Of a stretch of DNA of 56,326 nucleotides, positions 1 to 56,326 are shown piece by piece. Below the pieces are notes generated by a model. That model did no database searches and had not been told where the DNA came from. It saw only the letters and a program-made list of their open reading frames with translations. Positions within the stretch are counted from its first letter, which is position 1; the number at the start of each line of letters is the position of its first letter. This DNA comes from a virus. Made by a program: the position numbers and the translations under genes. The stretch spans positions 1 to 56,326 of IMG/VR virus record IMGVR_UViG_3300018083_000033, one strand, 5' to 3'.

Positions 1-42
1 CCTTCGGACGCATGCAGGCAGTTTCAGTGATCTGGAGGCGGC

Positions 43-570
43 ATGGCTAAGGGCGGCAGAAGGAACCATGCAGGCGCCAAGTGTAAGCCTAATGAGATGA
101 AGGTGTTACAAGGCACATTCAGAGAGGACCGACACGGCACCAAAGTGGCGGTTGCGGCGAAGTGGCCGGAGCCTCCGGCGCATCTGAGCGAGCGGGAGCG
201 CGTGCTGTGGGATGGGCTGAAGGAAAGCTGCTCGCCGTGGGTGACGACCTCGGATTGGGTGTCGCTGAATGGCGTGGTGTCGCTGATGGATCGGTTGCTG
301 AAGATTCAGGAGGCGCAGCGGGATCCCGAGGCGCCCACGGCCGGGAGCCCGATCGCGTTCAAGTACACGACGGACGGTGATGGCAACCTGAACGCGGAGC
401 CGAAGGATAACCCGCTGTTTTCGATGGAGCTCAAGTTCTGGACCGGGTTGCGCGGCTACATCGCGATTCTCGGGTTGTCGCCGGCTGACCGCTCACGAGT
501 GGAGAAGCCGGGGCTGGAAGAGAAGCCGGCGAATCCGCTGGATCGGTTCATCAAGAAGGGCCGTGGCTAA
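43..570 (+). CDS. terS: Terminase small subunit (P27-like)
   Basis: A 175-residue protein directly upstream of and overlapping the large terminase. The N-terminus is basic (GGRRNHAGAK) and is followed by a GTFREDRHG-type motif near residue 28, seen in P27-family small terminases, then a helical region with W and D positions typical of the family. Small terminases bind the packaging site on phage DNA and recruit the motor. GGAGG lies 6 bases before the ATG. It is the first gene of the head operon. The call rests on the motif, the size and the position. Confidence 0.85.
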   Translation: MAKGGRRNHAGAKCKPNEMKVLQGTFREDRHGTKVAVAAKWPEPPAHLSERERVLWDGLKESCSPWVTTSDWVSLNGVVSLMDRLLKIQEAQRDPEAPTAGSPIAFKYTTDGDGNLNAEPKDNPLFSMELKFWTGLRGYIAILGLSPADRSRVEKPGLEEKPANPLDRFIKKGRG

Positions 571-2377
571 GAAACTCGATCCCGTGACGCAGTACGCGAC
601 GGATGTCCGCAACGGCAAAGTTGTGGCGGCGAAACTCGTCCGCCTCGCGTGCTTGCGGCATCTGCGGGATCTCGAGCAGGCCGCGGCGAAGGGGCTGGAA
701 TGGCGTCCATCGGCCGCACAGGACGTGATCGACTTCTTCGCCACCGTGCTGTGCCTGCCGGAAGAAACGCCATCAGAAGAGGCCGTAGACGAGGACGCTG
801 AGCCATCCGAGGGCGGAACGCCGTTCGTGCTGTCGCCGTGGCAGCAGTTCATCGTGGGAAGTCTGTTCGGGTGGTACACCGCGAATGGGTTTAGACGGTT
901 CCGCGTGGCCTACGTGGAGGTGTCGAAGGGCGCCGGCAAGACGCCCATGTTCGCCGGGTGCTTACTGTACATGCTGGTGGCAGAGGGCGAGCGCGGCGCG
1001 CAGTTGTTCTGCTCGGCGGTGACGAAGGATCAGGCGAAGCTGGCCTATACCGACTGCGAGCGGATGGTGCAGTCGTCGCCGCACTTGAAGGCGATTATCG
1101 ACCAGAAAGTCAACAACCTGGCGCTGCTCGAGTCTGGATCGTTCATCCGGCCGATTTCAGCAGAGAAGCGGGGGCTGGACGGGAAGCGCGTGCAGGGCGC
1201 CATCATCGACGAGGAGCACGAGCATCCGACTGACATCGTGTATTTGAAGATGCGTGCTGGCACTAAGGGGCGGCGGAACGCGCTGATCTTCATCCCGACG
1301 AACTCCGGGTTTGACCAGGAGTCGGTCTGCTGGCGGCATCACGACTTCTCCCGTCAGGTGCTCATGGGCGAAGTCGAGAATGATTCATGGTTCGCCTTCG
1401 TGTGCCATCTGGACGCTTGCCCGAAGTGTCAGGAAGCCGGCAAGTATCAGCCATCGGACGACTGCCCGGATTGCGATGACTGGAAGACGGAAGGGCCGCA
1501 CTGGCTGAAAGCCGCGCCGAATCTTGGCGTGTCGATCCCGTGGCAGTACCAGCGGGAGCAGGTGGCCGAGGCCATCAATATCCCGTCACAGCGGAACATG
1601 GTGCGCCGGCTGAACTTCTGCCAGTGGACGCAGCAGGCTGATGTCTGGATCCCGGTGGAGCGGTGGGCGAGCTGCAAGGGGACGATCTTGAGCGCGTCAC
1701 TGGCTGGCCGAGAGTGCTATGTGGGCATCGACTTGTCCGACAAGATCGACCTGTCGTCAGTGGTGCTTATTTTCCCGCGTCCGATTGAGCGCGAGATGGC
1801 CGTGGATGGCATGCCGACACTGGACCGCGCGATCGACGTGCTGCCCTATTTCTGGATGCCGAGGAAGACCCTGCAACGGCGGGCGCAGGAAGACAAGCAG
1901 CCCTATCCTGAGTGGGAGAAGCAGGGGCACATCTTCGCGACGTCAGGTGACTTAGTGGACCACGACGCGATCGTGGACTTCATCATCGAAGTCGTCGCCA
2001 AGAAATACCGGATTCGGCATATCGGATTCGACCAGGCCGGAGCCACGGCGGTGTTCTCTCGGTTGCAGCGCCACTTCGGCGACGAGCTCGTAACGGAAGT
2101 GCCGCAGGGCCATCGTCATCTGTCGGAGCCGTGCAAGGTGTTTGAGGCGCTGATCGTGAGCGGAAACCTGAAGCACGACGGCAATCCTGTGATGCAGATG
2201 TGTGTTGGCAACATGGGCAAGGACGAGAACTCATGGCTGGAGATCCGGCCGGTGAAGTTGAACCAGCGGCAGCGGATTGATGGCGGCGTGGCGTGCATCG
2301 ATTCGATCAAGGTCATGCTGCTGACGCCCTACGAAGGCGAATCCGCCTATGCCACCGAGCGGCAGGTGTGGTTCTGA
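563..2377 (+). CDS. terL: Terminase large subunit
   Basis: A 604-residue packaging ATPase-nuclease. Walker A is SKGAGKT at residues 121-127 and Walker B is GAIIDEE at about 212-218. The C-terminal nuclease half has a GIDLSDK acidic motif near residue 388, with further Asp residues downstream (VDHDAIVDF, GFDQAG). A Cys cluster (CPKC..., CPDC) near residues 288-310 lies in the linker. It starts at GTG 563, overlapping the small subunit by 8 bases. It drives DNA into the prohead and cuts it. The sequence is Terminase_1/HK97-like, so cos- or headful-type cutting cannot be decided here. Confidence 0.95.
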   Translation: MAKKLDPVTQYATDVRNGKVVAAKLVRLACLRHLRDLEQAAAKGLEWRPSAAQDVIDFFATVLCLPEETPSEEAVDEDAEPSEGGTPFVLSPWQQFIVGSLFGWYTANGFRRFRVAYVEVSKGAGKTPMFAGCLLYMLVAEGERGAQLFCSAVTKDQAKLAYTDCERMVQSSPHLKAIIDQKVNNLALLESGSFIRPISAEKRGLDGKRVQGAIIDEEHEHPTDIVYLKMRAGTKGRRNALIFIPTNSGFDQESVCWRHHDFSRQVLMGEVENDSWFAFVCHLDACPKCQEAGKYQPSDDCPDCDDWKTEGPHWLKAAPNLGVSIPWQYQREQVAEAINIPSQRNMVRRLNFCQWTQQADVWIPVERWASCKGTILSASLAGRECYVGIDLSDKIDLSSVVLIFPRPIEREMAVDGMPTLDRAIDVLPYFWMPRKTLQRRAQEDKQPYPEWEKQGHIFATSGDLVDHDAIVDFIIEVVAKKYRIRHIGFDQAGATAVFSRLQRHFGDELVTEVPQGHRHLSEPCKVFEALIVSGNLKHDGNPVMQMCVGNMGKDENSWLEIRPVKLNQRQRIDGGVACIDSIKVMLLTPYEGESAYATERQVWF

Positions 2378-2923
2378 ATGGTGTCGTTCATCACCTTTGT
2401 GACGCCCACCTATCGCCGGCCCAAGGGTCTGGCGCGGTGCATGGCGAGCGTGGCCGAGCAGTCCGCCGTGGGGCGCGTGCAACACCTCGTCCTGCCAGAT
2501 TACGCGGGCGTGGGGATCGCGGGCATGTATGCCTCGCTGCCAACGTATCGGGACGCCGTGCGCGGACAGTATGTGTATCTGCTCTGCGATGACGACGAAC
2601 TGGCCGAGATCGATGTCATCGAGAAGGTGGAGCGGTACGCCAAGGATTACCAATACCCGCCCGTCATTCTCGTGGACGTGATTAAGGGCGGGTTGCAGTG
2701 GCCGTCTGGTGAGGCGTGGCCTCCAGTGATGGGGCGCATCGACTTGGGATGCTTGATTGTGCGGGCCGACGTCTGGAAGGCGCACGTCACGGACTACGGC
2801 GCGCGGTACGAAGGCGACTTCGATTTCGCAGCGGCCATTCATGCGGCGGGACACTCGGCGGCGTATCTGCCGCTGCTGTTCGCGGTGGGGGCTGTGAGTC
2901 GCGGTGCAGCGGAGGCCGCGTGA
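2378..2923 (+). CDS. GT-A family glycosyltransferase-like protein
   Basis: A 181-residue protein beginning FVTPTYRRPKGLARCMASV, the usual first strand and helix of family 2 glycosyltransferases. A DDDE metal/nucleotide-sugar motif follows YVYLLC at about residue 71. It is shorter than most family 2 enzymes (about 230 residues or more), so it may be a minimal enzyme. It begins directly after the terL stop and overlaps the radical SAM gene by 4 bases, so the three genes to 4940 are probably translated together. The target is unknown; virion protein or DNA decoration is an inference. Confidence 0.7.
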   Translation: MVSFITFVTPTYRRPKGLARCMASVAEQSAVGRVQHLVLPDYAGVGIAGMYASLPTYRDAVRGQYVYLLCDDDELAEIDVIEKVERYAKDYQYPPVILVDVIKGGLQWPSGEAWPPVMGRIDLGCLIVRADVWKAHVTDYGARYEGDFDFAAAIHAAGHSAAYLPLLFAVGAVSRGAAEAA

Positions 2924-3987
2924 AGTTCATTCAACCTGCCAAAGCGCTCGCCCATGTCGATCGCCTCGTGGACTGGCGGCGCGGTCAGAAGCCTGCCCCG
3001 GTGACGGTGGAATGGGATCTGTCCAACCGCTGCGTACTCGGCTGTCAAGACTGCCATTTCGCCCACACGCACACGCGCGGGCCGTGGGTGACGGGCAAGC
3101 GCGTCCTGCCGATGGCGTTCGATGGTGTTGGGGATCTGGCGGATCCGGTGCTGGTCAAGCGCGGCCTGCGCGAGATGCACGCCGCAGGCGTCAAGGCGAT
3201 TGTCTGGAGCGGCGGTGGCGAGCCGACCACACATCCGCAGTGGCTCGAGATCGTGCGCTACGCGGCCAGCCTGGGGCTCGAGCAGGGCATGTATACCCTC
3301 GGCGGGTTGCTGACCCAGAAGGACGCGGCCGAACTGCGAGAACTGGCAACGTGGGTGGTCGTCTCGCTGGACTGTGCGGATGCCGGGAGTTACTCGCTGG
3401 AAAAGCATGTGCCGCCGGAGCGGTTCGCGCATGCCTGCAACGGCCTGCGGTGGCTGTCGGGTGGGAAAGCCGCGATCGGGGCCTCGTTTCTGCTGCATGC
3501 GGGGAACTGGCGCAAGGCGTCCGACATGCTGGAACTGGCGCGGTCGCTCGGGGCCACGTATGCCACCTTCCGGCCCGTGATCGACACCTCGCCAGCGAAT
3601 CCCAGCGAGCCGCGAGGGAATCGGGCGTGGATTACGGATGCGCGGTTGAAGCTGGCGATCCTCAGTCGGCAGTCTGACGTGGAGCTCGACGTGGATCGGT
3701 TCCTCGCCTATCGGGATTGGCATGGGCGGGACTACCAGACGTGCAAAGCCATTCAGTTGCACGCCACCGTGACGCCAGACGGGCGGGTGTGGGTGTGTCC
3801 GCAGCGCCGCGGGGTGGCTGGGTCGATGGTGGGGGATCTGCGCGCGCAGTCCTTCGCGCAACTGTGGGCGCAGCATCCGGGGCAGTGGACAGCGTTTGCC
3901 GACTGTAGAGCCATGTGCCGCTTACATTTAGCGAACGAGCAGATCGCCGCACTAGAAGCGCCGCGGGCGCATGAGGCGTTCGTATGA
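2920..3987 (+). CDS. Radical SAM protein with SPASM-like C-terminus
   Basis: A 355-residue protein starting at GTG 2920 in a GTGA overlap. The radical SAM cluster motif CVLGCQDC (CX3CX2C) lies near residue 34, and a GGGEPTTHP motif (SAM-binding, GGE-type) near 87. The C-terminus has Cys residues in CKAIQLHATVTPDGRVWVCP and in CRAMC, the pattern of a SPASM/twitch domain that holds an auxiliary Fe-S cluster. Such enzymes modify peptides or small molecules. The flanking glycosyltransferase genes suggest a shared modification job, but the substrate is unknown. Its place between terL and portal is unusual. Confidence 0.85.
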   Translation: MKFIQPAKALAHVDRLVDWRRGQKPAPVTVEWDLSNRCVLGCQDCHFAHTHTRGPWVTGKRVLPMAFDGVGDLADPVLVKRGLREMHAAGVKAIVWSGGGEPTTHPQWLEIVRYAASLGLEQGMYTLGGLLTQKDAAELRELATWVVVSLDCADAGSYSLEKHVPPERFAHACNGLRWLSGGKAAIGASFLLHAGNWRKASDMLELARSLGATYATFRPVIDTSPANPSEPRGNRAWITDARLKLAILSRQSDVELDVDRFLAYRDWHGRDYQTCKAIQLHATVTPDGRVWVCPQRRGVAGSMVGDLRAQSFAQLWAQHPGQWTAFADCRAMCRLHLANEQIAALEAPRAHEAFV

Positions 3988-4940
3988 ACATCTGCGTGAT
4001 TCACAACGAGCAAGTCTCGTGGTCGATTGCGGATGTGCGCGATGGCCTTGTCTACGGCCTGCGTGCGAACGGCCACACGGTCACCGATGATCGCGCCGCG
4101 GCCGACTGGTTCATCCTCGTGAATCCGATGTTCCAGACACCGGAGACGATTGCCGAACTGCGGATGGTGGCACCCGTGGCCGGCCTGATGACCGAGACGC
4201 CCTACGACATCGACCGCGAGTTGGTCTGCGCTGGCCTGATTGACGGCGGCTGGACGCATGAGCGGGTGAGCGTGGCGGAATTCCAGAAGGTCAACCCGCG
4301 CTTTGGCTATCTGCCGCATGCCTGGCACCCGGAACGGCATGGGCTAGTAACAGCGGATCCGAACGTGCCCGCGCATGACGTGGTGCTGGTCGGCTCAGGG
4401 TTTGGCGAGCGGATCGCGTGGATTAACGCGATGGACTGGACCGACATTGACCTGGGGCTGTACGGCATCTGGCATGGCCTTGGGGTGAGCACGCACTGGC
4501 AGCGCTGCATCAAGGGCGGGATTACTGACAACGCCAAAGCCGTGGCGCTGTATCGACGGGCGACGATTGGGCTCAACCTGTATCGGACCAAGGAGGGCCG
4601 CAAGTGGCCTCCCGCGCCACCGCAGAACATCCACGCGGAGTCACTGAGCCCGCGGTCGTATGAGCTGGCGGCGTGCGGCGTGTTTCAGATCAGCAATTAC
4701 CGCAAGGAAGTGGCCGAGAAGTTCGGCGATGCGGTGCCCATCATCCATCAGGACCACACGAGCGCGGAGTTACTGGCAGAGGATCGGGCGATGTTGCTGC
4801 ACTTCCTGCGGCCGGAGTTGGTGTTGGATCGCGCGGCACGCGCAGAGCGCACGTGGCTGAACGTGCAGCAGGATTCATGGACAGAGCGCGCGGCCACGGT
4901 GGTCGCCAATCTGAAGGAATGGAGCACGGTGACGGTATGA
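3984..4940 (+). CDS. CgeB-like glycosyltransferase
   Basis: A 318-residue protein overlapping the radical SAM gene by 4 bases. The C-terminal half has the signature AESLSPRSYELAACGVF near residue 215, matching the E-x7-E nucleotide-sugar region of CgeB/GT4-type transferases, where family members have NxRxFE-A-CG. The N-terminal half is a divergent Rossmann-like fold (MNICVIHNE, ADWFILVNP). It probably transfers a sugar in the same pathway as the two genes before it. No signal peptide is visible, so it should act in the cytoplasm. Confidence 0.7.
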   Translation: MNICVIHNEQVSWSIADVRDGLVYGLRANGHTVTDDRAAADWFILVNPMFQTPETIAELRMVAPVAGLMTETPYDIDRELVCAGLIDGGWTHERVSVAEFQKVNPRFGYLPHAWHPERHGLVTADPNVPAHDVVLVGSGFGERIAWINAMDWTDIDLGLYGIWHGLGVSTHWQRCIKGGITDNAKAVALYRRATIGLNLYRTKEGRKWPPAPPQNIHAESLSPRSYELAACGVFQISNYRKEVAEKFGDAVPIIHQDHTSAELLAEDRAMLLHFLRPELVLDRAARAERTWLNVQQDSWTERAATVVANLKEWSTVTV

Positions 4941-5245
4941 CGGAAGCTCTCTTAGACGCACTGCGGCCGATCGCATCGACGATTCACGACGAAGGCTCAC
5001 GGCTGGCGCGGTCGCTGCGCGGATCTAGCGCCAACGAGGATCAGGTGCGCGAGCATCTGCGGAACTGCTTGAAGGCGTGCGAGGCGGCGGTGGCGGCGTT
5101 GGATCCGAAGCCCGTGGTGGCTGTCAAGTATGAGCCAGTAACCGAAACGCGGGTCGATTCCGGCGTCAAGGTTGAATTGCCAACCGTGCCGCCCAATCGC
5201 GAGATACGCGATGGCGACGTGGCGCCGCGCAAGCCCAGAAAGTAA
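4937..5245 (+). CDS. Small helical protein of unknown function
   Basis: A 102-residue protein whose ATG overlaps the stop of the CgeB-like gene. Residues 1-55 look helical (LRPIASTIHDEGSRLARSLRG, VREHLRNCLKACEAAVAAL). The C-terminus is charged, Pro-rich and ends in PRKPRK. It lies just before the portal gene, where many phages carry small head-morphogenesis or scaffold-like genes. I do not recognise a family. Confidence 0.6.
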   Translation: MTEALLDALRPIASTIHDEGSRLARSLRGSSANEDQVREHLRNCLKACEAAVAALDPKPVVAVKYEPVTETRVDSGVKVELPTVPPNREIRDGDVAPRKPRK

Positions 5246-5275
5246 GCACGTTCCGCGCCTTCTCAGGAGACGCCG

Positions 5276-7828
5276 TTGTCTAGACTCGAAATCGATCGGC
5301 CGCGCACCAAGCCCTCGTTGTGGGATCGGTTCCGTAGCTACACCCTCGGGCCGCTGACCTCGAACGATCCCGCGCTGCGGAAGTACTTTTCCAGCGGGGA
5401 AGGCACGGCGACCGGCGTACAGGTGAGCGAATACACGGCGCTTAACTATTCAGCGGTCTGGTCTGCGGTGAACCTGATTGCTGGCGACGTCGCGAGCCTG
5501 CCGCTGGAACTGTATAAGCGCGAAGGCAAGAACAAGGAGCGCTATAGCGCCCATCCGCTGTATCGGCTGCTGCATGATTCACCGAACCCGGAGATGTCCT
5601 CGCTGACGTTCCGGCAGGTGCTTCAGGCACACGTCCTGACCTGGGGCAACGGGTACGCGGAAATCGAGCGCGACACGGTTGGCAGGCCCAAGCATCTGTG
5701 GCCATTGACGCCGGAGCGGGTGACGCCGCTGCACGAGAACGGACGCCTGACGTATCGCGTGACCCAGCAGAACGGGAAGGACATCCCTTTCGATCCCGCC
5801 AACATGCTGCATATCCCAGGACTGGGATGGGACGGTGTGCAGGGATATTCGCCCATCGCCAAGGCGCGCGAGTCGGTGGCTCTCGGGTTGGCCGCAGAGA
5901 AGTTCGGGGCCACGTTCTACGGCAATGGCTCGACGTTCGGCGGCGTCATCACGCACCCGACGAAGTTTGCCACACCGCAGGCGCGTGAGAACTTTGAGAA
6001 GGCGCTGAAGGGCCGATCGCAGGGCGTCTCGCGGGCACACGGTCTGCTGTTAATGGAAGAGGGCATGACGTATGCCCAGATGGGCATCCCGCCGAACGAG
6101 GCGCAGTTCCTCGAGTCGCGGATGTTCCAGATTACCGAAGTGGCGCGGTGGTTCAACGTCCCGCCGCACAAGATCGGCGACCTGTCCCGCTCGACGAATA
6201 ACAACATCGAGCAGCAGACACAAGACTATCTCCAGACGACCCTGCTTCGCTGGCTGGAGGCGTGGGAGCAGGAGTTGATGCGGAAGCTGATCTCGCCGCT
6301 AGAGCGGAATCAGCAGTTCATCGAGCACAACTTAGACGGATTCCTGCGGGCGGATTCACAGGGGCGCGCGGCGCTGGAGGCCACCGAGTTCAACATCGGG
6401 GCGCTGACGCCGAACGATGCGCGGGCGCTCGCCAACCGCAATCCTGTGGAGGGCGGGGATCGGGCGTTCGTGCAGATGAACATGATGCCGCTCGATCGCG
6501 TGGACGAGTGGATCAACGCACAGATCGAAAGTCTGAAGCCGAAGCCCACGGCGCCGCCGACTCGGAGCGCGGAGGACGAGGCGCTGATTGCGGCCCTTCG
6601 CAGTGATGTGACCGAGGCGTACGAAGAGCGCACGGTCGCGGCAGAGACGCAGGCGAAGGCGCTGTCAGGGCTGATTGACGATCTGACCGCGGCGAAGGTG
6701 GGACAGACAGAATTGCGCGCGGAGGTGGCTGCTGAGAAGGGACTCCGCATCGCCGTCGAAGAGCGCATCGAGGCATTGACTGAACAACTGGCGGTCAATG
6801 CCTCACTTTTGAAGGACGTTGAGGAGCGGCTGGCGATTGCTGCCGATACGGCCAAGGTGCTCAACGCCGAGAACGCGGCGGTATCTGCCGAGCGCGACGA
6901 GATCGCCGGCACGGTTGCCGCTGCGGTGGCTGAGGCCAAGCAGTGCCGCATCCTCCACGACAGCGCCAAGGATCACGAGCGCGTGATGGTGGCCGAGCGT
7001 AACGAGGCGCTGGCGGCGCTGGCGCATATAGCTGAACTGCTGGACGGCGCACAGACGGCGCTGGCTGCTGAACAGGCCGAACGGGCACGCGAGCAGGCAG
7101 AATCAGCCGCCAAGGTGGAAGCGCTCGAGCGCGAAGCCTTCGGGCAGAGTGATGTGATTGCCACGCTGACGACCGAGAAGGCGAAACTGACCGCGGAGCG
7201 CGACGAATACGGCGAGACGGCTGGCATGGCGAACGAGGCCGGGGCGAATGCCGTGATTGCCGCGAAGGAAGCGCAAGAGCGGGCACTACAGGCCCAATCG
7301 GCGCAGGCGCAGGCCGAACAGCGAGCCGAGCTCGCCGAACGCGACAAGGGCATTGCAGAGGCCGCGCAGGCGGCATCCAGCGCCACATTGGAGCAGATGC
7401 GTCAGGCCTACGCGGATAAGGTGACGGCGGTCACGACCGCGCATCGGGCGTTGATGGCTGACGCCATGCGGCGCGTGCTGGCGAAGGAAACAGACCGGGC
7501 GAGACGCCACCAGGCTACGCCGCAAAAGCTGCGGGCGTGGATGGGCACGTTCTACCAGGAACACGTTGAGACGATCGCGGATGTGCTCCGGCCGGTGATT
7601 GCGGCACAGCTCGCATGGCGGCAGTCTGACGCGGATCCGGTGGCGCTGGCGACGGCGATCGCCACGGCGCACTGTGAGACGTCGCAGGAGCAGTTGCGGA
7701 TGGTGGCAGCGGTGGAGGACTTCTCGGCCAGCTTTGAGAAGCTGCTACAGCGGTGGGAGGCGAACCGGCCTGAAGCGGTTGCCGATCAGTTCATGCAGGA
7801 GGGCGTGTCCCATGTCCGCAACATCTGA
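5276..7828 (+). CDS. Portal protein with long coiled-coil C-terminal extension
   Basis: An 850-residue protein with a TTG start 7 bases after GGAG. Residues about 1-425 are a normal HK97-type portal: LNYSAVWSAVNLIAGDVASLPLELYKR, the WGNGYAEIERD motif, HIPGLGWDGVQGYSPI, and the PPHKIGDLSRSTNNNIEQQ segment. A normal portal of this family ends near 420-450 residues. Here it continues for about 400 residues: 440-720 is an Ala/Glu-rich heptad-like coiled coil, then a compact helical domain (FYQEHVETIADVLRPVIAAQLAWRQ and on) to the end. The extension may sit inside the capsid as an internal scaffold. Overlaps the protease gene by 17 bases. Confidence 0.9.
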   Translation: MSRLEIDRPRTKPSLWDRFRSYTLGPLTSNDPALRKYFSSGEGTATGVQVSEYTALNYSAVWSAVNLIAGDVASLPLELYKREGKNKERYSAHPLYRLLHDSPNPEMSSLTFRQVLQAHVLTWGNGYAEIERDTVGRPKHLWPLTPERVTPLHENGRLTYRVTQQNGKDIPFDPANMLHIPGLGWDGVQGYSPIAKARESVALGLAAEKFGATFYGNGSTFGGVITHPTKFATPQARENFEKALKGRSQGVSRAHGLLLMEEGMTYAQMGIPPNEAQFLESRMFQITEVARWFNVPPHKIGDLSRSTNNNIEQQTQDYLQTTLLRWLEAWEQELMRKLISPLERNQQFIEHNLDGFLRADSQGRAALEATEFNIGALTPNDARALANRNPVEGGDRAFVQMNMMPLDRVDEWINAQIESLKPKPTAPPTRSAEDEALIAALRSDVTEAYEERTVAAETQAKALSGLIDDLTAAKVGQTELRAEVAAEKGLRIAVEERIEALTEQLAVNASLLKDVEERLAIAADTAKVLNAENAAVSAERDEIAGTVAAAVAEAKQCRILHDSAKDHERVMVAERNEALAALAHIAELLDGAQTALAAEQAERAREQAESAAKVEALEREAFGQSDVIATLTTEKAKLTAERDEYGETAGMANEAGANAVIAAKEAQERALQAQSAQAQAEQRAELAERDKGIAEAAQAASSATLEQMRQAYADKVTAVTTAHRALMADAMRRVLAKETDRARRHQATPQKLRAWMGTFYQEHVETIADVLRPVIAAQLAWRQSDADPVALATAIATAHCETSQEQLRMVAAVEDFSASFEKLLQRWEANRPEAVADQFMQEGVSHVRNI

Positions 7829-8375
7829 GTACGAACGCCGTTACATCGGCGAGTGCCGGATCGATCCAAACGACGACCGGAAGATCCGAGGGATGGCGAT
7901 TGTGTTCAACAGCCGCTCCGTGAATCTGGGCGGGTTCACCGAGATTATCAAGCCAGCCGCCGTGGATCGGGCCATCAAAGAGAACTCCGACGTGCGCGCG
8001 CTGGTGGATCACGACAGTTCCAAGATCATGGGCCGCACGCGGGCTGGCACGCTGCAACTGCGTAAGACGGCGAAGGGGCTGGGCGTGGAGATTGAGCCAC
8101 CGAACACCAGTTACGCGCGGGACGTGCTCGAATCTGTGGCCCGCGGGGATATTTCTGGCATGTCGTTCGGGTTCCGCGTGATCGAGGACGACTGGCATGT
8201 CGAAGATGGCGAACCCGTGCGGGAAGTGCTGGACATGGAGTTGCGCGAGGTGTCGATCGTCAGCTTCCCGGCCTATGAGGCCACCAGCGTGGACGTGGCG
8301 AAGCGGTCACTGCAAGCGTTCCTCAAAACCAAAGGCCACGACGCGAAGTATTACCGCATGCGGATGGCGAGATGA
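7812..8375 (+). CDS. HK97-type prohead protease
   Basis: A 187-residue protein of the S78 peptidase type. YIGECRIDPNDDRKIRGMAIVFNS at the N-terminus is the typical opening. VDHDSSKIMGRTRAGTL carries the likely catalytic His (near residue 64), and GMSFGFRV carries the likely Ser (near 118). The VSIVSFPAYEAT segment is also a family hallmark. It cleaves the capsid delta domain during head maturation and lies directly before the capsid gene region, as in HK97. The ATG at 7812 overlaps the portal end and gives the normal family length. Confidence 0.92.
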   Translation: MSATSEYERRYIGECRIDPNDDRKIRGMAIVFNSRSVNLGGFTEIIKPAAVDRAIKENSDVRALVDHDSSKIMGRTRAGTLQLRKTAKGLGVEIEPPNTSYARDVLESVARGDISGMSFGFRVIEDDWHVEDGEPVREVLDMELREVSIVSFPAYEATSVDVAKRSLQAFLKTKGHDAKYYRMRMAR

Positions 8376-8563
8376 AGAAGCGCGGTGCGCCGCTAAAGGC
8401 TAACGCGCTGCGGTCGTCTATCTCGCTGCGCGTGCCCGAACGCGTCCACGACGATTTGATACAGCGAGCCGCGGCGGCGGATGTGACTCCGGCCGAGTGG
8501 GCGCGGCGGGCTGTCTTTTCCGTACTCTACAAATCTCAAAGCACGAAAGGCGTGCCACACTAG
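8372..8563 (+). CDS. Small ribbon-helix-helix-like protein
   Basis: A 63-residue protein with ATGA overlap to the protease stop. The pattern SISLRVPERVHDDLIQRAAAADVTPAEWARRAV matches a ribbon-helix-helix fold: a short basic strand, a helix, then an 'adverb-type' second helix as in Arc/CopG and phage Mnt-type proteins. It could bind DNA and regulate the late operon, or it could be a structural adaptor. The fold call is from pattern only. Confidence 0.6.
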   Translation: MKKRGAPLKANALRSSISLRVPERVHDDLIQRAAAADVTPAEWARRAVFSVLYKSQSTKGVPH

Positions 8564-8771
8564 ACAGTAATAGCATCGACACGAGTCCTACCACCGCGCG
8601 GACGGAGATCCACGCGCTGGTTGCGACGACATCAGTGGCCGAGTCCTGCGGCGTTGGGGCGCGGTTCACATGGCGGACACCAAAACAACTTTTGGTCTTC
8701 GCCTGTGGGCTGCGCCCTTTGTCGTTTAGGCAACAGGCACCGGCTGTCCCCCAGGCGGAAGGGGAACAGTA
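8564..8771 (+). promoter_or_regulatory. Leader of the major capsid gene with AT-rich hairpin
   Basis: This 208-base gap before the capsid gene holds no convincing gene. It contains a perfect 7-bp hairpin (ACCAAAA, loop CAAC, TTTTGGT) at 8679-8696 in an otherwise GC-rich stretch. GGAAGGGGAACAGT just before ATG 8772 supplies a strong purine-rich ribosome site. No clear sigma-70-type promoter is seen. An RNA processing or stability element for the abundant capsid message is possible, but this is inference. Confidence 0.35.
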
Positions 8772-10133
8772 ATGGATCAGACCGAGCTCCTGGCAAAGAA
8801 AAAGGAAGTCCTCGACGAAGCGCGGGCCATCCACGCCCGCGTGCAGAACGAGCAGAACGGCGAGTGGCGCGGCGACGAGGAGGCCAAGTGGGAAGGCCTC
8901 ATGAAGCAGTCCGATAAGTATCAGGCCGAAGTCGAGCGCATGGCGCGCATGGACTCGGCCGAGAAGCTGCTGGCTGGCGCTGACGCCTCTGTGGGGCGCC
9001 GTAGCGATGCGCCCGCGCAGCAGTCGCGCGAAGCGCAGCACTACGGCAAGGCCACGCAGCAGGATGCTGACATGGCCCTCCGTGGCTGGCTGCTCGGCAA
9101 CGGCAAGAAGAACGGAGCCACCGAGGCGCACCGCGCCGCCGCACAGAAGTGCGCGATCGACATCGGCGAAGGCGCAATCGAACTGAAGCTGCCGCCGCCG
9201 CTGCGTTCACTGCATGCGCACGACATCGAAGCATGGGAGAAGCGCGCGGCAATGGGCGTGGGCTCTGGCGCGATTGGTCTCTACAGCTCGCCGGATTCGC
9301 CGATGGGCGCGCTTGAGCGTGCCCTTCTCGCATTTGGTGGGATGCGCCAGGTTGCTAAGGTGTTCCGCACGGCCTCGGGCACGGATATGCCGTTCCCGAC
9401 GACCAACGATACCGGCAATGCCGGGGCGCTGCTCGCGGAGAACACGCAGGTCGCCGAGGTGGATGCGACGTTCGGCCAGCTCGTGCTCAACAGCTTCAAG
9501 TACTCGTCGAAGCTGGTGCTGGTTGCGCGTGAACTGCTGAACGATTCGGCGGTCAATATACCCGAGATGCTCGGATCGATGCTCGGCGAGCGCATCGGCC
9601 GCATCCAGAACACGCACTTCACCACGGGCGACGCGTCGTCCAAGCCGAACGGTATCGTGACGGCGGCGACCTCGGCGTCCATCACCACCGCAGCCGCGGC
9701 CACGGTGACCTACGACAACCTCGTGGATCTGGTCCACAAGGTTGATCCGGCCTACCGTCCGCAGTCGAAGTTCATGTTCCACGACGGCGCACTCAAGATC
9801 GTGCGCAAGCTCAAGATCATGAACTACAGCGGCGACGTCAACGGCCAGCCGCTCTGGCAACCCTCGCTGTCGGCGGGCGTCTCGGACACCATCCTGGGTT
9901 ACGAGTACGTCATCAATCAGGACGTCGTGACACCGGGCGCCGGTACCAAGTCGTTCATCTTCGGGCTCCTCTCTAAGTACCTCATTCGCGACGTCGAGGA
10001 TCTGCGCCTCGTGCGGATGGACGAGCGCTACGCCGACTACGACCAGGTTGGGTTCACCGCGTTCATGCGGTCGGACGGTGACTTGCTCGACGCCGGCACG
10101 CACCCCGTCTACTACATGACGCAGGGCTCGTAA
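8772..10133 (+). CDS. Major capsid protein (HK97 fold)
   Basis: A 453-residue protein. Residues 1-75 form a charged helical delta domain (MDQTELLAKKKEVLDEARAI), expected to be cut off by the upstream protease. The mature part shows the family core: an aromatic/charged E-loop region, FPTTNDTGNAGALLAENTQVAE near 210-230, SSKLVLVARELLNDSAVNIPE, and the P-domain strands FMFHDGALKIVRKLK to QDVVTPG. Length and gene order fit HK97-like phages. A terminator-like hairpin follows 10 bases after the stop. Confidence 0.95.
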   Translation: MDQTELLAKKKEVLDEARAIHARVQNEQNGEWRGDEEAKWEGLMKQSDKYQAEVERMARMDSAEKLLAGADASVGRRSDAPAQQSREAQHYGKATQQDADMALRGWLLGNGKKNGATEAHRAAAQKCAIDIGEGAIELKLPPPLRSLHAHDIEAWEKRAAMGVGSGAIGLYSSPDSPMGALERALLAFGGMRQVAKVFRTASGTDMPFPTTNDTGNAGALLAENTQVAEVDATFGQLVLNSFKYSSKLVLVARELLNDSAVNIPEMLGSMLGERIGRIQNTHFTTGDASSKPNGIVTAATSASITTAAAATVTYDNLVDLVHKVDPAYRPQSKFMFHDGALKIVRKLKIMNYSGDVNGQPLWQPSLSAGVSDTILGYEYVINQDVVTPGAGTKSFIFGLLSKYLIRDVEDLRLVRMDERYADYDQVGFTAFMRSDGDLLDAGTHPVYYMTQGS

Positions 10134-10143
10134 CAGAGACGTG

Positions 10144-10171
10144 GGCGGCGCATCCGTTTGGGTGCGCCGCC
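10144..10171 (+). terminator. Terminator-like hairpin after the capsid gene
   Basis: GGCGGCGCATCC, loop GTTT, GGGTGCGCCGCC: a 12-bp stem with one T-G wobble. It lies 10 bases beyond the capsid stop and is followed by TGTCCATTT, a poor U-tract, so it may be a partial terminator or 3' stability element that lowers expression of the connector genes relative to capsid. It may also protect the capsid message from decay. Confidence 0.7.
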
Positions 10172-10200
10172 TGTCCATTTGACAGCAGAAGGAGCAGGGA

Positions 10201-10641
10201 ATGGGACGTCTCTTTGAGGATGTAAAGACGCAACTGTGCGTCACGCCGACTGCCGGCGCGGCTGGGCAGACCACGATCACGAGTTCGGCGGTGAACACCA
10301 CTGGGTTCGATGGCGTGCGGTTTCTGGTGCTCATCGGCGCGATTACCACGGCCGGCGTGCAGTCAATCAAGGTGCAGTACTCGGACGACGACGCGGCGAC
10401 GGATGCCTATTCGGATGTCGTCGGATCGAGCGTCACGATTGCGGATGACGCCGACGATACGCACATCTACATTGACGTCTATCGACCACAGAAGCAGTAC
10501 CTCAAGGTCGTGATCTCGAGAGCCACGCAGAACTCCACCTTCGGTGGGGTGATCGCTGAGCTCTATAACGCCAGCAAGGTGCCGGTGACGCAGACCGCCA
10601 CTGGCGAGACGCACATCGCGCCTGCCGAGGGCACTGCGTAG
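10201..10641 (+). CDS. Capsid-adjacent beta-rich protein, copy 1
   Basis: A 146-residue protein with AAGGAGCAGGG before its ATG. It is clearly paralogous to the next gene: both share TTxAGAA-T-ITSSAV, a YDG/FDG-FLV-FGAI segment, QxSDD, ADD-D-T..ID..RPQK-YLK and SRATQN. No domain with a known function is recognised. The position after the capsid gene suggests a capsid decoration or head-completion protein. Tandem duplication is visible directly in the sequence; the role is inferred. Confidence 0.75.
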   Translation: MGRLFEDVKTQLCVTPTAGAAGQTTITSSAVNTTGFDGVRFLVLIGAITTAGVQSIKVQYSDDDAATDAYSDVVGSSVTIADDADDTHIYIDVYRPQKQYLKVVISRATQNSTFGGVIAELYNASKVPVTQTATGETHIAPAEGTA

Positions 10642-11111
10642 TGCCGTTTCCGGGCTTTCTGACTGATTTTTCGAAGCCGTGCCAGATCGTGACGACCACG
10701 GCTGGCGCGGCGGCGGCGACGGACATCACATCGTCTGCCGTGGACATGGCCGACTACGACGGGTGCCTGTTTCTGGTGGCGTTCGGGGCCATTGTGACCA
10801 ACGCGGTCACCACGATCAAGCTGCAACAGTCGGACGACTCGGGCGGATCGCCGGACGACTTCTCCGACATCGTGGGCACCAGCCAGACGGTGGCCGACGA
10901 CAAGGACAACACGTCGTTCGTGATCGACTTCCGCCGGCCTCAGAAGCGGTACTTGAAGTTGATTGTGACTCGCGCGACGCAGAACGCCACGGTGGGCGCC
11001 GTGTACGCGATTCCGTACAACAAGGGTTCGCGATCGGCCGATATTTCGGCTGCCGGCACGGCGATCTCAGGGTCGGAACGGTTCCTCAACGTGGCAGAAG
11101 GCACCGCGTAG
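10641..11111 (+). CDS. Capsid-adjacent beta-rich protein, copy 2
   Basis: A 156-residue paralogue of the preceding protein, starting at GTG 10641 in a TAGTG overlap with that gene's stop. It keeps the shared core (DITSSAVDMADYDGCLFLVAFGAI; DFRRPQKRYLKLIVTRATQNATVGAV) but differs at both ends. Both proteins end in AEGTA. The pair could form heteromeric decoration capsomers or be an old duplication in the process of diverging. Confidence 0.75.
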   Translation: MPFPGFLTDFSKPCQIVTTTAGAAAATDITSSAVDMADYDGCLFLVAFGAIVTNAVTTIKLQQSDDSGGSPDDFSDIVGTSQTVADDKDNTSFVIDFRRPQKRYLKLIVTRATQNATVGAVYAIPYNKGSRSADISAAGTAISGSERFLNVAEGTA

Positions 11112-11112
11112 C

Positions 11113-11724
11113 GTGACGAACATGGACTTCGTGCGAACCGTTGATCCGGTGCAAGAGCCGGTCACGGTGAATGACGCGAAGTTGCACTGTCGGGCGTTGA
11201 TCGACGTGAACGATGAGGACTCAATCATCAACACGTATATCCGTGCGGCTCGAGAACTCGGTGAGGGGCGCACGGGCCGCGGTTGGTACACGCAAACGTG
11301 GAAGGCCACGGCGAGCGGGTTCGCCGACGAAATGCCTTTGCAGATGGCGGGGCCACTGCAAAGCGTGACATCGGTCAAGTACTACGACAGCGACGGGGCG
11401 TTACAAACGCTGTCCTCGAGCAATTACACAGTGGACACGGTGAGCACGCCGGGGCGGGTATGTTTGGCGCCTGGCTATACATGGCCGTCGCTGCAAGCGG
11501 ATCGGCGTAGCTGGCGAGTCGAGATTATCTACGTCGTTGGGCAGACATCAGTGGCGGCGATTCCGAGCGCGTTCAAGGTGGGCACGCTACTGATGGTGGA
11601 TCACCTCTACGAAAACCGCTCAGTGGTGCAGGTCGGGGTTGGGATCGGTGCGGTGGAGTTGCCGCTGACGGTTTCGGCCTTCTGGGGCGATCAGGTGTAT
11701 TGGGCGCCTCCGGTGTGCGCGTAA
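11113..11724 (+). CDS. Head-tail connector protein (gp6-like)
   Basis: A 203-residue protein. DPVQEPVTVNDAKLHCRALIDVNDEDSIINTYIRAARELGEGRTGR is the classic start of HK97 gp6-like connectors, a helical domain that docks on the portal. The C-terminal LMVDHLYENRSVV helix is also typical. The start may be GTG 11113 or ATG 11122 (three residues shorter). It joins the portal to the stopper protein. Confidence 0.88.
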   Translation: MTNMDFVRTVDPVQEPVTVNDAKLHCRALIDVNDEDSIINTYIRAARELGEGRTGRGWYTQTWKATASGFADEMPLQMAGPLQSVTSVKYYDSDGALQTLSSSNYTVDTVSTPGRVCLAPGYTWPSLQADRRSWRVEIIYVVGQTSVAAIPSAFKVGTLLMVDHLYENRSVVQVGVGIGAVELPLTVSAFWGDQVYWAPPVCA

Positions 11725-12090
11725 ATGCCGCAGCCGCGGAGCACGGGCGCGTGGCCGAGCGCGGGCGAGCGCCGAACGAGATGCACGCTGCAGTACGCCA
11801 CGCCCGCCGCAGATGCGATGGGTGGCCGCGGAGAGCCGGTCTGGACGGATTTCGGGACATGGCAAGTGAAGGTGTCCACGGTGCCGGTGATCGCGAGTGA
11901 CACCGAGGCGGTGATTCTCTACCAGGCCGAGGGGCAGTACCGGCAGGACTTGGTGGATCGGTTTAAGGACGGGGTGGGGATTCGCATTGTGACGAACGGG
12001 CTCACGTTGAAGGTGTTTCAGATTGAGAACCCGTTACTGGTGAATCGCACCTTGATTGCCCACTGTGCGGACGCGGTGAATACGCAGTAA
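11725..12090 (+). CDS. Head closure / head-tail adaptor protein
   Basis: A 121-residue protein directly after the connector. QYATPAADAMGGRGEPVWTDFGTWQVKV and VILYQAEGQYRQDLVDRFKDGVGIRIVTNGLTLKV fit the small beta-barrel head-tail adaptor (SPP1 gp16/HK97 gp7-like), including the conserved RI...NG..L.V section. It closes the portal channel after packaging. Confidence 0.8.
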   Translation: MPQPRSTGAWPSAGERRTRCTLQYATPAADAMGGRGEPVWTDFGTWQVKVSTVPVIASDTEAVILYQAEGQYRQDLVDRFKDGVGIRIVTNGLTLKVFQIENPLLVNRTLIAHCADAVNTQ

Positions 12091-12515
12091 TGGCGAGCCG
12101 CACAGAGATTGAGCTCGTAGACGTCAACGGCAGCTTCGCCAAGTTTCTGCGGGAGGCGCCGAAGGTGATGCGCCAGTGCCTCTATGACGCGCTGGACAAG
12201 ACGGCGTTCGCGGTGGGGCAGCGGATGCGGACGAAGGCGCCGGTTGGGCCTGACGCGCCGCACATTCGGGATTACGTGACGCAGAAGCGGCGCGGACTGA
12301 CTGCGCAGGTTGGGTACATCGACGCCACGCAGCCGGCGGGACCAGGGAACACGGCGACGATTGCGGAAGTGGCGCTGTTTAACGAATACATGCCCAACAA
12401 GCAGCCGTTTATGAAGCCAGCCGCACGCGAGGAGGAGGGCAACTTCCTCAAGCGGATGAAGTCGGCGATCGGGCAGGTGGAGCGGGATCTGAGTGGTGGC
12501 GGCGGGCTGCTGTGA
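12090..12515 (+). CDS. HK97 gp10-like tail completion protein
   Basis: A 141-residue protein overlapping the previous stop by 1 base. The N-terminal helix FAKFLREAPKVMRQCLYDALDKTAFAVGQRMRTKAPVG and the C-terminal ALFNEYMPNKQPFMKPAAREE match the gp10 family (KxxAPVDTG..., then 'E.G...QPAR.FMRPA'). It forms part of the head-tail neck or tail terminator assembly. Confidence 0.85.
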   Translation: MASRTEIELVDVNGSFAKFLREAPKVMRQCLYDALDKTAFAVGQRMRTKAPVGPDAPHIRDYVTQKRRGLTAQVGYIDATQPAGPGNTATIAEVALFNEYMPNKQPFMKPAAREEEGNFLKRMKSAIGQVERDLSGGGGLL

Positions 12516-12961
12516 GCGCCACGCGGGTCATTCAGGAGGCGATCTACAGCGTCCTGAGTGCCGACAGCACGTTAGCGGGGTTGTCGCTGACCATCGACGC
12601 GACGACGGGCACATACACGACGGTGGGTGTGTATGACGACGTGCCGGATGGAGCGAGCTTTCCGCATGTGCTCTTTGGCAATACGGACGAACGCCGGTTC
12701 AACGTGTTCGGCGGGCTCACGGTGGGACTTGGGTACGAGGATCGGATTCGCATCCACGCGCGGAGTCGGTATCAGGGCAAGCGCGAGTGCCTCCGCATGA
12801 TGGAACGCATCCGGGTGCTGATTGCGGAATCGCCGCTGGCGGTAAGCGGGTTCAGTTCGGTGATGGTCGAGTTTGAGGACATGAAGACGTTGCGCTTTGA
12901 CCTCGACAAGATTGAAACGCGGGACGCCATCGGGGAGTTCTGCATCACGGTGCAGCCGTGA
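12512..12961 (+). CDS. Tail completion/terminator protein (DUF3168-like)
   Basis: A 149-residue protein starting at GTG 12512 in a GTGA overlap. AIYSVLSADSTLAGLS, GVYDDVPDGASFPHVLFG and the RIRIHARSRYQGKRECLRMMERIRVLI segment fit the tail-terminator family that caps the tail tube and joins it to the head. Size and order agree. Confidence 0.85.
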   Translation: MSATRVIQEAIYSVLSADSTLAGLSLTIDATTGTYTTVGVYDDVPDGASFPHVLFGNTDERRFNVFGGLTVGLGYEDRIRIHARSRYQGKRECLRMMERIRVLIAESPLAVSGFSSVMVEFEDMKTLRFDLDKIETRDAIGEFCITVQP

Positions 12962-13161
12962 CCGAACTGACGTGGATGCAGAGCGCGCACGGTGACGAGG
13001 CCAAGGCGCATCGCTACTGGATTCGCAAGCGTGAGGTGCCGCAGTGGTTGTTCTTTCTTGCTGTTGCGCTGTGGCCCTCGCTGCGTCGGTCCTTTATCGA
13101 GGTTGAGAAGCTGACCATGCGCCACAACGAACGACTGATCGCAGGGGCGCGCGGCCAGTGA
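12958..13161 (+). CDS. Small protein with one hydrophobic segment
   Basis: A 67-residue protein starting at GTG 12958 in a GTGA overlap. Residues about 29-42 (WLFFLAVALWPSL) are hydrophobic and flanked by Arg/Lys (EVPQ before; RRSF after), so it may be membrane-associated. It lies in the tail operon, but no family is recognised. Confidence 0.5.
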   Translation: MTELTWMQSAHGDEAKAHRYWIRKREVPQWLFFLAVALWPSLRRSFIEVEKLTMRHNERLIAGARGQ

Positions 13162-13172
13162 GGGATCTCACC

Positions 13173-13424
13173 ATGAGCCACCTCGACATCTTGGAGGCTC
13201 AGTTGCGGTCGGCGCTCTTGGCGATCGACACCATGCGTGAGCACCTGAAGACGTTGCACGCGCACGAGGCGCCGGCAGCGATGCTCGAGGATCCGCGGCC
13301 GGAGCGGTGCCGTGGCTACAGCGAAGAACGCTGCGGGCTAGCGAGCGCGGAAGGTGTCATCCGATCGTTTGGGAGCGCCACGGCGCAGTGCAAAGGGTGC
13401 CGCGAATCGGTGCCGGTTTCGTGA
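13173..13424 (+). CDS. Small Cys-containing protein
   Basis: An 83-residue protein from ATG 13173, which has GAGGGA 7-9 bases upstream; an alternative GTG at 13158 overlaps the previous stop. The first half is a helix (HLDILEAQLRSALLAIDTMREHLKTL). The second half has four Cys (C-RGYSEERC-G and C-KGC) that could bind one zinc. The function is unknown. Confidence 0.55.
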   Translation: MSHLDILEAQLRSALLAIDTMREHLKTLHAHEAPAAMLEDPRPERCRGYSEERCGLASAEGVIRSFGSATAQCKGCRESVPVS

Positions 13425-13435
13425 CGGGAGACGAC

Positions 13436-13651
13436 ATGGCGACGTTCAACTCAGACACCACGGCAGCGCTGCAATCCCTCGACGGGCCGGCGCTGGAGTT
13501 TCTGGTGTTCATTCACGAGGACATGGCCGCGGCGCTCGCGCTGCTCGAGCAGACGGTGCGGTCATCGGATCGCGACGGGTCAGAGGAATTGCGGCGGTTG
13601 AAGGCTTCGCACGCGGTGCGTGCAGGGGTGATCGCCGCGGCGCGCGAGTAA
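13436..13651 (+). CDS. Small acidic helical protein
   Basis: A 71-residue protein from ATG 13436, with CGGGAG 7 bases upstream. It is mostly helical (ALQSLDGPALEFLVFIHEDMAAALALLEQTVRSS...LKASHAVRAGVIAAARE). It lies between connector and tail tube genes and no family is recognised. Confidence 0.5.
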   Translation: MATFNSDTTAALQSLDGPALEFLVFIHEDMAAALALLEQTVRSSDRDGSEELRRLKASHAVRAGVIAAARE

Positions 13652-13661
13652 TCGCCTGAGG

Positions 13662-13717
13662 TTCGGCGGGCACGGGTAGCTCCCGGTACGCACTCCCGAG
13701 CGTACACGCCCGCCGAA
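13662..13717 (+). ncRNA. Three-way-junction RNA element before the tail tube gene
   Basis: A perfect 10-bp stem (TTCGGCGGGC at 13662-13671 with GCCCGCCGAA at 13708-13717) encloses two perfect hairpins: CGGG/CCCG at 13673-13685 and GTACG/CGTAC at 13686-13705, with no unpaired base between the hairpins. It occupies the 124-base gap before the tail tube gene. It could be a transcription pause, processing or stability element for that abundant message. There is no U-tract, so it is not a simple terminator. Confidence 0.65.
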
Positions 13718-13775
13718 TGTAACCAGCCATCGGGAACCGCACGCAGGGAGGCGTGCAACACGGAGTGAGTGGCCG

Positions 13776-14198
13776 ATGGCGATCCACAGTAAAGAAACCG
13801 TAGTCAAGCTCGACACCTCTGGCGGTGTGCTGACGGACATCAGCACGTATTGCAACAAAGTGGAACTGCCGCAGGAGTTGGACCTCAAGGAAGTGACCGT
13901 GTTCGGGTCGAGCTCGCGGCAGTGGCTCGCTGGCTACACGGACAGCGACGGCAAAATCTCGGGACCGTGGACGCGCGCATCCGATGCGTTCTTTGCCCCG
14001 ATCATGGCGGCGTTTGAGGCTGGGACGCTGGCGAGTGTCTCGCTCGAGTATGCCCCGGAAGGCACGACGGCGAGCGACCGCAAGATCCTCGGCGAAGTGA
14101 TTCTCAAGAACTACCAGGTGTCATCGGACATCGATTCGCCGGTGATGTGGTCGGCGGATGTCAAGGTGACCGGCGGACTGACCCGCACGACCTACTAA
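13776..14198 (+). CDS. Major tail (tube) protein
   Basis: A 140-residue protein. VVKLDTSGGVLTDISTYCNKVELPQELDLKEVTVFGS...WLAGYTDSDGKISGPWT is typical of short siphovirus tube proteins: a beta sandwich with the 'D.T.FG' strand pair and the GxxDG-SG turn. The C-terminus (VSSDIDSPVMWSADVKVTGGLTRTTY) matches the family ending. It polymerises as hexamers around the tape measure protein. The expected position before the chaperone genes is occupied. Confidence 0.85.
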   Translation: MAIHSKETVVKLDTSGGVLTDISTYCNKVELPQELDLKEVTVFGSSSRQWLAGYTDSDGKISGPWTRASDAFFAPIMAAFEAGTLASVSLEYAPEGTTASDRKILGEVILKNYQVSSDIDSPVMWSADVKVTGGLTRTTY

Positions 14199-14213
14199 GG
14201 GGGGATGTAGCAC

Positions 14214-14627
14214 ATGTCTGATCTCTCCATTACAGCAGCCAGCGTGGTCCTCGTCTCGGGTCCGACGTTTCAGGCCTCGGCTGGCGAGGCCATCACGGCC
14301 GGCGCGGCGGTGTATACGTCGGCCACGAACACCGTGAAGTTGGCGCAGACGGATGGCACGTTGGCAGAGGCCGCGGCCACCGGGATCGCGTTGAACGGTG
14401 GCGGCACGGGTCAGCCCATTGTGGTGGCTGGCGACGGCGCAACGGTGTCACTGGTTGGCGCCACCACGGCGGTGGGCGTTCTGTACTACGTGAGCAACGC
14501 CGCGGGCGGCATCTGTCCGATCGGCGACATCGGATCGGCAGACAAGGTGACGGCGCTGGGCTACGCCACGAGCGTAGCTGGGGCCTTCACGATCAAGATC
14601 GTGAACACACAGCAAGTGTTGGCGTAA
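14214..14627 (+). CDS. Small beta-rich structural protein
   Basis: A 137-residue protein with GGGGGATG-type leader. ASAGEAITAGAAVYTSATNTVKLAQTDGT and GIALNGGGTGQPIVVAGDGATVSLVGATTAVGVLYYVS resemble DUF2190-like capsid decoration proteins, which share the 'AG.AI.AG..V' and 'Q.V.V...G' pattern. It sits between tail tube and chaperones rather than next to the capsid gene, so it could decorate the tail tube instead. Confidence 0.6.
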   Translation: MSDLSITAASVVLVSGPTFQASAGEAITAGAAVYTSATNTVKLAQTDGTLAEAAATGIALNGGGTGQPIVVAGDGATVSLVGATTAVGVLYYVSNAAGGICPIGDIGSADKVTALGYATSVAGAFTIKIVNTQQVLA

Positions 14628-14689
14628 CACATCGACGGGGCGGGCATGGGAAAGCCCGCCCTACTTCACAGACGGGAGCTGAGGCAAAC

Positions 14690-15097
14690 ATGGCAGTCGA
14701 AGGCGCAAAAGTCGTCCGGGTTGATTTCGCTGAGACCACAGGGGCATTCGCGCGCAAGCCGCGCAAACTCCAGCCCACACATCAGCATATGTCGGAGGCG
14801 CTCGCGGATTCGGGCAAGTCCTTCAGCGAGCTGATCTCGGATCCGTTCAACGGCTACCGCTATCTGCTGCGGGGCATGCTGCGGAAGCAGGAGCCGACGA
14901 TCACCATCAATCAGTGCAGCGCCCTGATCGACAGCTACAGCGAACAGAACGGCGGCATGGCTGGATTGAGCGAAGCCGTCAGTAAGGCGCTGTCCTTGTA
15001 TCTGCACATCGAGATCACCCCCACTGAGGAGGAAGAAGTTGACGGGGAGCGCCCTCCCCTGGCTGGCGAGGCCGAGAGCGAGCCCTCCAGCGTCTAG
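14690..15097 (+). CDS. Tail assembly chaperone, upstream part (G-like)
   Basis: A 135-residue protein ending in an acidic tail (TEEEEVDGERPPLAGEAESEPSSV). Helical core near residues 25-105 (MSEALADSGKSFSELISDPFNGYRYLLRGMLRKQEPTITINQCSALIDSY...). It occupies the usual position before the tape measure gene. The next reading frame (-1) is open from 15043 and codes for a helical domain that has no start codon until 15154, so part of the ribosomes should shift frame here. Confidence 0.75.
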   Translation: MAVEGAKVVRVDFAETTGAFARKPRKLQPTHQHMSEALADSGKSFSELISDPFNGYRYLLRGMLRKQEPTITINQCSALIDSYSEQNGGMAGLSEAVSKALSLYLHIEITPTEEEEVDGERPPLAGEAESEPSSV

Positions 15098-15360
15098 CGG
15101 ACTATTTCGAGCGCTCTGAGATCCTCGCGTGGGAAATCGGCGCGGAGTGCGGGTTGCGGTTCTGGGATCTGGAGCCGCGCGATATTTACGCCGCCGCGGC
15201 AGGGTTACAGCAGCGCATCGCGAGTGAGTGGGAGCGGGCCGCGCAGATCGCCGCATGGATCGCGCAGTCCAACGGGTCGAAGGTGACCGCCGATACGCTG
15301 CTCGGCAGTGCCTTTAAGCGGAAGCGGCGGAAGCCGAGCGGGGAGCCTGACGAAGAGTAA
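15043..15360 (+). CDS. Tail assembly chaperone, frameshift extension (T-like)
   Basis: This -1 frame is open from after a TGA at 15040-15042 to 15360. It encodes LADYFERSEILAWEIGAECG and then LEPRDIYAAAAGLQQRIASEW, a convincing helical protein that begins before any ATG, GTG or TTG (first is TTG 15154). It is therefore best read as the T part of a GT fusion. The shift must occur between 15043 and 15094. A Pro-Pro run with C-rich sequence (CGC CCT CCC CTG at 15050-15061) is one candidate slip site, but it is not a classic XXXYYYZ heptamer. It ends in a TAATG overlap with the tape measure gene. Confidence 0.75.
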   Translation, partial: RGAPSPGWRGRERALQRLADYFERSEILAWEIGAECGLRFWDLEPRDIYAAAAGLQQRIASEWERAAQIAAWIAQSNGSKVTADTLLGSAFKRKRRKPSGEPDEE

Positions 15361-18300
15361 TGGGCACTGTAGCCAATTTAGTCGTCAAGATTTCCGCGAA
15401 CTCGACCGATTTCGAGAAGGGCATCGCCTCTCTCGAAAAGTCGTGGAAGCGCACGGGCGCGCAGCTTCAGTCTGTTGGCGCCTCGCTGACGAAGGCCATC
15501 ACCCTCCCGATGGCCGGGATCGCCCTCGCTACTACCAAAGTGGCAATGGACTTCGACTCGGCGATGACGAAGGTGCGCACCCTCGCATCGGAGTCTGAGG
15601 CCAACATCAAACAACTCAGACAGCAGGTGCTCGATCTCGCTCCGGCGGTAGGCATAGGGCCGACGCAGCTTGCCGAGGCGCTGCTCGTCATTGAATCCAC
15701 GGGCTTTCGCAGCGGGAAGGCGATGGACATCCTCCGCATGTCCGCCGAGGCGTCGGCGATTGGCATGGGCGATGCGAAAGACGTCGCACGGGCCATCACG
15801 GCCACGATCAACGCCTACGGTGCAGCCAACATCACCGCAGCCCAAGCGGCCGACATGCTCACCGCCACCGTAGACGCTGGCGGCGCTGAGGCGGATCAAC
15901 TCGCAGGTGAGCTCGGGCGCGTGGTTGGCGTGGCGGCGCAGCTGGGCGTCAGCTTCGATCAGGTGGGCGCGTTTATCGCCACCTACACCAAGTTGGGATT
16001 GGGAGCCGCCGAGGCCACCACTGGTCTCTCAGGCGTGCTGAACATGATCCTGAACCCGAGCCGCGAGGCGCGCAACGCGCTGGCTGACATTGGGATGTCT
16101 GCGGACGGACTCAGGGCATCCATTAAAGAAAAGGGACTCGGGGAGGCCCTCATCGGATTGCTCGGTAAGGTGAAGGGCAACGGCGATGCGGTGGGCGCGT
16201 TGTTCGGCAACGTGCGCGCGTTGGCTGGCGTCATGGGCACGGCTGGCACTCAGGCGAACACTTATCGACAGGTCCTCGACCAGATTCAGCACTCGACCGG
16301 CACGCTCAACGACCGCTTCGACATCTGGCGTAAGACGACCGCGGCGACGTGGGCCGAGTTCAAGGCGCAGGTGCAGGTTGCGGCGATCTCGCTCGGGACA
16401 CAGCTCGCCCCGGCCTTCTCGAAAGTGCTGATCGCGGCTGGGCCGCTGTTTGATCTGTTCGGCGCGTTCATGAGGTTTTTCGCTGGCCTGCCGGGGCCGA
16501 TTCAGACTGTTGCGATCGGCTTGCTGGCGGTGGCCGCGGCGGCTGGCCCTGTGACCTACGCATGGGGCGCGATGATGTCAGCCGGGAGCGGCGTGGCGTC
16601 TGTGCTGAGGCTGATTCCTGGCGTGTCTACGGTGGCAGGGACGGCGATCACGGCGCTCGGCGGATCGGTGATTGGCGTGCTTGGCCCGCTGGGTGCGTTT
16701 CTCGCTGCGTGGGCCGGCGTCAAGATGATTGCCGACTCAAGTTCGTTCCAGCATTGGGCGACGACATCGGCATCGTTTCCGGCGGCGATGGTGCGCTCGG
16801 TGAGCAGCATCGGTCAAGGCCAGACGTTTGAGCGACTGACCGAGGCGCAGTTCGCTGCGGCGCGTGCGGGTGGTCAAGCGCCTGCCTCTGGCGCGATGGG
16901 GCCAGCGCTGCCGGCCGAGTTTTTAGCACACGCCACGGCGAATGCCATCGCCCAGCCACCTGTCGTGTCGTCCGCAAAGCAGCAAGAGGCCGAAGCGCGA
17001 TTGAAGCGGATCGCCGATCGTCACGACGACCTGTCTGGCGCGAAGGCGCGGAGCGCGGCCCTTGAAGAAGTGGCGGCGCTGAAAGGGATCGACCTCTCGA
17101 AAAAGACGGCCGAGCAACTCAAACACGAGCACGACATTCTCGATGAGGGCATTCGGGCCTACGGCGACAAAGCGCCGAAGGCCATGCAGGACTTAGAAGC
17201 CGCCACCCGCCCCAACATCGACATGCTCGCCAACGTCGGCGACGAGATGAAGAACATCGCCTCGCTGGCTGGCAGTGGCCTGACCGATGCGATGAAGGCC
17301 GTCACAGAGCCGTTCCTCGGCGAGTCGCTGGATATGTCCTCGATGCAGAACATTGAGGAAGTCATCGCGAGCGACGCGGAGTTCGCGGACGGGATCCACA
17401 AACTTGGGCAGGCTGTCCACGAAGAGGCGCTGAAACAGGCGCGCGACATCGAGGCGCTGGGATCGGCCTTCGTCAACTTCGGGCAGACACTCGGCGGGAT
17501 CTCTGGCGGCGTCATCGGCAGCATCGGCGGGATCGTGCAGGCGTTCGGGCAGTTCCAGCAGACCGGCGGGCCGCAAGGGCTCATGCAAAAGGCCACGGCG
17601 CTCACGCAAGCGGCCGGGGCCATCTGGGCGAACACGACAGCCGGCGGCAGTGCCGGCACGAATGCCCTCAAGGGTGCTGCGGCTGGAGCTCAGGCGGGGA
17701 TGGCGTTCGGGCCGTATGGGGCCGCGGTGGGCGCTGGCGTGGGTGCGCTTGTCGGGTTTGTGAAGTCGCGCATCGTGAGCAAGGACGAGAAGGACGCGCG
17801 CAAGGAAGCGCTCGCGTTCCAAGACGAACTGCTTGCGAAGTTCCAGGCGACGGCCACGGCGTCATCGCTCGCTGAGGCTGGCGGCGAGCGGTGGCGCGCG
17901 GTCAATATCTCAGTTCGGGATGCGTATCTGGCGATCGGTAAGTCCGAACAGGACGCCATGCGGGACTTGGCGCGGTTCAATGACGCCACGCACGTCTCAG
18001 CGGAGGCCGTGCAGTCTGCTGCGGCAGTGCTCGCCGCGGCGTTTGACGAGCAGGCCGCAGACGCCGAACGGCTGACGAACGCGATCAAGGCATACGGCTT
18101 TGAGTTCTCAGAGCTCGGCAAGCAGTTCCAGCAGAAGGATCTGAACAACCAGGCGAAGGAACTGGTGGAGGACTGGCGCGTCCTCGTGGCCTCCGGGATC
18201 AGCATGTCGGTCGTCAACGACCACATGGCCGGGGCGATGAATCAGTACCTTCAGTCAGCTCTGGCTGTAGGGGCTGAAGTGCCGGCGGCGATGGCGCCGA

Positions 18301-18851
18301 TCCTCAAGTCGTTTGCGGACCAAGGGTTACTGGTTGATGGCGCGGGCAACAAGATCACGGACCTGACCGCGGCCGGCGTGGTGTTCTCGGAAACGATGAC
18401 GGCGGGCTTTGACCGCGTGATCCTAAAGCTGGATCAGTTGATTAACTCGCTGATTGCTGCGGGAACTGCCATCGATCCGATTGCTCAGAGCGCGGTGGCG
18501 CAAGCGGCGGGCGCGAATCTGCCGACTGTCAATGCCCCGGCTGTCTCAGTGGTGCCCACGGACAACGCCACGCCCACTGGCGGGACGGCTGTTCGGCGTG
18601 TCCCAGCAATGGCGGCTGGCGGGATTGTGCGGCGTCCCACGCTGGCGATGATTGGCGAGAGTGGGCCAGAGGCGGTAGTGCCGCTGAGCGGGCACGGCGG
18701 CGGCATGGGCGGGCTCACGGTCATCTTCCAAGGCGACGTGTTCGACGCGCAGGCCACCAAGGACAAGATCGCCGCGTGGTACCACGACGCGGTTGAGACG
18801 AGCGGGAAGTCGCGTAGCAAGGCGCGGCAGCTTGGCTTGGTGGGCGCCTGA
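15360..18851 (+). CDS. Tail tape measure protein
   Basis: A 1163-residue protein of the TP901 type. The N-terminal region (FEKGIASLEKSWKRTGAQLQSVGASLTKAITLPMAGIALATTKVAMDFDSAMTKVRTLA) is the hallmark. A hydrophobic stretch at about 375-465 (LPGPIQTVAIGLLAVAAAAGPVTYAWG...) is typical. The rest is coiled coil and Gly/Ala-rich. By the usual relation of about 0.15 nm per residue, the tail would be roughly 170 nm. It sets tail length and is ejected with DNA. Confidence 0.92.
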   Translation: MGTVANLVVKISANSTDFEKGIASLEKSWKRTGAQLQSVGASLTKAITLPMAGIALATTKVAMDFDSAMTKVRTLASESEANIKQLRQQVLDLAPAVGIGPTQLAEALLVIESTGFRSGKAMDILRMSAEASAIGMGDAKDVARAITATINAYGAANITAAQAADMLTATVDAGGAEADQLAGELGRVVGVAAQLGVSFDQVGAFIATYTKLGLGAAEATTGLSGVLNMILNPSREARNALADIGMSADGLRASIKEKGLGEALIGLLGKVKGNGDAVGALFGNVRALAGVMGTAGTQANTYRQVLDQIQHSTGTLNDRFDIWRKTTAATWAEFKAQVQVAAISLGTQLAPAFSKVLIAAGPLFDLFGAFMRFFAGLPGPIQTVAIGLLAVAAAAGPVTYAWGAMMSAGSGVASVLRLIPGVSTVAGTAITALGGSVIGVLGPLGAFLAAWAGVKMIADSSSFQHWATTSASFPAAMVRSVSSIGQGQTFERLTEAQFAAARAGGQAPASGAMGPALPAEFLAHATANAIAQPPVVSSAKQQEAEARLKRIADRHDDLSGAKARSAALEEVAALKGIDLSKKTAEQLKHEHDILDEGIRAYGDKAPKAMQDLEAATRPNIDMLANVGDEMKNIASLAGSGLTDAMKAVTEPFLGESLDMSSMQNIEEVIASDAEFADGIHKLGQAVHEEALKQARDIEALGSAFVNFGQTLGGISGGVIGSIGGIVQAFGQFQQTGGPQGLMQKATALTQAAGAIWANTTAGGSAGTNALKGAAAGAQAGMAFGPYGAAVGAGVGALVGFVKSRIVSKDEKDARKEALAFQDELLAKFQATATASSLAEAGGERWRAVNISVRDAYLAIGKSEQDAMRDLARFNDATHVSAEAVQSAAAVLAAAFDEQAADAERLTNAIKAYGFEFSELGKQFQQKDLNNQAKELVEDWRVLVASGISMSVVNDHMAGAMNQYLQSALAVGAEVPAAMAPILKSFADQGLLVDGAGNKITDLTAAGVVFSETMTAGFDRVILKLDQLINSLIAAGTAIDPIAQSAVAQAAGANLPTVNAPAVSVVPTDNATPTGGTAVRRVPAMAAGGIVRRPTLAMIGESGPEAVVPLSGHGGGMGGLTVIFQGDVFDAQATKDKIAAWYHDAVETSGKSRSKARQLGLVGA

Positions 18852-19594
18852 TGGCGTTCCTATATTTGTCGGCCGCAAATCAAGTCAGCCTGTTCGCAGG
18901 CGTCTCGGCCACCGTGGACAGCGACTACACCGACGACTGGCTGTGCGATGGGCGTGTGCTCCGGCCCATCAGGGGCACCGGCACCTCGTTCTCAGCCACC
19001 ATCACGCCGCTGGCAGCCGGGGCGGTGAACTTCGCGGCGGTGAGCCATCACAACCTGAGCGTGGGCGTGGTGCTCGGCGCGGACCTGACCGGCACCATCC
19101 CAGCGGCTACACTCGACGGCGACGGGACGCGCTACAACAGCTTTCTCTCGTTTACCTCTGTGCTAGGCGTGGACAGCGTGACGATTGCGGTCACATCCAG
19201 TTCGGCCACGGTCATCATCGGCGAAATCTTCTTCGGCACCGCCACGACCCTCACTGGCCCGTTCTATCGGGACATGAGTTTCGAGGATCACGATCACGCG
19301 CGGCCGAGCGACAACGACATCAGCGATCTGACCGGCTATGACGACGCCACCGAAGGCGGGCGCTCTGTCTCGTTCCAGTGGCCGGTGCTTTCCACATCAG
19401 ATCGCGATGGGCTGCGAGCCTGTTTCAAGGCACAGCGCAACCGCACTCGGCCCACGCTGATTGTGCCGGATTCGTCAGTCAATGACGTGCTGGTGGGCTA
19501 CATCACGAAGGTGAGTTACAAGCCGTCTGATGTGCCGAACAAGTGGGAAGTCTCGATCAGCTTTGACGAGATCCCGCGAAGGCGCTGGCCGTAA
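18851..19594 (+). CDS. Distal tail-region protein
   Basis: A 247-residue beta-rich protein directly after the tape measure gene, where distal tail (Dit-like) proteins lie. Residues 1-140 look like a beta-sandwich carrying hydroxyl-rich strands. Residues 140-247 contain the SFEDHDHARPSDNDISDLTGY loop and end in a KWEVSISFDEIPRRRWP strand. I do not see a definite Dit signature; the call rests on position and size. Confidence 0.6.
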   Translation: MAFLYLSAANQVSLFAGVSATVDSDYTDDWLCDGRVLRPIRGTGTSFSATITPLAAGAVNFAAVSHHNLSVGVVLGADLTGTIPAATLDGDGTRYNSFLSFTSVLGVDSVTIAVTSSSATVIIGEIFFGTATTLTGPFYRDMSFEDHDHARPSDNDISDLTGYDDATEGGRSVSFQWPVLSTSDRDGLRACFKAQRNRTRPTLIVPDSSVNDVLVGYITKVSYKPSDVPNKWEVSISFDEIPRRRWP

Positions 19595-21105
19595 TGGCTG
19601 CCCCAACGAATATCTCCTTCGGCACCGCCATCGAGATCGATGCTGTCGGCGACTACACACAGCAAGTCGATGACAGCGGCACCACGTATACGGTGTTCGT
19701 GACGTTCATTGCGACGGGCACTGGCGAGATCGGCGCGTGGGCCTACGGTGGGGCGGTGGGGACTGGCTATCGGCCGTATCTGGAAGCCTACGATGCCGAT
19801 CAGGTGTTGATGGTCACCGGAGGCATCAACACGCCGATGCAGTTCTCGGTCATCGAGGGGTTGCGTTATTACCTGAAGGTCGTCAAGGACGGGAACCATT
19901 CACCGTCGAACCTTGCGCTGAATACCGTCTTCCTTGCCGCGGCGGCAGCGGCGCTGGTCGGGTCCATCCTCGTCAACCACGACGCCGCTGGGCACCCGAT
20001 GGCGATCGCGTCCTCGAGGACGGACTACGCCATTCTTGGCTATGTCAATCCGTTCCCGAACGGCGAAGGCGGGGACATCATCAAGTCAGGGCGATCGTTG
20101 TGGGAGGACTCGGCCAACGGCAACTTCGTTCTCTACAACCCAGACTTTGACCCGCTGACCACCGTCACGTTCACCTATGTGGGCGGCAATCCCACGGTGC
20201 GCGCGAACATCCTCACCAGCCTGTTCTATGTCATGAGCCCAGGCAGCGGCGGGACGCATGCGCGCGTCACGACGGTGCTGCCGGATGGCTCTCTCGGCGG
20301 TACGGTCTGGACGCTGACGGGGCACACAGGACAGACGGCCGGAGCGCCCTCCAACGACGGCACGATCTGGTACTACGGCACGGGAGGCCAGCCGATCCGC
20401 ACATGGGATCTCGTCAACGACACTTCCGGCTCTGATCTGGTCGCGCTCGATGGCACGCATGGCGTGCGTGACATCCTTGTGCTGGGCGATGACACCATCT
20501 TGGTGCTCTACATCGCGGGCGGGCCGTCCTCGTATCTGGTCAAGCGCTTCAGTCCATCGGGGACGCTGCTCAACACGTACGACCTCTCCGCGCAATACAA
20601 CGGGGACGATGGGCGCATCGCGCGGGCCTTAGACGATCCCACGTCCTTCTGGGCGTGGACATGGCTTCCCACGCCGAATGACGGGATCGCGCGGTTCATC
20701 AATGTGCGGGTAAGTGACGGGACCGAGATCGGCCACGTCGATCACTTGGACATGGAGAACGGCGCCTATCTGGCCGCGGAGAGCGCGACACCGCATGGCC
20801 GGTTCGGGATCTCTGAATCCTGTCCGTTTGTCATCTATCGGCGAGCCACCATCACGCAGGACTTCTCGATTCCCTGCTGTGCGGCGGCGTGTGACTGCCC
20901 ACCTGACCTGACGCCGGCGCCGGGTGTCCCGCCGACACAGGGCGGCAGTCCAAGTGTTGCCCCGCTGCCCTCTGCCACCGGCGAGATCCTGCCCACCGTC
21001 AGAACCACCACGCACGGATCGCTGGCGTGGGATGGCCTCTGTGCGGGTGGGGGTGATGTGCCGAGTGCGGCGGATGCGAGTGACGCGGAAAGCTGGATCT
21101 CGTGA
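19594..21105 (+). CDS. Tail-associated beta-propeller-like protein
   Basis: A 503-residue protein. The N-terminal 110 residues resemble a jelly-roll domain for a bacterial pre-peptidase-C-type fold (YTVFVTFIATGTGEIGAWAYGGAVGTGYRPYLEAYDADQ...YYLKVVKDG). Residues 125-420 have recurring blades (VLPDGSLGGTVWTLTG; NDGTIWYYGTGGQPIRTWDL; VLGDDTILVLYIAGG; VKRFSPSGTLLNTYDL), as in six- or seven-bladed propellers. The C-terminus has a Cys cluster (CCAAACDCPPD). It probably forms part of the tail tip and contacts host surface glycans; this is inferred. Confidence 0.6.
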   Translation: MAAPTNISFGTAIEIDAVGDYTQQVDDSGTTYTVFVTFIATGTGEIGAWAYGGAVGTGYRPYLEAYDADQVLMVTGGINTPMQFSVIEGLRYYLKVVKDGNHSPSNLALNTVFLAAAAAALVGSILVNHDAAGHPMAIASSRTDYAILGYVNPFPNGEGGDIIKSGRSLWEDSANGNFVLYNPDFDPLTTVTFTYVGGNPTVRANILTSLFYVMSPGSGGTHARVTTVLPDGSLGGTVWTLTGHTGQTAGAPSNDGTIWYYGTGGQPIRTWDLVNDTSGSDLVALDGTHGVRDILVLGDDTILVLYIAGGPSSYLVKRFSPSGTLLNTYDLSAQYNGDDGRIARALDDPTSFWAWTWLPTPNDGIARFINVRVSDGTEIGHVDHLDMENGAYLAAESATPHGRFGISESCPFVIYRRATITQDFSIPCCAAACDCPPDLTPAPGVPPTQGGSPSVAPLPSATGEILPTVRTTTHGSLAWDGLCAGGGDVPSAADASDAESWIS

Positions 21106-23357
21106 CCGCGCCACTTCAGCCCAACATCCGCTTTACCCTCCGACTGGAGAAGGTGCCAGCCTCCGAAGGCACCACCGTCTATCGCTGGGCCACGAAACCC
21201 TTAGCCGATGCCGGGGCATGGGCGGAAGGGCGTTTGCTCTCTGTAGGGGCCATAGAGCGCTCCCTGAGCACGCCTGACGGGGATTACGACATCGCGACGT
21301 GCGATCTGATGTTCGAGGATCCCGATGGCCTGATCCGGGGACTCCTGGCAGGGCAAACCACCCGCTACTTCACCAGCCGTGAGGCCGCGGTGGAACTGCT
21401 GTCGGACACGGGCAGAACATCAGCCCTCGCGTGGCGCGCGCTGACCCGCGGGCGCGTGACGGATGCCCAAGCCGTGCTCGGGCGCAAGGCCAAGATCCGC
21501 ATCGCCGACGAAGTGGGCTCGCATTTCAGCGGCTTCGATCTCGACAAGACGCTTGGCGTCAGGATCACGCGAAGGGAACACCCGAACGCGAGCAGCGACA
21601 CGGTGAACCGCATTTACCCGATTGTGATCGGGGAGCACTCCGACATCGGCGCCACCGATGAGAACGGCAACGCGGCAGACAAGGGGCTCCTGCCGGTGAT
21701 CGATGTGGGCGATTACTTGCTCACCGATGACGGCGCTGATGCCCCGGCTGACGCGGAGCCGGCCTACCTGGCGGCTCCGGCCAATCTGCTCGCCACGGTC
21801 AACGGCACACCTGGTACCACGAGCTACACCTACGGTGTAACGGCGATCTCGCCCTACGGCGAAACCACCGCCACCATCGTGACGGTGACCAACGGGCCGG
21901 CCTCCTTGAACGGTACCGACAACATCACGTTGACGTGGGACGAGGATCCCGGCGCCATCGAGTTCCGGGTGTATGGCAGGACGGCTCCTGATGCCCCTGT
22001 GCGTCGATTGGCGGTGCTCAACAACGACGAGACGTGGGCGGACCCGGAAACCGAGTACGAGGACGACGGTAGCGATGCAGAGGCCGGCGGCGGGCCACCC
22101 TCGACCAATACCGCGCAAGTCGATCAGGTGCTCACCTCTGGGCAAGCGGCGTTTGGCTGGGCGCGGCTGATTACCAAGATCGGCGCCAACAGCGAAGTGC
22201 ATCACGTCTACGCCAGCGACCTCGCCACGGGCACGGCTCCTAAGCGGGTGCGGATGACCGAGGACGTGTACGGCTCGGAGTTCCTCGTCTACGGCCGCGC
22301 AGGCTGGCCGCATGACGACCCGTGGATCGAGATCAACGGGATCCGCATGGGCGTCATCTACGCACGAGGGCCACGGCTGAAGCATCACCGGGATCGGACG
22401 GTGACGATTACGTGGAACGGCTGCGGGGACGACGACATCGGCGACGGGACTGGGGACACCATCGACGAGGCGTTTCCTGCCTTGCAGCATGTCCTGAATG
22501 AATACGTGTTGAGGGATGAGGGCGCGGGCTACCTCACCGGAGACTTCGGGCCGCTCGAGGAATACAGCAACGGCGTGGCGAAGCTGAAGACGTCGGCATT
22601 CGCAGCCTGCCAAACGCTAACGGTCACATGGATCGGGGACCGCGGCTACCTCGCGGCCTTCGCGATTGTGGATGCCATCAGCCTGCGAGACTTTCTGCGG
22701 AAGTTCGCGGTCACCTTTGCGAGCTACCACGCCACCAATCATCACGGCCAGTACTACCCGGTGTTGATTGACGATACAGCCTCAGCCACCGCGGGGCGGA
22801 TCTACCGGGACAGCATCGAAGCCATCAAGGCGGTGTCCTCTGACATTGACCACGACGCGGTAGAAACCCGCGTGACGTATCACTTCGATTACAACACCGA
22901 GGCCCAGAAGTTCCGCAACACCGATCTGGTCATCGAGGACACCGTAGCATCCGACGCCCATAAGGGCGTGCGTGAGCGCGGCGTGCGGCAGTGCTTCTTC
23001 ACCCGAGACGAGGCCACCGCGATGGACAGCAACGCGCGGCACCTGGCCCGCTACAAAGTCGCGCCTCACAGGTTCGGTATTGAAACAGATCTGACTGGCC
23101 TTGAAGACGAACTCGGCGCGCAGATTCGGATCCAGCACTACGACGACCTGTTGGCGGGAGCCTCGGCGGTGCCGTATCTCGTGGTGAAACACAAGCCGAA
23201 TCTGACGGCACCTGAGACGGTGACGCTGACAGGGTTCGACCTGTCGCGCATCTTGGCGACGGGCTTTCCGCTCCTGGCTACGAAGGCTTCTGGGGCTGTG
23301 CTCTACGACAAAGACACCTTTGCGCCGCCACCAAGCGGTGCCTATGAGCTCAGATAA
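21102..23357 (+). CDS. Tail tip / tail hub protein with Ig-like insertion
   Basis: A 751-residue protein starting at GTG 21102 in a GTGA overlap. Large size, beta-rich content and position after the distal tail genes suggest a tail hub or tip protein. Residues about 225-300 (PANLLATVNGTPGTTSYTYGVTAISPYGETT...) form a fibronectin-III-like domain. The C-terminal third (AFPALQHVLNEYVLRDEG..., ALRDFLRKFAVTFASYHATNHHGQYYPVL, ...VKHKPNLTAPETVTLTGFDLSRIL) resembles hub domains. No peptidase or lysozyme motif is seen. Confidence 0.65.
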   Translation: MTAPLQPNIRFTLRLEKVPASEGTTVYRWATKPLADAGAWAEGRLLSVGAIERSLSTPDGDYDIATCDLMFEDPDGLIRGLLAGQTTRYFTSREAAVELLSDTGRTSALAWRALTRGRVTDAQAVLGRKAKIRIADEVGSHFSGFDLDKTLGVRITRREHPNASSDTVNRIYPIVIGEHSDIGATDENGNAADKGLLPVIDVGDYLLTDDGADAPADAEPAYLAAPANLLATVNGTPGTTSYTYGVTAISPYGETTATIVTVTNGPASLNGTDNITLTWDEDPGAIEFRVYGRTAPDAPVRRLAVLNNDETWADPETEYEDDGSDAEAGGGPPSTNTAQVDQVLTSGQAAFGWARLITKIGANSEVHHVYASDLATGTAPKRVRMTEDVYGSEFLVYGRAGWPHDDPWIEINGIRMGVIYARGPRLKHHRDRTVTITWNGCGDDDIGDGTGDTIDEAFPALQHVLNEYVLRDEGAGYLTGDFGPLEEYSNGVAKLKTSAFAACQTLTVTWIGDRGYLAAFAIVDAISLRDFLRKFAVTFASYHATNHHGQYYPVLIDDTASATAGRIYRDSIEAIKAVSSDIDHDAVETRVTYHFDYNTEAQKFRNTDLVIEDTVASDAHKGVRERGVRQCFFTRDEATAMDSNARHLARYKVAPHRFGIETDLTGLEDELGAQIRIQHYDDLLAGASAVPYLVVKHKPNLTAPETVTLTGFDLSRILATGFPLLATKASGAVLYDKDTFAPPPSGAYELR

Positions 23358-23851
23358 TGAGTGCATCCCGCACATTCACGCCGCTCGGCGGCACTACGGC
23401 GAGCACGGCCTACACCAACGGCACGCGCTGGGGCTATCAGGACGCCGAGGAAGTTCGGCAGTCCATCGACATCGCCATGTATCTGCCCGTGCTTCCGCTG
23501 GGCGGATCGGAAGGGTCTGGCAAGGTCACCGGGGCGGCGACGTGGGCACCAGTGGCGTCCTACCTGCCGCACACCATCAACGGCGACAGCCTCGGCGGGC
23601 TGACCGTGGAGCTCGTGGCGTGCTACCTGACGGAGAACGCCTCGCAGGCGGTGCAGGTCCGCTTGCGGAATGTCACGGACAGCACGACGGCCGGCACCGG
23701 CACGAGTAGCACATCGACCACGCCGGTTGAGGAAGTCATCAGCGTGACGCTGGCGAGCGGATCGAAACAGTACCGACTGGAGATGACCGGCGGGGCCACC
23801 TATGCCGTGGCCGCGTGGGGGTACCTCCGCATAAGGTCCACACCCGTATGA
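23357..23851 (+). CDS. Tail fibre-region protein 1
   Basis: A 164-residue beta-rich protein overlapping the tail tip gene's stop (TAATGA). It has Ser/Thr/Gly-rich strands (VRLRNVTDSTTAGTGTSSTSTTPVEEVISVTLASGSKQYRLEMTGGATYAVAAWGYLRI) typical of receptor-binding or fibre head domains. No family is recognised. Confidence 0.6.
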   Translation: MSASRTFTPLGGTTASTAYTNGTRWGYQDAEEVRQSIDIAMYLPVLPLGGSEGSGKVTGAATWAPVASYLPHTINGDSLGGLTVELVACYLTENASQAVQVRLRNVTDSTTAGTGTSSTSTTPVEEVISVTLASGSKQYRLEMTGGATYAVAAWGYLRIRSTPV

Positions 23852-24375
23852 GTTTGAGAGCACTCGTTACCGACATGCTCGGCGGCGGCGTCTATCTGCA
23901 AAAGTCCGTCACGACACTGACCGACGCGCAGATCAAGGCGCTGCCCACGACACCGATCACGCTGATCGCTGCGCCAGGGGCGGGCTATCGGATCAAGGTT
24001 ATTGGAGCCTCGTATCACGCCACCACGAGCGCTGGCGCCTACACCAACATCGATGCGACCTATTGCGCGATGGCGCTGTATTGGCTGGGCGACTTCACGC
24101 AGTGGGCCACCGTTGGAGTTGTGGATGATTCCGGCGCCACGCTGACGCGCTTCACCGCATTGCTCGGTGTCGCCAGCACGCTGACGGCGGATCTCACGCC
24201 CTACTTAGACGTGTTCAGCGGCGGATGGGCGGTGCCAAACGTCGTCAGTCTGAGTTCGTCTGAGAACAAGGCGCTGGCGGTGGCGATCGACAACGACGGT
24301 ACCGGAGCACTAACGGGCGGGAACGCTGCCAACACATTGAAGGTGACGGTCGAATACGTCATCGAGGCGGTCTGA
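23848..24375 (+). CDS. Tail fibre-region protein 2
   Basis: A 175-residue protein with ATG 23848 overlapping the previous stop by 4 bases. The sequence (TPITLIAAPGAGYRIKVIGASYHATTSAGAYTNID, then NKALAVAIDNDGTGALTGGNAANTLKVTVEYVIEAV) is a beta-sandwich pattern common in phage proteins of tail tips. It ends the run of tail genes before the small membrane proteins. Confidence 0.6.
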   Translation: MSLRALVTDMLGGGVYLQKSVTTLTDAQIKALPTTPITLIAAPGAGYRIKVIGASYHATTSAGAYTNIDATYCAMALYWLGDFTQWATVGVVDDSGATLTRFTALLGVASTLTADLTPYLDVFSGGWAVPNVVSLSSSENKALAVAIDNDGTGALTGGNAANTLKVTVEYVIEAV

Positions 24376-24385
24376 TGGTGTGGGC

Positions 24386-24523
24386 GTGAACGTTCCTATT
24401 ACGTCGGACTTAGGGTCTTACCTCCACTTTTGGTTCCGCGTGGTGGTGGCGCTCGGGGCGGGTTTGGCGATCTGGGGACTAGCAGTGATTGCGTTGCTCG
24501 TGCTGATTCTTCGGAAGCTGTAG
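24386..24523 (+). CDS. 45-residue single-pass membrane protein
   Basis: Starts at GTG 24386. Residues about 16-42 (FRVVVALGAGLAIWGLAVIALLVLILRKL) form one long membrane segment followed by a basic end. It is the first of four small membrane proteins in 1.2 kb downstream of the tail genes, which is where lysis genes usually lie. It is a holin or pinholin candidate by size only. Confidence 0.55.
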   Translation: MNVPITSDLGSYLHFWFRVVVALGAGLAIWGLAVIALLVLILRKL

Positions 24524-24531
24524 GGGATTCG

Positions 24532-24789
24532 ATGGCGCAGGGCGTAGCAGGACTCAACGGCAAAACCGGGGAATGGTTCCGCGCCATTGGCGGGATTGTG
24601 ATTGCGGCGATGGTGGCCTACTTCACGACGATTGCGAGCATTCAGAAGGAGAGCGCCGCGCAGCAGGAGCGCGAGGCCAATCATTTTCAGGAAGTGCTGC
24701 GGCGGCTGGACACCATGAGCCAGGACATCAGGGAACTGAGGCAGGCAACGGGGAACAAGAACTTCTATCAGTCGCAAGTCCAGCCGTGA
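24532..24789 (+). CDS. XhlA-like membrane/coiled-coil protein (lysis candidate)
   Basis: An 85-residue protein from ATG 24532. A membrane segment (IGGIVIAAMVAYFTTIASI) lies near residues 19-37, followed by a coiled coil (QKESAAQQEREANHFQEVLRRLDTMSQDIRELRQ). This layout resembles XhlA-type holin partners and inner-membrane spanins, with the order membrane segment then coiled coil. It starts 8 bases after the previous small membrane gene. No endolysin was recognised nearby. Confidence 0.6.
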   Translation: MAQGVAGLNGKTGEWFRAIGGIVIAAMVAYFTTIASIQKESAAQQEREANHFQEVLRRLDTMSQDIRELRQATGNKNFYQSQVQP

Positions 24790-25001
24790 CGTTTCAGGAG
24801 CTCTTCGGCGCGATCCGCATGGAGCAGCCGCGGTGTGATCGGTGCCGCTGGTGGTGGAGAGATGCGAAGGGCCAACCGGCGTATTCAGAAAACCGCAGCC
24901 AGTGTACCGAAGAGGGTGTCGGAGGCATGGCGTGCGACAGCGAGGCATCGCTCACGACAGCCGGGGATTTCGGGTGCGTGCGTTTCGAGCCGAGGGAGTG
25001 A
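24786..25001 (+). CDS. Small Cys-rich protein
   Basis: A 71-residue protein from GTG 24786 in a GTGA overlap. CDRCRWWWRD...C...MAC...FGCVRFEP is a Cys pattern seen in many small phage proteins and may bind one zinc. The function is unknown. Confidence 0.6.
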   Translation: MTFQELFGAIRMEQPRCDRCRWWWRDAKGQPAYSENRSQCTEEGVGGMACDSEASLTTAGDFGCVRFEPRE

Positions 25002-25002
25002 C

Positions 25003-25251
25003 ATGGGCCGACAGCGCCAGCGCAAGTTGGAACTCCCGCGATGGTGCCTCGTGGTGGATGACATCCACGATCTGAATTGCCTGCCGCGGTGTGTGCCCAT
25101 CGGCTACGCGGAACACGCGCGGAGGCGGAACACCTTGGTGGCGGTGGAAGACGCAGAACTCACAGGACTGACGACCTACTTTGAACCGTACATGAAACCT
25201 CGGAGCGAACCGGATCGCGATGAGGAAGACACGGAGGACGACATAGCATGA
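25003..25251 (+). CDS. Small acidic-tailed protein
   Basis: An 82-residue protein from ATG 25003, with GAGGGAG 5-6 bases upstream. The centre has WCLVVDDIHDLNCLPRCVPIGYAEHARRR; the end is strongly acidic (EPDRDEEDTEDDIA). It overlaps the next gene by 4 bases. No family is recognised. Confidence 0.55.
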   Translation: MGRQRQRKLELPRWCLVVDDIHDLNCLPRCVPIGYAEHARRRNTLVAVEDAELTGLTTYFEPYMKPRSEPDRDEEDTEDDIA

Positions 25252-25436
25252 GTAACTGGCTGAAGAAACTGAGCATGATTGGCGGCGTGGCGGTGGCGAT
25301 TGCAGGACAGGCGCAGGCGTTGCCCTTGCCGCCAAAGGCGCAGCCGTGGGTGGGCGCGATTGCGGGGATTGGGGCCGTGCTCGCGGGCCTGTATCACCCG
25401 GCACCGGCCGCGGCGACCGACCAGCCGCAGCCATGA
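25248..25436 (+). CDS. Small membrane protein, holin candidate
   Basis: A 62-residue protein with ATGA overlap at both ends. Two hydrophobic segments (MIGGVAVAIAGQAQALPL and WVGAIAGIGAVLAGLY) are separated by a short Pro-rich turn and followed by a Pro/Ala-rich tail. Two-segment, about 60-residue proteins of this type are often holins. Inference from topology only. Confidence 0.55.
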   Translation: MSNWLKKLSMIGGVAVAIAGQAQALPLPPKAQPWVGAIAGIGAVLAGLYHPAPAAATDQPQP

Positions 25437-25612
25437 CCTGGCTGCATTGGGTCTACGCCATGCGCACGCTGTTCCTCGATTACCTGCCGGGGATCTGTGT
25501 CGGTGTTGTCTGCGGCTTCCTGGCTGGCATGGCCTTCGGGGCCAAGATGGAACGGCGCAACAGACCGCGGCTGATGGGGCGGTTCACGCACAACGGCTGG
25601 TATCCCGAATAG
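25433..25612 (+). CDS. 59-residue membrane protein
   Basis: Starts at ATG 25433 in an ATGA overlap. Residues about 15-38 (LDYLPGICVGVVCGFLAGMAFGAKM) form one membrane segment with basic residues after it (ERRNRPR). Together with the preceding gene it may form a holin or antiholin pair. Confidence 0.55.
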   Translation: MTWLHWVYAMRTLFLDYLPGICVGVVCGFLAGMAFGAKMERRNRPRLMGRFTHNGWYPE

Positions 25613-25647
25613 CGCAACGGTAACGCAAGTCAACGTAACGGGAGCGT

Positions 25648-26511
25648 ATGGCGAAGTCGAAGCCGCGGAACCTTGTCGTCTTTTCTGATACTCACTCGGG
25701 TTGTCGATTCGGCCTGCTCGCGAAGGAAGGCATCCAAGTTGACGGCGGCGGGCGCTATCTGCCCTCTGAATTTCAACTCCAGATGTGGAAGCTGTGGCGC
25801 GAGTTCTGGGATGAGTGGGTGCCTGAAGTCACCCGCGGTGAACCCTACGATCTCGTCCACAACGGCGATGCCATAGACGGCGTGCATCATCGGTCCACGA
25901 CGCAGATCAGTCACAACCTCGAGGACCAGCAGCGCATCGCCGAAGCGGTGCTCGCGCCCGTCGTGGCGCAGTGCAAGGCCACTGGCGGCACCTACTACCA
26001 CATCCGCGGAACCGAGGCGCACGTTGGGCAGTCTGGCGAGTATGAGGAACGGCTGGCCCGCACGCTAGGCGCCAAGCCAAACGACGAGGGGCAGTATGCG
26101 CGGTTCGACCTGTGGAAGCGCGTAGGCACGGCCACCAAGCGCGTGCGCGCGCCGCTCGTCCATCTGCTCCATCACATCGGCACGACATCGAGCGCAGCAC
26201 ATGAGGCCTCGGCGGTCAATGCCGAGATGACAGCCTCGTATGTCGAAGCCGCCCGCTGGGGTCGTGAGCCTCCAGACTTCATCGTCCGCAGTCATCGGCA
26301 CCGCAGCATCGCGGTCGATCTGAGCTCTGCCAAGGGTTACGCCGCCGCGATTGTGACGCCAGCCTGGCAGGGCAAGACGCCGTATGTGTGGAAGATTCCC
26401 GGTGCTCGCGTCAGTGAGCCTCAGTTTGGCGGGATCTGTATCAGGCAAGGGGATGAGGAGTTCTTCTACCGCCGCAAGGTGTGGTCTATCGACCGGAGCA
26501 AAGAAGAATGA
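25648..26511 (+). CDS. Calcineurin-like metallophosphoesterase
   Basis: A 287-residue protein. The dinuclear metal motifs are in order: FSDTHSG (10-18, D-x-H), NGDAIDG (about 72, GDxx-type), RGTEAH (about 119, GNxxH variant with T for N), HHIG (about 175) and SHRHRS (about 215, GHxH variant). The GTEAH form is a visible deviation from canonical GNHD/E. It probably hydrolyses phosphodiester or phosphomonoester bonds in nucleic acids or nucleotides. GGGAG lies before the ATG. It is translationally coupled to the next two genes. Confidence 0.85.
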   Translation: MAKSKPRNLVVFSDTHSGCRFGLLAKEGIQVDGGGRYLPSEFQLQMWKLWREFWDEWVPEVTRGEPYDLVHNGDAIDGVHHRSTTQISHNLEDQQRIAEAVLAPVVAQCKATGGTYYHIRGTEAHVGQSGEYEERLARTLGAKPNDEGQYARFDLWKRVGTATKRVRAPLVHLLHHIGTTSSAAHEASAVNAEMTASYVEAARWGREPPDFIVRSHRHRSIAVDLSSAKGYAAAIVTPAWQGKTPYVWKIPGARVSEPQFGGICIRQGDEEFFYRRKVWSIDRSKEE

Positions 26512-26774
26512 GCGGCATCGATCGGGACGTGTGGCTCAAGGCGCTGGCGACGGCAGGCATCGACGACGGCGAAGACGATCAGGGCGCTGTGACCGTGCTC
26601 GAGTTCGCTGAGGCGATGAGCATGAATCGCTACACGGCTGGGCGGAAGTTGGAATCGCTCGTCGAGAAGGGCTGCGCGACCCGGACAAAGAAGTGGTATC
26701 GCACCAGCTACGGCCGGCGGTTACACATGACAGCCTATCGGCTGACGGAGCCTGCGCGGAAGGCCAAGCGGTGA
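26508..26774 (+). CDS. Winged-helix-like small protein
   Basis: An 88-residue protein with ATGA overlap to the metallophosphoesterase. VTVLEFAEAMSMNRYTAGRKLESLVEKGCATRTKKWYRTSYGRRLHMTAYRL is a winged helix pattern: recognition helix (NRYTAGRKLESLVEKG), then a basic wing. It probably binds DNA, but its partner sites are unknown. Confidence 0.65.
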   Translation: MSGIDRDVWLKALATAGIDDGEDDQGAVTVLEFAEAMSMNRYTAGRKLESLVEKGCATRTKKWYRTSYGRRLHMTAYRLTEPARKAKR

Positions 26775-27097
26775 GCCGCTTCGATCTTGAGGACTTGCTC
26801 GATGAGATGGCCCGCGGGCGCATCTGGGAATGCACCCTCCACGATCCGCGCTGGCAGTTGGACGGCTTGCAGGACGGCGAGAACATCTACATCGACCCGC
26901 GGCCGGCAGTGCTCGAGACGGTGGTCCACGAACTGCTCCACAGGCGATTCCCGAGACTCGGCGAGCGGCTGGTCACCAAAGAGGCGCGCAAGTTAGTCGG
27001 CGGGATGAGTGAGGCGCAAAAGGCACAATGGTGGCGCGCCTACTCGCGCATCAAACGCAAGGGCCGGCCAGTCAGGACGGCGGAAGATGTGGATTGA
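26771..27097 (+). CDS. HExxH-type putative zinc metallopeptidase
   Basis: A 108-residue protein from GTG 26771 in a GTGA overlap. VVHELLHRRFP near residue 53 supplies the HExxH motif. IYIDPRPAVLETVVHELLH resembles the ImmA/SprT-type arrangement (hydrophobic strand, then HE-x2-H). The protein is short, so it may be a minimal peptidase domain. ImmA-type proteases cleave phage repressors, but here it is far from the repressor and its target is unknown. Confidence 0.65.
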   Translation: MSRFDLEDLLDEMARGRIWECTLHDPRWQLDGLQDGENIYIDPRPAVLETVVHELLHRRFPRLGERLVTKEARKLVGGMSEAQKAQWWRAYSRIKRKGRPVRTAEDVD

Positions 27098-27188
27098 GCG
27101 CGCGATCCTCGGCCTGCTTGTCGAGGTCTATTTATTCTTCGCGATGGTCTGGTATGTCTGCAAATGCTATGAGCGCGACGATCGGTAG
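27087..27188 (+). CDS. 33-residue membrane peptide
   Basis: ATG 27087, overlapping the previous gene by 11 bases. Residues about 5-26 (RAILGLLVEVYLFFAMVWYVC) form one membrane segment, followed by a charged tail CYERDDR. It also overlaps the next gene by 20 bases. Compact packing supports it as real, but there is no functional clue. Confidence 0.45.
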   Translation: MWIERAILGLLVEVYLFFAMVWYVCKCYERDDR

Positions 27189-27369
27189 CTACGACGATCG
27201 GCAGGTGAACGCCGTGCTGAAGGTGTGCGTGGCGTGCAACCTGCCGTACTACTTTGGCGATCCACAGCGCACGGTGTGCGTGTCGTGTCGCTTTCCTATA
27301 GGGATGCCGTGGCGTGGGTGCCTCGCCTACAACCAACCGGGAGAACCGCTTGACGTCAGCACTGATTGA
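27169..27369 (+). CDS. Small zinc-ribbon-like protein
   Basis: A 66-residue protein from ATG 27169 (ATG 27154 is an alternative). CVACNLPYYFGDPQRTVCVSC is a CX2C...CX2C knuckle pair typical of a one-zinc ribbon. It is one of about a dozen such small proteins in this phage. Confidence 0.55.
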   Translation: MSATIGSYDDRQVNAVLKVCVACNLPYYFGDPQRTVCVSCRFPIGMPWRGCLAYNQPGEPLDVSTD

Positions 27370-27673
27370 GGCCAGAAGCAAGACCCACGGGAAGTTTGAG
27401 AACAACGCTCGCATCGCGCAATTTCTGCGGGCCTACTGGCGATCCCATCCGACGTGGGAGGACATGCCAGAGCAGCAGCGGGAAGCGCTCGACCAGATGG
27501 CCGGGAAGTTCTCGCGCATCTTCTCAGGGCAGGCGTCCTACGACGATCATTGGGCCGATTTGGCTGGCTATTCCGAGCTCGCGCGGGCGGCGTGCATGCT
27601 GCCGCCGATCGTGTCGCTGCCAGCCGGATTCATGGACGCCGCCGGAAACTGGAATAACAGATCGGATTCGTAA
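27350..27673 (+). CDS. DUF6378-like phage protein
   Basis: A 107-residue protein from TTG 27350, with GGGAG 6 bases upstream. EARSKTHGKFENNARIAQFLRAYW...QREALDQMAGKFSRIFSGQASYDDHWADLAGYSELA matches a common phage family (commonly written THGxFxxNA...QREAL-xxA-K-xRI-SG...DHW-D-AGYxxLA). The motif layout is reminiscent of MazG-like nucleotide pyrophosphohydrolases. Biochemical function is not established. Confidence 0.75.
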   Translation: MTSALIEARSKTHGKFENNARIAQFLRAYWRSHPTWEDMPEQQREALDQMAGKFSRIFSGQASYDDHWADLAGYSELARAACMLPPIVSLPAGFMDAAGNWNNRSDS

Positions 27674-29406
27674 TGCGAACACTGATAGCCGTCTTCCTGC
27701 TCTGGGCCTCGCCCGCCCTCGCCGCCACCTACACCGTAGGGCCGACTGATAACCTGCAAGCGGTCATCACCGCGGCACAGTGCGGGGACACCATCACCGT
27801 CAGCGCTGGCACCTATGCGGGCCCAATAACTCGGAGCGGCCGGTGTCCAGGGCCGGCCTACCTGACCATCCAGGCCGCGAGCTGTCCGCATAGCGGGCGC
27901 CCAGCATCAGGCAGCACGGCTGGGATGCCGGTGATTGCGTCCTCGCAGAGTGGCGATCTCTTCAAGGTGCTCATGAGCACGGATTACGTCCGTGTCGTCT
28001 GCCTTGCCTTCATCAACTCAGCGCCATTGCAGGACGCCGCGATCCGCATAGGTTCGGGCGGGCCAGACCAAGACACCGACGCGAAGATCCCGACACATAT
28101 TCAGTTCAATCGGATCGTCGTTGACAACGCTCTGGGCGCGCAGTTGGTGCATGCCATCAGCGGCAACGGGAACTTTATCGAAGTCACGGACTCGTGGATC
28201 GACAACGTGCATGCCGACCAGGACGCGCAGTGCTTCGTGTCGTTCAATGCGCGCGGGCCGATCTTGCTCGACAACAACTATTGCCGCGCTACTGGCGAAA
28301 ACTACCTCCTTGGCGGCGCGCGGGCCTATGTGCCGGGAGCCATCCCATCGAACGTCACGATCACGAACAATCTGCTCGAGAAGGACCGCGCCTGCGAATC
28401 GAACTCGTGGACCTGCAAAAACATCTTCGAGATCAAGGCGGGCCAGGATGTGGTGTTCCGCGGCAACATTCTCCGGCACTCCTACGTAGACGGGCAGATC
28501 GGGCAAGCGATCCTGCTGACGCCTCGAGGCTGGGCCGATCCGGCGGCGTGGACCCATATTACAAGGGTTGTCATCGAGCGGAACATCATCACCGATGTCT
28601 GCAATGGGCTGGCAATCACAGGCGAAACGGACGGGGAAGGCGGCGACGTCACCCTAAAGGACTCCGGCGATTGGACGTTCCAAGACAACCTGATTGTGCT
28701 CAACAATGCCGCGGTCGGGAACTGCGCCGGCAGCGGCGGGAAGTTCATCCAAGCCAGTCTCAGCCCTGACCATGTGACGATCCAGCGCAATACCATCATC
28801 AGCTTGGGATCGCCGTACTACATGACATATGGCGGGCAGGCTGGGGGTGTAAAGTCGAATGGGTTTGTCTTCGCTGACAACGTGATGGCCTATGGCAGCG
28901 CCCCGTTTGTGAGTGATGGCGGCGGCGGCACGATTGGCCTCAATTTCGAGTTCGGCACAACCTGGCAGTGGACGGGGAACTGCATCGGCGGACCCGCCCA
29001 AAACGGCGAGCCGACCGGCAACGGGAACGTGTACCTGGCTGATGCTCCGACGTTCAAGGCGCTGTTTAACGATTGGGCGGCTGGGGACTACAGACTGAAG
29101 CCTGGGGGCGCCTGCGCGGGCAAGGGGGTGGACTTCTCCAAGCTGCCCACGCTACCATCAGACGTGGGCACGTCTACCGTGCCGCCCCCAGTGGTGACGC
29201 CGCCCGCGCCGCCCTCAGTCCCGACCTTGTGTGAGGTGACGCCGCTTAAGGTGTCGGTGAGTCGCTGGCCCACCGGGCAGACCGGGAACAAGTCAGGGGA
29301 CTGGAACTCTGGCAGCTTCGCCATCGTCTCGGCCAGCTTTAAGTGGGCGCCGCTCAGGTTTGAGGGGGTGGATTCTCGGGGGTGTGCGGTGACGGTGACG
29401 CGCTAG
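27673..29406 (+). CDS. Secreted right-handed beta-helix protein (pectate lyase-like fold)
   Basis: A 577-residue protein. Residues 1-18 (MRTLIAVFLLWASPALAA) are a clear Sec signal peptide. YTVGPTDNLQAVITAAQCGDTITVSAGTYAGPI is the usual cap of a parallel beta-helix, and the middle has turn repeats (e.g. RIVVDNALG, NNYCRATGENY, RGNILRHSY, RNIITDVCNG, QDNLIVLNN, RNTIISLGS). The C-terminal region is Pro-rich (PPPVVTPPAPPSVP), then a small domain. A secreted beta-helix could cleave host polysaccharide; a catalytic triad is not identifiable by eye. Confidence 0.75.
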   Translation: MRTLIAVFLLWASPALAATYTVGPTDNLQAVITAAQCGDTITVSAGTYAGPITRSGRCPGPAYLTIQAASCPHSGRPASGSTAGMPVIASSQSGDLFKVLMSTDYVRVVCLAFINSAPLQDAAIRIGSGGPDQDTDAKIPTHIQFNRIVVDNALGAQLVHAISGNGNFIEVTDSWIDNVHADQDAQCFVSFNARGPILLDNNYCRATGENYLLGGARAYVPGAIPSNVTITNNLLEKDRACESNSWTCKNIFEIKAGQDVVFRGNILRHSYVDGQIGQAILLTPRGWADPAAWTHITRVVIERNIITDVCNGLAITGETDGEGGDVTLKDSGDWTFQDNLIVLNNAAVGNCAGSGGKFIQASLSPDHVTIQRNTIISLGSPYYMTYGGQAGGVKSNGFVFADNVMAYGSAPFVSDGGGGTIGLNFEFGTTWQWTGNCIGGPAQNGEPTGNGNVYLADAPTFKALFNDWAAGDYRLKPGGACAGKGVDFSKLPTLPSDVGTSTVPPPVVTPPAPPSVPTLCEVTPLKVSVSRWPTGQTGNKSGDWNSGSFAIVSASFKWAPLRFEGVDSRGCAVTVTR

Positions 29407-29545
29407 TGTGCATGCGATCTAGTTCGGCGCACTCGATTGCGGCCTTGATGCGCGGGATGCGGTATTCGTAAATTGCCCGCATGCGATCCGTAAACTCCTG
29501 AAGCTGCCGCCGAAACAGCGCGTCGAGTTCGGGTGTCTCACTCAT
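29354..29545 (-). CDS. Small leftward helical protein
   Basis: A 63-residue protein, last gene of a leftward cluster. A helical first half (TPELDALFRRQLQEFTDRMRAIYEYRIPRIKAAIECAELDRM) is followed by a Pro/Ser-rich tail. Its start overlaps the stop of the next upstream gene (ATGAGTGA). Its 3' end overlaps the beta-helix gene on the other strand by 53 bases. Confidence 0.55.
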   Translation of the reverse strand: MSETPELDALFRRQLQEFTDRMRAIYEYRIPRIKAAIECAELDRMHTSASPSPHTPENPPPQT

Positions 29546-29708
29546 CGGTCAGGACCACTTGTGGAATGGCGTCGATGATGGCGATGAGGACTTCGGCGAG
29601 CTGTTCCGGCGTGTCAATCTGACTGAGCGCCCAGCTTCGATCACCATTCGCGATGCGCTCCAGTCGGGCGCGCAGTTCGTCCAGCGGCAATCGGGCAGGC
29701 TCACTCAT
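29538..29708 (-). CDS. 56-residue leftward protein
   Basis: Reads MSEPARLPLDELRARLERIA..., SQIDTPEQLAEVLIAIIDAIPQVV, ending TDE. It shares with its two neighbours the ATGAGTGA stop/start overlap, which supports all three as one translationally coupled set. It is helical and amphipathic. Function is unknown. Confidence 0.55.
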   Translation of the reverse strand: MSEPARLPLDELRARLERIANGDRSWALSQIDTPEQLAEVLIAIIDAIPQVVLTDE

Positions 29709-29886
29709 CGGTCAGGCCCTCAGCGTCTACGTCTAGTCGGAGCGATTCAAATGTGTGGCAGTCCTCATCGCACTCGCCAGAGCAGTGCCCGTCTGTGAGC
29801 TCGCAACAGCCGCAGGCTGGACACGGGATTACGCCATGCTCAGCGCAGAAGTCGCTGTAGTCTTGGCGATCCTTGAACAGCGCCAT
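29701..29886 (-). CDS. Small leftward Cys-rich protein
   Basis: A 61-residue protein with 8 Cys: CAEHG...CPACGCCELTDGHCSGECDEDC. This arrangement could bind two metals. It overlaps the next gene downstream by the ATGAGTGA junction. Function is unknown. Confidence 0.6.
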   Translation of the reverse strand: MALFKDRQDYSDFCAEHGVIPCPACGCCELTDGHCSGECDEDCHTFESLRLDVDAEGLTDE

Positions 29887-29890
29887 CGGT

Positions 29891-30025
29891 TCACCGGAGC
29901 GGCAGCGATCCCACCAACGCCACCAGACAGAGCAGCACGACAGACACCCACAACGGCGCTTTCCCTAACGCACTGGCAATCGCCGCGACAAAGGCCGACA
30001 AGGCGAGCAGGAGGGTGATGGTCAT
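29891..30025 (-). CDS. 44-residue leftward membrane protein
   Basis: Reads MTITLLLALSAFVAAIASAL, a loop, then PLWVSVVLLCLVALVGSLPLR. There are two hydrophobic segments with a short GK linker. A TACACT sequence (30037-30032) ends 6 bases before the ATG, the same arrangement as other start-proximal -10 elements here. Holin-like topology, but far from the lysis region. Confidence 0.55.
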   Translation of the reverse strand: MTITLLLALSAFVAAIASALGKAPLWVSVVLLCLVALVGSLPLR

Positions 30026-30031
30026 GGCTCT

Positions 30032-30037
30032 AGTGTA
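30032..30037 (-). promoter_or_regulatory. Start-proximal -10-like element (leftward)
   Basis: On the minus strand GGC-TACACT lies 6 bases before ATG 30025. The same GCTACA core occurs in front of two other small genes here (30473 and 31708). No good -35 hexamer is seen. If used, the transcript would begin at the ATG. Confidence 0.3.
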
Positions 30038-30042
30038 GCCGA

Positions 30043-30459
30043 TTAGAAAACCAACCTACGTCCGCATCCATCGCAAAAGTCTGGATCGCGGTCGTCGTAG
30101 TCGCCATCGTCATCAGCCGGGAGCGAGTAGGTCACGCCGCGCTGGATCGTCGGGATCCTTAGTGGTTCACGTTCAGCGGTGCGATATTCCAACTGCGATC
30201 CTGAGAGCGCGATCCAGCCCTCTAAGTCTTCGCGCCGGAACGCATCGCCAGTCATCAGCCATTCTTTGATGACGAGGCCGATGTGCGCCACGGCTGCGGC
30301 GTCTGGATAGTAGACCGTGGCGCCGATGGTCCAGCCCTTAGGGTGGATGGCGCGAAGTTGGAGTTCCGCCATTGAATCAATCGGCGCCGCGCAACTCATC
30401 TCCGTCAACAGCCAGCCGTCTTGCGGCAGTGGTGGACGGCGCATACTGAATCGGGCCAT
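30043..30459 (-). CDS. Leftward protein with C-terminal Cys pair
   Basis: A 138-residue protein. Middle: AELQLRAIHPKGWTIGATVYYPDAAAVAHIGLVIKEWLMTGDAFRREDLEGWIALSG. C-terminus: YDDRDPDFCDGCGRRLVF, a CX2C knuckle. A TACAAT sequence 8 bases before its ATG is the best promoter candidate of the leftward cluster. No family is recognised. It is the longest gene of the cluster and the probable first gene. Confidence 0.6.
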   Translation of the reverse strand: MARFSMRRPPLPQDGWLLTEMSCAAPIDSMAELQLRAIHPKGWTIGATVYYPDAAAVAHIGLVIKEWLMTGDAFRREDLEGWIALSGSQLEYRTAEREPLRIPTIQRGVTYSLPADDDGDYDDRDPDFCDGCGRRLVF

Positions 30460-30467
30460 CGCGACTT

Positions 30468-30473
30468 ATTGTA
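30468..30473 (-). promoter_or_regulatory. TACAAT -10 element of the leftward cluster
   Basis: On the minus strand GCTACAAT ends 8 bases before ATG 30459 (5 of 6 to TATAAT). The -35 position (17-bp spacing) reads CGCCGA, which is poor, so the promoter may need an activator. It fits the same geometry as the other leaderless-type promoters. Confidence 0.4.
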
Positions 30474-30522
30474 GCGGATCAGCGCGTTGGTCGGCGCGGT
30501 AGCGCGCGGCTTTCGAGGGCAG

Positions 30523-30543
30523 CACAGGCTGACCATTCGCGAC
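30523..30543 (-). repeat. Dispersed early-region repeat, copy E
   Basis: Plus-strand CACAGGCTGACCATTCGCGAC. It shares 18 of 19 bases with 44419-44437. The reverse complement contains GTCGCGAATGG, the core of copies A, B and C. It lies in the 91-base gap between two leftward genes. Confidence 0.6.
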
Positions 30544-30550
30544 AGATCTT

Positions 30551-30775
30551 TTACCGGCACCGCGAGCAGGCGATCTTGGAATCCCGCACCTTGATCGGCG
30601 ACGTGCGGAAGAAGGGCCGCGCCTCATGGTAGCTGTCCAGATTCCTTTTGCAGTCTGGGCACTTCACCATCACGAGGCGCTGCGGCTGGTTCCATGTGGG
30701 CAGGGTGGCCGCGGCCGAAAGGCGAGAGAAGGCCCGCGCGAGGATGTCACGAATAGGGGACGCTTTGAGATGCAC
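30551..30775 (-). CDS. Leftward zinc-ribbon-like protein
   Basis: A 74-residue protein, with a shorter alternative start at Met36 (MVKCPDCKRNLDS). CPDCKRNLD...IACSRCR provides two CX2C pairs of a zinc ribbon. The first 34 residues are less convincing, and there is no clear ribosome site for either start. Function is unknown. Confidence 0.45.
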   Translation of the reverse strand: MHLKASPIRDILARAFSRLSAAATLPTWNQPQRLVMVKCPDCKRNLDSYHEARPFFRTSPIKVRDSKIACSRCR

Positions 30776-30913
30776 GCGGCCCAGATGGGCGGGAAGTGTG
30801 CCAGCTCGCCGTGACCGGCCCTGTCACTCGTTCTGGGGATGATGCTGGAGTCCGCTAGCTGCACGCCAAGGCTGAGCTAGTTGTTAAATTTTTTGACCGA
30901 ATTAAGTACCCCT
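30776..30913. other. AT-richer gap before the rightward control-region promoter
   Basis: This stretch contains no convincing gene. It has a local AT-rich segment (GTTGTTAAATTTTTTGACC, 30881-30898) that stands out in a GC-rich genome. It could be an UP-element for the promoter at 30914 or a site of DNA unwinding. Nothing else is seen. Confidence 0.3.
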
Positions 30914-30941
30914 TTGAACGGCTACACCTAGTCGGTATAAC
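30914..30941 (+). promoter_or_regulatory. Sigma-70-type promoter
   Basis: TTGAAC (30914-30919), 16-base spacer, TATAAC (30936-30941). The downstream gene starts at GTG 30988 after a 40-base leader with GGAGG. This is the first rightward promoter of the control region. Confidence 0.55.
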
Positions 30942-30987
30942 TTGCAGTCGCAACTTTTCCACTTTTACCCCTTCGGAGGCTTCCCGC

Positions 30988-31335
30988 GTGCCCCAGCGCC
31001 CCGGCCCGACTCTAGTAGCTTCTTCCTTCGCTCGGCCAGTAAACGCGGACCGGCGTTCGATGCGCGGGTATCGGGTGGTGTTCCGACAGGACCAACTCGA
31101 TGCGTGGTACCTGACGCGGCTGCTACTTCGCCTAAGTCCAGCTCGACGCCGCCAGTTAATGCTTCTGGGGGAATGTTTTCTTGGCACTGTCTCAGTTTGC
31201 CCTAGCGCTGCGCCTCACTGGACCGCAGACGACGCCAACGCCGAAGCGCGAAACCAATACCCGCCCACGCAAGAGACCAGATGGCGGGGTACAGAAATCC
31301 CTCCCTTGGAAGCGCCCAGACGCCGAGTGCGCTGA
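30988..31335 (+). CDS. Basic protein of unknown function
   Basis: A 115-residue protein from GTG 30988, with GGAGG 8 bases upstream and a good promoter before it. The middle (RGYRVVFRQDQLDAWYLTRLLLRLSPARRRQLMLLGECFLGT) is the best-structured part. The last 50 residues are low in hydrophobics. No family is recognised, and start and end parts could be less reliable. Confidence 0.45.
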   Translation: MPQRPGPTLVASSFARPVNADRRSMRGYRVVFRQDQLDAWYLTRLLLRLSPARRRQLMLLGECFLGTVSVCPSAAPHWTADDANAEARNQYPPTQETRWRGTEIPPLEAPRRRVR

Positions 31336-31429
31336 CCAACCAAAGAGCGAACCAGTGCCAGCCCTTCATCGCTTCTGCCCTCGCCTGAGGAGTATCACCG
31401 ATTCACTGTGCGGTATGCGATACTCAGGC

Positions 31430-31669
31430 ATGCCTAAGCGGTCACGCAAGCGGGATCTGTCCGCCGATCCGAACGTCTCGGCCTTCAAGGTGCTTCAGCG
31501 CACGCTCGCTGATGCCAAGCCTGCAAAGAAGAAAAATCCAGCCGCTGTGGCCCTTGGCAGGCTTGGCGGGCTGAAGGGTGGCAAGTCTAGGGCCGAGAAA
31601 ATGACTGATGAGGAGCGGAGCGCTAGTGCGTCAGCCGCGGCGCGTGCAAGATGGGCACGCAAAGGTTAA
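31430..31669 (+). CDS. Histone H1-like small basic protein
   Basis: A 79-residue protein from ATG 31430. AKKKNPAAVALGRLGGLKGGKSRAEKMTDEERSASASAAARARWARK is a very common small family (KNPAAVALGRLGG-KGGKARAEKL...A-AA-ARW), usually annotated only as hypothetical or histone H1-like. It probably binds nucleic acid. The operator at 31670 begins directly after its stop. Confidence 0.7.
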   Translation: MPKRSRKRDLSADPNVSAFKVLQRTLADAKPAKKKNPAAVALGRLGGLKGGKSRAEKMTDEERSASASAAARARWARKG

Positions 31670-31685
31670 GCGTGACCGGTCACGC
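31670..31685. promoter_or_regulatory. Palindromic operator 1 (GCGTGA-N4-TCACGC)
   Basis: GCGTGACCGGTCACGC is a perfect 16-bp palindrome. It ends 3 bases before the -35 of the promoter at 31689. The half-site GCGTGA and the spacing are the same as in operator 2 (33406-33421), so one regulator could bind both. Position just upstream of -35 suits activation or repression. Confidence 0.65.
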
Positions 31686-31688
31686 AAG

Positions 31689-31717
31689 TTGTCAATACTT
31701 GAACCGTGCTACATACT
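31689..31717 (+). promoter_or_regulatory. Sigma-70-type promoter, leaderless geometry
   Basis: TTGTCA (31689-31694), 17-base spacer, CATACT (31712-31717). ATG 31726 is 8 bases downstream of the -10, so transcription would begin at or within 2 bases of the start codon. No ribosome site is present before the ATG, in keeping with this. Confidence 0.6.
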
Positions 31718-31725
31718 GGACGCAG

Positions 31726-32142
31726 ATGTCTAGTCTGGAAATGAGTCCACCGGTGGCTGCAATCGCTCAGTGGGGCGCGCCCTCGCAGCAGGGGGGATGG
31801 CTTGCGCTGGCCCCTGTCATCGTATTGGACTGGGAAGTCCATTCACACAACCGAGCAGGGATCGAAGCACTCTACAAGTTGGATTCAGTCATCGAAAGCT
31901 TCGACGACGATGACTTCGATCACGTGATCGAAGTCCTGACGAGCGTCCTTGGCACCATCGACGGGTACATTCAGATTCGCGGGACCGGCACGATGCTCCT
32001 ACGAAAGATCCGAAGCCAGCGCCAAATAGTCTCTCAGGCCATAGAAGCGCTAAAGCGCGGCTATGCGCCAGGAACTGTTCCGTCAGAATCTGATCGCCTG
32101 ACTATCGCAAGTTCGCGGTTGCGCGAAATCGGCATTCGCTAG
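31726..32142 (+). CDS. Accessory protein of unknown function
   Basis: A 138-residue protein. Central region SVIESFDDDDFDHVIEVLTSVLGTIDGYIQIRGTGTMLLRKIRSQRQIVSQAIEAL is helical; no motif is recognised. It has its own promoter plus operator 1. Its stop codon interlocks with the stop of the convergent leftward gene (both read from CTAG at 32139-32142). Independent promoter, and less biased codons than neighbouring genes, suggest an accessory (moron) gene. Confidence 0.6.
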   Translation: MSSLEMSPPVAAIAQWGAPSQQGGWLALAPVIVLDWEVHSHNRAGIEALYKLDSVIESFDDDDFDHVIEVLTSVLGTIDGYIQIRGTGTMLLRKIRSQRQIVSQAIEALKRGYAPGTVPSESDRLTIASSRLREIGIR

Positions 32143-32441
32143 GTGCGAGTGCGCCCGGTTACCCCAGCGCTTTTCAGGTACCCCCAGAAGTTATCGAAGT
32201 CGGACTTCTGCTCGCAAAGCGCCACTGCCAAGGCATCGGCATAGCGCCGTTTTGCTGTGGCGCTCATGTTGTAGAAGTAGTCCTGCATCAGCTCGCAAAA
32301 ACGGGCCTCAGCGTCCTCCTCTCCGCGAGCGTCTAGAATCCCAACTAGAGTCTTAGCCAGCATCGATATTGGCGCATCATCCGAAGCGTTCTCCGCTAGC
32401 TGACGCAGCTTGCGGCTCGAGATGGCATCGAAGAGTGTCAT
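32139..32441 (-). CDS. Leftward accessory protein
   Basis: A 100-residue helical protein (AISSRKLRQLAENASDDAPISMLAKTLVGILD, EARFCELMQDYFYNMSATAKRRYADALAVAL). It lies 5 bases downstream of the winged-helix gene and is probably co-transcribed with it. Function is unknown; a small effector or immunity partner is only a guess. Confidence 0.6.
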   Translation of the reverse strand: MTLFDAISSRKLRQLAENASDDAPISMLAKTLVGILDARGEEDAEARFCELMQDYFYNMSATAKRRYADALAVALCEQKSDFDNFWGYLKSAGVTGRTRT

Positions 32442-32446
32442 CCGGC

Positions 32447-33010
32447 CTACTTGTCGTCCGGCATCGGTGGCTCCGGCTCGTCCTCAATGTCGAGCGGTGG
32501 CTCGGCAGGAACGCTAGCAACAACTAACCCGGCGGGGTCTGGCCTGCTGGGCTTCACTGGGCGACGGCGTCCTGGGTACCATTCTGCCAGCGCCCAGTTT
32601 CGGCCAATGCGCACGACGTCTGCCTCGTCACGCTCGCGGCGATATAGAGCGGTATTCACTGTGTTGACAAAATTGCTTGACTGGTGATGGAAGTTGGCCG
32701 CTTCCAGTGCGTCGGTGATCTCCCGCGTCGTCTGCTGCTTCTTCACGATCTGCAGGTACCGGATCGCCGACTCGGCCAAATTCAGACCGAAGAAGGTATC
32801 AGGTGTCACAGATGCCGGATGAACGACAGCGCCACTGGGGACTGTGGCGGTCGCAATCACCTGCGGGCTGCCAGGCATGGCGGCGATGGCTCCCAGCACG
32901 TGCTTAATGCCGGCGATGGCTCCGTCCACTGCCGAGTTAAATGCCGCACGCTTTGCCTCTAAGTCGGCGACGACGGCTTCGTAGTCGATGGTCTGCTGCG
33001 GCATTTTCAT
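32447..33010 (-). CDS. Winged-helix (HARE-HTH-like) accessory protein
   Basis: A 187-residue protein with AAGGA 6 bases before the ATG. Residues 1-45 look like a coiled coil (IDYEAVVADLEAKRAAFNSAVDGAIAGIKHVL). Residues about 75-143 have AIRYLQIVKKQQTTREITDALEAANFHHQSSNFVNTVNTALYRR...WALAEWYPG, a winged-helix pattern common in proteins with HARE-HTH domains. The tail is Pro/Glu-rich. It may sense or bind modified DNA, or act as a regulator of the accessory region. Confidence 0.6.
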   Translation of the reverse strand: MKMPQQTIDYEAVVADLEAKRAAFNSAVDGAIAGIKHVLGAIAAMPGSPQVIATATVPSGAVVHPASVTPDTFFGLNLAESAIRYLQIVKKQQTTREITDALEAANFHHQSSNFVNTVNTALYRRERDEADVVRIGRNWALAEWYPGRRRPVKPSRPDPAGLVVASVPAEPPLDIEDEPEPPMPDDK

Positions 33011-33060
33011 TGAAATCCTTCAGTAAATCGCGTATAAATACGAAAGCGGCAAGATCATGA

Positions 33061-33082
33061 GGGCCGGGGTTTCCCCCGGCCC
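33061..33082. terminator. Strong GC hairpin in the divergent intergenic region
   Basis: GGGCCGGGG, TTTC, CCCCGGCCC: a perfect 9-bp stem. It lies 51 bases upstream of the leftward gene start at 33010, within its likely leader. No U-tract follows on either strand, so attenuation or transcript stability is more likely than a simple terminator. The rest of 33011-33397 has no gene. Confidence 0.5.
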
Positions 33083-33397
33083 ACGCCCTTCATAGGGGCG
33101 GCGCTATTTCATGGTCCTCTCCCGCGATCAGGGGCGGTGCCGGGGTGAACTCTTGGAGGGGTTTCCCGGTTCCGTCCTTTCGTTTTCGATCCTACCACAA
33201 CAAAACGCTGATCTGCAGCCGCTCCACGATCTGGCCACATCATCAAGTCAAAGACTGATATCGAGGCCATGGATGGCATAGCCGTGAATATGCCGTATTT
33301 TTAGGCTGTTTCGGTCGATTCAACAGTGTCCAAAGAGTCATGCACTGCACTACAAGTCTTGCGTGACGTGGTTTCGTCGTGGTTGATATGGTTTCTA

Positions 33398-33426
33398 TTG
33401 ACAATGCGTGAGCGCTCACGCATAAT
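33398..33426 (+). promoter_or_regulatory. Consensus sigma-70 promoter of the transposase operon
   Basis: TTGACA (perfect -35, 33398-33403), 17-base spacer, CATAAT (33421-33426, 5 of 6). The ATG at 33436 is 9 bases beyond the -10, so the mRNA would be leaderless or nearly so. The spacer is filled by operator 2, so a bound regulator would block RNA polymerase. Confidence 0.8.
33404..33423. promoter_or_regulatory. Palindromic operator 2 inside the transposase promoter
   Basis: ATGCGTGAGCGCTCACGCAT is a perfect 20-bp palindrome that starts right after the -35 and covers half of the -10. Half-sites GCGTGA match operator 1 at 31670. An isolated half-site GCGTGAC occurs at 33361. A candidate binder is the XRE protein encoded in the same operon (autorepression), but this is inference. 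Confidence 0.75.
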
Positions 33427-33435
33427 CACTCCATC

Positions 33436-34281
33436 ATGAACAAGCTGAACACGGCCAAGCGGACCCAGATCGTCAAGGCACTTGTTGAGGGCAATAGCCT
33501 GCGAAGCACGCAGCGCATGACCGGCGTTTCGATCAACACGATCACGAAACTGCTGGTCGATCTCGGCACGGCCTGCGAGGCATTTCATGATGCGGCCGTA
33601 CGCAACGTGCCCGCACAGCGCGTGCAGTGTGACGAGGTGTGGTGCTTCTGCTACGCGCGCAAGGAGAACCTGCCGGAAGAACTGCGCGGCGTGCACGGCT
33701 ACGGCGATCTCTGGACGTGGGTCGGCCAGTGCGCGGATTCTAAGCTCGTGATCTCGTGGCACGTCGGACGCCGCGATGCCGAGACGGCGCACCCGTTCAT
33801 GCACGATCTCGCCGCGCGTCTCTCGTCACGCGTACAGCTCACGACGGACGGTTGGGGCGTGTATCTGGAAGCGACCGATGCCGCGTTTGGCACGGACATC
33901 GACTATGCGAGATTGATAAAAGTGTACGGGAGCGACCCGAACGCGGAGCGCCGGTACGCGCCCCCCGTCTGCATCGAGACAAAGGTGCAGGTCGTCTCAG
34001 GCGACCCAGACATCGCGCACATCAGCACGTCCTACATCGAGCGGCAGAACCTTCAGATGCGGATGTCGATGCGTCGATTCACGCGCTTGACGAACGGCCA
34101 CAGCAAGAAGGTCGAGAATCACGAGCACGCCCTTGCGATTCACTACGTCCACTACAACTTCGCGCGTCCGCAGAAGGCGCTAAAGGGCACGCCTGCGATG
34201 GCGTGCGGCCTCGCTGACCGCGTGTGGTCAATGGAAGACGTCATTGGGCTGCTGGACGTGGCCGAGAAAAAAGCGGCGTAG
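33436..34281 (+). CDS. IS1-type DDE transposase-like protein
   Basis: A 281-residue protein. Residues 1-45 form an HTH (KRTQIVKALVEGNSLRSTQRMTGVSINTITKLL). The DDE core: Asp66 in QCDEVW, Asp138 in TTDGW, Glu202 in SYIERQNLQMRMSMRRFTRLTN, as in IS1-family enzymes. The catalytic residues are intact. There are no visible flanking inverted repeats, and an XRE gene starts 3 bases after its stop, so it looks like an operon gene rather than a resident IS. It could serve phage integration or be domesticated as a regulator. No other integrase is seen in the genome. Confidence 0.85.
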   Translation: MNKLNTAKRTQIVKALVEGNSLRSTQRMTGVSINTITKLLVDLGTACEAFHDAAVRNVPAQRVQCDEVWCFCYARKENLPEELRGVHGYGDLWTWVGQCADSKLVISWHVGRRDAETAHPFMHDLAARLSSRVQLTTDGWGVYLEATDAAFGTDIDYARLIKVYGSDPNAERRYAPPVCIETKVQVVSGDPDIAHISTSYIERQNLQMRMSMRRFTRLTNGHSKKVENHEHALAIHYVHYNFARPQKALKGTPAMACGLADRVWSMEDVIGLLDVAEKKAA

Positions 34282-34284
34282 CCG

Positions 34285-34518
34285 ATGGTGAGGCCGCCCA
34301 CGGAAGCGCGTGCGATTGTTGCGGCATTGAGCCGCAACGTCCGCGCGCGCCGTCGCGCAGCCGGTCTGACTCAGGGCGCTTTGGCAAAGCGCGCCAGGTG
34401 CGCGCTCGCGTTCATCAGCTTGATCGAGCGAGGCAAGGCGAACCCTTCTCTCGTTACAATGGTGCTGATTGCGGGCGCGCTAGAATGCGCGGTGCCGGAT
34501 CTGCTCAGCGAGGCTTGA
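34285..34518 (+). CDS. XRE-family helix-turn-helix regulator
   Basis: A 77-residue protein. LSRNVRARRRAAGLTQGALAKRARCALAFISLIERGKANPSLVTMVLIAGALECAV is a full Xre/Cro-type HTH, including the G-LTQ-LA and I-E-G--NPS--T signature. It lies 3 bases after the transposase stop and 1 base before the next gene, so all three are co-translated. A likely autoregulator of the operon through the 20-bp operator. Confidence 0.85.
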   Translation: MVRPPTEARAIVAALSRNVRARRRAAGLTQGALAKRARCALAFISLIERGKANPSLVTMVLIAGALECAVPDLLSEA

Positions 34519-34519
34519 T

Positions 34520-34660
34520 ATGGGGATCGACATTCACGTCCACGACCAATACTTTGTCGTGACGCACTTCCATTACCTACCCATCATCTTGGGTGTCGCG
34601 CTGCTCGCGTTCGGGGCGTGGAAACTCGCCAAGTTCCTCTGGTTGGCTCTGGGCAGCTAG
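34520..34660 (+). CDS. 46-residue membrane protein resembling a cytochrome oxidase subunit I helix
   Basis: Reads MGIDIHVHDQYFVVTHFHYL, then PIILGVALLAFGAWKLAKFL and WLALGS. The motif HDQYFVVTHFHY resembles the COX1 helix sequence HDTYYVVAHFHY, in which the two His ligate haem a3 and haem a. A single membrane segment follows. Its start is 1 base after the XRE stop. Its last 84 bases overlap the repressor gene on the other strand. It might bind haem or mimic the oxidase helix; function is not known. Confidence 0.6.
   Translation: MGIDIHVHDQYFVVTHFHYLPIILGVALLAFGAWKLAKFLWLALGS
34525..34542 (+). repeat. 18-base repeat shared with 47016-47033
   Basis: GATCGACATTCACGTCCA occurs here and at 47016-47033, in both places encoding IDIHVH after an ATG and one or two codons. 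The two genes are otherwise unrelated. Confidence 0.6.
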
Positions 34661-35101
34661 GGTCAAACTGAGACAGTGCCGACGAAACATCCACGCTAGC
34701 ACAGGACGACGAACGCTCCGCGGCATCTTCCGAACCCGTGCGATGAGTTCTTCGGAGTCGCGATCCGGCATGGAGCCCACGAAATACTCGAGGATGTCCA
34801 GCCAGGCATCGCGGATCGTTGACGGCCAGTTCTGAAAGTGCCGGAGTAGTCGCATCTCGGACGGCGAGAGCTCGCGAATGATCGCGTCCTCGTGGCGGAC
34901 GAGCTCGCTGGGCGACATCCGCAGCTTCTCAGCGACGGCATCGAAGTCCTTCCACGGCAGGCCTTGTGTGCCCTTCAGGATGCCGGAGATCCACGCATCG
35001 TCATGGCCCACCCCGCGGCCGAGTTCGCGGGCGGTCATGCCGAGCTCGTCTAAACGTTCCTGAATCCGCACGCGCACGCGTGTTTTCACGTCTTTCCGCA
35101 T
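34577..35101 (-). CDS. Putative phage repressor (HTH)
   Basis: A 174-residue leftward protein from ATG 35101; a 196-residue form could start at GTG 35167. RVRIQERLDELGMTARELGRGVGHDDAWISGILKGTQGLPWKDFDAVAEKLRMSPSELVR is an XRE-type HTH. The C-terminal half (SEMRLLRHFQNWPSTIRDAWLDILEYF...) is a helical domain in place of a LexA-like peptidase. It is divergent from the Cro-like gene, the usual layout of a lysogeny switch. It probably keeps the early genes off in the lysogen. Confidence 0.75.
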   Translation of the reverse strand: MRKDVKTRVRVRIQERLDELGMTARELGRGVGHDDAWISGILKGTQGLPWKDFDAVAEKLRMSPSELVRHEDAIIRELSPSEMRLLRHFQNWPSTIRDAWLDILEYFVGSMPDRDSEELIARVRKMPRSVRRPVLAWMFRRHCLSLTLAAQSQPEELGEFPRPEREQRDTQDDG

Positions 35102-35168
35102 CTGGAAGCTCTTAGATACCACCACTCCAGCCGCGCTGTCTACCGTAAGGCCCGCGCCCGCTTGCACT

Positions 35169-35183
35169 TACAGGAATCCTGTA
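35169..35183. promoter_or_regulatory. Palindromic operator of the repressor/Cro switch
   Basis: TACAGGAATCCTGTA is a perfect 15-bp palindrome with a central A. It lies in the gap between the divergent repressor and Cro-like genes. A related half-site, TTCCTG, occurs at 35205-35210 closer to the Cro-side promoter. A candidate binding site for both regulators. Confidence 0.65.
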
Positions 35184-35221
35184 GCGCTGCGAGAAAAATG
35201 TAGTTCCTGCGCGAATAGTTC

Positions 35222-35249
35222 TTGACTTCCATTTCCGCGTAGGTAAGAT
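35222..35249 (+). promoter_or_regulatory. Promoter of the early (Cro-side) operon
   Basis: TTGACT (35222-35227), 16-base spacer, TAAGAT (35244-35249). ATG 35260 is 10 bases beyond the -10, again giving a leaderless or nearly leaderless message. It would drive the rightward early genes from 35260 on. Confidence 0.6.
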
Positions 35250-35259
35250 ACCTCTGGCT

Positions 35260-35574
35260 ATGGAAATCACGCAGTCAGAGACGGCACCTCCGGCACCGAA
35301 GCTCTTTTCAGAGTTGCGCGCATGGATGGACCGCACGAACACGACGCAGGCGACATTGGCGCAATTCCTCGGCATTCGTGAGCCGCAGATGTCCCGCATG
35401 CTCAACGGCACGCGAGCGCTGGGCAGCGACTACGCCACGCGGCTGTCAGACCTCACCGGCATCCCTGTGGAAAAGCTGTTGACTGACAGATCGGCTATTC
35501 GACTCCTTAAGTTCTTAGGCAAACGCTCTAGAGTGTCCACCAAAAAGACTAAGGGGAAGCGCAGTGTCGCATAA
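35260..35574 (+). CDS. Cro-like HTH regulator
   Basis: A 104-residue protein. FSELRAWMDRTNTTQATLAQFLGIREPQMSRMLNGTRALGSDYATRLSDLTGIPVEKLL is a lambda-repressor-type HTH. The C-terminus is very basic (KFLGKRSRVSTKKTKGKRS). First gene of the rightward early region, divergent from the repressor. It should compete with the repressor for the operators between them. Overlaps the HNH gene by 11 bases. Confidence 0.8.
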   Translation: MEITQSETAPPAPKLFSELRAWMDRTNTTQATLAQFLGIREPQMSRMLNGTRALGSDYATRLSDLTGIPVEKLLTDRSAIRLLKFLGKRSRVSTKKTKGKRSVA

Positions 35575-36139
35575 TACACGTGGTGTAAGCCTCGGGATTC
35601 CTGAAGTCGTATTCACTCCGCAGGACGCGGAGCGCTTCTGGTCGAAGGTGGAGCGGCAGGGTCCAATCCCTGCCCATCGGTTCGACCTCGGCCGGTGCTG
35701 GCAGTGGACCGCGAGCCTGATTGCGAGCCGCTACGGACAGTTTCGCATGCAGGCCAACGGCGCCTGTGGCAAACAGGTGACAGTTTACGCGCACCGACTG
35801 TCCTACATATTGTCGCACGGTCCCATCCCTGACGACCTGCAAGTTCTGCACGAGTGCGACAACACGCGCTGCGTCAATCCCGCCCACCTGAAGCTCGGCA
35901 CGCACAAATCAAACATGGAAGACGCCGCCGACCGGGGCCGGCTCCACGTGCCACGGCCGGGGCGCCAGCGGGTCACCGATGGTCAACTGGCCGAGATGCT
36001 GGCGCTCGTCTCTGCCGGCATGCCGCAATCCCACGTTGCCAAGCAGTTCGGCGTCAGCAAGGCGTACGTCACGCGCCTGCGGCAAGGTTCCCTCCGTCAA
36101 TACAGCCTGCCGCCTGTCGCGGCCGAGAAAGCGAGCTAG
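35564..36139 (+). CDS. HNH endonuclease with C-terminal HTH
   Basis: A 191-residue protein from GTG 35564. CWQWTASLIASRYGQFRM...AHRLSYILSHGPIPDDLQVLHECDNTRCVNPAHLKLGTHKSNMEDAADRGR is the HNH core with the CDN-xxCxNPxHL motif of homing endonucleases. The C-terminal MLALVSAGMPQSHVAKQFGVSKAYVTRLRQG is a resolvase-type HTH that probably reads the target site. A free-standing homing-type nuclease inserted between the Cro gene and the early genes. Confidence 0.85.
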   Translation: MSHNTRGVSLGIPEVVFTPQDAERFWSKVERQGPIPAHRFDLGRCWQWTASLIASRYGQFRMQANGACGKQVTVYAHRLSYILSHGPIPDDLQVLHECDNTRCVNPAHLKLGTHKSNMEDAADRGRLHVPRPGRQRVTDGQLAEMLALVSAGMPQSHVAKQFGVSKAYVTRLRQGSLRQYSLPPVAAEKAS

Positions 36140-36142
36140 CCC

Positions 36143-36274
36143 ATGTGGGACAGAGCGTACTTGTTCGCGGTCGAGGTTAACGAGCAGTTGACGCGCGAGT
36201 TCCTGATCGACTTGGCCGCGTTGGGGCTGACCTTTCTGGTCATCCTCGCGGCCCTCTGCTTGGTGTCGATCTAG
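36143..36274 (+). CDS. 43-residue membrane protein
   Basis: Begins MWDRAYLFAVEVNEQLTREF, then a membrane segment (DLAALGLTFLVILAALCLVSI) to the end. Its stop is followed directly by the next ATG. No functional clue. Confidence 0.55.
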   Translation: MWDRAYLFAVEVNEQLTREFLIDLAALGLTFLVILAALCLVSI

Positions 36275-36685
36275 ATGACAGCCATACACGTCCCCGTCGC
36301 GAATGGACAGACAGTGCCAGTTCGGGAGCCGCGGGCTACCGCGTCGGCGGCTGTCGCTGATTCGATCGTTGCTACGCACTCGCCGCTGCCGTGGCGCACA
36401 GAAACGCTGCTTGGCGACCAATACACCGCGGTGTGGGATGCGTGGAAGGACGGCCGCTGTTATCAGATCGCGAGGGTGTTCAATGATTGGCCGCGCAGTG
36501 GCGACATGAATGCCGAGTTCATCGTGCGCGCCTGCAACAACCATTACAGCCTGTGGTGGGCGATGCTCGCCGGTCGCGTTGCCTTGCAATCCCTCACTGA
36601 GGGCAGGATCGAAGAAGCGCGCGAGCGTGCCCATGACGCGCTGCGGCGCATAGATAAAGCCATCGTGAGAGCCGAGGCCCGCTAG
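36275..36685 (+). CDS. Phage early protein with NAEFIVRA motif
   Basis: A 136-residue protein. HSPLPWRTE...GRCYQIARVFNDW...MNAEFIVRACNNHYSLWWAML is a pattern common to small phage proteins of unknown function. The C-terminus is a basic helix. The N-terminal 32 residues are encoded by repeat copy A (36296-36367) and look unconserved relative to the rest. Confidence 0.65.
   Translation: MTAIHVPVANGQTVPVREPRATASAAVADSIVATHSPLPWRTETLLGDQYTAVWDAWKDGRCYQIARVFNDWPRSGDMNAEFIVRACNNHYSLWWAMLAGRVALQSLTEGRIEEARERAHDALRRIDKAIVRAEAR
36296..36367 (+). repeat. Dispersed early-region repeat, copy A
   Basis: Matches 41536-41608 over about 72 bases, beginning GTCGCGAATGGACAG, with shared GCGGGCTACCGCG and GTCGCTGATTCGATC blocks and one 1-base indel. 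The indel makes the first part be read in different frames in the two genes, so the similarity is of DNA, not protein. Confidence 0.75.
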
Positions 36686-36874
36686 ATGCCCGTCACCTAC
36701 ATCGACACCAGACTGGCCGGGGCGAGTGCGTGGTGCCCGTGGTGTGTCGGCTACTGCGGCGTGCGGATCGACAGCCAGCGCATGTTGTCCTGTGTCGAGT
36801 GCGGCTGTCCCCTGAGAGAACCCACCGCGCTGGAGCAGATGCAGCAGCGCAAGGCGTGGAAGGACGTGGCCTAA
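36686..36874 (+). CDS. Small zinc-ribbon-like protein
   Basis: A 62-residue protein beginning directly after the previous stop. CPWCVGYCGVRIDSQRMLSCVECGCPL provides CX2C...CX2C for one zinc. Function is unknown. Confidence 0.6.
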   Translation: MPVTYIDTRLAGASAWCPWCVGYCGVRIDSQRMLSCVECGCPLREPTALEQMQQRKAWKDVA

Positions 36875-37276
36875 ATGACGAAAGAGGATTCGCGAATGGA
36901 CACGACGGGCGACTCCATCGACAGCCGTACCGCGTCGAAGGATCTGCCCATCGCCACCGCCCTGATTAAGGCCGCTGACTTGCTCGCCCGTCCAAATGCT
37001 TGGACGAGAAGCGTCTTTGCTCGCGATGCTGAGGGTAAGCCGCTCTCGTTCGGACATTCCAGTTTGGCCTGCCAGTGGTGCGTCTTGGGGGCGCTCGAAT
37101 CGGTCACGTTCAACTATCCGCTGATTCGCAACGGCGCGTGCAAGGTTCTCGGCGGCGTGCTGGGGATTGAGCCGTTCCAAGACGACATCGCGGACTGGAA
37201 CGACAACAGCACGCAAACCGAAGTCGTCGCCAAGTTGCGCGAAGCCGCTGCCCTCGCAGCCGCAGAGGGCCGATGA
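36875..37276 (+). CDS. DUF6197-like phage protein
   Basis: A 133-residue protein beginning directly after the previous stop. ALIKAADLLARPNAWTRSVFARDAEGKPLSF...ACQWCVLGALESV...DDIADWNDNSTQTEVVAKLREAAALA matches a common phage family with conserved 'FARD--G-P', 'WC-LGA' and 'ND-----EVV--LREA'. Function is not established. Copy C of the dispersed repeat lies inside its first 10 codons. Confidence 0.75.
   Translation: MTKEDSRMDTTGDSIDSRTASKDLPIATALIKAADLLARPNAWTRSVFARDAEGKPLSFGHSSLACQWCVLGALESVTFNYPLIRNGACKVLGGVLGIEPFQDDIADWNDNSTQTEVVAKLREAAALAAAEGR
36889..36902 (+). repeat. Dispersed early-region repeat, copy C
   Basis: TTCGCGAATGGACA, preceded by AAAGAGGA, similar to the AAAGATCAG before copy B. 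It lies near the start of the DUF6197-like gene. Confidence 0.5.
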
Positions 37277-37530
37277 CGCACGAGATGCGCTTAGCCCCGT
37301 CATGCGCGCGGCCGTCTGAGGAGCTCGCGGAGATCTGCGAGCAGTTGGGCGCGGTGGAGCCGGTTCCGCTCTTCCATCCGAGCCCGGTTGCAGTCCACAC
37401 AGTTACACAGTCGTTCGGCGTGGCATCGGTCGATCTCGCGCGGTTGGGAGTCGCGCTCGGTTCGGGGGTCATCCTCGCTGCACAGGGTCACGTAGCGAGG
37501 GCGGATAGGGTCAGCGAATTGAGCAGGTAA
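37273..37530 (+). CDS. Doubtful small early gene (alternative on the other strand)
   Basis: An 85-residue frame with ATGA overlap to the previous stop, which favours it. However, the opposite strand has an 80-residue frame (37542 to 37300) whose sequence (RYVTLCSEDDPRTERDSQPR..., RLCNCVDCNRARMEERNRLHR) looks at least as protein-like, with a Cys cluster. It lacks a ribosome site. Only one is likely real, and I cannot decide by eye. Confidence 0.35.
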   Translation: MTHEMRLAPSCARPSEELAEICEQLGAVEPVPLFHPSPVAVHTVTQSFGVASVDLARLGVALGSGVILAAQGHVARADRVSELSR

Positions 37531-37534
37531 CACC

Positions 37535-37888
37535 ATGAGCAAGGTTACGGCGGCGCTCGCAACTAGTCATCCCGTTTCTCTGGACATCGGGAAGGCGCGG
37601 ATGGCGAAAGCGGATGTCCAGCTTCCGGACATTGACTGGAACGGCGTGATTTCTTCAGCAATTCGACGCGCCGTGAAGGATGTCTGGGAAGACCACAAAG
37701 TCGCGGCAGGCGAAATCGGCGTGGACGCGAGCGAGTTTGGGAAGTGGTTGAACGGCACGCGGCGTCCCCAACTGGACAAGCTCTGGTCGATTGCGCGGTT
37801 GCGTCAGCCGCTCTGTGTGCGGTTCGCGCAGTTGGCCGGGGCAGAGATTCACACGCGGGTGGAATGGCCCGTTGAGAGGATCGCGTAG
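37535..37888 (+). CDS. CII-like HTH regulator
   Basis: A 117-residue protein. ISSAIRRAVKDVWEDHKVAAGEIGVDASEFGKWLNGTRRPQLDKLWSIARLRQPLCVRFAQL has an HTH resembling phage CII and related regulators, which read direct repeats and help establish lysogeny. The location in the early operon after cro fits. The binding site was not identified. Confidence 0.6.
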   Translation: MSKVTAALATSHPVSLDIGKARMAKADVQLPDIDWNGVISSAIRRAVKDVWEDHKVAAGEIGVDASEFGKWLNGTRRPQLDKLWSIARLRQPLCVRFAQLAGAEIHTRVEWPVERIA

Positions 37889-38170
37889 ATGGCTCGCTGT
37901 TCCCGGTGCAAGACGTCGTTTCGCACAATGGAGGACGAGGCCGACATGCACGCCTGTCCATCGTGCGGGTTTGGCGAGCCGGAACCGCCACCGCCGGATC
38001 CGAACTGGTGTGTGTGCGGCTGTCACCGCGAGGACCACGAGGCCGGCGTGTGCATCATCGCGGAGGACTGCGGGTGTAGCGGGTATCGGCAGCAGGATGC
38101 GGACGACCTGATTGCGATCGACATTGTGGCCGCGCTAACGGCCAGCTTACAGGCGAGGGGTGGGCGATGA
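37889..38170 (+). CDS. Zinc-ribbon protein
   Basis: A 93-residue protein beginning directly after the previous stop. CSRCKTSF...MHACPSCGF is a zinc ribbon; a second Cys/His set ([26 protein letters not shown]) may bind another metal. Overlaps the Bet gene by 4 bases. Function is unknown. Confidence 0.65.
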
Positions 38171-39093
38171 GTGGAGCACTGGCGATAGTCGAGCCGTCGC
38201 ACGTCGCGACGTTCGACCGTGAACAGGTCGATCTGATTAAGCGGACGATCGCGAAGGGCGCGTCAGACGACGAGTTGGCGCTGTTCCTTCAGAACTGCAA
38301 GCGCACAGGGTTGGACCCGTTCCAGCGGCAGATCTACGCCGTCAAGCGGTGGTCGAGCACGGACAACCGCGAAGTGATGTCCACGCAAGTGAGCATTGAC
38401 GGCTTCCGGCTGGTGGCTGAGCGCACCGGGGCCTACGAAGGGCAGACCGCCCCGCAGTGGTGCGACAAAGACGGGGCGTGGGTGGATGTCTGGCTGAAGC
38501 CTGAGCCGCCCGCGGCGTCCCGTATTGGCGTCTGGAGGCAGGGATTCCGCGAGCCGGCCTACGGGGTGGCCCGCTTCGCCGCCTACGCCCAAACGAAGCG
38601 TGACGGCTCCCTGACGGCTATGTGGCAGCGGATGCCAGACGTGATGATCGCCAAGTGCGCCGAGGCGCTGGCGCTTCGCAAGGCGTTCCCACAGGAACTC
38701 TCCGGCCTCTACACGGGCGACGAGATGGGCCAGGCCGAGAACGGCAAGGCTCAGGCCCTCGTGCCGCCAGCACAGACGCGCATCGCCCTGCCAGCCGGCA
38801 CGGTGCAGATCCTTAAAGTGGACCCGCAGACGGCCCGCGGCGTGTCGTGGTGCGTGGTGACCTACGTCGATGCCGCTGGGGTCGAGAACACGTTGCCGAC
38901 GCCGGCAGACGGCAAGGAAGCAGCCCTCGCGCATTTCGAGGCGCTGCTGCAGGACGGCGAGCCGGTGGTGCTGGAAACGAGCGTGACGCCACGGTCGAAG
39001 AAGACCGTCATCACGAAGGCGACGAAGCACAGCACGATCGAGAACGCCGCGATTGACGCGGAAGTGGTCTCGAAGGATGCCGGCGCGTTCTAA
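38167..39093 (+). CDS. bet: Phage recombination protein Bet (RecT-type annealase)
   Basis: A 308-residue protein. Family hallmarks in order: [49 protein letters not shown], a P-WCD-DG-W conserved box, and [35 protein letters not shown]. It pairs complementary single strands during recombination-dependent replication. The partner 5' exonuclease usually next to it was not recognised. The last 110 residues are variable. Confidence 0.92.
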
Positions 39094-39277
39094 GGAATAC
39101 GCCCGCGAACATTACCGGCGGTGTCGTGAGGAGGGCAGATGCACGGTCTGTTTGAAGCCAGCGGCGCCGTTCGTGAGGTGCTTCCGGTGTCGAGTGAAGC
39201 ACAGCCAGCGGCAGGCGCGGTACGAGCAGCGGTTGAAGCATTGCCCGCCTCCACCTGTGAGCACGGATGGACCGTGA
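39077..39277 (+). CDS. Small zinc-binding basic protein
   Basis: A 66-residue protein from ATG 39077, overlapping the bet end, with GAAGG upstream. [36 protein letters not shown] carries CX2C...CX2C in a basic context. This pattern is shared by small phage nucleic-acid-binding proteins. Overlaps the next gene in another frame. Confidence 0.6.
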
Positions 39278-39366
39278 CGTTACGCAAGGGCGTGATTTGT
39301 CTCGCCTGCGGTCACTTGGAGGCCAAGGGGCCGGCGAAGATTCTGAAATTTGTGAGGCCGTCATGA
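39139..39366 (+). CDS. Small protein, start uncertain
   Basis: A 75-residue frame. The last 36 residues ([36 protein letters not shown]) look genuine, with a CX2C knuckle. The first half lies over the preceding gene in another frame and is less convincing, so the true start may be a later TTG at about 39238. It ends in an ATGA overlap with the next gene. Confidence 0.45.
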   Translation: MHGLFEASGAVREVLPVSSEAQPAAGAVRAAVEALPASTCEHGWTVTLRKGVICLACGHLEAKGPAKILKFVRPS

Positions 39367-39575
39367 ACTGGTGGAACGCGGAGCCGGGGGCGTTGATGAG
39401 CGACGACGAGCAGTACGACGAACCGCAGCCCGCGCCGTTGCGGATTCCCTGCCGGCGTCCTGACTGCCGACGGATGGCGGTGACGTTCGATCAGCCGTCC
39501 CAGACAGCCGTCTGCCGCGCGTGTCAGGACGTGCTGCAACGGTTGCGCGAGTTGAAACATTCAGCGGTGGCGTAG
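39363..39575 (+). CDS. Small zinc-finger-like protein
   Basis: A 70-residue protein from ATG 39363 in an ATGA overlap. IPCRRPDCRRMAVTFDQPSQTAVCRACQDVLQRLREL has CX4C...CX2C, suitable for one zinc. Function is unknown. Confidence 0.6.
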   Translation: MNWWNAEPGALMSDDEQYDEPQPAPLRIPCRRPDCRRMAVTFDQPSQTAVCRACQDVLQRLRELKHSAVA

Positions 39576-39588
39576 GGAGGCTACGACG

Positions 39589-39873
39589 ATGGACTTCTGT
39601 GCAAACGCGGGCGAGCCCTTCGTGGGCATGTCCTGTGACATCTGCGATCGAGAGATTGAGGCGGGGCAGGCGGTTCGGCACGACATCGACGGGGACGCGA
39701 CCGGCGTCAAGGTGCGTGCCCGGTGCGCCTGCTGCCACGACAAGGCGATTGAGATTGCCCGTGCGGCCCTGATGGTGGCCGAGGGGATCGCGCGGTGCTC
39801 GTCCAGTGCGGCGGTGGCGGCGGATTCGATCCTGTTGCATGCGCGGCTGCATGGGCATGAGGTGGCGGCGTGA
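39589..39873 (+). CDS. Small zinc-binding protein
   Basis: A 94-residue protein with GGGAGG 8 bases before the ATG. CDICDREIEAGQAVRHDID...VRARCACCHDKAIEIARAAL is a LIM/zinc-ribbon-like CX2C...CX2C. The C-terminal helix is Ala-rich. Function is unknown. Confidence 0.6.
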   Translation: MDFCANAGEPFVGMSCDICDREIEAGQAVRHDIDGDATGVKVRARCACCHDKAIEIARAALMVAEGIARCSSSAAVAADSILLHARLHGHEVAA

Positions 39874-40046
39874 CCCCACACCAGATGGCGTTCATTCGTT
39901 CCTGCCCTGACCACTGGATCGACATGGTGGAGAACATCCTGGCGATGTTTGAAGACTCAGGGGCGGCGTTGGCGGCGTTTCACGACGAACGGACACGGCG
40001 GCAGACGGCGAAGAAGGACGAACCGCGAGCGGGTGAGGCGGCGTGA
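39870..40046 (+). CDS. 58-residue helical protein
   Basis: GTG 39870 in a GTGA overlap; begins MTPHQMAFIRSCPDHWIDMV, then a helix ENILAMFEDSGAALAAFHDE and a basic tail. It ends in a GTGA overlap with the next gene. Function is unknown. Confidence 0.55.
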   Translation: MTPHQMAFIRSCPDHWIDMVENILAMFEDSGAALAAFHDERTRRQTAKKDEPRAGEAA

Positions 40047-40378
40047 CCGTTCGCGACATGGTAGCGGCCATCTCCACAGAGCTGCGGGATACCGACGTCG
40101 CCCCGGAGCGTGCCGCACAGTTGCTCGCCAAGCTCACGGCGCTCCTCGGGAACTGCAATACCGAAATCCGGTTCGCCGATGCCTGTTACGCGGAAGTGCT
40201 GCTCACCTGTTTGACGACAGACGAAGCGGCCTCACGGGCCAAGATTCGCGCGGAGACCACGCCGCAGTATCAGCGCAAGCGGGAAGCGCGGGACACGAAG
40301 GAGCTCGTGATTGAGATGGTTCGGTCGCTGAAATATATCCTGCGGGCGGCTGAGGAAGAAATGAGGCTCAGCCGCTGA
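40043..40378 (+). CDS. Helical early protein
   Basis: A 111-residue protein, GTG start. VRDMVAAISTELRDTDVAPERAAQLLAKLTALLGNCNTEIRFADACYAEVLLTCL, then RAETTPQYQRKREARDTKELVIEMVRSLKYILRAAEEEM, is all helical. It is a size and type often found beside recombination genes, but no family is recognised. Translationally coupled at both ends. Confidence 0.6.
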   Translation: MTVRDMVAAISTELRDTDVAPERAAQLLAKLTALLGNCNTEIRFADACYAEVLLTCLTTDEAASRAKIRAETTPQYQRKREARDTKELVIEMVRSLKYILRAAEEEMRLSR

Positions 40379-40806
40379 TGGCAATCGATTACAGCGGCTT
40401 CGCCTTCCCGAAGGGCACGCCAGCCGGCGTCGCACGTCACCAGCGGAAGGCCGCGAAGGCGGACCAGCTCGCCGAGGCGTATGCGGTGGTCGATACCCGC
40501 GATCAGTCCTATTGCCGCGTGACGGGCCGGCACACGGTCCCTGCGGCGGTGGATCCGCGCGTGCGGCGTGAGCATCATCACCTGAAGGGCCGGCGCGTGA
40601 TGCCCGAGTGGCGGCACGACCCCAAGCGCATCGTGACGGTGTGCAAGCAGGCGCACGATCTGATTACGGCGGGCTGGATTGTGGTGGAAGGGCTTGACGC
40701 CGACAAGCCGCACGGGCTGCGCTTTCACTGGAAGGAAGGGCTCGACCCAAAGATGAAGATTCTGGTCATCAAAAGCCGCCGACGTTCGCAGCAGGAGGCC
40801 GAATGA
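40378..40806 (+). CDS. HNH-like nuclease
   Basis: A 142-residue protein overlapping the previous stop by 1 base. VVDTRDQSYCRVTGRHT...EHHHLKGRRVMPEWRHDPKRIVTVCKQAHDLITAGWIVVEG follows an HNH layout: EHHH with following helix, then VC--AHDLI as the second metal half. Only one Cys pair half is present, so the structural zinc may be missing. It may process recombination intermediates. The family call is moderate. Confidence 0.65.
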   Translation: MAIDYSGFAFPKGTPAGVARHQRKAAKADQLAEAYAVVDTRDQSYCRVTGRHTVPAAVDPRVRREHHHLKGRRVMPEWRHDPKRIVTVCKQAHDLITAGWIVVEGLDADKPHGLRFHWKEGLDPKMKILVIKSRRRSQQEAE

Positions 40807-41000
40807 GCCCAGACATTTCGATGTGTCCCGACATGCAGTGCCCCCAGGCGCGGGACTGTTACCGCAGCCCAACGAGTGGGACGGTGCCCGATCCGCTGCG
40901 GCAGTCCTGGCTGGAGCGCTCGCCTCGGCCGAGTGGGGCGGATCGCTGTTATCTCTACTGGTCGATCACGGCGGCGACGACGCCGAAGGATGCCGCGTGA
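40803..41000 (+). CDS. Small Cys-containing phage protein
   Basis: A 65-residue protein. MCPDMQCPQARDCYRSPTSGTVPDPLRQSWLERSPRPSGADRCYLYW has a pattern known from many phages (C-----C-R...P...QSW-------G--C--Y). ATGA overlap with the previous gene and GTGA overlap with the next. Function is unknown. Confidence 0.6.
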   Translation: MSPDISMCPDMQCPQARDCYRSPTSGTVPDPLRQSWLERSPRPSGADRCYLYWSITAATTPKDAA

Positions 41001-41473
41001 GCATAGTCGCGATCGATCCGGGCTGCGACCGGAGCGCGTGGATCCGCTACGACGGCCGTCGCGTGGTCGGTCACGGCAAGGAGGACAACGCCGAGATGCT
41101 GGATAGCGTGCTCGCACAGGCCGTCTTGGAGGGCGAGCGCGTCATCATCGAGCAGATCGCGAGCTACGGTATGCCGGTGGGCGCGGAGGTGTTCGCCACG
41201 GTGTTCTGGGCGGGCCGGTTCGCCCAGCGCGTCGGCTTCTACGACCTGATGCCTCGCAAGGCGGTCAAGTTGCACCTCTGCGGGCAGACGAAGGCGAAGG
41301 ACAGCAACATCCGCCAAGCCCTGATCGACAGGTTCGGCGGGAAGGACCAGGCCATCGGCAAGAAGGCCACGCCGGGGCCGCTCTACGGCATCAAGGCGGA
41401 CGAGTGGCAAGCCTTGGCCCTGGCGGTGACTTGGCACGACTTGAAGGTGGCGAATGCACGCAATCCCTTCTGA
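40997..41473 (+). CDS. RuvC-like Holliday junction resolvase
   Basis: A 158-residue protein, GTG start in a GTGA overlap. RNase H-like fold motifs: VAIDPGCDRSAW (D6), VIIEQIASYG (E51), KAKDSNIRQALIDRFG, and IKADEWQALALAVTWHD (D, about 139-146). It should cut branched DNA before packaging. Its place after Bet fits recombination-dependent replication. Confidence 0.8.
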   Translation: MSIVAIDPGCDRSAWIRYDGRRVVGHGKEDNAEMLDSVLAQAVLEGERVIIEQIASYGMPVGAEVFATVFWAGRFAQRVGFYDLMPRKAVKLHLCGQTKAKDSNIRQALIDRFGGKDQAIGKKATPGPLYGIKADEWQALALAVTWHDLKVANARNPF

Positions 41474-41519
41474 GGCGGATGTGCAGGAGTTGATACACAA
41501 GGGGAAGGTGACGTGGTAG
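41454..41519 (+). CDS. 21-residue peptide frame
   Basis: An open frame of 21 codons starting inside the end of the resolvase gene, ending inside the start of the next gene (overlap 7 bases). Protein-like (PSEADVQELIHKGKVTW), but such short frames arise by chance; reported at low confidence because of the tight packing. Confidence 0.25.
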   Translation: MHAIPSEADVQELIHKGKVTW

Positions 41520-41767
41520 AGCACGACAAAGATCAGTCGCGAATGGACAGTTCGTGCCAACTCGCGGGGCAGCGGGCTACCGCGCCGACCGCCGTCGCTG
41601 ATTCGATCAAGTTCCTGCGCCTGCTGTTGTCCGATTGTGGGGAAGGGGCGAACGAGCACGGCTGGCGTGAGTGTCCGCGCTGCCTCGCGTTCGACTTGTT
41701 GCAGAACCGTGACCGCACGGCATTGCGGCTGATTAAGTCGGCCGTCAAGGCGCTGGAGTGCCGTTGA
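41513..41767 (+). CDS. Early protein with repeat-derived N-terminus
   Basis: An 84-residue protein from GTG 41513, with GGGGAAGG upstream. Residues about 9-32 are encoded by repeat copy B. The rest (FLRLLLSDCGEGANEHGWRECPRCLAFDLLQNRDRTALRLIKSAVKALECR) has a CPRC knuckle and a helix. Overlaps the methyltransferase gene. Confidence 0.6.
   Translation: MVEHDKDQSRMDSSCQLAGQRATAPTAVADSIKFLRLLLSDCGEGANEHGWRECPRCLAFDLLQNRDRTALRLIKSAVKALECR
41536..41608 (+). repeat. Dispersed early-region repeat, copy B
   Basis: Matches copy A (36296-36367) over its whole 73 bases; see there. Begins GTCGCGAATGGACAG and ends GTCGCTGATTCGATC. It codes for a different N-terminal frame than copy A up to the indel, and then the same frame (RATA-x-AVADSI). 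Confidence 0.75.
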
Positions 41768-42573
41768 CGCCCTACTATCAAGATGCGGCCGTGACGTTGG
41801 TTCTCGGTGACTGCTTGGATGTCATGTCTGATCTGCCGCCGGTCGATCACGTCATCACAGATCCGCCGTATGCGTTGGTGGTTGTTAACAGCTCGAAGGG
41901 TGCGCCTCGCGGCAGTATCGGCGCGCAAGAGCGCAGGGATCTCGGTTACGCAGGCGTCACCGATGACCAGCGGATAGCGGCCGGGGCGCATATTGGACGG
42001 CTGGCCCAACGATGGGCGCTGGTGTTCTGTGACGCGGAGAGCCTGACGTCGTGGCGTATGGCGCTCGAGGCTGGCGGCATGAAACACGCGCGCATGGGTG
42101 CGTGGGTGTCACCGGCTTGCACGCCGCAATTCACAGGGGACAGGCCTGGAACGGGCTGGGAAGCCTGCGAGATCGCGCACGCATCCAACGGGCGGTGGCG
42201 GTGGAACGGTGGCGGGCAACCGGCTGTGTGGGTGTTCAATCGGCCGATTAACGGCACGCTGGAGCGCCTACAGGCGTCACACCCGACACCGAAGCCGCTG
42301 GCCCTGCTCGACACCATCGTGCAGCAATTCACCGACCCTGGAGACGTAATCCTCGACCCGTTCGCCGGGAGCGGCACGACGCTGATCGCTGCCAAGCGGC
42401 TCGGGCGCAGGGCCATCGGCATTGAGGCGAACGAGCAATACGCCGAAACCATCGCCCGCCGTCTTTCTCAAGGGGCGCTGGAACTATTCGGAGCCTCCGA
42501 TGCGGTAGATCCCCATGCCGGTAGCACGGGAAAGCCGCCCACGCGCGACGGCGATCTTTTGGAATCGGCCTGA
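41758..42573 (+). CDS. DNA (N4-cytosine or N6-adenine) methyltransferase
   Basis: A 271-residue protein; start GTG 41758, or TTG 41764, which overlaps the previous stop. Motif IV is TDPPYAL (about residue 35) and motif I is DPFAGSGTTLIAAKRLGRRAIGIE (about 200-223), so the order is beta-type. It contains no recognised target domain label. It may protect phage DNA from host restriction or mark it for other processes. Confidence 0.9.
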   Translation: MPLTPYYQDAAVTLVLGDCLDVMSDLPPVDHVITDPPYALVVVNSSKGAPRGSIGAQERRDLGYAGVTDDQRIAAGAHIGRLAQRWALVFCDAESLTSWRMALEAGGMKHARMGAWVSPACTPQFTGDRPGTGWEACEIAHASNGRWRWNGGGQPAVWVFNRPINGTLERLQASHPTPKPLALLDTIVQQFTDPGDVILDPFAGSGTTLIAAKRLGRRAIGIEANEQYAETIARRLSQGALELFGASDAVDPHAGSTGKPPTRDGDLLESA

Positions 42574-42690
42574 AGTTGTCGGAGTTCGATCACTAGGTAA
42601 CAGAGAAGAGAAGACCTCTGCGCGGCGAGCCACGAGACGCTGATTCGATGCAACACGCCACCGCGGGGAAGAACGAGCCGGAGCGAACAA

Positions 42691-42924
42691 ATGACCGTGT
42701 ACGTGTTGAGAGATCTCGGCAACGGCGAAGGCCGGAAATATATCTGGTGGCACACGTCAAGCGTGAAGGCCGACCAGCAACACCGCAGGCATGCCGCAAC
42801 GCCATCTCGGTTCTCTCCGCTGTCGGCGCGGGAAGATGTGGCGTTCGCTGAGTTGTCCTCGGACTATGAGCCCATCGCTGGTTGTCTGTCGCCGAACTAC
42901 TGGAAGAGGAAGGACGGGCGGTGA
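42691..42924 (+). CDS. Small basic protein before the structured RNA region
   Basis: A 77-residue protein with CGGAGCG 7 bases before its ATG. VYVLRDLGNGEGRKYIWWHTSSVKADQQHRRHAATPSRFSPLSAREDVAFAELSSDYEPIAGCLSPNYWKRKDGR; no family is recognised. It is the last gene before the 600-base gap with many helices. If the RNA is the product, this gene may be a partner, which is a guess. Confidence 0.5.
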   Translation: MTVYVLRDLGNGEGRKYIWWHTSSVKADQQHRRHAATPSRFSPLSAREDVAFAELSSDYEPIAGCLSPNYWKRKDGR

Positions 42925-43520
42925 CTGGTGACAGACCAGCGAGGGAGCGGGAAGCGCGGCAAGGCGCCGCGTGCTCGTTCACGGGGAACACTCGGCGGAG
43001 CAGACCCTGACAATGCCGGTGAGGTTGTTTACCAAGACCGGCGCCCGTCATAACCGCAGGCTTATGATCTCGGCAAGATCATAAACGGAATGAATTGGAC
43101 AAGGTGGGCTGAGGTGGGAAATACTGGGGCGAACCGAGTCAGGGGTTGTGACCCTGCCCGGTTCATGCTGACAGGCGGTGTGGGACCGCTGCCAGTGCCC
43201 TACGCGATTCTCCCACACAACACATCACAGCGCATCCCGAGCAGCACGGCGGCGGGCGGGAATGCGTGCAAGCCCCTTACCCGGCGACTGCACAGGGGGC
43301 AGCGTGGAGCGCAATCCTAGAGCGCGCAGGGTGCCCCGATCAGCGGGGCCGAGAGTCTGGGAAGCGGAGCGGGCTGTATCCGAGACTCCGCCCGAAGGTG
43401 ACGGCCGAACGCCGAAAGGCATGGCACTGATCTCGAGGTGGCGCTACCCCAGTGCGGCGGTAGCTTTGCCTCGGCTCAAACCAAACAACCGAAGGCATCG
43501 CATACAGAACTAGAGGATTG
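42925..43520 (+). ncRNA. Large structured noncoding RNA candidate
   Basis: No gene fits this 596-base stretch. It contains many perfect helices: GCGCGGC/GCCGCGT (42954-42972), TGCTC/GAGCA (42973-43002), GCCGGT/ACCGGC (43015-43042), TTATGATCT/AGATCATAA (43062-43084), GAACCG/CGGTTC around CAGGG/CCCTG (43131-43164), GTGTGGGA/TCCCACAC (43178-43218), GCCCCG/CGGGGC (43333-43349), GAGTCT/AGACTC (43353-43388), GCC-GAAA-GGC (43411-43420) and GCACTG/CAGTGC (43424-43455). Size, helix density, GNRA loop and phage location recall large phage RNAs such as GOLLD or ROOL; I cannot show homology. AGAGG at the end serves the next gene. Confidence 0.6.
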
Positions 43521-43859
43521 ATGCTGCCAGAGTTTGAGGAACGCCGAGCAGTGGAACGGAGACGTGAGGCCGACGCGAACTTCCTGCGGTTCTGGGAGGC
43601 CTACCCCAGACGGCAAGCCAGGATCGACGCGGTGAAGGCGTGGAACCAGATTCGGCCGGATGCTGGAACCGTGGAGGCCATCTTAGCGGCCTTGGAATGG
43701 CAGCGGGAGACATGGGACAGCCCACAGTTCATTCCGTTACCAGCCTCGTATCTGCGCGGGCATCGCTGGGAGGACGAGCGGCCGGAGCAGCCCGCCAGCA
43801 AGTCCATGAGTGCGGGAGCCGCGGCGGTGTTTCGGGTGTTAGGAGGGAAGGCGTCGTGA
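43521..43859 (+). CDS. Replication protein-like domain (O-like C-terminal part)
   Basis: A 112-residue protein from ATG 43521. FLRFWEAYPRRQARIDAVKAWNQIRPDAGTVEAILAALEWQRETWDSPQFIPLPASYLRGHRWEDE matches the C-terminal region of many phage replication initiators (FW-AYPRK--R--A-KAW...FIP-P-TWL---RW-DE). The N-terminal DNA-binding domain of a full O-type protein is absent, so it may be a stand-alone helicase-recruiting module. Confidence 0.75.
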   Translation: MLPEFEERRAVERRREADANFLRFWEAYPRRQARIDAVKAWNQIRPDAGTVEAILAALEWQRETWDSPQFIPLPASYLRGHRWEDERPEQPASKSMSAGAAAVFRVLGGKAS

Positions 43860-44107
43860 TGCTGTGCGGAGAGTGCCGGCACTACCAGCCAGCAGAACTC
43901 GATATCTGCTTGACCACGCCGGAGGAATGCACGCACCCGGCCACCGCTGCCGTCGATGTGGTGACCGGCAAGCGGTCGCGTGTGTGCCCTCGGGCTGCTC
44001 GGCGCGGCGCATGTGGGCCGGAGGCCGCGCTGTTTGAGGCGCGTCCGCCCGAGCCGCCATCGCGCGGCCTGTTTGAGTGGCTCCGCGATCGATGGGTGCG
44101 GATGTGA
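43856..44107 (+). CDS. Small Cys-rich phage protein
   Basis: An 83-residue protein from GTG 43856 in a GTGA overlap, with AGGAGG 9 bases upstream. CGECRHYQPAELDICLTTPEECTHPATAAVDVVTGKRSRVCPRAARRGACGPEAALFEARP matches a common family of phage metal-binding proteins (C--CR...C--P...V-G-----C---R...CG-E---F). Function is unknown. Confidence 0.7.
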   Translation: MMLCGECRHYQPAELDICLTTPEECTHPATAAVDVVTGKRSRVCPRAARRGACGPEAALFEARPPEPPSRGLFEWLRDRWVRM

Positions 44108-44385
44108 CGCTCGTCGCGCATATGGCCCGCAAGTGGGACTCGAAGGGCGAAGCGAGCCTGCGGGCAGCACAGGCGGCGTTTCGGCAGTATCGCGGCGAGG
44201 ATGGCTACGCGGAGCGCGAGGCGGCGATTGCGGCGCTGCCGGTGGCAGAGTGGAAGGGCCGTCAGCTTCGTGCGTTCCGCTGCCACGGCGAGACAGGTAA
44301 GGGGCCGCATGACGTGAACGTGCCGGAGTCGCTACTGTGGGTGCTTATTGGATTGGACCGCTGGAAATGTCCGTATCACGCATAG
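44104..44385 (+). CDS. Small helical early protein
   Basis: A 93-residue protein from GTG 44104 in a GTGA overlap. ARKWDSKGEASLRAAQAAFRQYRGEDGYAEREAAIAALPVAEWKGRQLRAFRCHGETGKGPHDVNVPESLLWVLIGLDRWKCPYH. The C-terminal HxxxGxGxHxxN-type and CPYH residues may bind metal. No family is recognised. Confidence 0.6.
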   Translation: MTLVAHMARKWDSKGEASLRAAQAAFRQYRGEDGYAEREAAIAALPVAEWKGRQLRAFRCHGETGKGPHDVNVPESLLWVLIGLDRWKCPYHA

Positions 44386-44418
44386 CCGCCGACGCGGTAG
44401 CAAGTGCGGTCGAGTAAC

Positions 44419-44454
44419 CACAGGCTGTCCATTCGCGCAGAAGTCTTGTCTTTC
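44419..44454. repeat. Dispersed early-region repeat, copy D
   Basis: CACAGGCTGTCCATTCGCGC, followed by AGAAGTCTTGTCTTTC. The first 19 bases match copy E (30523-30541) except one. The second part matches copy F (45842-45869). It lies in a 105-base gap before the gene at 44491. On the minus strand it reads GCGCGAATGGACAG, the core of copies A-C. Confidence 0.65.
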
Positions 44455-44490
44455 GTGTTGGGTATGGGTGTGAGGGAAGCGGGAGGCGTC

Positions 44491-44766
44491 GTGAGCGAGT
44501 GGCAACCGATTGAGACAGCGCCGAAGATGCGGAAGGTGATTGTGTTCTACCGCAACGCGCTGGGCAATGGGCGTTGCGTGATGGCGTGCGATTACGCGGC
44601 CCATTCACTCGAAATGCACGACGACTATGCCGACGTGGCCGAGTTCGAAGGGGAGACGTCCTATGCGCCGGCCGGTTGGTATGAGGAGCATGAGGCGGAC
44701 GAGCCGTTGATGCCCCTCAGTGAACGGCCAACCCACTGGATGCCCTTACCGGAGCCTCCCAAGTGA
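44491..44766 (+). CDS. DUF551-like protein
   Basis: A 91-residue protein from GTG 44491, with GGGAGG 4 bases upstream. EWQPIETAPKMRKVIVFYRNALGNGRCVMACDY...GWYEEHEADEPLMPLSERPTHWMPLPEPPK matches the DUF551 layout (WQPIETAP at the start, PTHWMPLPEPP at the end). Widespread in phages, function unknown. Confidence 0.85.
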   Translation: MSEWQPIETAPKMRKVIVFYRNALGNGRCVMACDYAAHSLEMHDDYADVAEFEGETSYAPAGWYEEHEADEPLMPLSERPTHWMPLPEPPK

Positions 44767-45209
44767 ACGAGACGCGCGAGATTGGGATGGCGCTGGCGAC
44801 ACTGGCGGAAGCGTACGGGCTTCGAGACCTGACCCCAGCCCGGATCAAAATCTACGAGCGGGCGCTGAAGAAGATCCCGGTGGCCTTACTGAGTCCGATG
44901 GTCGAGCACTGCATCGACACCCGGAAGCCGTATGGGCGGGACTGGTTGCCGAGCGTGGAAGAACTCAGGGCGGATGCGGAGTGGGCACGGCAGGACATCT
45001 TAAAGCGCACGCCCTATGAAATGTGCGCGCAATGCGAGGACAGCCAGGGCTGGCTCGAGATCGAGCAGGACGGGGTGAAGCGGCTACGTCGCTGCTCGTG
45101 CAGGGCCGCATATTTGGCAAAGCTAGACGGCCTCGGGGCGATCGGAGAGACGTTGAGCCTGCCGCCTGTGCAGGAGTTTCGGCAACTGACGGCCGGGGAG
45201 ATGGACTGA
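44763..45209 (+). CDS. Helicase loader-like / replication-associated protein
   Basis: A 148-residue protein with ATG overlapping the DUF551 stop. MALATLAEAYGLRDLTPARIKIYERALKKIPVALLSPMVEHCIDTRKPYGRDWLPSVEELRADAEWAR resembles the helical domain of G39P-type helicase inhibitors/loaders (ARI-IY--AL--IP---L---V...R----PS--E-). It ends with a zinc-like set (CAQCEDSQGWLEIEQDGVKRLRRCSCR). It lies 0.9 kb after the O-like domain, so these two may recruit the host helicase. Confidence 0.65.
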   Translation: MNETREIGMALATLAEAYGLRDLTPARIKIYERALKKIPVALLSPMVEHCIDTRKPYGRDWLPSVEELRADAEWARQDILKRTPYEMCAQCEDSQGWLEIEQDGVKRLRRCSCRAAYLAKLDGLGAIGETLSLPPVQEFRQLTAGEMD

Positions 45210-45388
45210 TGCCACAGGTCGATCATTCTGTGTGGGTTCTGATGTGGAAATACTTTGACGGTTCAGCCTTTGAGGTGGTGCGAGCCTACACCAGCCAAGA
45301 GCGCGCCGCAGAGGACTTCGAACTCGTGGCAAAGAACGAGGACGCCAAGAAGTGGGAGCTCAAACAGGTGCCGTGGTATCAGCGATGA
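45209..45388 (+). CDS. 59-residue phage protein
   Basis: Starts at ATG 45209, overlapping the previous stop. VWVLMWKYFDGSAFEVVRAYTSQERAAEDFELVAKNEDAKKWELKQVPW is a small beta-alpha-beta protein common in phages of high-GC hosts. ATGA overlap with the next gene. Function is unknown. Confidence 0.65.
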   Translation: MPQVDHSVWVLMWKYFDGSAFEVVRAYTSQERAAEDFELVAKNEDAKKWELKQVPWYQR

Positions 45389-45828
45389 GCCTCGACGCCG
45401 ACGACATCAGCCAGCAGATCGACGCCCATCTGAAGCGCATCAGGGCAGAAGGGCAATTCAGGGTAGACGGCTGGGCGGGCTATGCCTGCGAGTTGATGCC
45501 CGATATGGACGACCGCTGCCGGATCTGCCACGAGCGGGAAGCGGGACGAGGGCGGCGGGTGTGCCATCGCTGCGAGCGGGCCTCGAGGGGCACGCCAAGG
45601 GTGCCCGTCCTGAAGCCCTACGTGCCCGAACTGGAGCGCGGGAGGGGACGGCCCAAGGGTGAGCCCAAGCCCGTCCTGATGTGCCGTGTGTGCCACATCT
45701 ACCGGCCCGCCAAGCATCGGACGCGGTGTAGCAAATGTCTGCATAAGGCGAGACTGGCGAATGGCTACAACGAGAAGCGCAGCGAAGCACGCAAAGCGGC
45801 CGGCGCGGTAGCACGGGAGGCGGAATGA
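45385..45828 (+). CDS. Protein with two zinc-ribbon pairs
   Basis: A 147-residue protein from ATG 45385. CRICHEREAGRGRRVCHRCERASRG and CRVCHIYRPAKHRTRCSKCLHKARLANGYN each supply CX2C...CX2C. A basic linker (ELERGRGRPKGEPKP) lies between. It resembles DNA- or RNA-binding zinc modules. Function is unknown. Confidence 0.65.
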   Translation: MSLDADDISQQIDAHLKRIRAEGQFRVDGWAGYACELMPDMDDRCRICHEREAGRGRRVCHRCERASRGTPRVPVLKPYVPELERGRGRPKGEPKPVLMCRVCHIYRPAKHRTRCSKCLHKARLANGYNEKRSEARKAAGAVAREAE

Positions 45829-45841
45829 CTCTCAGGGTACG

Positions 45842-45869
45842 CCATCGCGCAGAAGGCTCTAAGTCTTTC
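45842..45869 (+). repeat. Dispersed early-region repeat, copy F
   Basis: CCATCGCGCAGAAGGCTC then TAAGTCTTTC; matches 44429-44454 with a few indels. Like copy D, it lies in the gap directly before a gene (45886), so D and F may be regulatory sites. Confidence 0.5.
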
Positions 45870-45885
45870 TCTTTCTAGGAGTTGC

Positions 45886-46461
45886 ATGGAGACACCGGGA
45901 GCGCAGGAGCAGGCACAAGGGAAGGCACAGGAGACGCGGACCTTCCCGATTATGGGGCGGCGCGTGACTGAGCGCGGCGTTAGCATTCCGTGGGCGCTGA
46001 TTGCTCCACACGAGGCACAGGCGCTCGTCAATCACGGCGGTCAGACGTTGGAGCGGCTTGCCGAGCGTGGCGGGCTGGCACCCTGTGAGGCGCTGGCCGT
46101 GCTGGAAGACCGAACGTGGCGAGCAATACCGCCCGGTTACGCCGAAGACGACCTCGCGCAGTTCGTAGCCAAAGCGTTCGCCACACTTTCAGCCGATCTC
46201 ACCGCCACCCGTCAGGCCCGAGAGGAGGCCGAACGGGAACGAGACGCGATGCAACGACGCGCCGAAGCGGCCGAGGACGACTGGCAAGTCGCTGAGAAGC
46301 GCGCAGAAGCCGCCGAAGCCCTGCGTGCTGCCCTCCTCCAGCAGATAGCGAAGCTGCGAGACGAGATGTATGCCTGGCAGGGATTGAGCGACGTGCGGAT
46401 GCGGCAGATCCGCGACTGGCGCGAACGACTCGCTGCCGCCCTCTCTGAAGGGAAGGAGTAG
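45886..46461 (+). CDS. Coiled-coil early protein
   Basis: A 191-residue protein, TAGGAG 6 bases before ATG. RGVSIPWALIAPHEAQALVNHGGQTLERLAERGGLAPCEALAVLEDRTWR is a segment found in many phage proteins. From residue 100 to the end it is a coiled coil (TRQAREEAERERDAMQRRAEAAEDDWQVAEKRAEAAEALRAALLQQIAKLRDEM). Function is unknown. Confidence 0.7.
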   Translation: METPGAQEQAQGKAQETRTFPIMGRRVTERGVSIPWALIAPHEAQALVNHGGQTLERLAERGGLAPCEALAVLEDRTWRAIPPGYAEDDLAQFVAKAFATLSADLTATRQAREEAERERDAMQRRAEAAEDDWQVAEKRAEAAEALRAALLQQIAKLRDEMYAWQGLSDVRMRQIRDWRERLAAALSEGKE

Positions 46462-46465
46462 ACCG

Positions 46466-46654
46466 TTGACCGCACGGAACGAGATTCTGGCAAGGACCGC
46501 CGACATCATCTTGCATTGTCGCGACGACTTCGGCGGCGATTACGCGCCGGCCCACGCCAAGCGAGACATCGCGGCACTCGCTGCGATGCTTGCGCTGATC
46601 GTGCAAAGCACTAAAGACGAAGCGTGGCACCCGCCAGTACGGAAAGCCGAGTGA
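46466..46654 (+). CDS. 62-residue early protein
   Basis: Starts at TTG 46466, with GGAAGGAG 7-8 bases upstream. ILARTADIILHCRDDFGGDYAPAHAKRDIAALAAMLALIVQSTKDEAWHPP is helical. Overlaps the next gene by 4 bases (GTGA). No family is recognised. Confidence 0.6.
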   Translation: MTARNEILARTADIILHCRDDFGGDYAPAHAKRDIAALAAMLALIVQSTKDEAWHPPVRKAE

Positions 46655-46929
46655 CCGAAGAACGCCGCCACCAACCAGACCGGAAAGTCCTCAACGGCGA
46701 GCGGGCCGGGGATCAGTCTCTCCGTAAGGCCGTGGCTGACCGTATCGCCGCGGCTCGAGAGGCGCGTGGCCTGACCATCCAACAACTCGCCGATCTCGCC
46801 GGCATGCACTACCAGACGGTGCGGGAGGCGCTTTACCATCAGGTCGATCCGAAGCTCTCCACGCTGATTGCTCTTTCAGCCGCCCTCGACATTCCGCTTA
46901 CAGAATTAGTCAAGCCACGCGCGGCATAG
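46651..46929 (+). CDS. XRE-family HTH protein
   Basis: A 92-residue protein from GTG 46651. LRKAVADRIAAAREARGLTIQQLADLAGMHYQTVREALYHQVDPKLSTLIALSAALDIPLTELVKP is a clear Cro/Xre HTH. It ends the early operon and may regulate the late genes that follow. Confidence 0.8.
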   Translation: MTEERRHQPDRKVLNGERAGDQSLRKAVADRIAAAREARGLTIQQLADLAGMHYQTVREALYHQVDPKLSTLIALSAALDIPLTELVKPRAA

Positions 46930-47061
46930 GCCCGTTAGGTTACTTTCTCGCCTTTGCGCTCTCTTACCCTGTGAGCAGGCCGTAGTGCGTCGGTCGTCAG
47001 GGGTTCCATGTCACTGATCGACATTCACGTCCATTCCTCACCCTCAGATTTAGGAGACATC
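46930..47061 (+). other. Gap between early and late right-arm genes
   Basis: This 132-base stretch has no convincing promoter. It contains an in-frame ATG at 47008 that encodes MSLIDIHVHSS before the better start at 47062, including the 18-base repeat at 47016-47033. It may be a 5' remnant of a gene like the one at 34520. Confidence 0.4.
47016..47033 (+). repeat. 18-base repeat shared with 34525-34542
   Basis: GATCGACATTCACGTCCA, encoding IDIHVH in frame with ATG 47008; identical to 34525-34542. See the finding on the oxidase-like peptide. Confidence 0.6.
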
Positions 47062-47298
47062 ATGGCAAAACTCGATGCCTTGCTGGCCGAAGTGGCCGAG
47101 CTCAAGACGGTGGCGGCGAGTGCGGAAGCGCTGCTCGCGGGCCTCTCGGATGCGCTGAAGGCGGCTGGCAGTGACCAGGCGGCGATTGATGCCGTTGTGG
47201 CCGATCTCGACGCGCAGACTGCTGAACTGGCGGCAGCGGTGGCCGCGAACACGCCTGCGGCACCTCCGGCAGATCCACCGCCCGCCGATCAGGTCTAA
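47062..47298 (+). CDS. Coiled-coil protein with Pro-rich tail
   Basis: A 78-residue protein from ATG 47062, with TTTAGGAG 6 bases upstream. AKLDALLAEVAELKTVAASAEALLAGLSDALKAAGSDQAAIDAVVADLDAQTAELAAAVAAN is a coiled coil; the end is NTPAAPPADPPPADQV. Such proteins are common in phage tails or lysis regions. The N-terminal extension from 47008 is unlikely given the ribosome site. Confidence 0.65.
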   Translation: MAKLDALLAEVAELKTVAASAEALLAGLSDALKAAGSDQAAIDAVVADLDAQTAELAAAVAANTPAAPPADPPPADQV

Positions 47299-47302
47299 CA
47301 CC

Positions 47303-48112
47303 ATGCGGGCCGTCCTCCTCACGGCCTGTGTGTGGCTCTGGGTCAGCCCTGCGCTGGCCCAGACGCCTATCGTATTAGGCGCAACCTATTCGGTATCAGC
47401 CGATCACGATGCAGCCGATACCACCGAGTACGTGCTGCGGGACGCGGGCGCGCAGCTCGCCACGCAGCCATCGACGGCCCTAGTTGGCGGGTCGATTACC
47501 TTTCCCGGTGCCTTTGTCGCCACGGCAGGCTCGCATAGCCTGACGGTGTCGGCGCTGAATGCGGCGGGCGAGGCTCCGTCCGCGCCGTTGCTGGTGATGG
47601 TGGCGCCTCCGCCTCCACCACCCCCGCCGCCTCCTCCGCCTCCGGTGGATCCCGTGCCGACGCTTGGCCCGTGCAATTACACCTCCCCGGCTGGCGTCAC
47701 GAGCACAAAGCCGATCGGCGATACCACGGTGCAGGGCTGGAACACCTACGACTTCACCAAGCTGGCGGATATTCAGAAGTTCGGCGCTAAGGTCCAGCAG
47801 CTTGTGCAGTGGGGCTTTACGGTTGCGGTGACGCAGTTCAATAAGCCGAAGAATCAGGTGTATTTCGTGGCTACCTGCGTCGGCGTTGCCGCCGCGGTGG
47901 TGCCAGGCGGCACGATTCCACCGGCAGCGTCCTTGACGGATTCGGCCGGAGCCGTGTGGACATTGGTGGGTTCGTCTATTTTGAGGAACGGCCAGATCGT
48001 TGGGGCTGGATCAGATATTCGTCTTGTGTCTGGCGTGGTCGTTGTGTTGGGAACAGACGCCCATTGGTATCGCTGGAACAACGGCGCGTGGGACGTGGCC
48101 TCTGCGCCATGA
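47303..48112 (+). CDS. Secreted protein with poly-Pro linker
   Basis: A 269-residue protein. Residues 1-19 (MRAVLLTACVWLWVSPALA) are a signal peptide. Residues about 20-95 form an Ig/fibronectin-like domain (GATYSVSADHDAADTTEYVLRDAGA...TAGSHSLTVSALNAAGE). A run of 14 Pro near 103-116 is a linker, then a C-terminal domain follows (ASLTDSAGAVWTLVGSSILRNGQIVG...WYRWNNGAWDVA) that resembles carbohydrate-binding or host surface modules. Export suggests it acts in the periplasm or outside during infection or lysogeny. Confidence 0.65.
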   Translation: MRAVLLTACVWLWVSPALAQTPIVLGATYSVSADHDAADTTEYVLRDAGAQLATQPSTALVGGSITFPGAFVATAGSHSLTVSALNAAGEAPSAPLLVMVAPPPPPPPPPPPPPVDPVPTLGPCNYTSPAGVTSTKPIGDTTVQGWNTYDFTKLADIQKFGAKVQQLVQWGFTVAVTQFNKPKNQVYFVATCVGVAAAVVPGGTIPPAASLTDSAGAVWTLVGSSILRNGQIVGAGSDIRLVSGVVVVLGTDAHWYRWNNGAWDVASAP

Positions 48113-48375
48113 CAGCCACCATGACTGTGCGTGAGCACTACCTTTTAAACCTGCTCTATCAGGCGATCGGCGTAATCGACGCGTTGTCGGAGAACGCGAT
48201 CGTAATGCCCACGTCGCTCGCCACGCTTGAGCGCTCGGCTATTATACAGGCACTAGACGCGGCCGGGGACCAAGTGGCGGCCGCGCGTCTGCTGGGCATC
48301 TCTCCGAGGGTGATCGATTACAAGATGAAGGCGCACGGCATCGCGCGTCGGCGAGATTTGCGCGTCACGGCATAG
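48109..48375 (+). CDS. Fis/HTH_8-like DNA-binding protein
   Basis: An 88-residue protein from ATG 48109 (overlap with the previous stop). LERSAIIQALDAAGDQVAAARLLGISPRVIDYKMKAHGI is the C-terminal Fis-type HTH found in NtrC-family regulators, here without AAA or receiver domains. Location in a late region suggests a late regulator or a nucleoid-type role. Function is inferred from the fold only. Confidence 0.75.
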   Translation: MTATMTVREHYLLNLLYQAIGVIDALSENAIVMPTSLATLERSAIIQALDAAGDQVAAARLLGISPRVIDYKMKAHGIARRRDLRVTA

Positions 48376-48418
48376 AATGGGAGGCTCGCCGATCAACTTG
48401 CAAAGGAGCTACCCACAC

Positions 48419-49069
48419 ATGACACGACGACTTGCGATCGCTGCTCTCTTGTTCTTGGCTTTGGCAACTAGCGCGGAGGCGCAGGATCCTGTGGCGTTGA
48501 GGTTCTACATCGTCCCCAAAGCTGGCACCGGAGCGATCACCGATCCGATACGGCCGAAATATATCCTTGAGGTGGGCGCGATCAATTCGCTGAGCGCGAT
48601 GAATTATGGCCTTGAAGACACATTCCTTCTCGGCGTCGTGGTGACGAATGCTCAGCACACCACGCTCGCGTCAAACCTGGACGTGATCGCCATTCCGCAG
48701 GACATTGATAGCGCCATAGGCCTCACGGCCCTGCAAACCGTGAAGGACAAGTTGGAGGGGCTGAACATCCCATCTGATTGGGTGACGGTGAATCACACAT
48801 ACAGGCAGGCGATTGGCATCGTGGGCCGCGCGTTTCTTTACATGCAGCGGTTCAACGGCCGACAACTGCGAAAGTTTTTCGAGACAGGCATTGCGCTGGA
48901 TACCCGCGTCAACCAGTTGACGCAGGCGCAGCGGGACGCGATGAACGATGCCGCGGTGTCGCTCGGGTTGAGCACGGCAACGATTACCGGGCCGATGACG
49001 TTGCGCCAAGCGCTGCGGATCATTCTGGAACAACTGCCATCGTTCTCGTTAGCAGGGCAGACGTTCTAA
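48419..49069 (+). CDS. Secreted protein of unknown function
   Basis: A 216-residue protein with AAAGGAG upstream of ATG 48419. Residues 1-20 (MTRRLAIAALLFLALATSAE) are a signal peptide. The rest has a helical C-terminal region (RQLRKFFETGIALDTRVNQLTQAQRDAMNDAAVSLGLSTATITGPMTLRQALRIILEQ) in a pattern I have seen in other phage proteins of unknown function. It lies next to another secreted protein. Confidence 0.65.
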   Translation: MTRRLAIAALLFLALATSAEAQDPVALRFYIVPKAGTGAITDPIRPKYILEVGAINSLSAMNYGLEDTFLLGVVVTNAQHTTLASNLDVIAIPQDIDSAIGLTALQTVKDKLEGLNIPSDWVTVNHTYRQAIGIVGRAFLYMQRFNGRQLRKFFETGIALDTRVNQLTQAQRDAMNDAAVSLGLSTATITGPMTLRQALRIILEQLPSFSLAGQTF

Positions 49070-49075
49070 TTAGAC

Positions 49076-49714
49076 ATGGCGACACTCGGCACCGATACGT
49101 TCAATCGCGCAGACGAGAATCCGGTTGCCGGGTGGACGCTGCACCGCGGGCAGACCGCTGTGGTTAGTAACATGGCGCAGCGCGGGTCTGGTGGATCCTC
49201 CAACAATGAATGCGTGAGCGTGTTTATCGCGACGTGGCCGGCCGACCAGTGGTCGGAGGCAGAGATCGGGGCCACGCCTGCGTTCGGCGAGTGGCCTGGT
49301 CCAGCGGTGAGGATGACAACGATCGCGCCGCAGTTCTCGAAAGGCTACATCGCGATTCCTAATAACTCAAACGATACCGTCACATTATACGACTTCGACA
49401 CTGGCAGCTTTACGCTCCTTGGCGCACAGGGCGCGGCCTTGTCCGCGGCAGACTTGCTCTACCTGAAGTCAGTTGGCACGGATATTACGATCCAGATCAA
49501 CGGCGCGACATTGTTGAGTCTGTCGAATGGCACGTACGCGAGCGGCGATGCCGGCATGTTTATCTATGCGTTGAGCGATGTCGCATCTGGAAAAGTGAAC
49601 GCTTGGCGCGGCGGCGACCACAGCGCGGATTGGGCGCCATCGGCCGGCGCGTTGTCCGTGAGCGGTATTGCTGCTGCCCTGCGGTACGCCATCAACATGC
49701 CTGACGAACTATGA
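49076..49714 (+). CDS. LamG/concanavalin-like tail protein with one C-terminal repeat unit
   Basis: A 212-residue protein. DTFNRADENPVAGWTLHRGQTAVVSNMAQRGSG... through LYLKSVGTDITIQINGATLLSLSNGTYASGDAGMFIYALSDVASGKVNAWRGG fits a concanavalin-like beta-sandwich. The last 22 residues (APSAGALSVSGIAAALRYAI...) match the first unit of the repeat domain of the protein at 53102, linking the two proteins. A tail fibre or tip role is likely. Confidence 0.65.
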   Translation: MATLGTDTFNRADENPVAGWTLHRGQTAVVSNMAQRGSGGSSNNECVSVFIATWPADQWSEAEIGATPAFGEWPGPAVRMTTIAPQFSKGYIAIPNNSNDTVTLYDFDTGSFTLLGAQGAALSAADLLYLKSVGTDITIQINGATLLSLSNGTYASGDAGMFIYALSDVASGKVNAWRGGDHSADWAPSAGALSVSGIAAALRYAINMPDEL

Positions 49715-50307
49715 GCCTGATCGCATCAGAGCGCGAGACGTACGAGGCTGTCTGGGGGTTGGAGAACTACGCCAACTATGCCCCAGGCGAGAAGTACGCC
49801 GATGTGTTCGTGGAAATGGCTGGCATCAAGGATCCGTACAAGTTCAGCGTGCTCGATGCAGGCTGTGGGTCAGGCAAGGGCGCACTGGCCCTGAAGGCGC
49901 GCGGGTTCCATGAAGTGCGGATGTGCGACCTCACCGACGCGGGATTGGTGCAGGACGCCAAGCCGATTCTGTTCGATGCCGCCTGTCTCTGGCATCCACT
50001 CAAGCCGCAACTGCGGTACATGTCGGGCGGTACAGTGTCGTACGTCTACTGCTGCGACGTGCTCGAGCACATCCCGCCCCCGTTCGCCATGCTGGTGATT
50101 GCGCGGCTACTGGAAGTGTGCGCGCGTGGCGCGTTCTTCTCGATTGCCCTGCACCCTGACGATTACGGCGCATTTGTCGGCAAGCCACTCCACCAGACGA
50201 TCGAAGGTTTCAAGTGGTGGAAAGACAACCTGGCGGCGCTAGGCACCGTCAAGGAGTGCCGAGACTTGGGCAAGAACGGCCTGTATTACGTGGAGCCGAG
50301 CCGATGA
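49711..50307 (+). CDS. Class I SAM-dependent methyltransferase
   Basis: A 198-residue protein, ATGA overlap with the previous gene. SVLDAGCGSGKGALALKARGFHEVRMCDLT (motif I and acidic post-I) and YVYCCDVLEHIPPPFAMLVIARLLEVCARGAFFSIAL (the DVLEHI motif II) place it in the Methyltransf_11/23 group. It may methylate a sugar or small molecule. Its neighbour is a DUF115-like gene, so a second glycan modification cassette is plausible. Confidence 0.8.
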   Translation: MSLIASERETYEAVWGLENYANYAPGEKYADVFVEMAGIKDPYKFSVLDAGCGSGKGALALKARGFHEVRMCDLTDAGLVQDAKPILFDAACLWHPLKPQLRYMSGGTVSYVYCCDVLEHIPPPFAMLVIARLLEVCARGAFFSIALHPDDYGAFVGKPLHQTIEGFKWWKDNLAALGTVKECRDLGKNGLYYVEPSR

Positions 50308-51161
50308 GTGAAACATCGGTGATTGAGGGCGTGACGTTCGACGGCCGCGTGAACACCGACGACGCGCAACTCCTCGCGAATATCACATCCTCGATCCGCC
50401 GCGGGCATCCGCAGATTAAGCCGCAGGCCTTGCAGCAGGACGCCGTGGCGCTTGTGTGCGGTGGGCCATCACTGGAATCCACCAAGTATGAACTGCTCGG
50501 GCTGATAGCCGCTGGCTCCAAGGTGGTCACCGTCAACGGGGCCTATCAGTGGTGCGTGGAGCGCAACATCTTCCCGGCGATGCAGATTGTGATGGACGCA
50601 CGGCCGACCAACGCGCGCTTTCTCGATCCCGCCCTGCCGCGGTGCCATTACGCGCTCGCCAGCCAGTGCCACCCAACGCTCTGGGATGCGGTTGAGGGCC
50701 GACCGAACGTCTGGATCTACCACGTTGGGGCCAGCGATGAGGAATCAGCCGCCAAGGCGCTGCTCGATGCGTTCTATCTGAAGCAGTGGCACGGCATCGG
50801 CGGCGGGACCACGGTGGGCACCAGAGCGATCGCCATGCTCAGAACCTTGGGCTATGTGCGCTTCGACGTGTTCGGGATGGATTGCTGCTGGATGGGCGAT
50901 GCCCATCACGCCTACCAACAGCCCGAGAACGACATCGACAAGCGGGTGGCGATCACGATTGAGCCCACGGGGCACCCTGAGCTCGCGCGCACGTTTCAGT
51001 GTGCGCCGTGGCATGGCAAGCAGTTGAGCGATCTGATTGAGATGGTGCGGTATCACGGGCACCAGTTTTTGTTGAACCTGCACGGGGACGGGATGGCGGC
51101 GTATGCGCTTCGGGCGAGCGCGGATGTAGTAGCTAACGAAGCGGCGCAGGCCGCGTCATAG
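50304..51161 (+). CDS. DUF115 / MptE-like protein
   Basis: A 285-residue protein from ATG 50304 (ATGA overlap). VALVCGGPSLESTKYELLGLIAAGSKVVTVNGAYQWCVERNIFPAMQIVMDARPTNARFL is the hallmark of DUF115: G-G-PSL, then a VN---- and D-R pattern. VGTRAIAMLRTLGYVRFDVFGMDCCWMGDAHHAYQQ is also conserved. Related proteins act in flagellin or surface glycan transfer (Maf type) or pterin synthesis (MptE). Phage role is unknown. Confidence 0.75.
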   Translation: MSETSVIEGVTFDGRVNTDDAQLLANITSSIRRGHPQIKPQALQQDAVALVCGGPSLESTKYELLGLIAAGSKVVTVNGAYQWCVERNIFPAMQIVMDARPTNARFLDPALPRCHYALASQCHPTLWDAVEGRPNVWIYHVGASDEESAAKALLDAFYLKQWHGIGGGTTVGTRAIAMLRTLGYVRFDVFGMDCCWMGDAHHAYQQPENDIDKRVAITIEPTGHPELARTFQCAPWHGKQLSDLIEMVRYHGHQFLLNLHGDGMAAYALRASADVVANEAAQAAS

Positions 51162-51170
51162 GAGACAGGC

Positions 51171-51858
51171 ATGGCAGCAGGCGCTTGGAACGTGTATAGC
51201 CTCAACTAACGCGGGGGCACCACGTTGAGAGACGTGGATGCGAACTGGCTCTGATTGACTTGAACCCTGTGATGGGAACAAGGGCGAAGGCGGGAGATGC
51301 AACCGCCACGCTGAGAGACTAAGCGAGCCGGCACCCTTCGGGGTGATGCGATAGTCCGAGCTCACGGGAAACCAACCGTGAGAGGCAGTAGAAATAGCTG
51401 CCCGCCATCAGACGACCGATGGTCCACAAGTAACAGCAGGCGCGAAGAAGAAGATCGGCAACGCTACGCTCTCGCTCGCATCGACCGTGTATCGGATGAC
51501 GCTCCACACGAGCGCGTCGAACGCGGCCACGGTGTCGCTGGGCGTGTATGCCTCGGTGACTGGCGAAGTGTCCGAGGCCAACGGTTACTCGTCCAGCGGT
51601 AAGGCGCTGACGGGTGAGGTGTGGACGGTGGGTGCCTCGGCCACACAATACAAATTTGACACGGACGATGCGTTCTGGTCGGCCAACGCGGGCACCATCG
51701 CGAATATCAAATACGCGGTGATCTGGATCTCTGGTGCATCGGCGAATGGTCGGCATCTGCTGTGCCGGTCGACGTTGAGCACATCGCAGTTCTCAATCTC
51801 AAGTGGAAATCGCCTGACCATAACCATGAATGCGTCGGGAGTTTTGACTTTAGTTTGA
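51171..51858 (+). CDS. Tail/structural protein gene split by a group I intron
   Basis: Exon 1 is 51171-51202 and exon 2 is 51441-51858. Splicing gives 149 residues beginning MAAGAWNVYSLAKKKIGNAT, then LSLASTVYRMTLHTSASNAA. This fits a common phage tail protein start (MAAGAW--Y--AKK-IG). Without splicing, translation stops after MAAGAWNVYSLN at 51207. RBS AGGAGAC lies before the ATG. The downstream part is a beta-rich, about 125-residue fold. Removal of 238 bases restores the frame, as 32 + 418 = 450. Confidence 0.85.
51203..51440 (+). ncRNA. Group I intron (238 bases, no internal gene)
   Basis: Core helices can be read directly: P1 GCCU/GGGC with the U-G pair at the 5' site (U51202, G215 in 512xx numbering); P2 CCACG/CGTGG (51220-51237); P3 CTGGCTC/GAGCCGG (51245-51251 with 51325-51331); P6-like GGCGG/CCGCC (51289-51307); P7 GACTA/TAGTC (51317-51321 with 51352-51356); P8 CACCC-TTCG-GGGTG (51332-51345); P9 CTCACGG/CCGTGAG (51361-51382); two more 3' hairpins at 51384-51402 and 51405-51422. 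The terminal G is 51440, and P10 pairs CGCG (51210-51213) with the exon 2 start CGCG (51441-51444). Confidence 0.92.
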
Positions 51859-51872
51859 CGCTTGCCTATAAT
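51844..51872 (+). promoter_or_regulatory. Consensus promoter of the HNH gene
   Basis: TTGACT (51844-51849), 17-base spacer, perfect TATAAT (51867-51872). It lies at the very end of the split tail gene. ATG 51880 begins 7 bases after the -10, so the transcript should start at the ATG (leaderless). The HNH unit thus brings its own promoter. Confidence 0.8.
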
Positions 51873-51879
51873 GTTCCCT

Positions 51880-52728
51880 ATGGATTCAGGGAACAGGTAC
51901 TTTCAGACCGAGCGGGGCGAGTGGAGATGGCGGCTATCGAATGGCGGGACGGTGCATGCGTATCAAATGGCCTGCGCTGTTTGTGGCCGCGACTTCCAGT
52001 CCATCAGGGATGGACAGCGAACGTGCTCTAGAGAGTGTGGCGGTGGGCTAAGGAAGAAGCCGCCACAGCAGCGCAAGTGCCGCGGGTGTAAGGAGTTGTT
52101 CGGGGTCAACGAAAGGGGCCAGCGGTTCTGTGGTCATTCGTGCGCGGCTGTTTATCACGCTGCGAAGAAGCCGAGGACGACGAAGCGGTCAGACGTTGAA
52201 CTCGTTAACTCGGACAATCCGAGGTGGTCACAGGACGAGCGCGGGCAGTGGTGGTACACGATGGGCGGCAAGGGGTTGCGTTCTCGTGGGGAGATACGCA
52301 ACTGCAATGAATGCAAGCGCAGGTATCTCGTCAGCGTGTATCACAAGTCAAAGCGAACCGGCTTTTGTTCTCGCGGGTGCGCAACGGATGTGTGGCGACG
52401 GAACAACCCAGACAGGTTCAAGGGTGCCAACAGTGGGCGGTGGAAGGGCGGGCGGCGCGTTGAGGGACGCACCGGGTATGTCATGGTGCATCGTCCAGAG
52501 CACCACTCGCTTGGCGGTGGTCGGAAATACGTGCTCGAGCATCGGTTGGTGATGGAGCAGGTTCTCGGGAGGCCGCTGTTGACGACTGAGCATGTCCATC
52601 ACAAGAACGGCGTGCGCGATGACAACAGGCCAGAAAACTTGGAGCTGTGGATGAACGGCCATCCTCCCGGCCAGCGCGTGACGGAGCAGAAGCATTGCCC
52701 AACGTGTACGTGTAATCAGCATGGCTAG
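51880..52728 (+). CDS. HNH homing-type endonuclease with zinc knuckles
   Basis: A 282-residue protein. It has three Cys units (CAVCGRDFQSIRDGQRTCSREC; CRGCKELFGVNERGQRFCGHSC; CNECKRRYLVSVYHKSKRTGFCSRGC), then an HNH motif YVLEHRLVMEQVLGRPLLTTEHVHHKNGVRDDNRPENLELW near residues 218-258. A frame upstream to 51862 is less likely, because the promoter overlaps it. It sits beside the intron but outside it, in the position of a partner nuclease for homing. Overlaps the next gene by 8 bases. Confidence 0.88.
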   Translation: MDSGNRYFQTERGEWRWRLSNGGTVHAYQMACAVCGRDFQSIRDGQRTCSRECGGGLRKKPPQQRKCRGCKELFGVNERGQRFCGHSCAAVYHAAKKPRTTKRSDVELVNSDNPRWSQDERGQWWYTMGGKGLRSRGEIRNCNECKRRYLVSVYHKSKRTGFCSRGCATDVWRRNNPDRFKGANSGRWKGGRRVEGRTGYVMVHRPEHHSLGGGRKYVLEHRLVMEQVLGRPLLTTEHVHHKNGVRDDNRPENLELWMNGHPPGQRVTEQKHCPTCTCNQHG

Positions 52729-53101
52729 AGAGAAGTTCGTGGTTCGGCTGTTGGATCGGGGCGCGCAGATGCTCGCGTGGGCCGAGGTGTATGCAGAGCC
52801 TCGCCCACAAGACAGAGGCGCGTCCTGTCCCTATTGGCCGGTGACGCCGACGAACTTCGTGATTGAGCAAGACGGGCTGGCGTCAGAGCTGACGGTGCAT
52901 TGGTGCGATCTGGATGTGGCGAGACGCACGCCACTGATGGAAGCGGCGCAGGTGCAGGCTGGGCAAGTGTTCTCGTTTGCGTGGCTCGAGCCTGTTTGGT
53001 TGGTGAGTGGGCAGCATGGCGTGCCGTTGCAGGCGGTGACGATTCGCGGGCCTGTCAATGTGGCGGTGCCTGTGGGTTCGCTGATGGGGGTCGCTGGTTA
53101 A
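52721..53101 (+). CDS. Tail-associated protein of unknown function
   Basis: A 126-residue protein. REKFVVRLLDRGAQMLAWAEVYAEPRPQDRGASCPYWPVTPTNFVIEQDGLASELTVHWCDLDVARR looks like a beta-rich small domain known near tail fibre genes. It is followed 0 bases later by the large repeat protein and may be its partner. No family is recognised. Confidence 0.6.
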   Translation: MAREKFVVRLLDRGAQMLAWAEVYAEPRPQDRGASCPYWPVTPTNFVIEQDGLASELTVHWCDLDVARRTPLMEAAQVQAGQVFSFAWLEPVWLVSGQHGVPLQAVTIRGPVNVAVPVGSLMGVAG

Positions 53102-55372
53102 ATGGCGATCGCCCTCAGAGGCTCCGCGGCGGTACCGGCGGGAAATCCGACGACATCGGCCACCATCACGATTGACGGGGCGGTGGCGACGAATGACGTT
53201 CTCTTTCTGACCGTCACGTCTCGCGATTCCACTGGTGCGGGTACGCTCGCGGTCACGGATAACGATGCAGGGGGCAATGCGTGGGCGAAGATCGGCAACT
53301 CCACCGATCACAAGGCCACACTCTGGTACAAGCGCGCGACGTCAGCCACAGCCAGCAAGACAGTCACGATCGCCAACGCGGTCGGTTCCTGTTCAGCGGT
53401 CCTCAAGGCCTTTTCAGGCGCGAGCACGGGCAGCATTCCGTACAGCCAGGTTACCGTCGAAACCAACGCCGCAGCAGACGAAACGCATGCGGGCTTCACG
53501 CCCACAATGGGCGATTCGATGGTGTGCGCGGCCGTATTCGATTACGGCAATGACGACGCAATCACCAATCTAGCCTTCGGCACACTTGGTACGCTGACCG
53601 CGACAGAAAAGCAATCTACCGGCGGATCGGATTGCACCAACCAGTTCGGGCACAAGATTTCCACGGGCAATCCCGCGGCCACGGGCAACCTGACGTGGTC
53701 ACAGACGGATAACACCGGCTATTCGATGACGTGGGCGATTGTGCCGCCTGCGGACATGGCGCCGAGTGCTGGCGCGTTGACGGCTGCGGGTGTTGCTGCT
53801 GCATTGCTGTTGTCGATGGCGATGCCGGCTGGTGCGCTCACGCTGGCAGGGCAGACTGGCTCAGCGGGTAATGGGCCTGCGGTCAAGCCTGCGGCTGGCA
53901 CGCTGGTCTTCAAGGGACCACAGCGGCCGTCTGGCGGTTCGACACTCACGCCCAGCCAAGGCGGCTTAGCCTTTACCGGCTACGCGCCAGGGCTTCAGTT
54001 CCAGATTCCCGCGGGTGCAGGTGCGCTGGCTTTCGCGGGCACATCGGCAGGCTTAAGCGCCAGCCTAACGCCAGCAGCGGCCAGTCTGGCGCTCAGCGGG
54101 ACAGCGAGCAGCCTTCAGGACAGCTTTGCGGTTCCACAAGGCACCATAGCGTTTACAGGCCGATCGCCTTCGCTGAATACGATCGTTCCGCAAGGCGATC
54201 TGGCGTTCACGGGAACCACGCCCACCCTCACGCTGGCGATTACGCAGGCGCCTGGGGCTGGAAGTCTCACGTTTGCCGGCCTCTCGCCGTCTTTGGCGCA
54301 GACGTTGCCCGTTGCGGCGGGCTCGCTGTCTCTTGTTGGGACAACGCCGGCTCTCTCTGACGCACTAACGCCGAATGTTGTTGCCCTCACATTCACGGGC
54401 ACAACGCCAACGCTGTCGGTCAACGCGCAATACTATCCAGCCGCTGGACAGATCGCATTAACAGGCCTGAATCCAGCACTTCAGGATCTCGTTCCTGTTG
54501 GCGCTGGCGCACTCGCGCTGAGTGGTCAGACGCCCTCGATTGGCGCGGCGAACTCGGTTCCCGTTGATGCTGGCTCGCTGACGCTTGACGGACAAGCACC
54601 GACACTCGTTGAGCGCATTGCGGCGGCTCCGGCGGCTGGCAGTCTCGCGCTCTCCGGCCAAGCGCCCACACTCGTTGAGCTGATTTACGTCAGCCCTGCG
54701 GCTGGCTCGCTCACATTCACGGGTCAAGCGCCTGCCGCGTTGGGTGCAGGACAGCGCGCGCCTGATACTGGCGCACTCGTTCTCGCGGGCCAGGCGCCGG
54801 CCCTGCTCGAGCAGTTCCCTGTTGCCGCTGGAAGCCTTGCGTTCACAGGGTTAGCGCCATCGGCTGCTCAAGTCATCGATCGGCCAGTTGCGGCTGGTGC
54901 GCTTGCGTTCACCGGAACGACGCCGACCTTAGTTGAGCGCATTGTCGCGGCGCCTGCGGCTGGCGATCTGTCGCTCACGGGCACAACGCCGAGTATTTCT
55001 GCGCCGATTTCGCTGACGCCGAATGCTGGCGGTTTGGCGCTGAGCGGGCAAGCGCCCTCGCTGAATGACGGCATCGCGCCGAATGCTGGCACGCTGGCGT
55101 TCACAGGCACGAGCTGCACATTCGATGAGGCGATTCGTGTTTCGGCTGGTGCGCTCACGCTCACTGGAACCACGCCAGAGCTCGCACAAAGCCAATCGAA
55201 CCCTGATTCTGCGGCGTTGGTACTCGCTGGACAGGCGCCAACGATTACGGTGGCGATTGCGGCGATTGCCGATTATCGCGTCCTCATTCCGGCCGATGAC
55301 TATCGCGTCCTGATTCCAGCGGATGACGTGCGCGTGGTGATTCCGGCTGACGATCCCGAGGTGAATCTGTGA
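53102..55372 (+). CDS. Repeat-rich tail fibre-like protein
   Basis: A 756-residue protein. Residues 1-215 form a beta-sandwich (TSATITIDGAVATNDVLFLTVTSRDSTGAGTLAVTDNDAGGNAW...), like the N-terminus of many phage fibre proteins. From about residue 219 to 720 there are about 24 degenerate units of about 18-23 residues with consensus P-AG-L-LTG--P-L---I (e.g. AAGSLALSGQAPTLVE). The C-terminus has three copies of DYRVLIPADD-type repeat (55271-55353). Each unit likely forms a beta-hairpin or strand pair in a long fibre. Confidence 0.75.
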   Translation: MAIALRGSAAVPAGNPTTSATITIDGAVATNDVLFLTVTSRDSTGAGTLAVTDNDAGGNAWAKIGNSTDHKATLWYKRATSATASKTVTIANAVGSCSAVLKAFSGASTGSIPYSQVTVETNAAADETHAGFTPTMGDSMVCAAVFDYGNDDAITNLAFGTLGTLTATEKQSTGGSDCTNQFGHKISTGNPAATGNLTWSQTDNTGYSMTWAIVPPADMAPSAGALTAAGVAAALLLSMAMPAGALTLAGQTGSAGNGPAVKPAAGTLVFKGPQRPSGGSTLTPSQGGLAFTGYAPGLQFQIPAGAGALAFAGTSAGLSASLTPAAASLALSGTASSLQDSFAVPQGTIAFTGRSPSLNTIVPQGDLAFTGTTPTLTLAITQAPGAGSLTFAGLSPSLAQTLPVAAGSLSLVGTTPALSDALTPNVVALTFTGTTPTLSVNAQYYPAAGQIALTGLNPALQDLVPVGAGALALSGQTPSIGAANSVPVDAGSLTLDGQAPTLVERIAAAPAAGSLALSGQAPTLVELIYVSPAAGSLTFTGQAPAALGAGQRAPDTGALVLAGQAPALLEQFPVAAGSLAFTGLAPSAAQVIDRPVAAGALAFTGTTPTLVERIVAAPAAGDLSLTGTTPSISAPISLTPNAGGLALSGQAPSLNDGIAPNAGTLAFTGTSCTFDEAIRVSAGALTLTGTTPELAQSQSNPDSAALVLAGQAPTITVAIAAIADYRVLIPADDYRVLIPADDVRVVIPADDPEVNL
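53757..55265 (+). repeat. About 24 degenerate coding repeats
   Basis: Units of about 54-69 bases encode P-AG(S/A)L(A/T)(L/F)(S/T)G(Q/T)(A/T)P(T/S)L. Neighbouring units such as 14, 15 and 19 (ending PTLVERI or PTLVELI) are the most alike, suggesting recent duplication within the block. A single related unit ends the protein at 49076. Confidence 0.7.
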
Positions 55373-55704
55373 GCACAGTGGACATACGCCCGCTGAACGT
55401 CATCGAAAAGGACGCCAACGAAAGCCGCGTCATTGTGTTCGACTGGAACGAGTCGAATCTGGCCGCAACCGTCACGATTTCCACCTCAACGTGGATCATC
55501 ACGGCGCTGCGGCCGTCAAACGAGTCGCCCGTCGCCTTGCTGAACGATAACGCCAGCATTCTGAGCGGCAGCCGCAAGACGCAAACACGATTAACGGCTG
55601 GCACATTGGGCAGCGAATACCGGGTCACTAATCGCGTGGTCACCAGCGAAAGCCCAAGCCAGACCAAAGAGCGCTCGATTGTGGTCAGCGTGGTGGATCT
55701 GTGA
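55369..55704 (+). CDS. Small fibre-region protein
   Basis: A 111-residue protein from GTG 55369 (GTGA overlap). VRIVFDWNESNLAATVTISTSTWIITALRPS...RKTQTRLTAGTLGSEYRVTNRVVTSESPSQTKERSIVVSVV (in part) is an immunoglobulin-like beta-sandwich common in phage tail proteins. It may cap the long repeat fibre. Confidence 0.6.
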   Translation: MSTVDIRPLNVIEKDANESRVIVFDWNESNLAATVTISTSTWIITALRPSNESPVALLNDNASILSGSRKTQTRLTAGTLGSEYRVTNRVVTSESPSQTKERSIVVSVVDL

Positions 55705-56069
55705 CAACGCTCGCCAAAAGGCCGTGCGCGTTTACGCAGGGCTGCACTGAGCGCGTTGAGTCAGGGTTTTGCGAAAAGCACGGCGGAAAGTGGAAAAACC
55801 GGCGTTCAGCATCCGCTGGTTGGTACGACACGGCAAAATGGAAGAACGAGCGAAAGCGGTTCATTTCTGAGTTTCCGTTGTGCGGGATGCGAACGCGCGG
55901 CCAGAAGCCTGTCATGAGCGAGTGCCACGCGAAGCAGCTTTTGGTGCCGGCGAAACAGGTTGATCACGTCGTTCCGCATCGCGGTGACGAAGCGCGGTTC
56001 TGGGATCGCGATGGCTGGCAGTCGTTGTGCGCGTCCTGTGGCGCCAAGAAATCTAGGTCGGGCCTGTAA
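55701..56069 (+). CDS. HNH endonuclease (packaging-associated type)
   Basis: A 122-residue protein. GWYDTAKWKNERKRFISEFPLCGMRT...AKQVDHVVPHRGDEARFWDRDGWQSLCASCGAKKSRSG is an HNH with DH-VP and N replaced by a D-x2-SLC-xC type end. HNH proteins of this size are typically encoded next to terminases and help DNA cutting. GTG start in a GTGA overlap. With the 5' end terminase this supports a circular map. Confidence 0.85.
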   Translation: MTTLAKRPCAFTQGCTERVESGFCEKHGGKWKNRRSASAGWYDTAKWKNERKRFISEFPLCGMRTRGQKPVMSECHAKQLLVPAKQVDHVVPHRGDEARFWDRDGWQSLCASCGAKKSRSGL

Positions 56070-56267
56070 ATGGGCGGAATTGGATCCGGCGGACACAAGA
56101 ATTGCGGTCGGAAACGCATTGAAGGCGTTGCGCGCGACTCTCGTGGTCGAATCGTTTACTACGTGCCAGTGGTAAAAGCCCCGCCAAAAGGTCGGGCCGT
56201 TTCGCTGTGCGATTGCGGGTCCCAAAAGACGAAATCTAGCAGCCGGTCCGCGTGCTGGGCCAACTGA
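56070..56267 (+). CDS. Small Cys-containing protein before the terminase
   Basis: A 65-residue protein beginning directly after the HNH stop. MGGIGSGGHKNCGRKRIEG resembles the basic N-terminal motif of the small terminase (GGRRNHAGAK). The C-terminus has CDCG...SACW, a possible zinc site. Function is unknown; it sits between HNH and small terminase across the window junction. Confidence 0.5.
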   Translation: MGGIGSGGHKNCGRKRIEGVARDSRGRIVYYVPVVKAPPKGRAVSLCDCGSQKTKSSSRSACWAN

Positions 56268-56326
56268 GGCTCGCATGATGAGACGGGAGGGCCGTATCAC
56301 TCCTTGGGGTTATACGAACGCTACAC

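Follow-up and report, generated by a model that had tools for sequence, protein, structure and literature searches.

What occupies the stretch of some 600 bases that separates a 77-residue reading frame from a replication initiator gene in the early region of this phage, and does it encode a large structured RNA? The window analysed here, a virus record 56,326 bases long, has the layout of a tailed phage, with terminase, portal-like, capsid-like and tape-measure-like genes in its first part (apart from terminase, these structural names were read from gene order and length). In the early region, RecT (38167-39093) is followed by an HNH-like gene, a Holliday-junction resolvase, a DNA methyltransferase (N6_N4_Mtase; 41758-42573, plus strand; PF01555, E 1.7e-27; phrog_67), the 77-residue ORF (42691-42924, plus strand), the stretch itself at 42925-43520 and the initiator gene. 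The 77-residue ORF, which comes from the ORF list and sets the upstream boundary of the gap, has an in-frame codon score near 0.1, belongs to no Pfam or PHROGs family and has no relative in IMG/VR.

A gap in coding within the replication module

The original prediction held that positions 42925-43520 code for nothing plausible, and codon score, GC periodicity and family searches confirm both the coordinates and the lack of coding. The best of the six frames has codon log-odds at or below about zero throughout, the three-base GC periodicity is 0.02-0.16 (values in the genes on either side go up to 0.38), and the ORFs inside the stretch, including one of 111 residues at 43178-43513, found no match when searched against Pfam and PHROGs. 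An unrecognised short gene in an unusual frame is very improbable here, even in the case of this longest example: the ORF stays open over 111 codons and its stop lies 7 bases ahead of the initiator gene, but its codon score in its own frame is at chance level, it has no family, and its product is rich in Arg and Ser, as GC-rich noncoding DNA would give. Coding is genuinely interrupted here, and in an unusual place. Low coding signal is also seen at 30700-31150 and 51150-51850 of the window, the latter with a plus-strand folding z of -2.3, similar to that of 42925-43520.

An initiator gene that encodes the C-terminal domain only

Immediately downstream, and preceded by a Shine-Dalgarno-like AGAGG at 43511-43515, lies a plus-strand gene of 113 codons (43521-43859; the ORF spans 43518-43859, with the ATG at 43521 as the probable start). 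Its product matches three initiator families, each in its C-terminal part only: phrog_270 (residues 164-264 of 383; 1.8e-16), phrog_9474 (169-260 of 288; 1.5e-15) and phrog_9327 (1.9e-15). Judged from these matches, what the gene encodes is a phage replication initiator of the O / primosomal-I type reduced to its C-terminal domain. Six-frame searches upstream of 43521 found no initiator N-terminal part, phrog_270 and phrog_9474 matching at the C-domain end only.

Among relatives of the RecT protein, one phage (L074) proved syntenic and has no counterpart of the stretch. Its RecT is 77% identical, and RecT, HNH, methyltransferase, small ORF and initiator follow one another as they do in the window. 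The initiator of L074 is full length (300 aa), and its N-terminal domain (about 535 bp) sits where the window has the noncoding stretch; the C-domain of the window is 47% identical to that of L074 and 55% identical to that of L002. The N-domain is fused to the C-domain in nearly all of 80 C-domain relatives. The C-domain stands alone in a sub-group that resembles the window's protein (QF[IV]PLPA..LRG.RW.DE and relatives) and is made up of L186, L187/L205, L204, L206, L209-L215, L219, L220 and the window, and also in L125, which falls outside the sub-group. In some of these phages (L186, L205 and L204) noncoding stretches of about 390-500 nt lie upstream in the same module. A crude census of the gaps upstream of stand-alone and fused initiator genes found those of the former not to be longer; the gene finder used for it also missed the gap in the window. 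Initiator C-domains encoded alone, some of them beside long noncoding stretches, are a recurring oddity. The partners of the stand-alone domains vary: L204 has a Mom-family gene (Pfam PF25680) and L205 an HNH-like gene, and in L125 a helix-turn-helix-like ORF lies next to the C-domain (the HNH and helix-turn-helix names are our own reading of the sequences).

Helices and folding lie close to chance

The stretch had been singled out as an ornate RNA candidate, and the helices named in that proposal are all present. GAACCG..CAGGG..CCCTG..CGGTTC form a nested pair at 43131-43164, inside minus-strand windows with a z of -4.5; GTGTGGGA/TCCCACAC is an 8-bp helix with a 25-nt loop at 43178-43218; and GAGTCT at 43353 can pair with AGACTC, which ends at 43388. 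The longest dyad is a 9-bp perfect hairpin at 43062-43084 (TTATGATCT-CGGCA-AGATCATAA), extended on the minus strand by one G-U pair and one further pair. Towards the initiator gene, a nested terminal hairpin can be read from the plus strand at 43433-43476 (CGAGG..GCTACC..GGTAGC..CCTCG), followed by an unstructured run and then the AGAGG. As for the predicted GNRA loop, a GAAA does occur at 43414-43417, but its stem is just 3 bp long.

What did not hold is the claim that this structure is exceptional, as the number of helices and the folding are only slightly above chance. Perfect stems of at least 6 bp number 12 in 42925-43520 against 7.7±2.8 in dinucleotide shuffles (17 of 200 shuffles reach 12), while those of at least 7 bp number 2 against 2.0±1.4 in 200 such shuffles. 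The stretch as a whole folds with a z of -1.9 to -2.1 on both strands, a value that 12.5% of random 596-nt windows from the same phage equal or undercut. Local windows of 120 nt give a z of -3.9 on the plus strand (42871-42990) and of -4.5 on the minus strand (43051-43200), both past the 1% level of this phage, with about 30 windows inspected. Several of the listed helices are mutually exclusive (for instance GAGTCT/AGACTC and GCGGAG/CTCCGC), and in the hairpins at 43062-43084 and 43131-43164 G-U pairs form on the minus strand where the plus strand has A-C mismatches. Because the strongest local folding falls on different strands and the G-U gains are confined to the minus strand, the data fit a single plus-strand RNA of 600 nt poorly. 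The best explanation is that the hairpins are largely what DNA of 63% GC yields, and the lesson is that helices counted by eye are insufficient evidence in GC-rich noncoding DNA. The minus-strand segment at 43051-43200, opposite to the genes, is the strongest local folding of the early region (z -4.5) and would fit an antisense transcript.

Searches for known RNAs and for homologues

Rfam at gathering thresholds returned 0 matches over the whole 56,326-base window, and a permissively filtered search of 42500-43800, with E values as high as 10 allowed, gave chance miRNA and snoRNA matches only. A tRNA search of the 56-kb window found none. As far as Rfam can tell, GOLLD, ROOL, OLE and HEARO are excluded, and the proposed likeness to GOLLD and ROOL found no support past size and phage origin.

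DNA similarity searches in phages and plasmids found no homologue of 42925-43520, and a DNA search of 36 terminase-related records gave only chance-like matches of 11-24 bp. Several further candidates were rejected: a match in L079 lies, by our reading of the sequence, in a repetitive contig start just ahead of RecT, a match to L186 1-116 is the end of a coding gene, and the pattern GCCGAAAGGCATGGCA gave 22 matches over IMG/VR, all unrelated. A 14-base motif, GCGGTAGATCCCCA, recurs in three terminase-related phages (window 42502-42515, L009 5190, L014 5255 and, with 1 mismatch, L014 8058); at up to 1 mismatch it has four sites where about 0.5 are expected from shuffled patterns. Most of these sites, when translated in frame, give a DAVDP[HQ]-like peptide close to the end of an ORF; the motif is perhaps a regulatory or recombination site that the three phages have in common.

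Within the limits of the scan, one possible homologue of the stretch was found, in L186, a phage reached through its stand-alone C-domain, and the similarity is borderline. It consists of a 66-column core (window 43297-43361, plus strand; L186 325-389) in which the blocks CAGCGTGG, CCTAGAGCGCGNAGGGT and AGTCTGGG, with a variable hairpin between the second and the third, occur in the same order and at close to the same spacing, with 32 of 32 block positions shared. In L186 the blocks sit in a noncoding stretch of its own (about 130-518) upstream of its replication genes; this stretch folds with a z of -3.3, and an Rfam search of it found nothing.

Competing readings of the stretch

The L186 similarity is the main argument for a new structured noncoding RNA, or a structured leader, of phage replication modules. 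In such an RNA the helix CCUAGA/UCUGGG would be the core, closing off GCGCGNAGGGU and a variable hairpin, and further hairpins would lie at the periphery; its target in cis would be either the gene for the initiator C-domain or the origin. In both phages the second and third blocks are complementary (in the window CCTAGA at 43316-43321 is able to pair with TCTGGG at 43356-43361), hairpins of differing sequence lie between and beside the blocks, and of the 11 IMG/VR contigs that carry the core motif only L186 has the flanking blocks and is a plausible relative. Against shuffled controls the similarity is reached in 4 to 12 of 6,000 cases. Real sequence is a harder comparison, in which it ranks 41st to 301st of 12,620 segments depending on the scoring (p 0.003-0.02); among 300 GC-matched segments, 2 reach the same similarity, and including structure profiles brings no improvement. 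The core blocks were picked after the alignment had been seen, and since three such loci were inspected, we treat the similarity as a lead. The core is known from two sequences only, and the other noncoding stretches of the stand-alone group show nothing similar. A covariance model built from the window and L186 (R1), run over the loci and 41 records, recovered L186 and no third member, and its one additional match, of 38 bits, is false, falling in the coding DNA of a moeB/ThiF-like gene, which shows that the model lacks specificity. We consider a structured RNA or leader of this kind unlikely. A more ambitious version, in which the window and L186 are so far the two members of a new class of structured phage RNA, with the core CCUAGA/UCUGGG enclosing GCGCGNAGGGU, that accompanies an initiator that lost its DNA-binding N-domain and perhaps does part of its work, we regard as rather improbable. 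Were the stretch a conserved RNA that goes with such a reduced initiator, this would be a phage in which recognition of the origin or control of the initiator had passed to RNA.

A decayed protein gene, the outcome that the original prediction had itself named as its refutation, fared no better. The stretch would here be the frameshifted remains of the initiator N-terminal domain, or of another early gene, with the C-domain surviving as a separate gene; it does occupy the place of the N-domain, as the comparison with L074 makes clear. When the stretch was compared with 73 N-domains and frameshifts were allowed for, a single domain stood out: that of L118 (DUF1376 type) matches 43178-43359 with a z of about 6, a value reached by 1 of 150 real control segments. 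The match, however, covers only the poorly conserved, composition-biased tail of that domain, and the conserved DUF1376 core is absent. With the threshold relaxed to E 10, PF07120 still does not match the stretch, and a profile made from 26 DUF1376-type domains scores -1.1 bits on it; comparison with the N-domains of L074 and L002 does not rise above shuffled controls, and phrog_270 and phrog_9474 detect no N-domain remains. With the profile tests negative and a single borderline pairwise match, a decayed N-domain is no better supported than the L186 similarity and is at most a lead; we consider it improbable. That two incompatible leads, L186 and L118, both appear at about the 1% level is a sign of how many comparisons were made.

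The reading we prefer, at slightly less than even probability, is that 42925-43520 is an untranslated intergenic leader or control region belonging to the replication module; going by its position, it may also form part of the origin. This is argued from the noncoding character of the stretch together with the AGAGG and the C-domain-only gene that come after it, from the N-domain that L074 carries in the same place, and from the recurrence of C-domain-alone genes, several with upstream noncoding stretches, in combination with structure only slightly above chance. In this reading the stretch would be transcribed as the 5' leader of the stand-alone gene, and the C-domain would work with another DNA-binding partner; the local dyads at 43062-43084 and 43131-43164 could serve as hairpins of the leader or as sites where proteins bind. 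A search of the stretch for an iteron array found only two-copy repeats at chance level; no AT-rich unwinding stretch was found (GC is 0.55-0.71 throughout), GC skew makes no turn here, and a promoter and terminator scan gave nothing convincing. With repeats, AT-rich DNA and a skew turn absent, an origin at this locus would be one without its usual signs, proposed from position alone.

Comparison with known systems

ARRPOF RNA is a plasmid-replication-associated RNA, and the stretch likewise is noncoding and adjoins a replication gene; the resemblance is one of place only, as the stretch has no Rfam match. GOLLD and ROOL frequently lie close to tRNA islands, and their structures are supported by covariation (PMC12286853). 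A tRNA in the neighbourhood is common but not universal. Like ROOL, which is described as very complex in structure, the stretch is phage-borne, noncoding and of about the same length (PMC12286853), but it has no Rfam match and no nearby tRNA and sits within a replication module. With GOLLD, a large phage-borne noncoding RNA (PMC12286853), it shares the phage setting, whereas it is shorter, has no tRNA nearby and does not match the conserved 3' half of GOLLD in Rfam. The closest parallel in gene content is offered by initiator modules of the O / DUF1376 / primosomal-I kind: the order RecT, HNH, methyltransferase and initiator is that of L074, and the C-domain is common to both; what differs is that the window encodes the C-domain only and is noncoding where the N-domain would lie.
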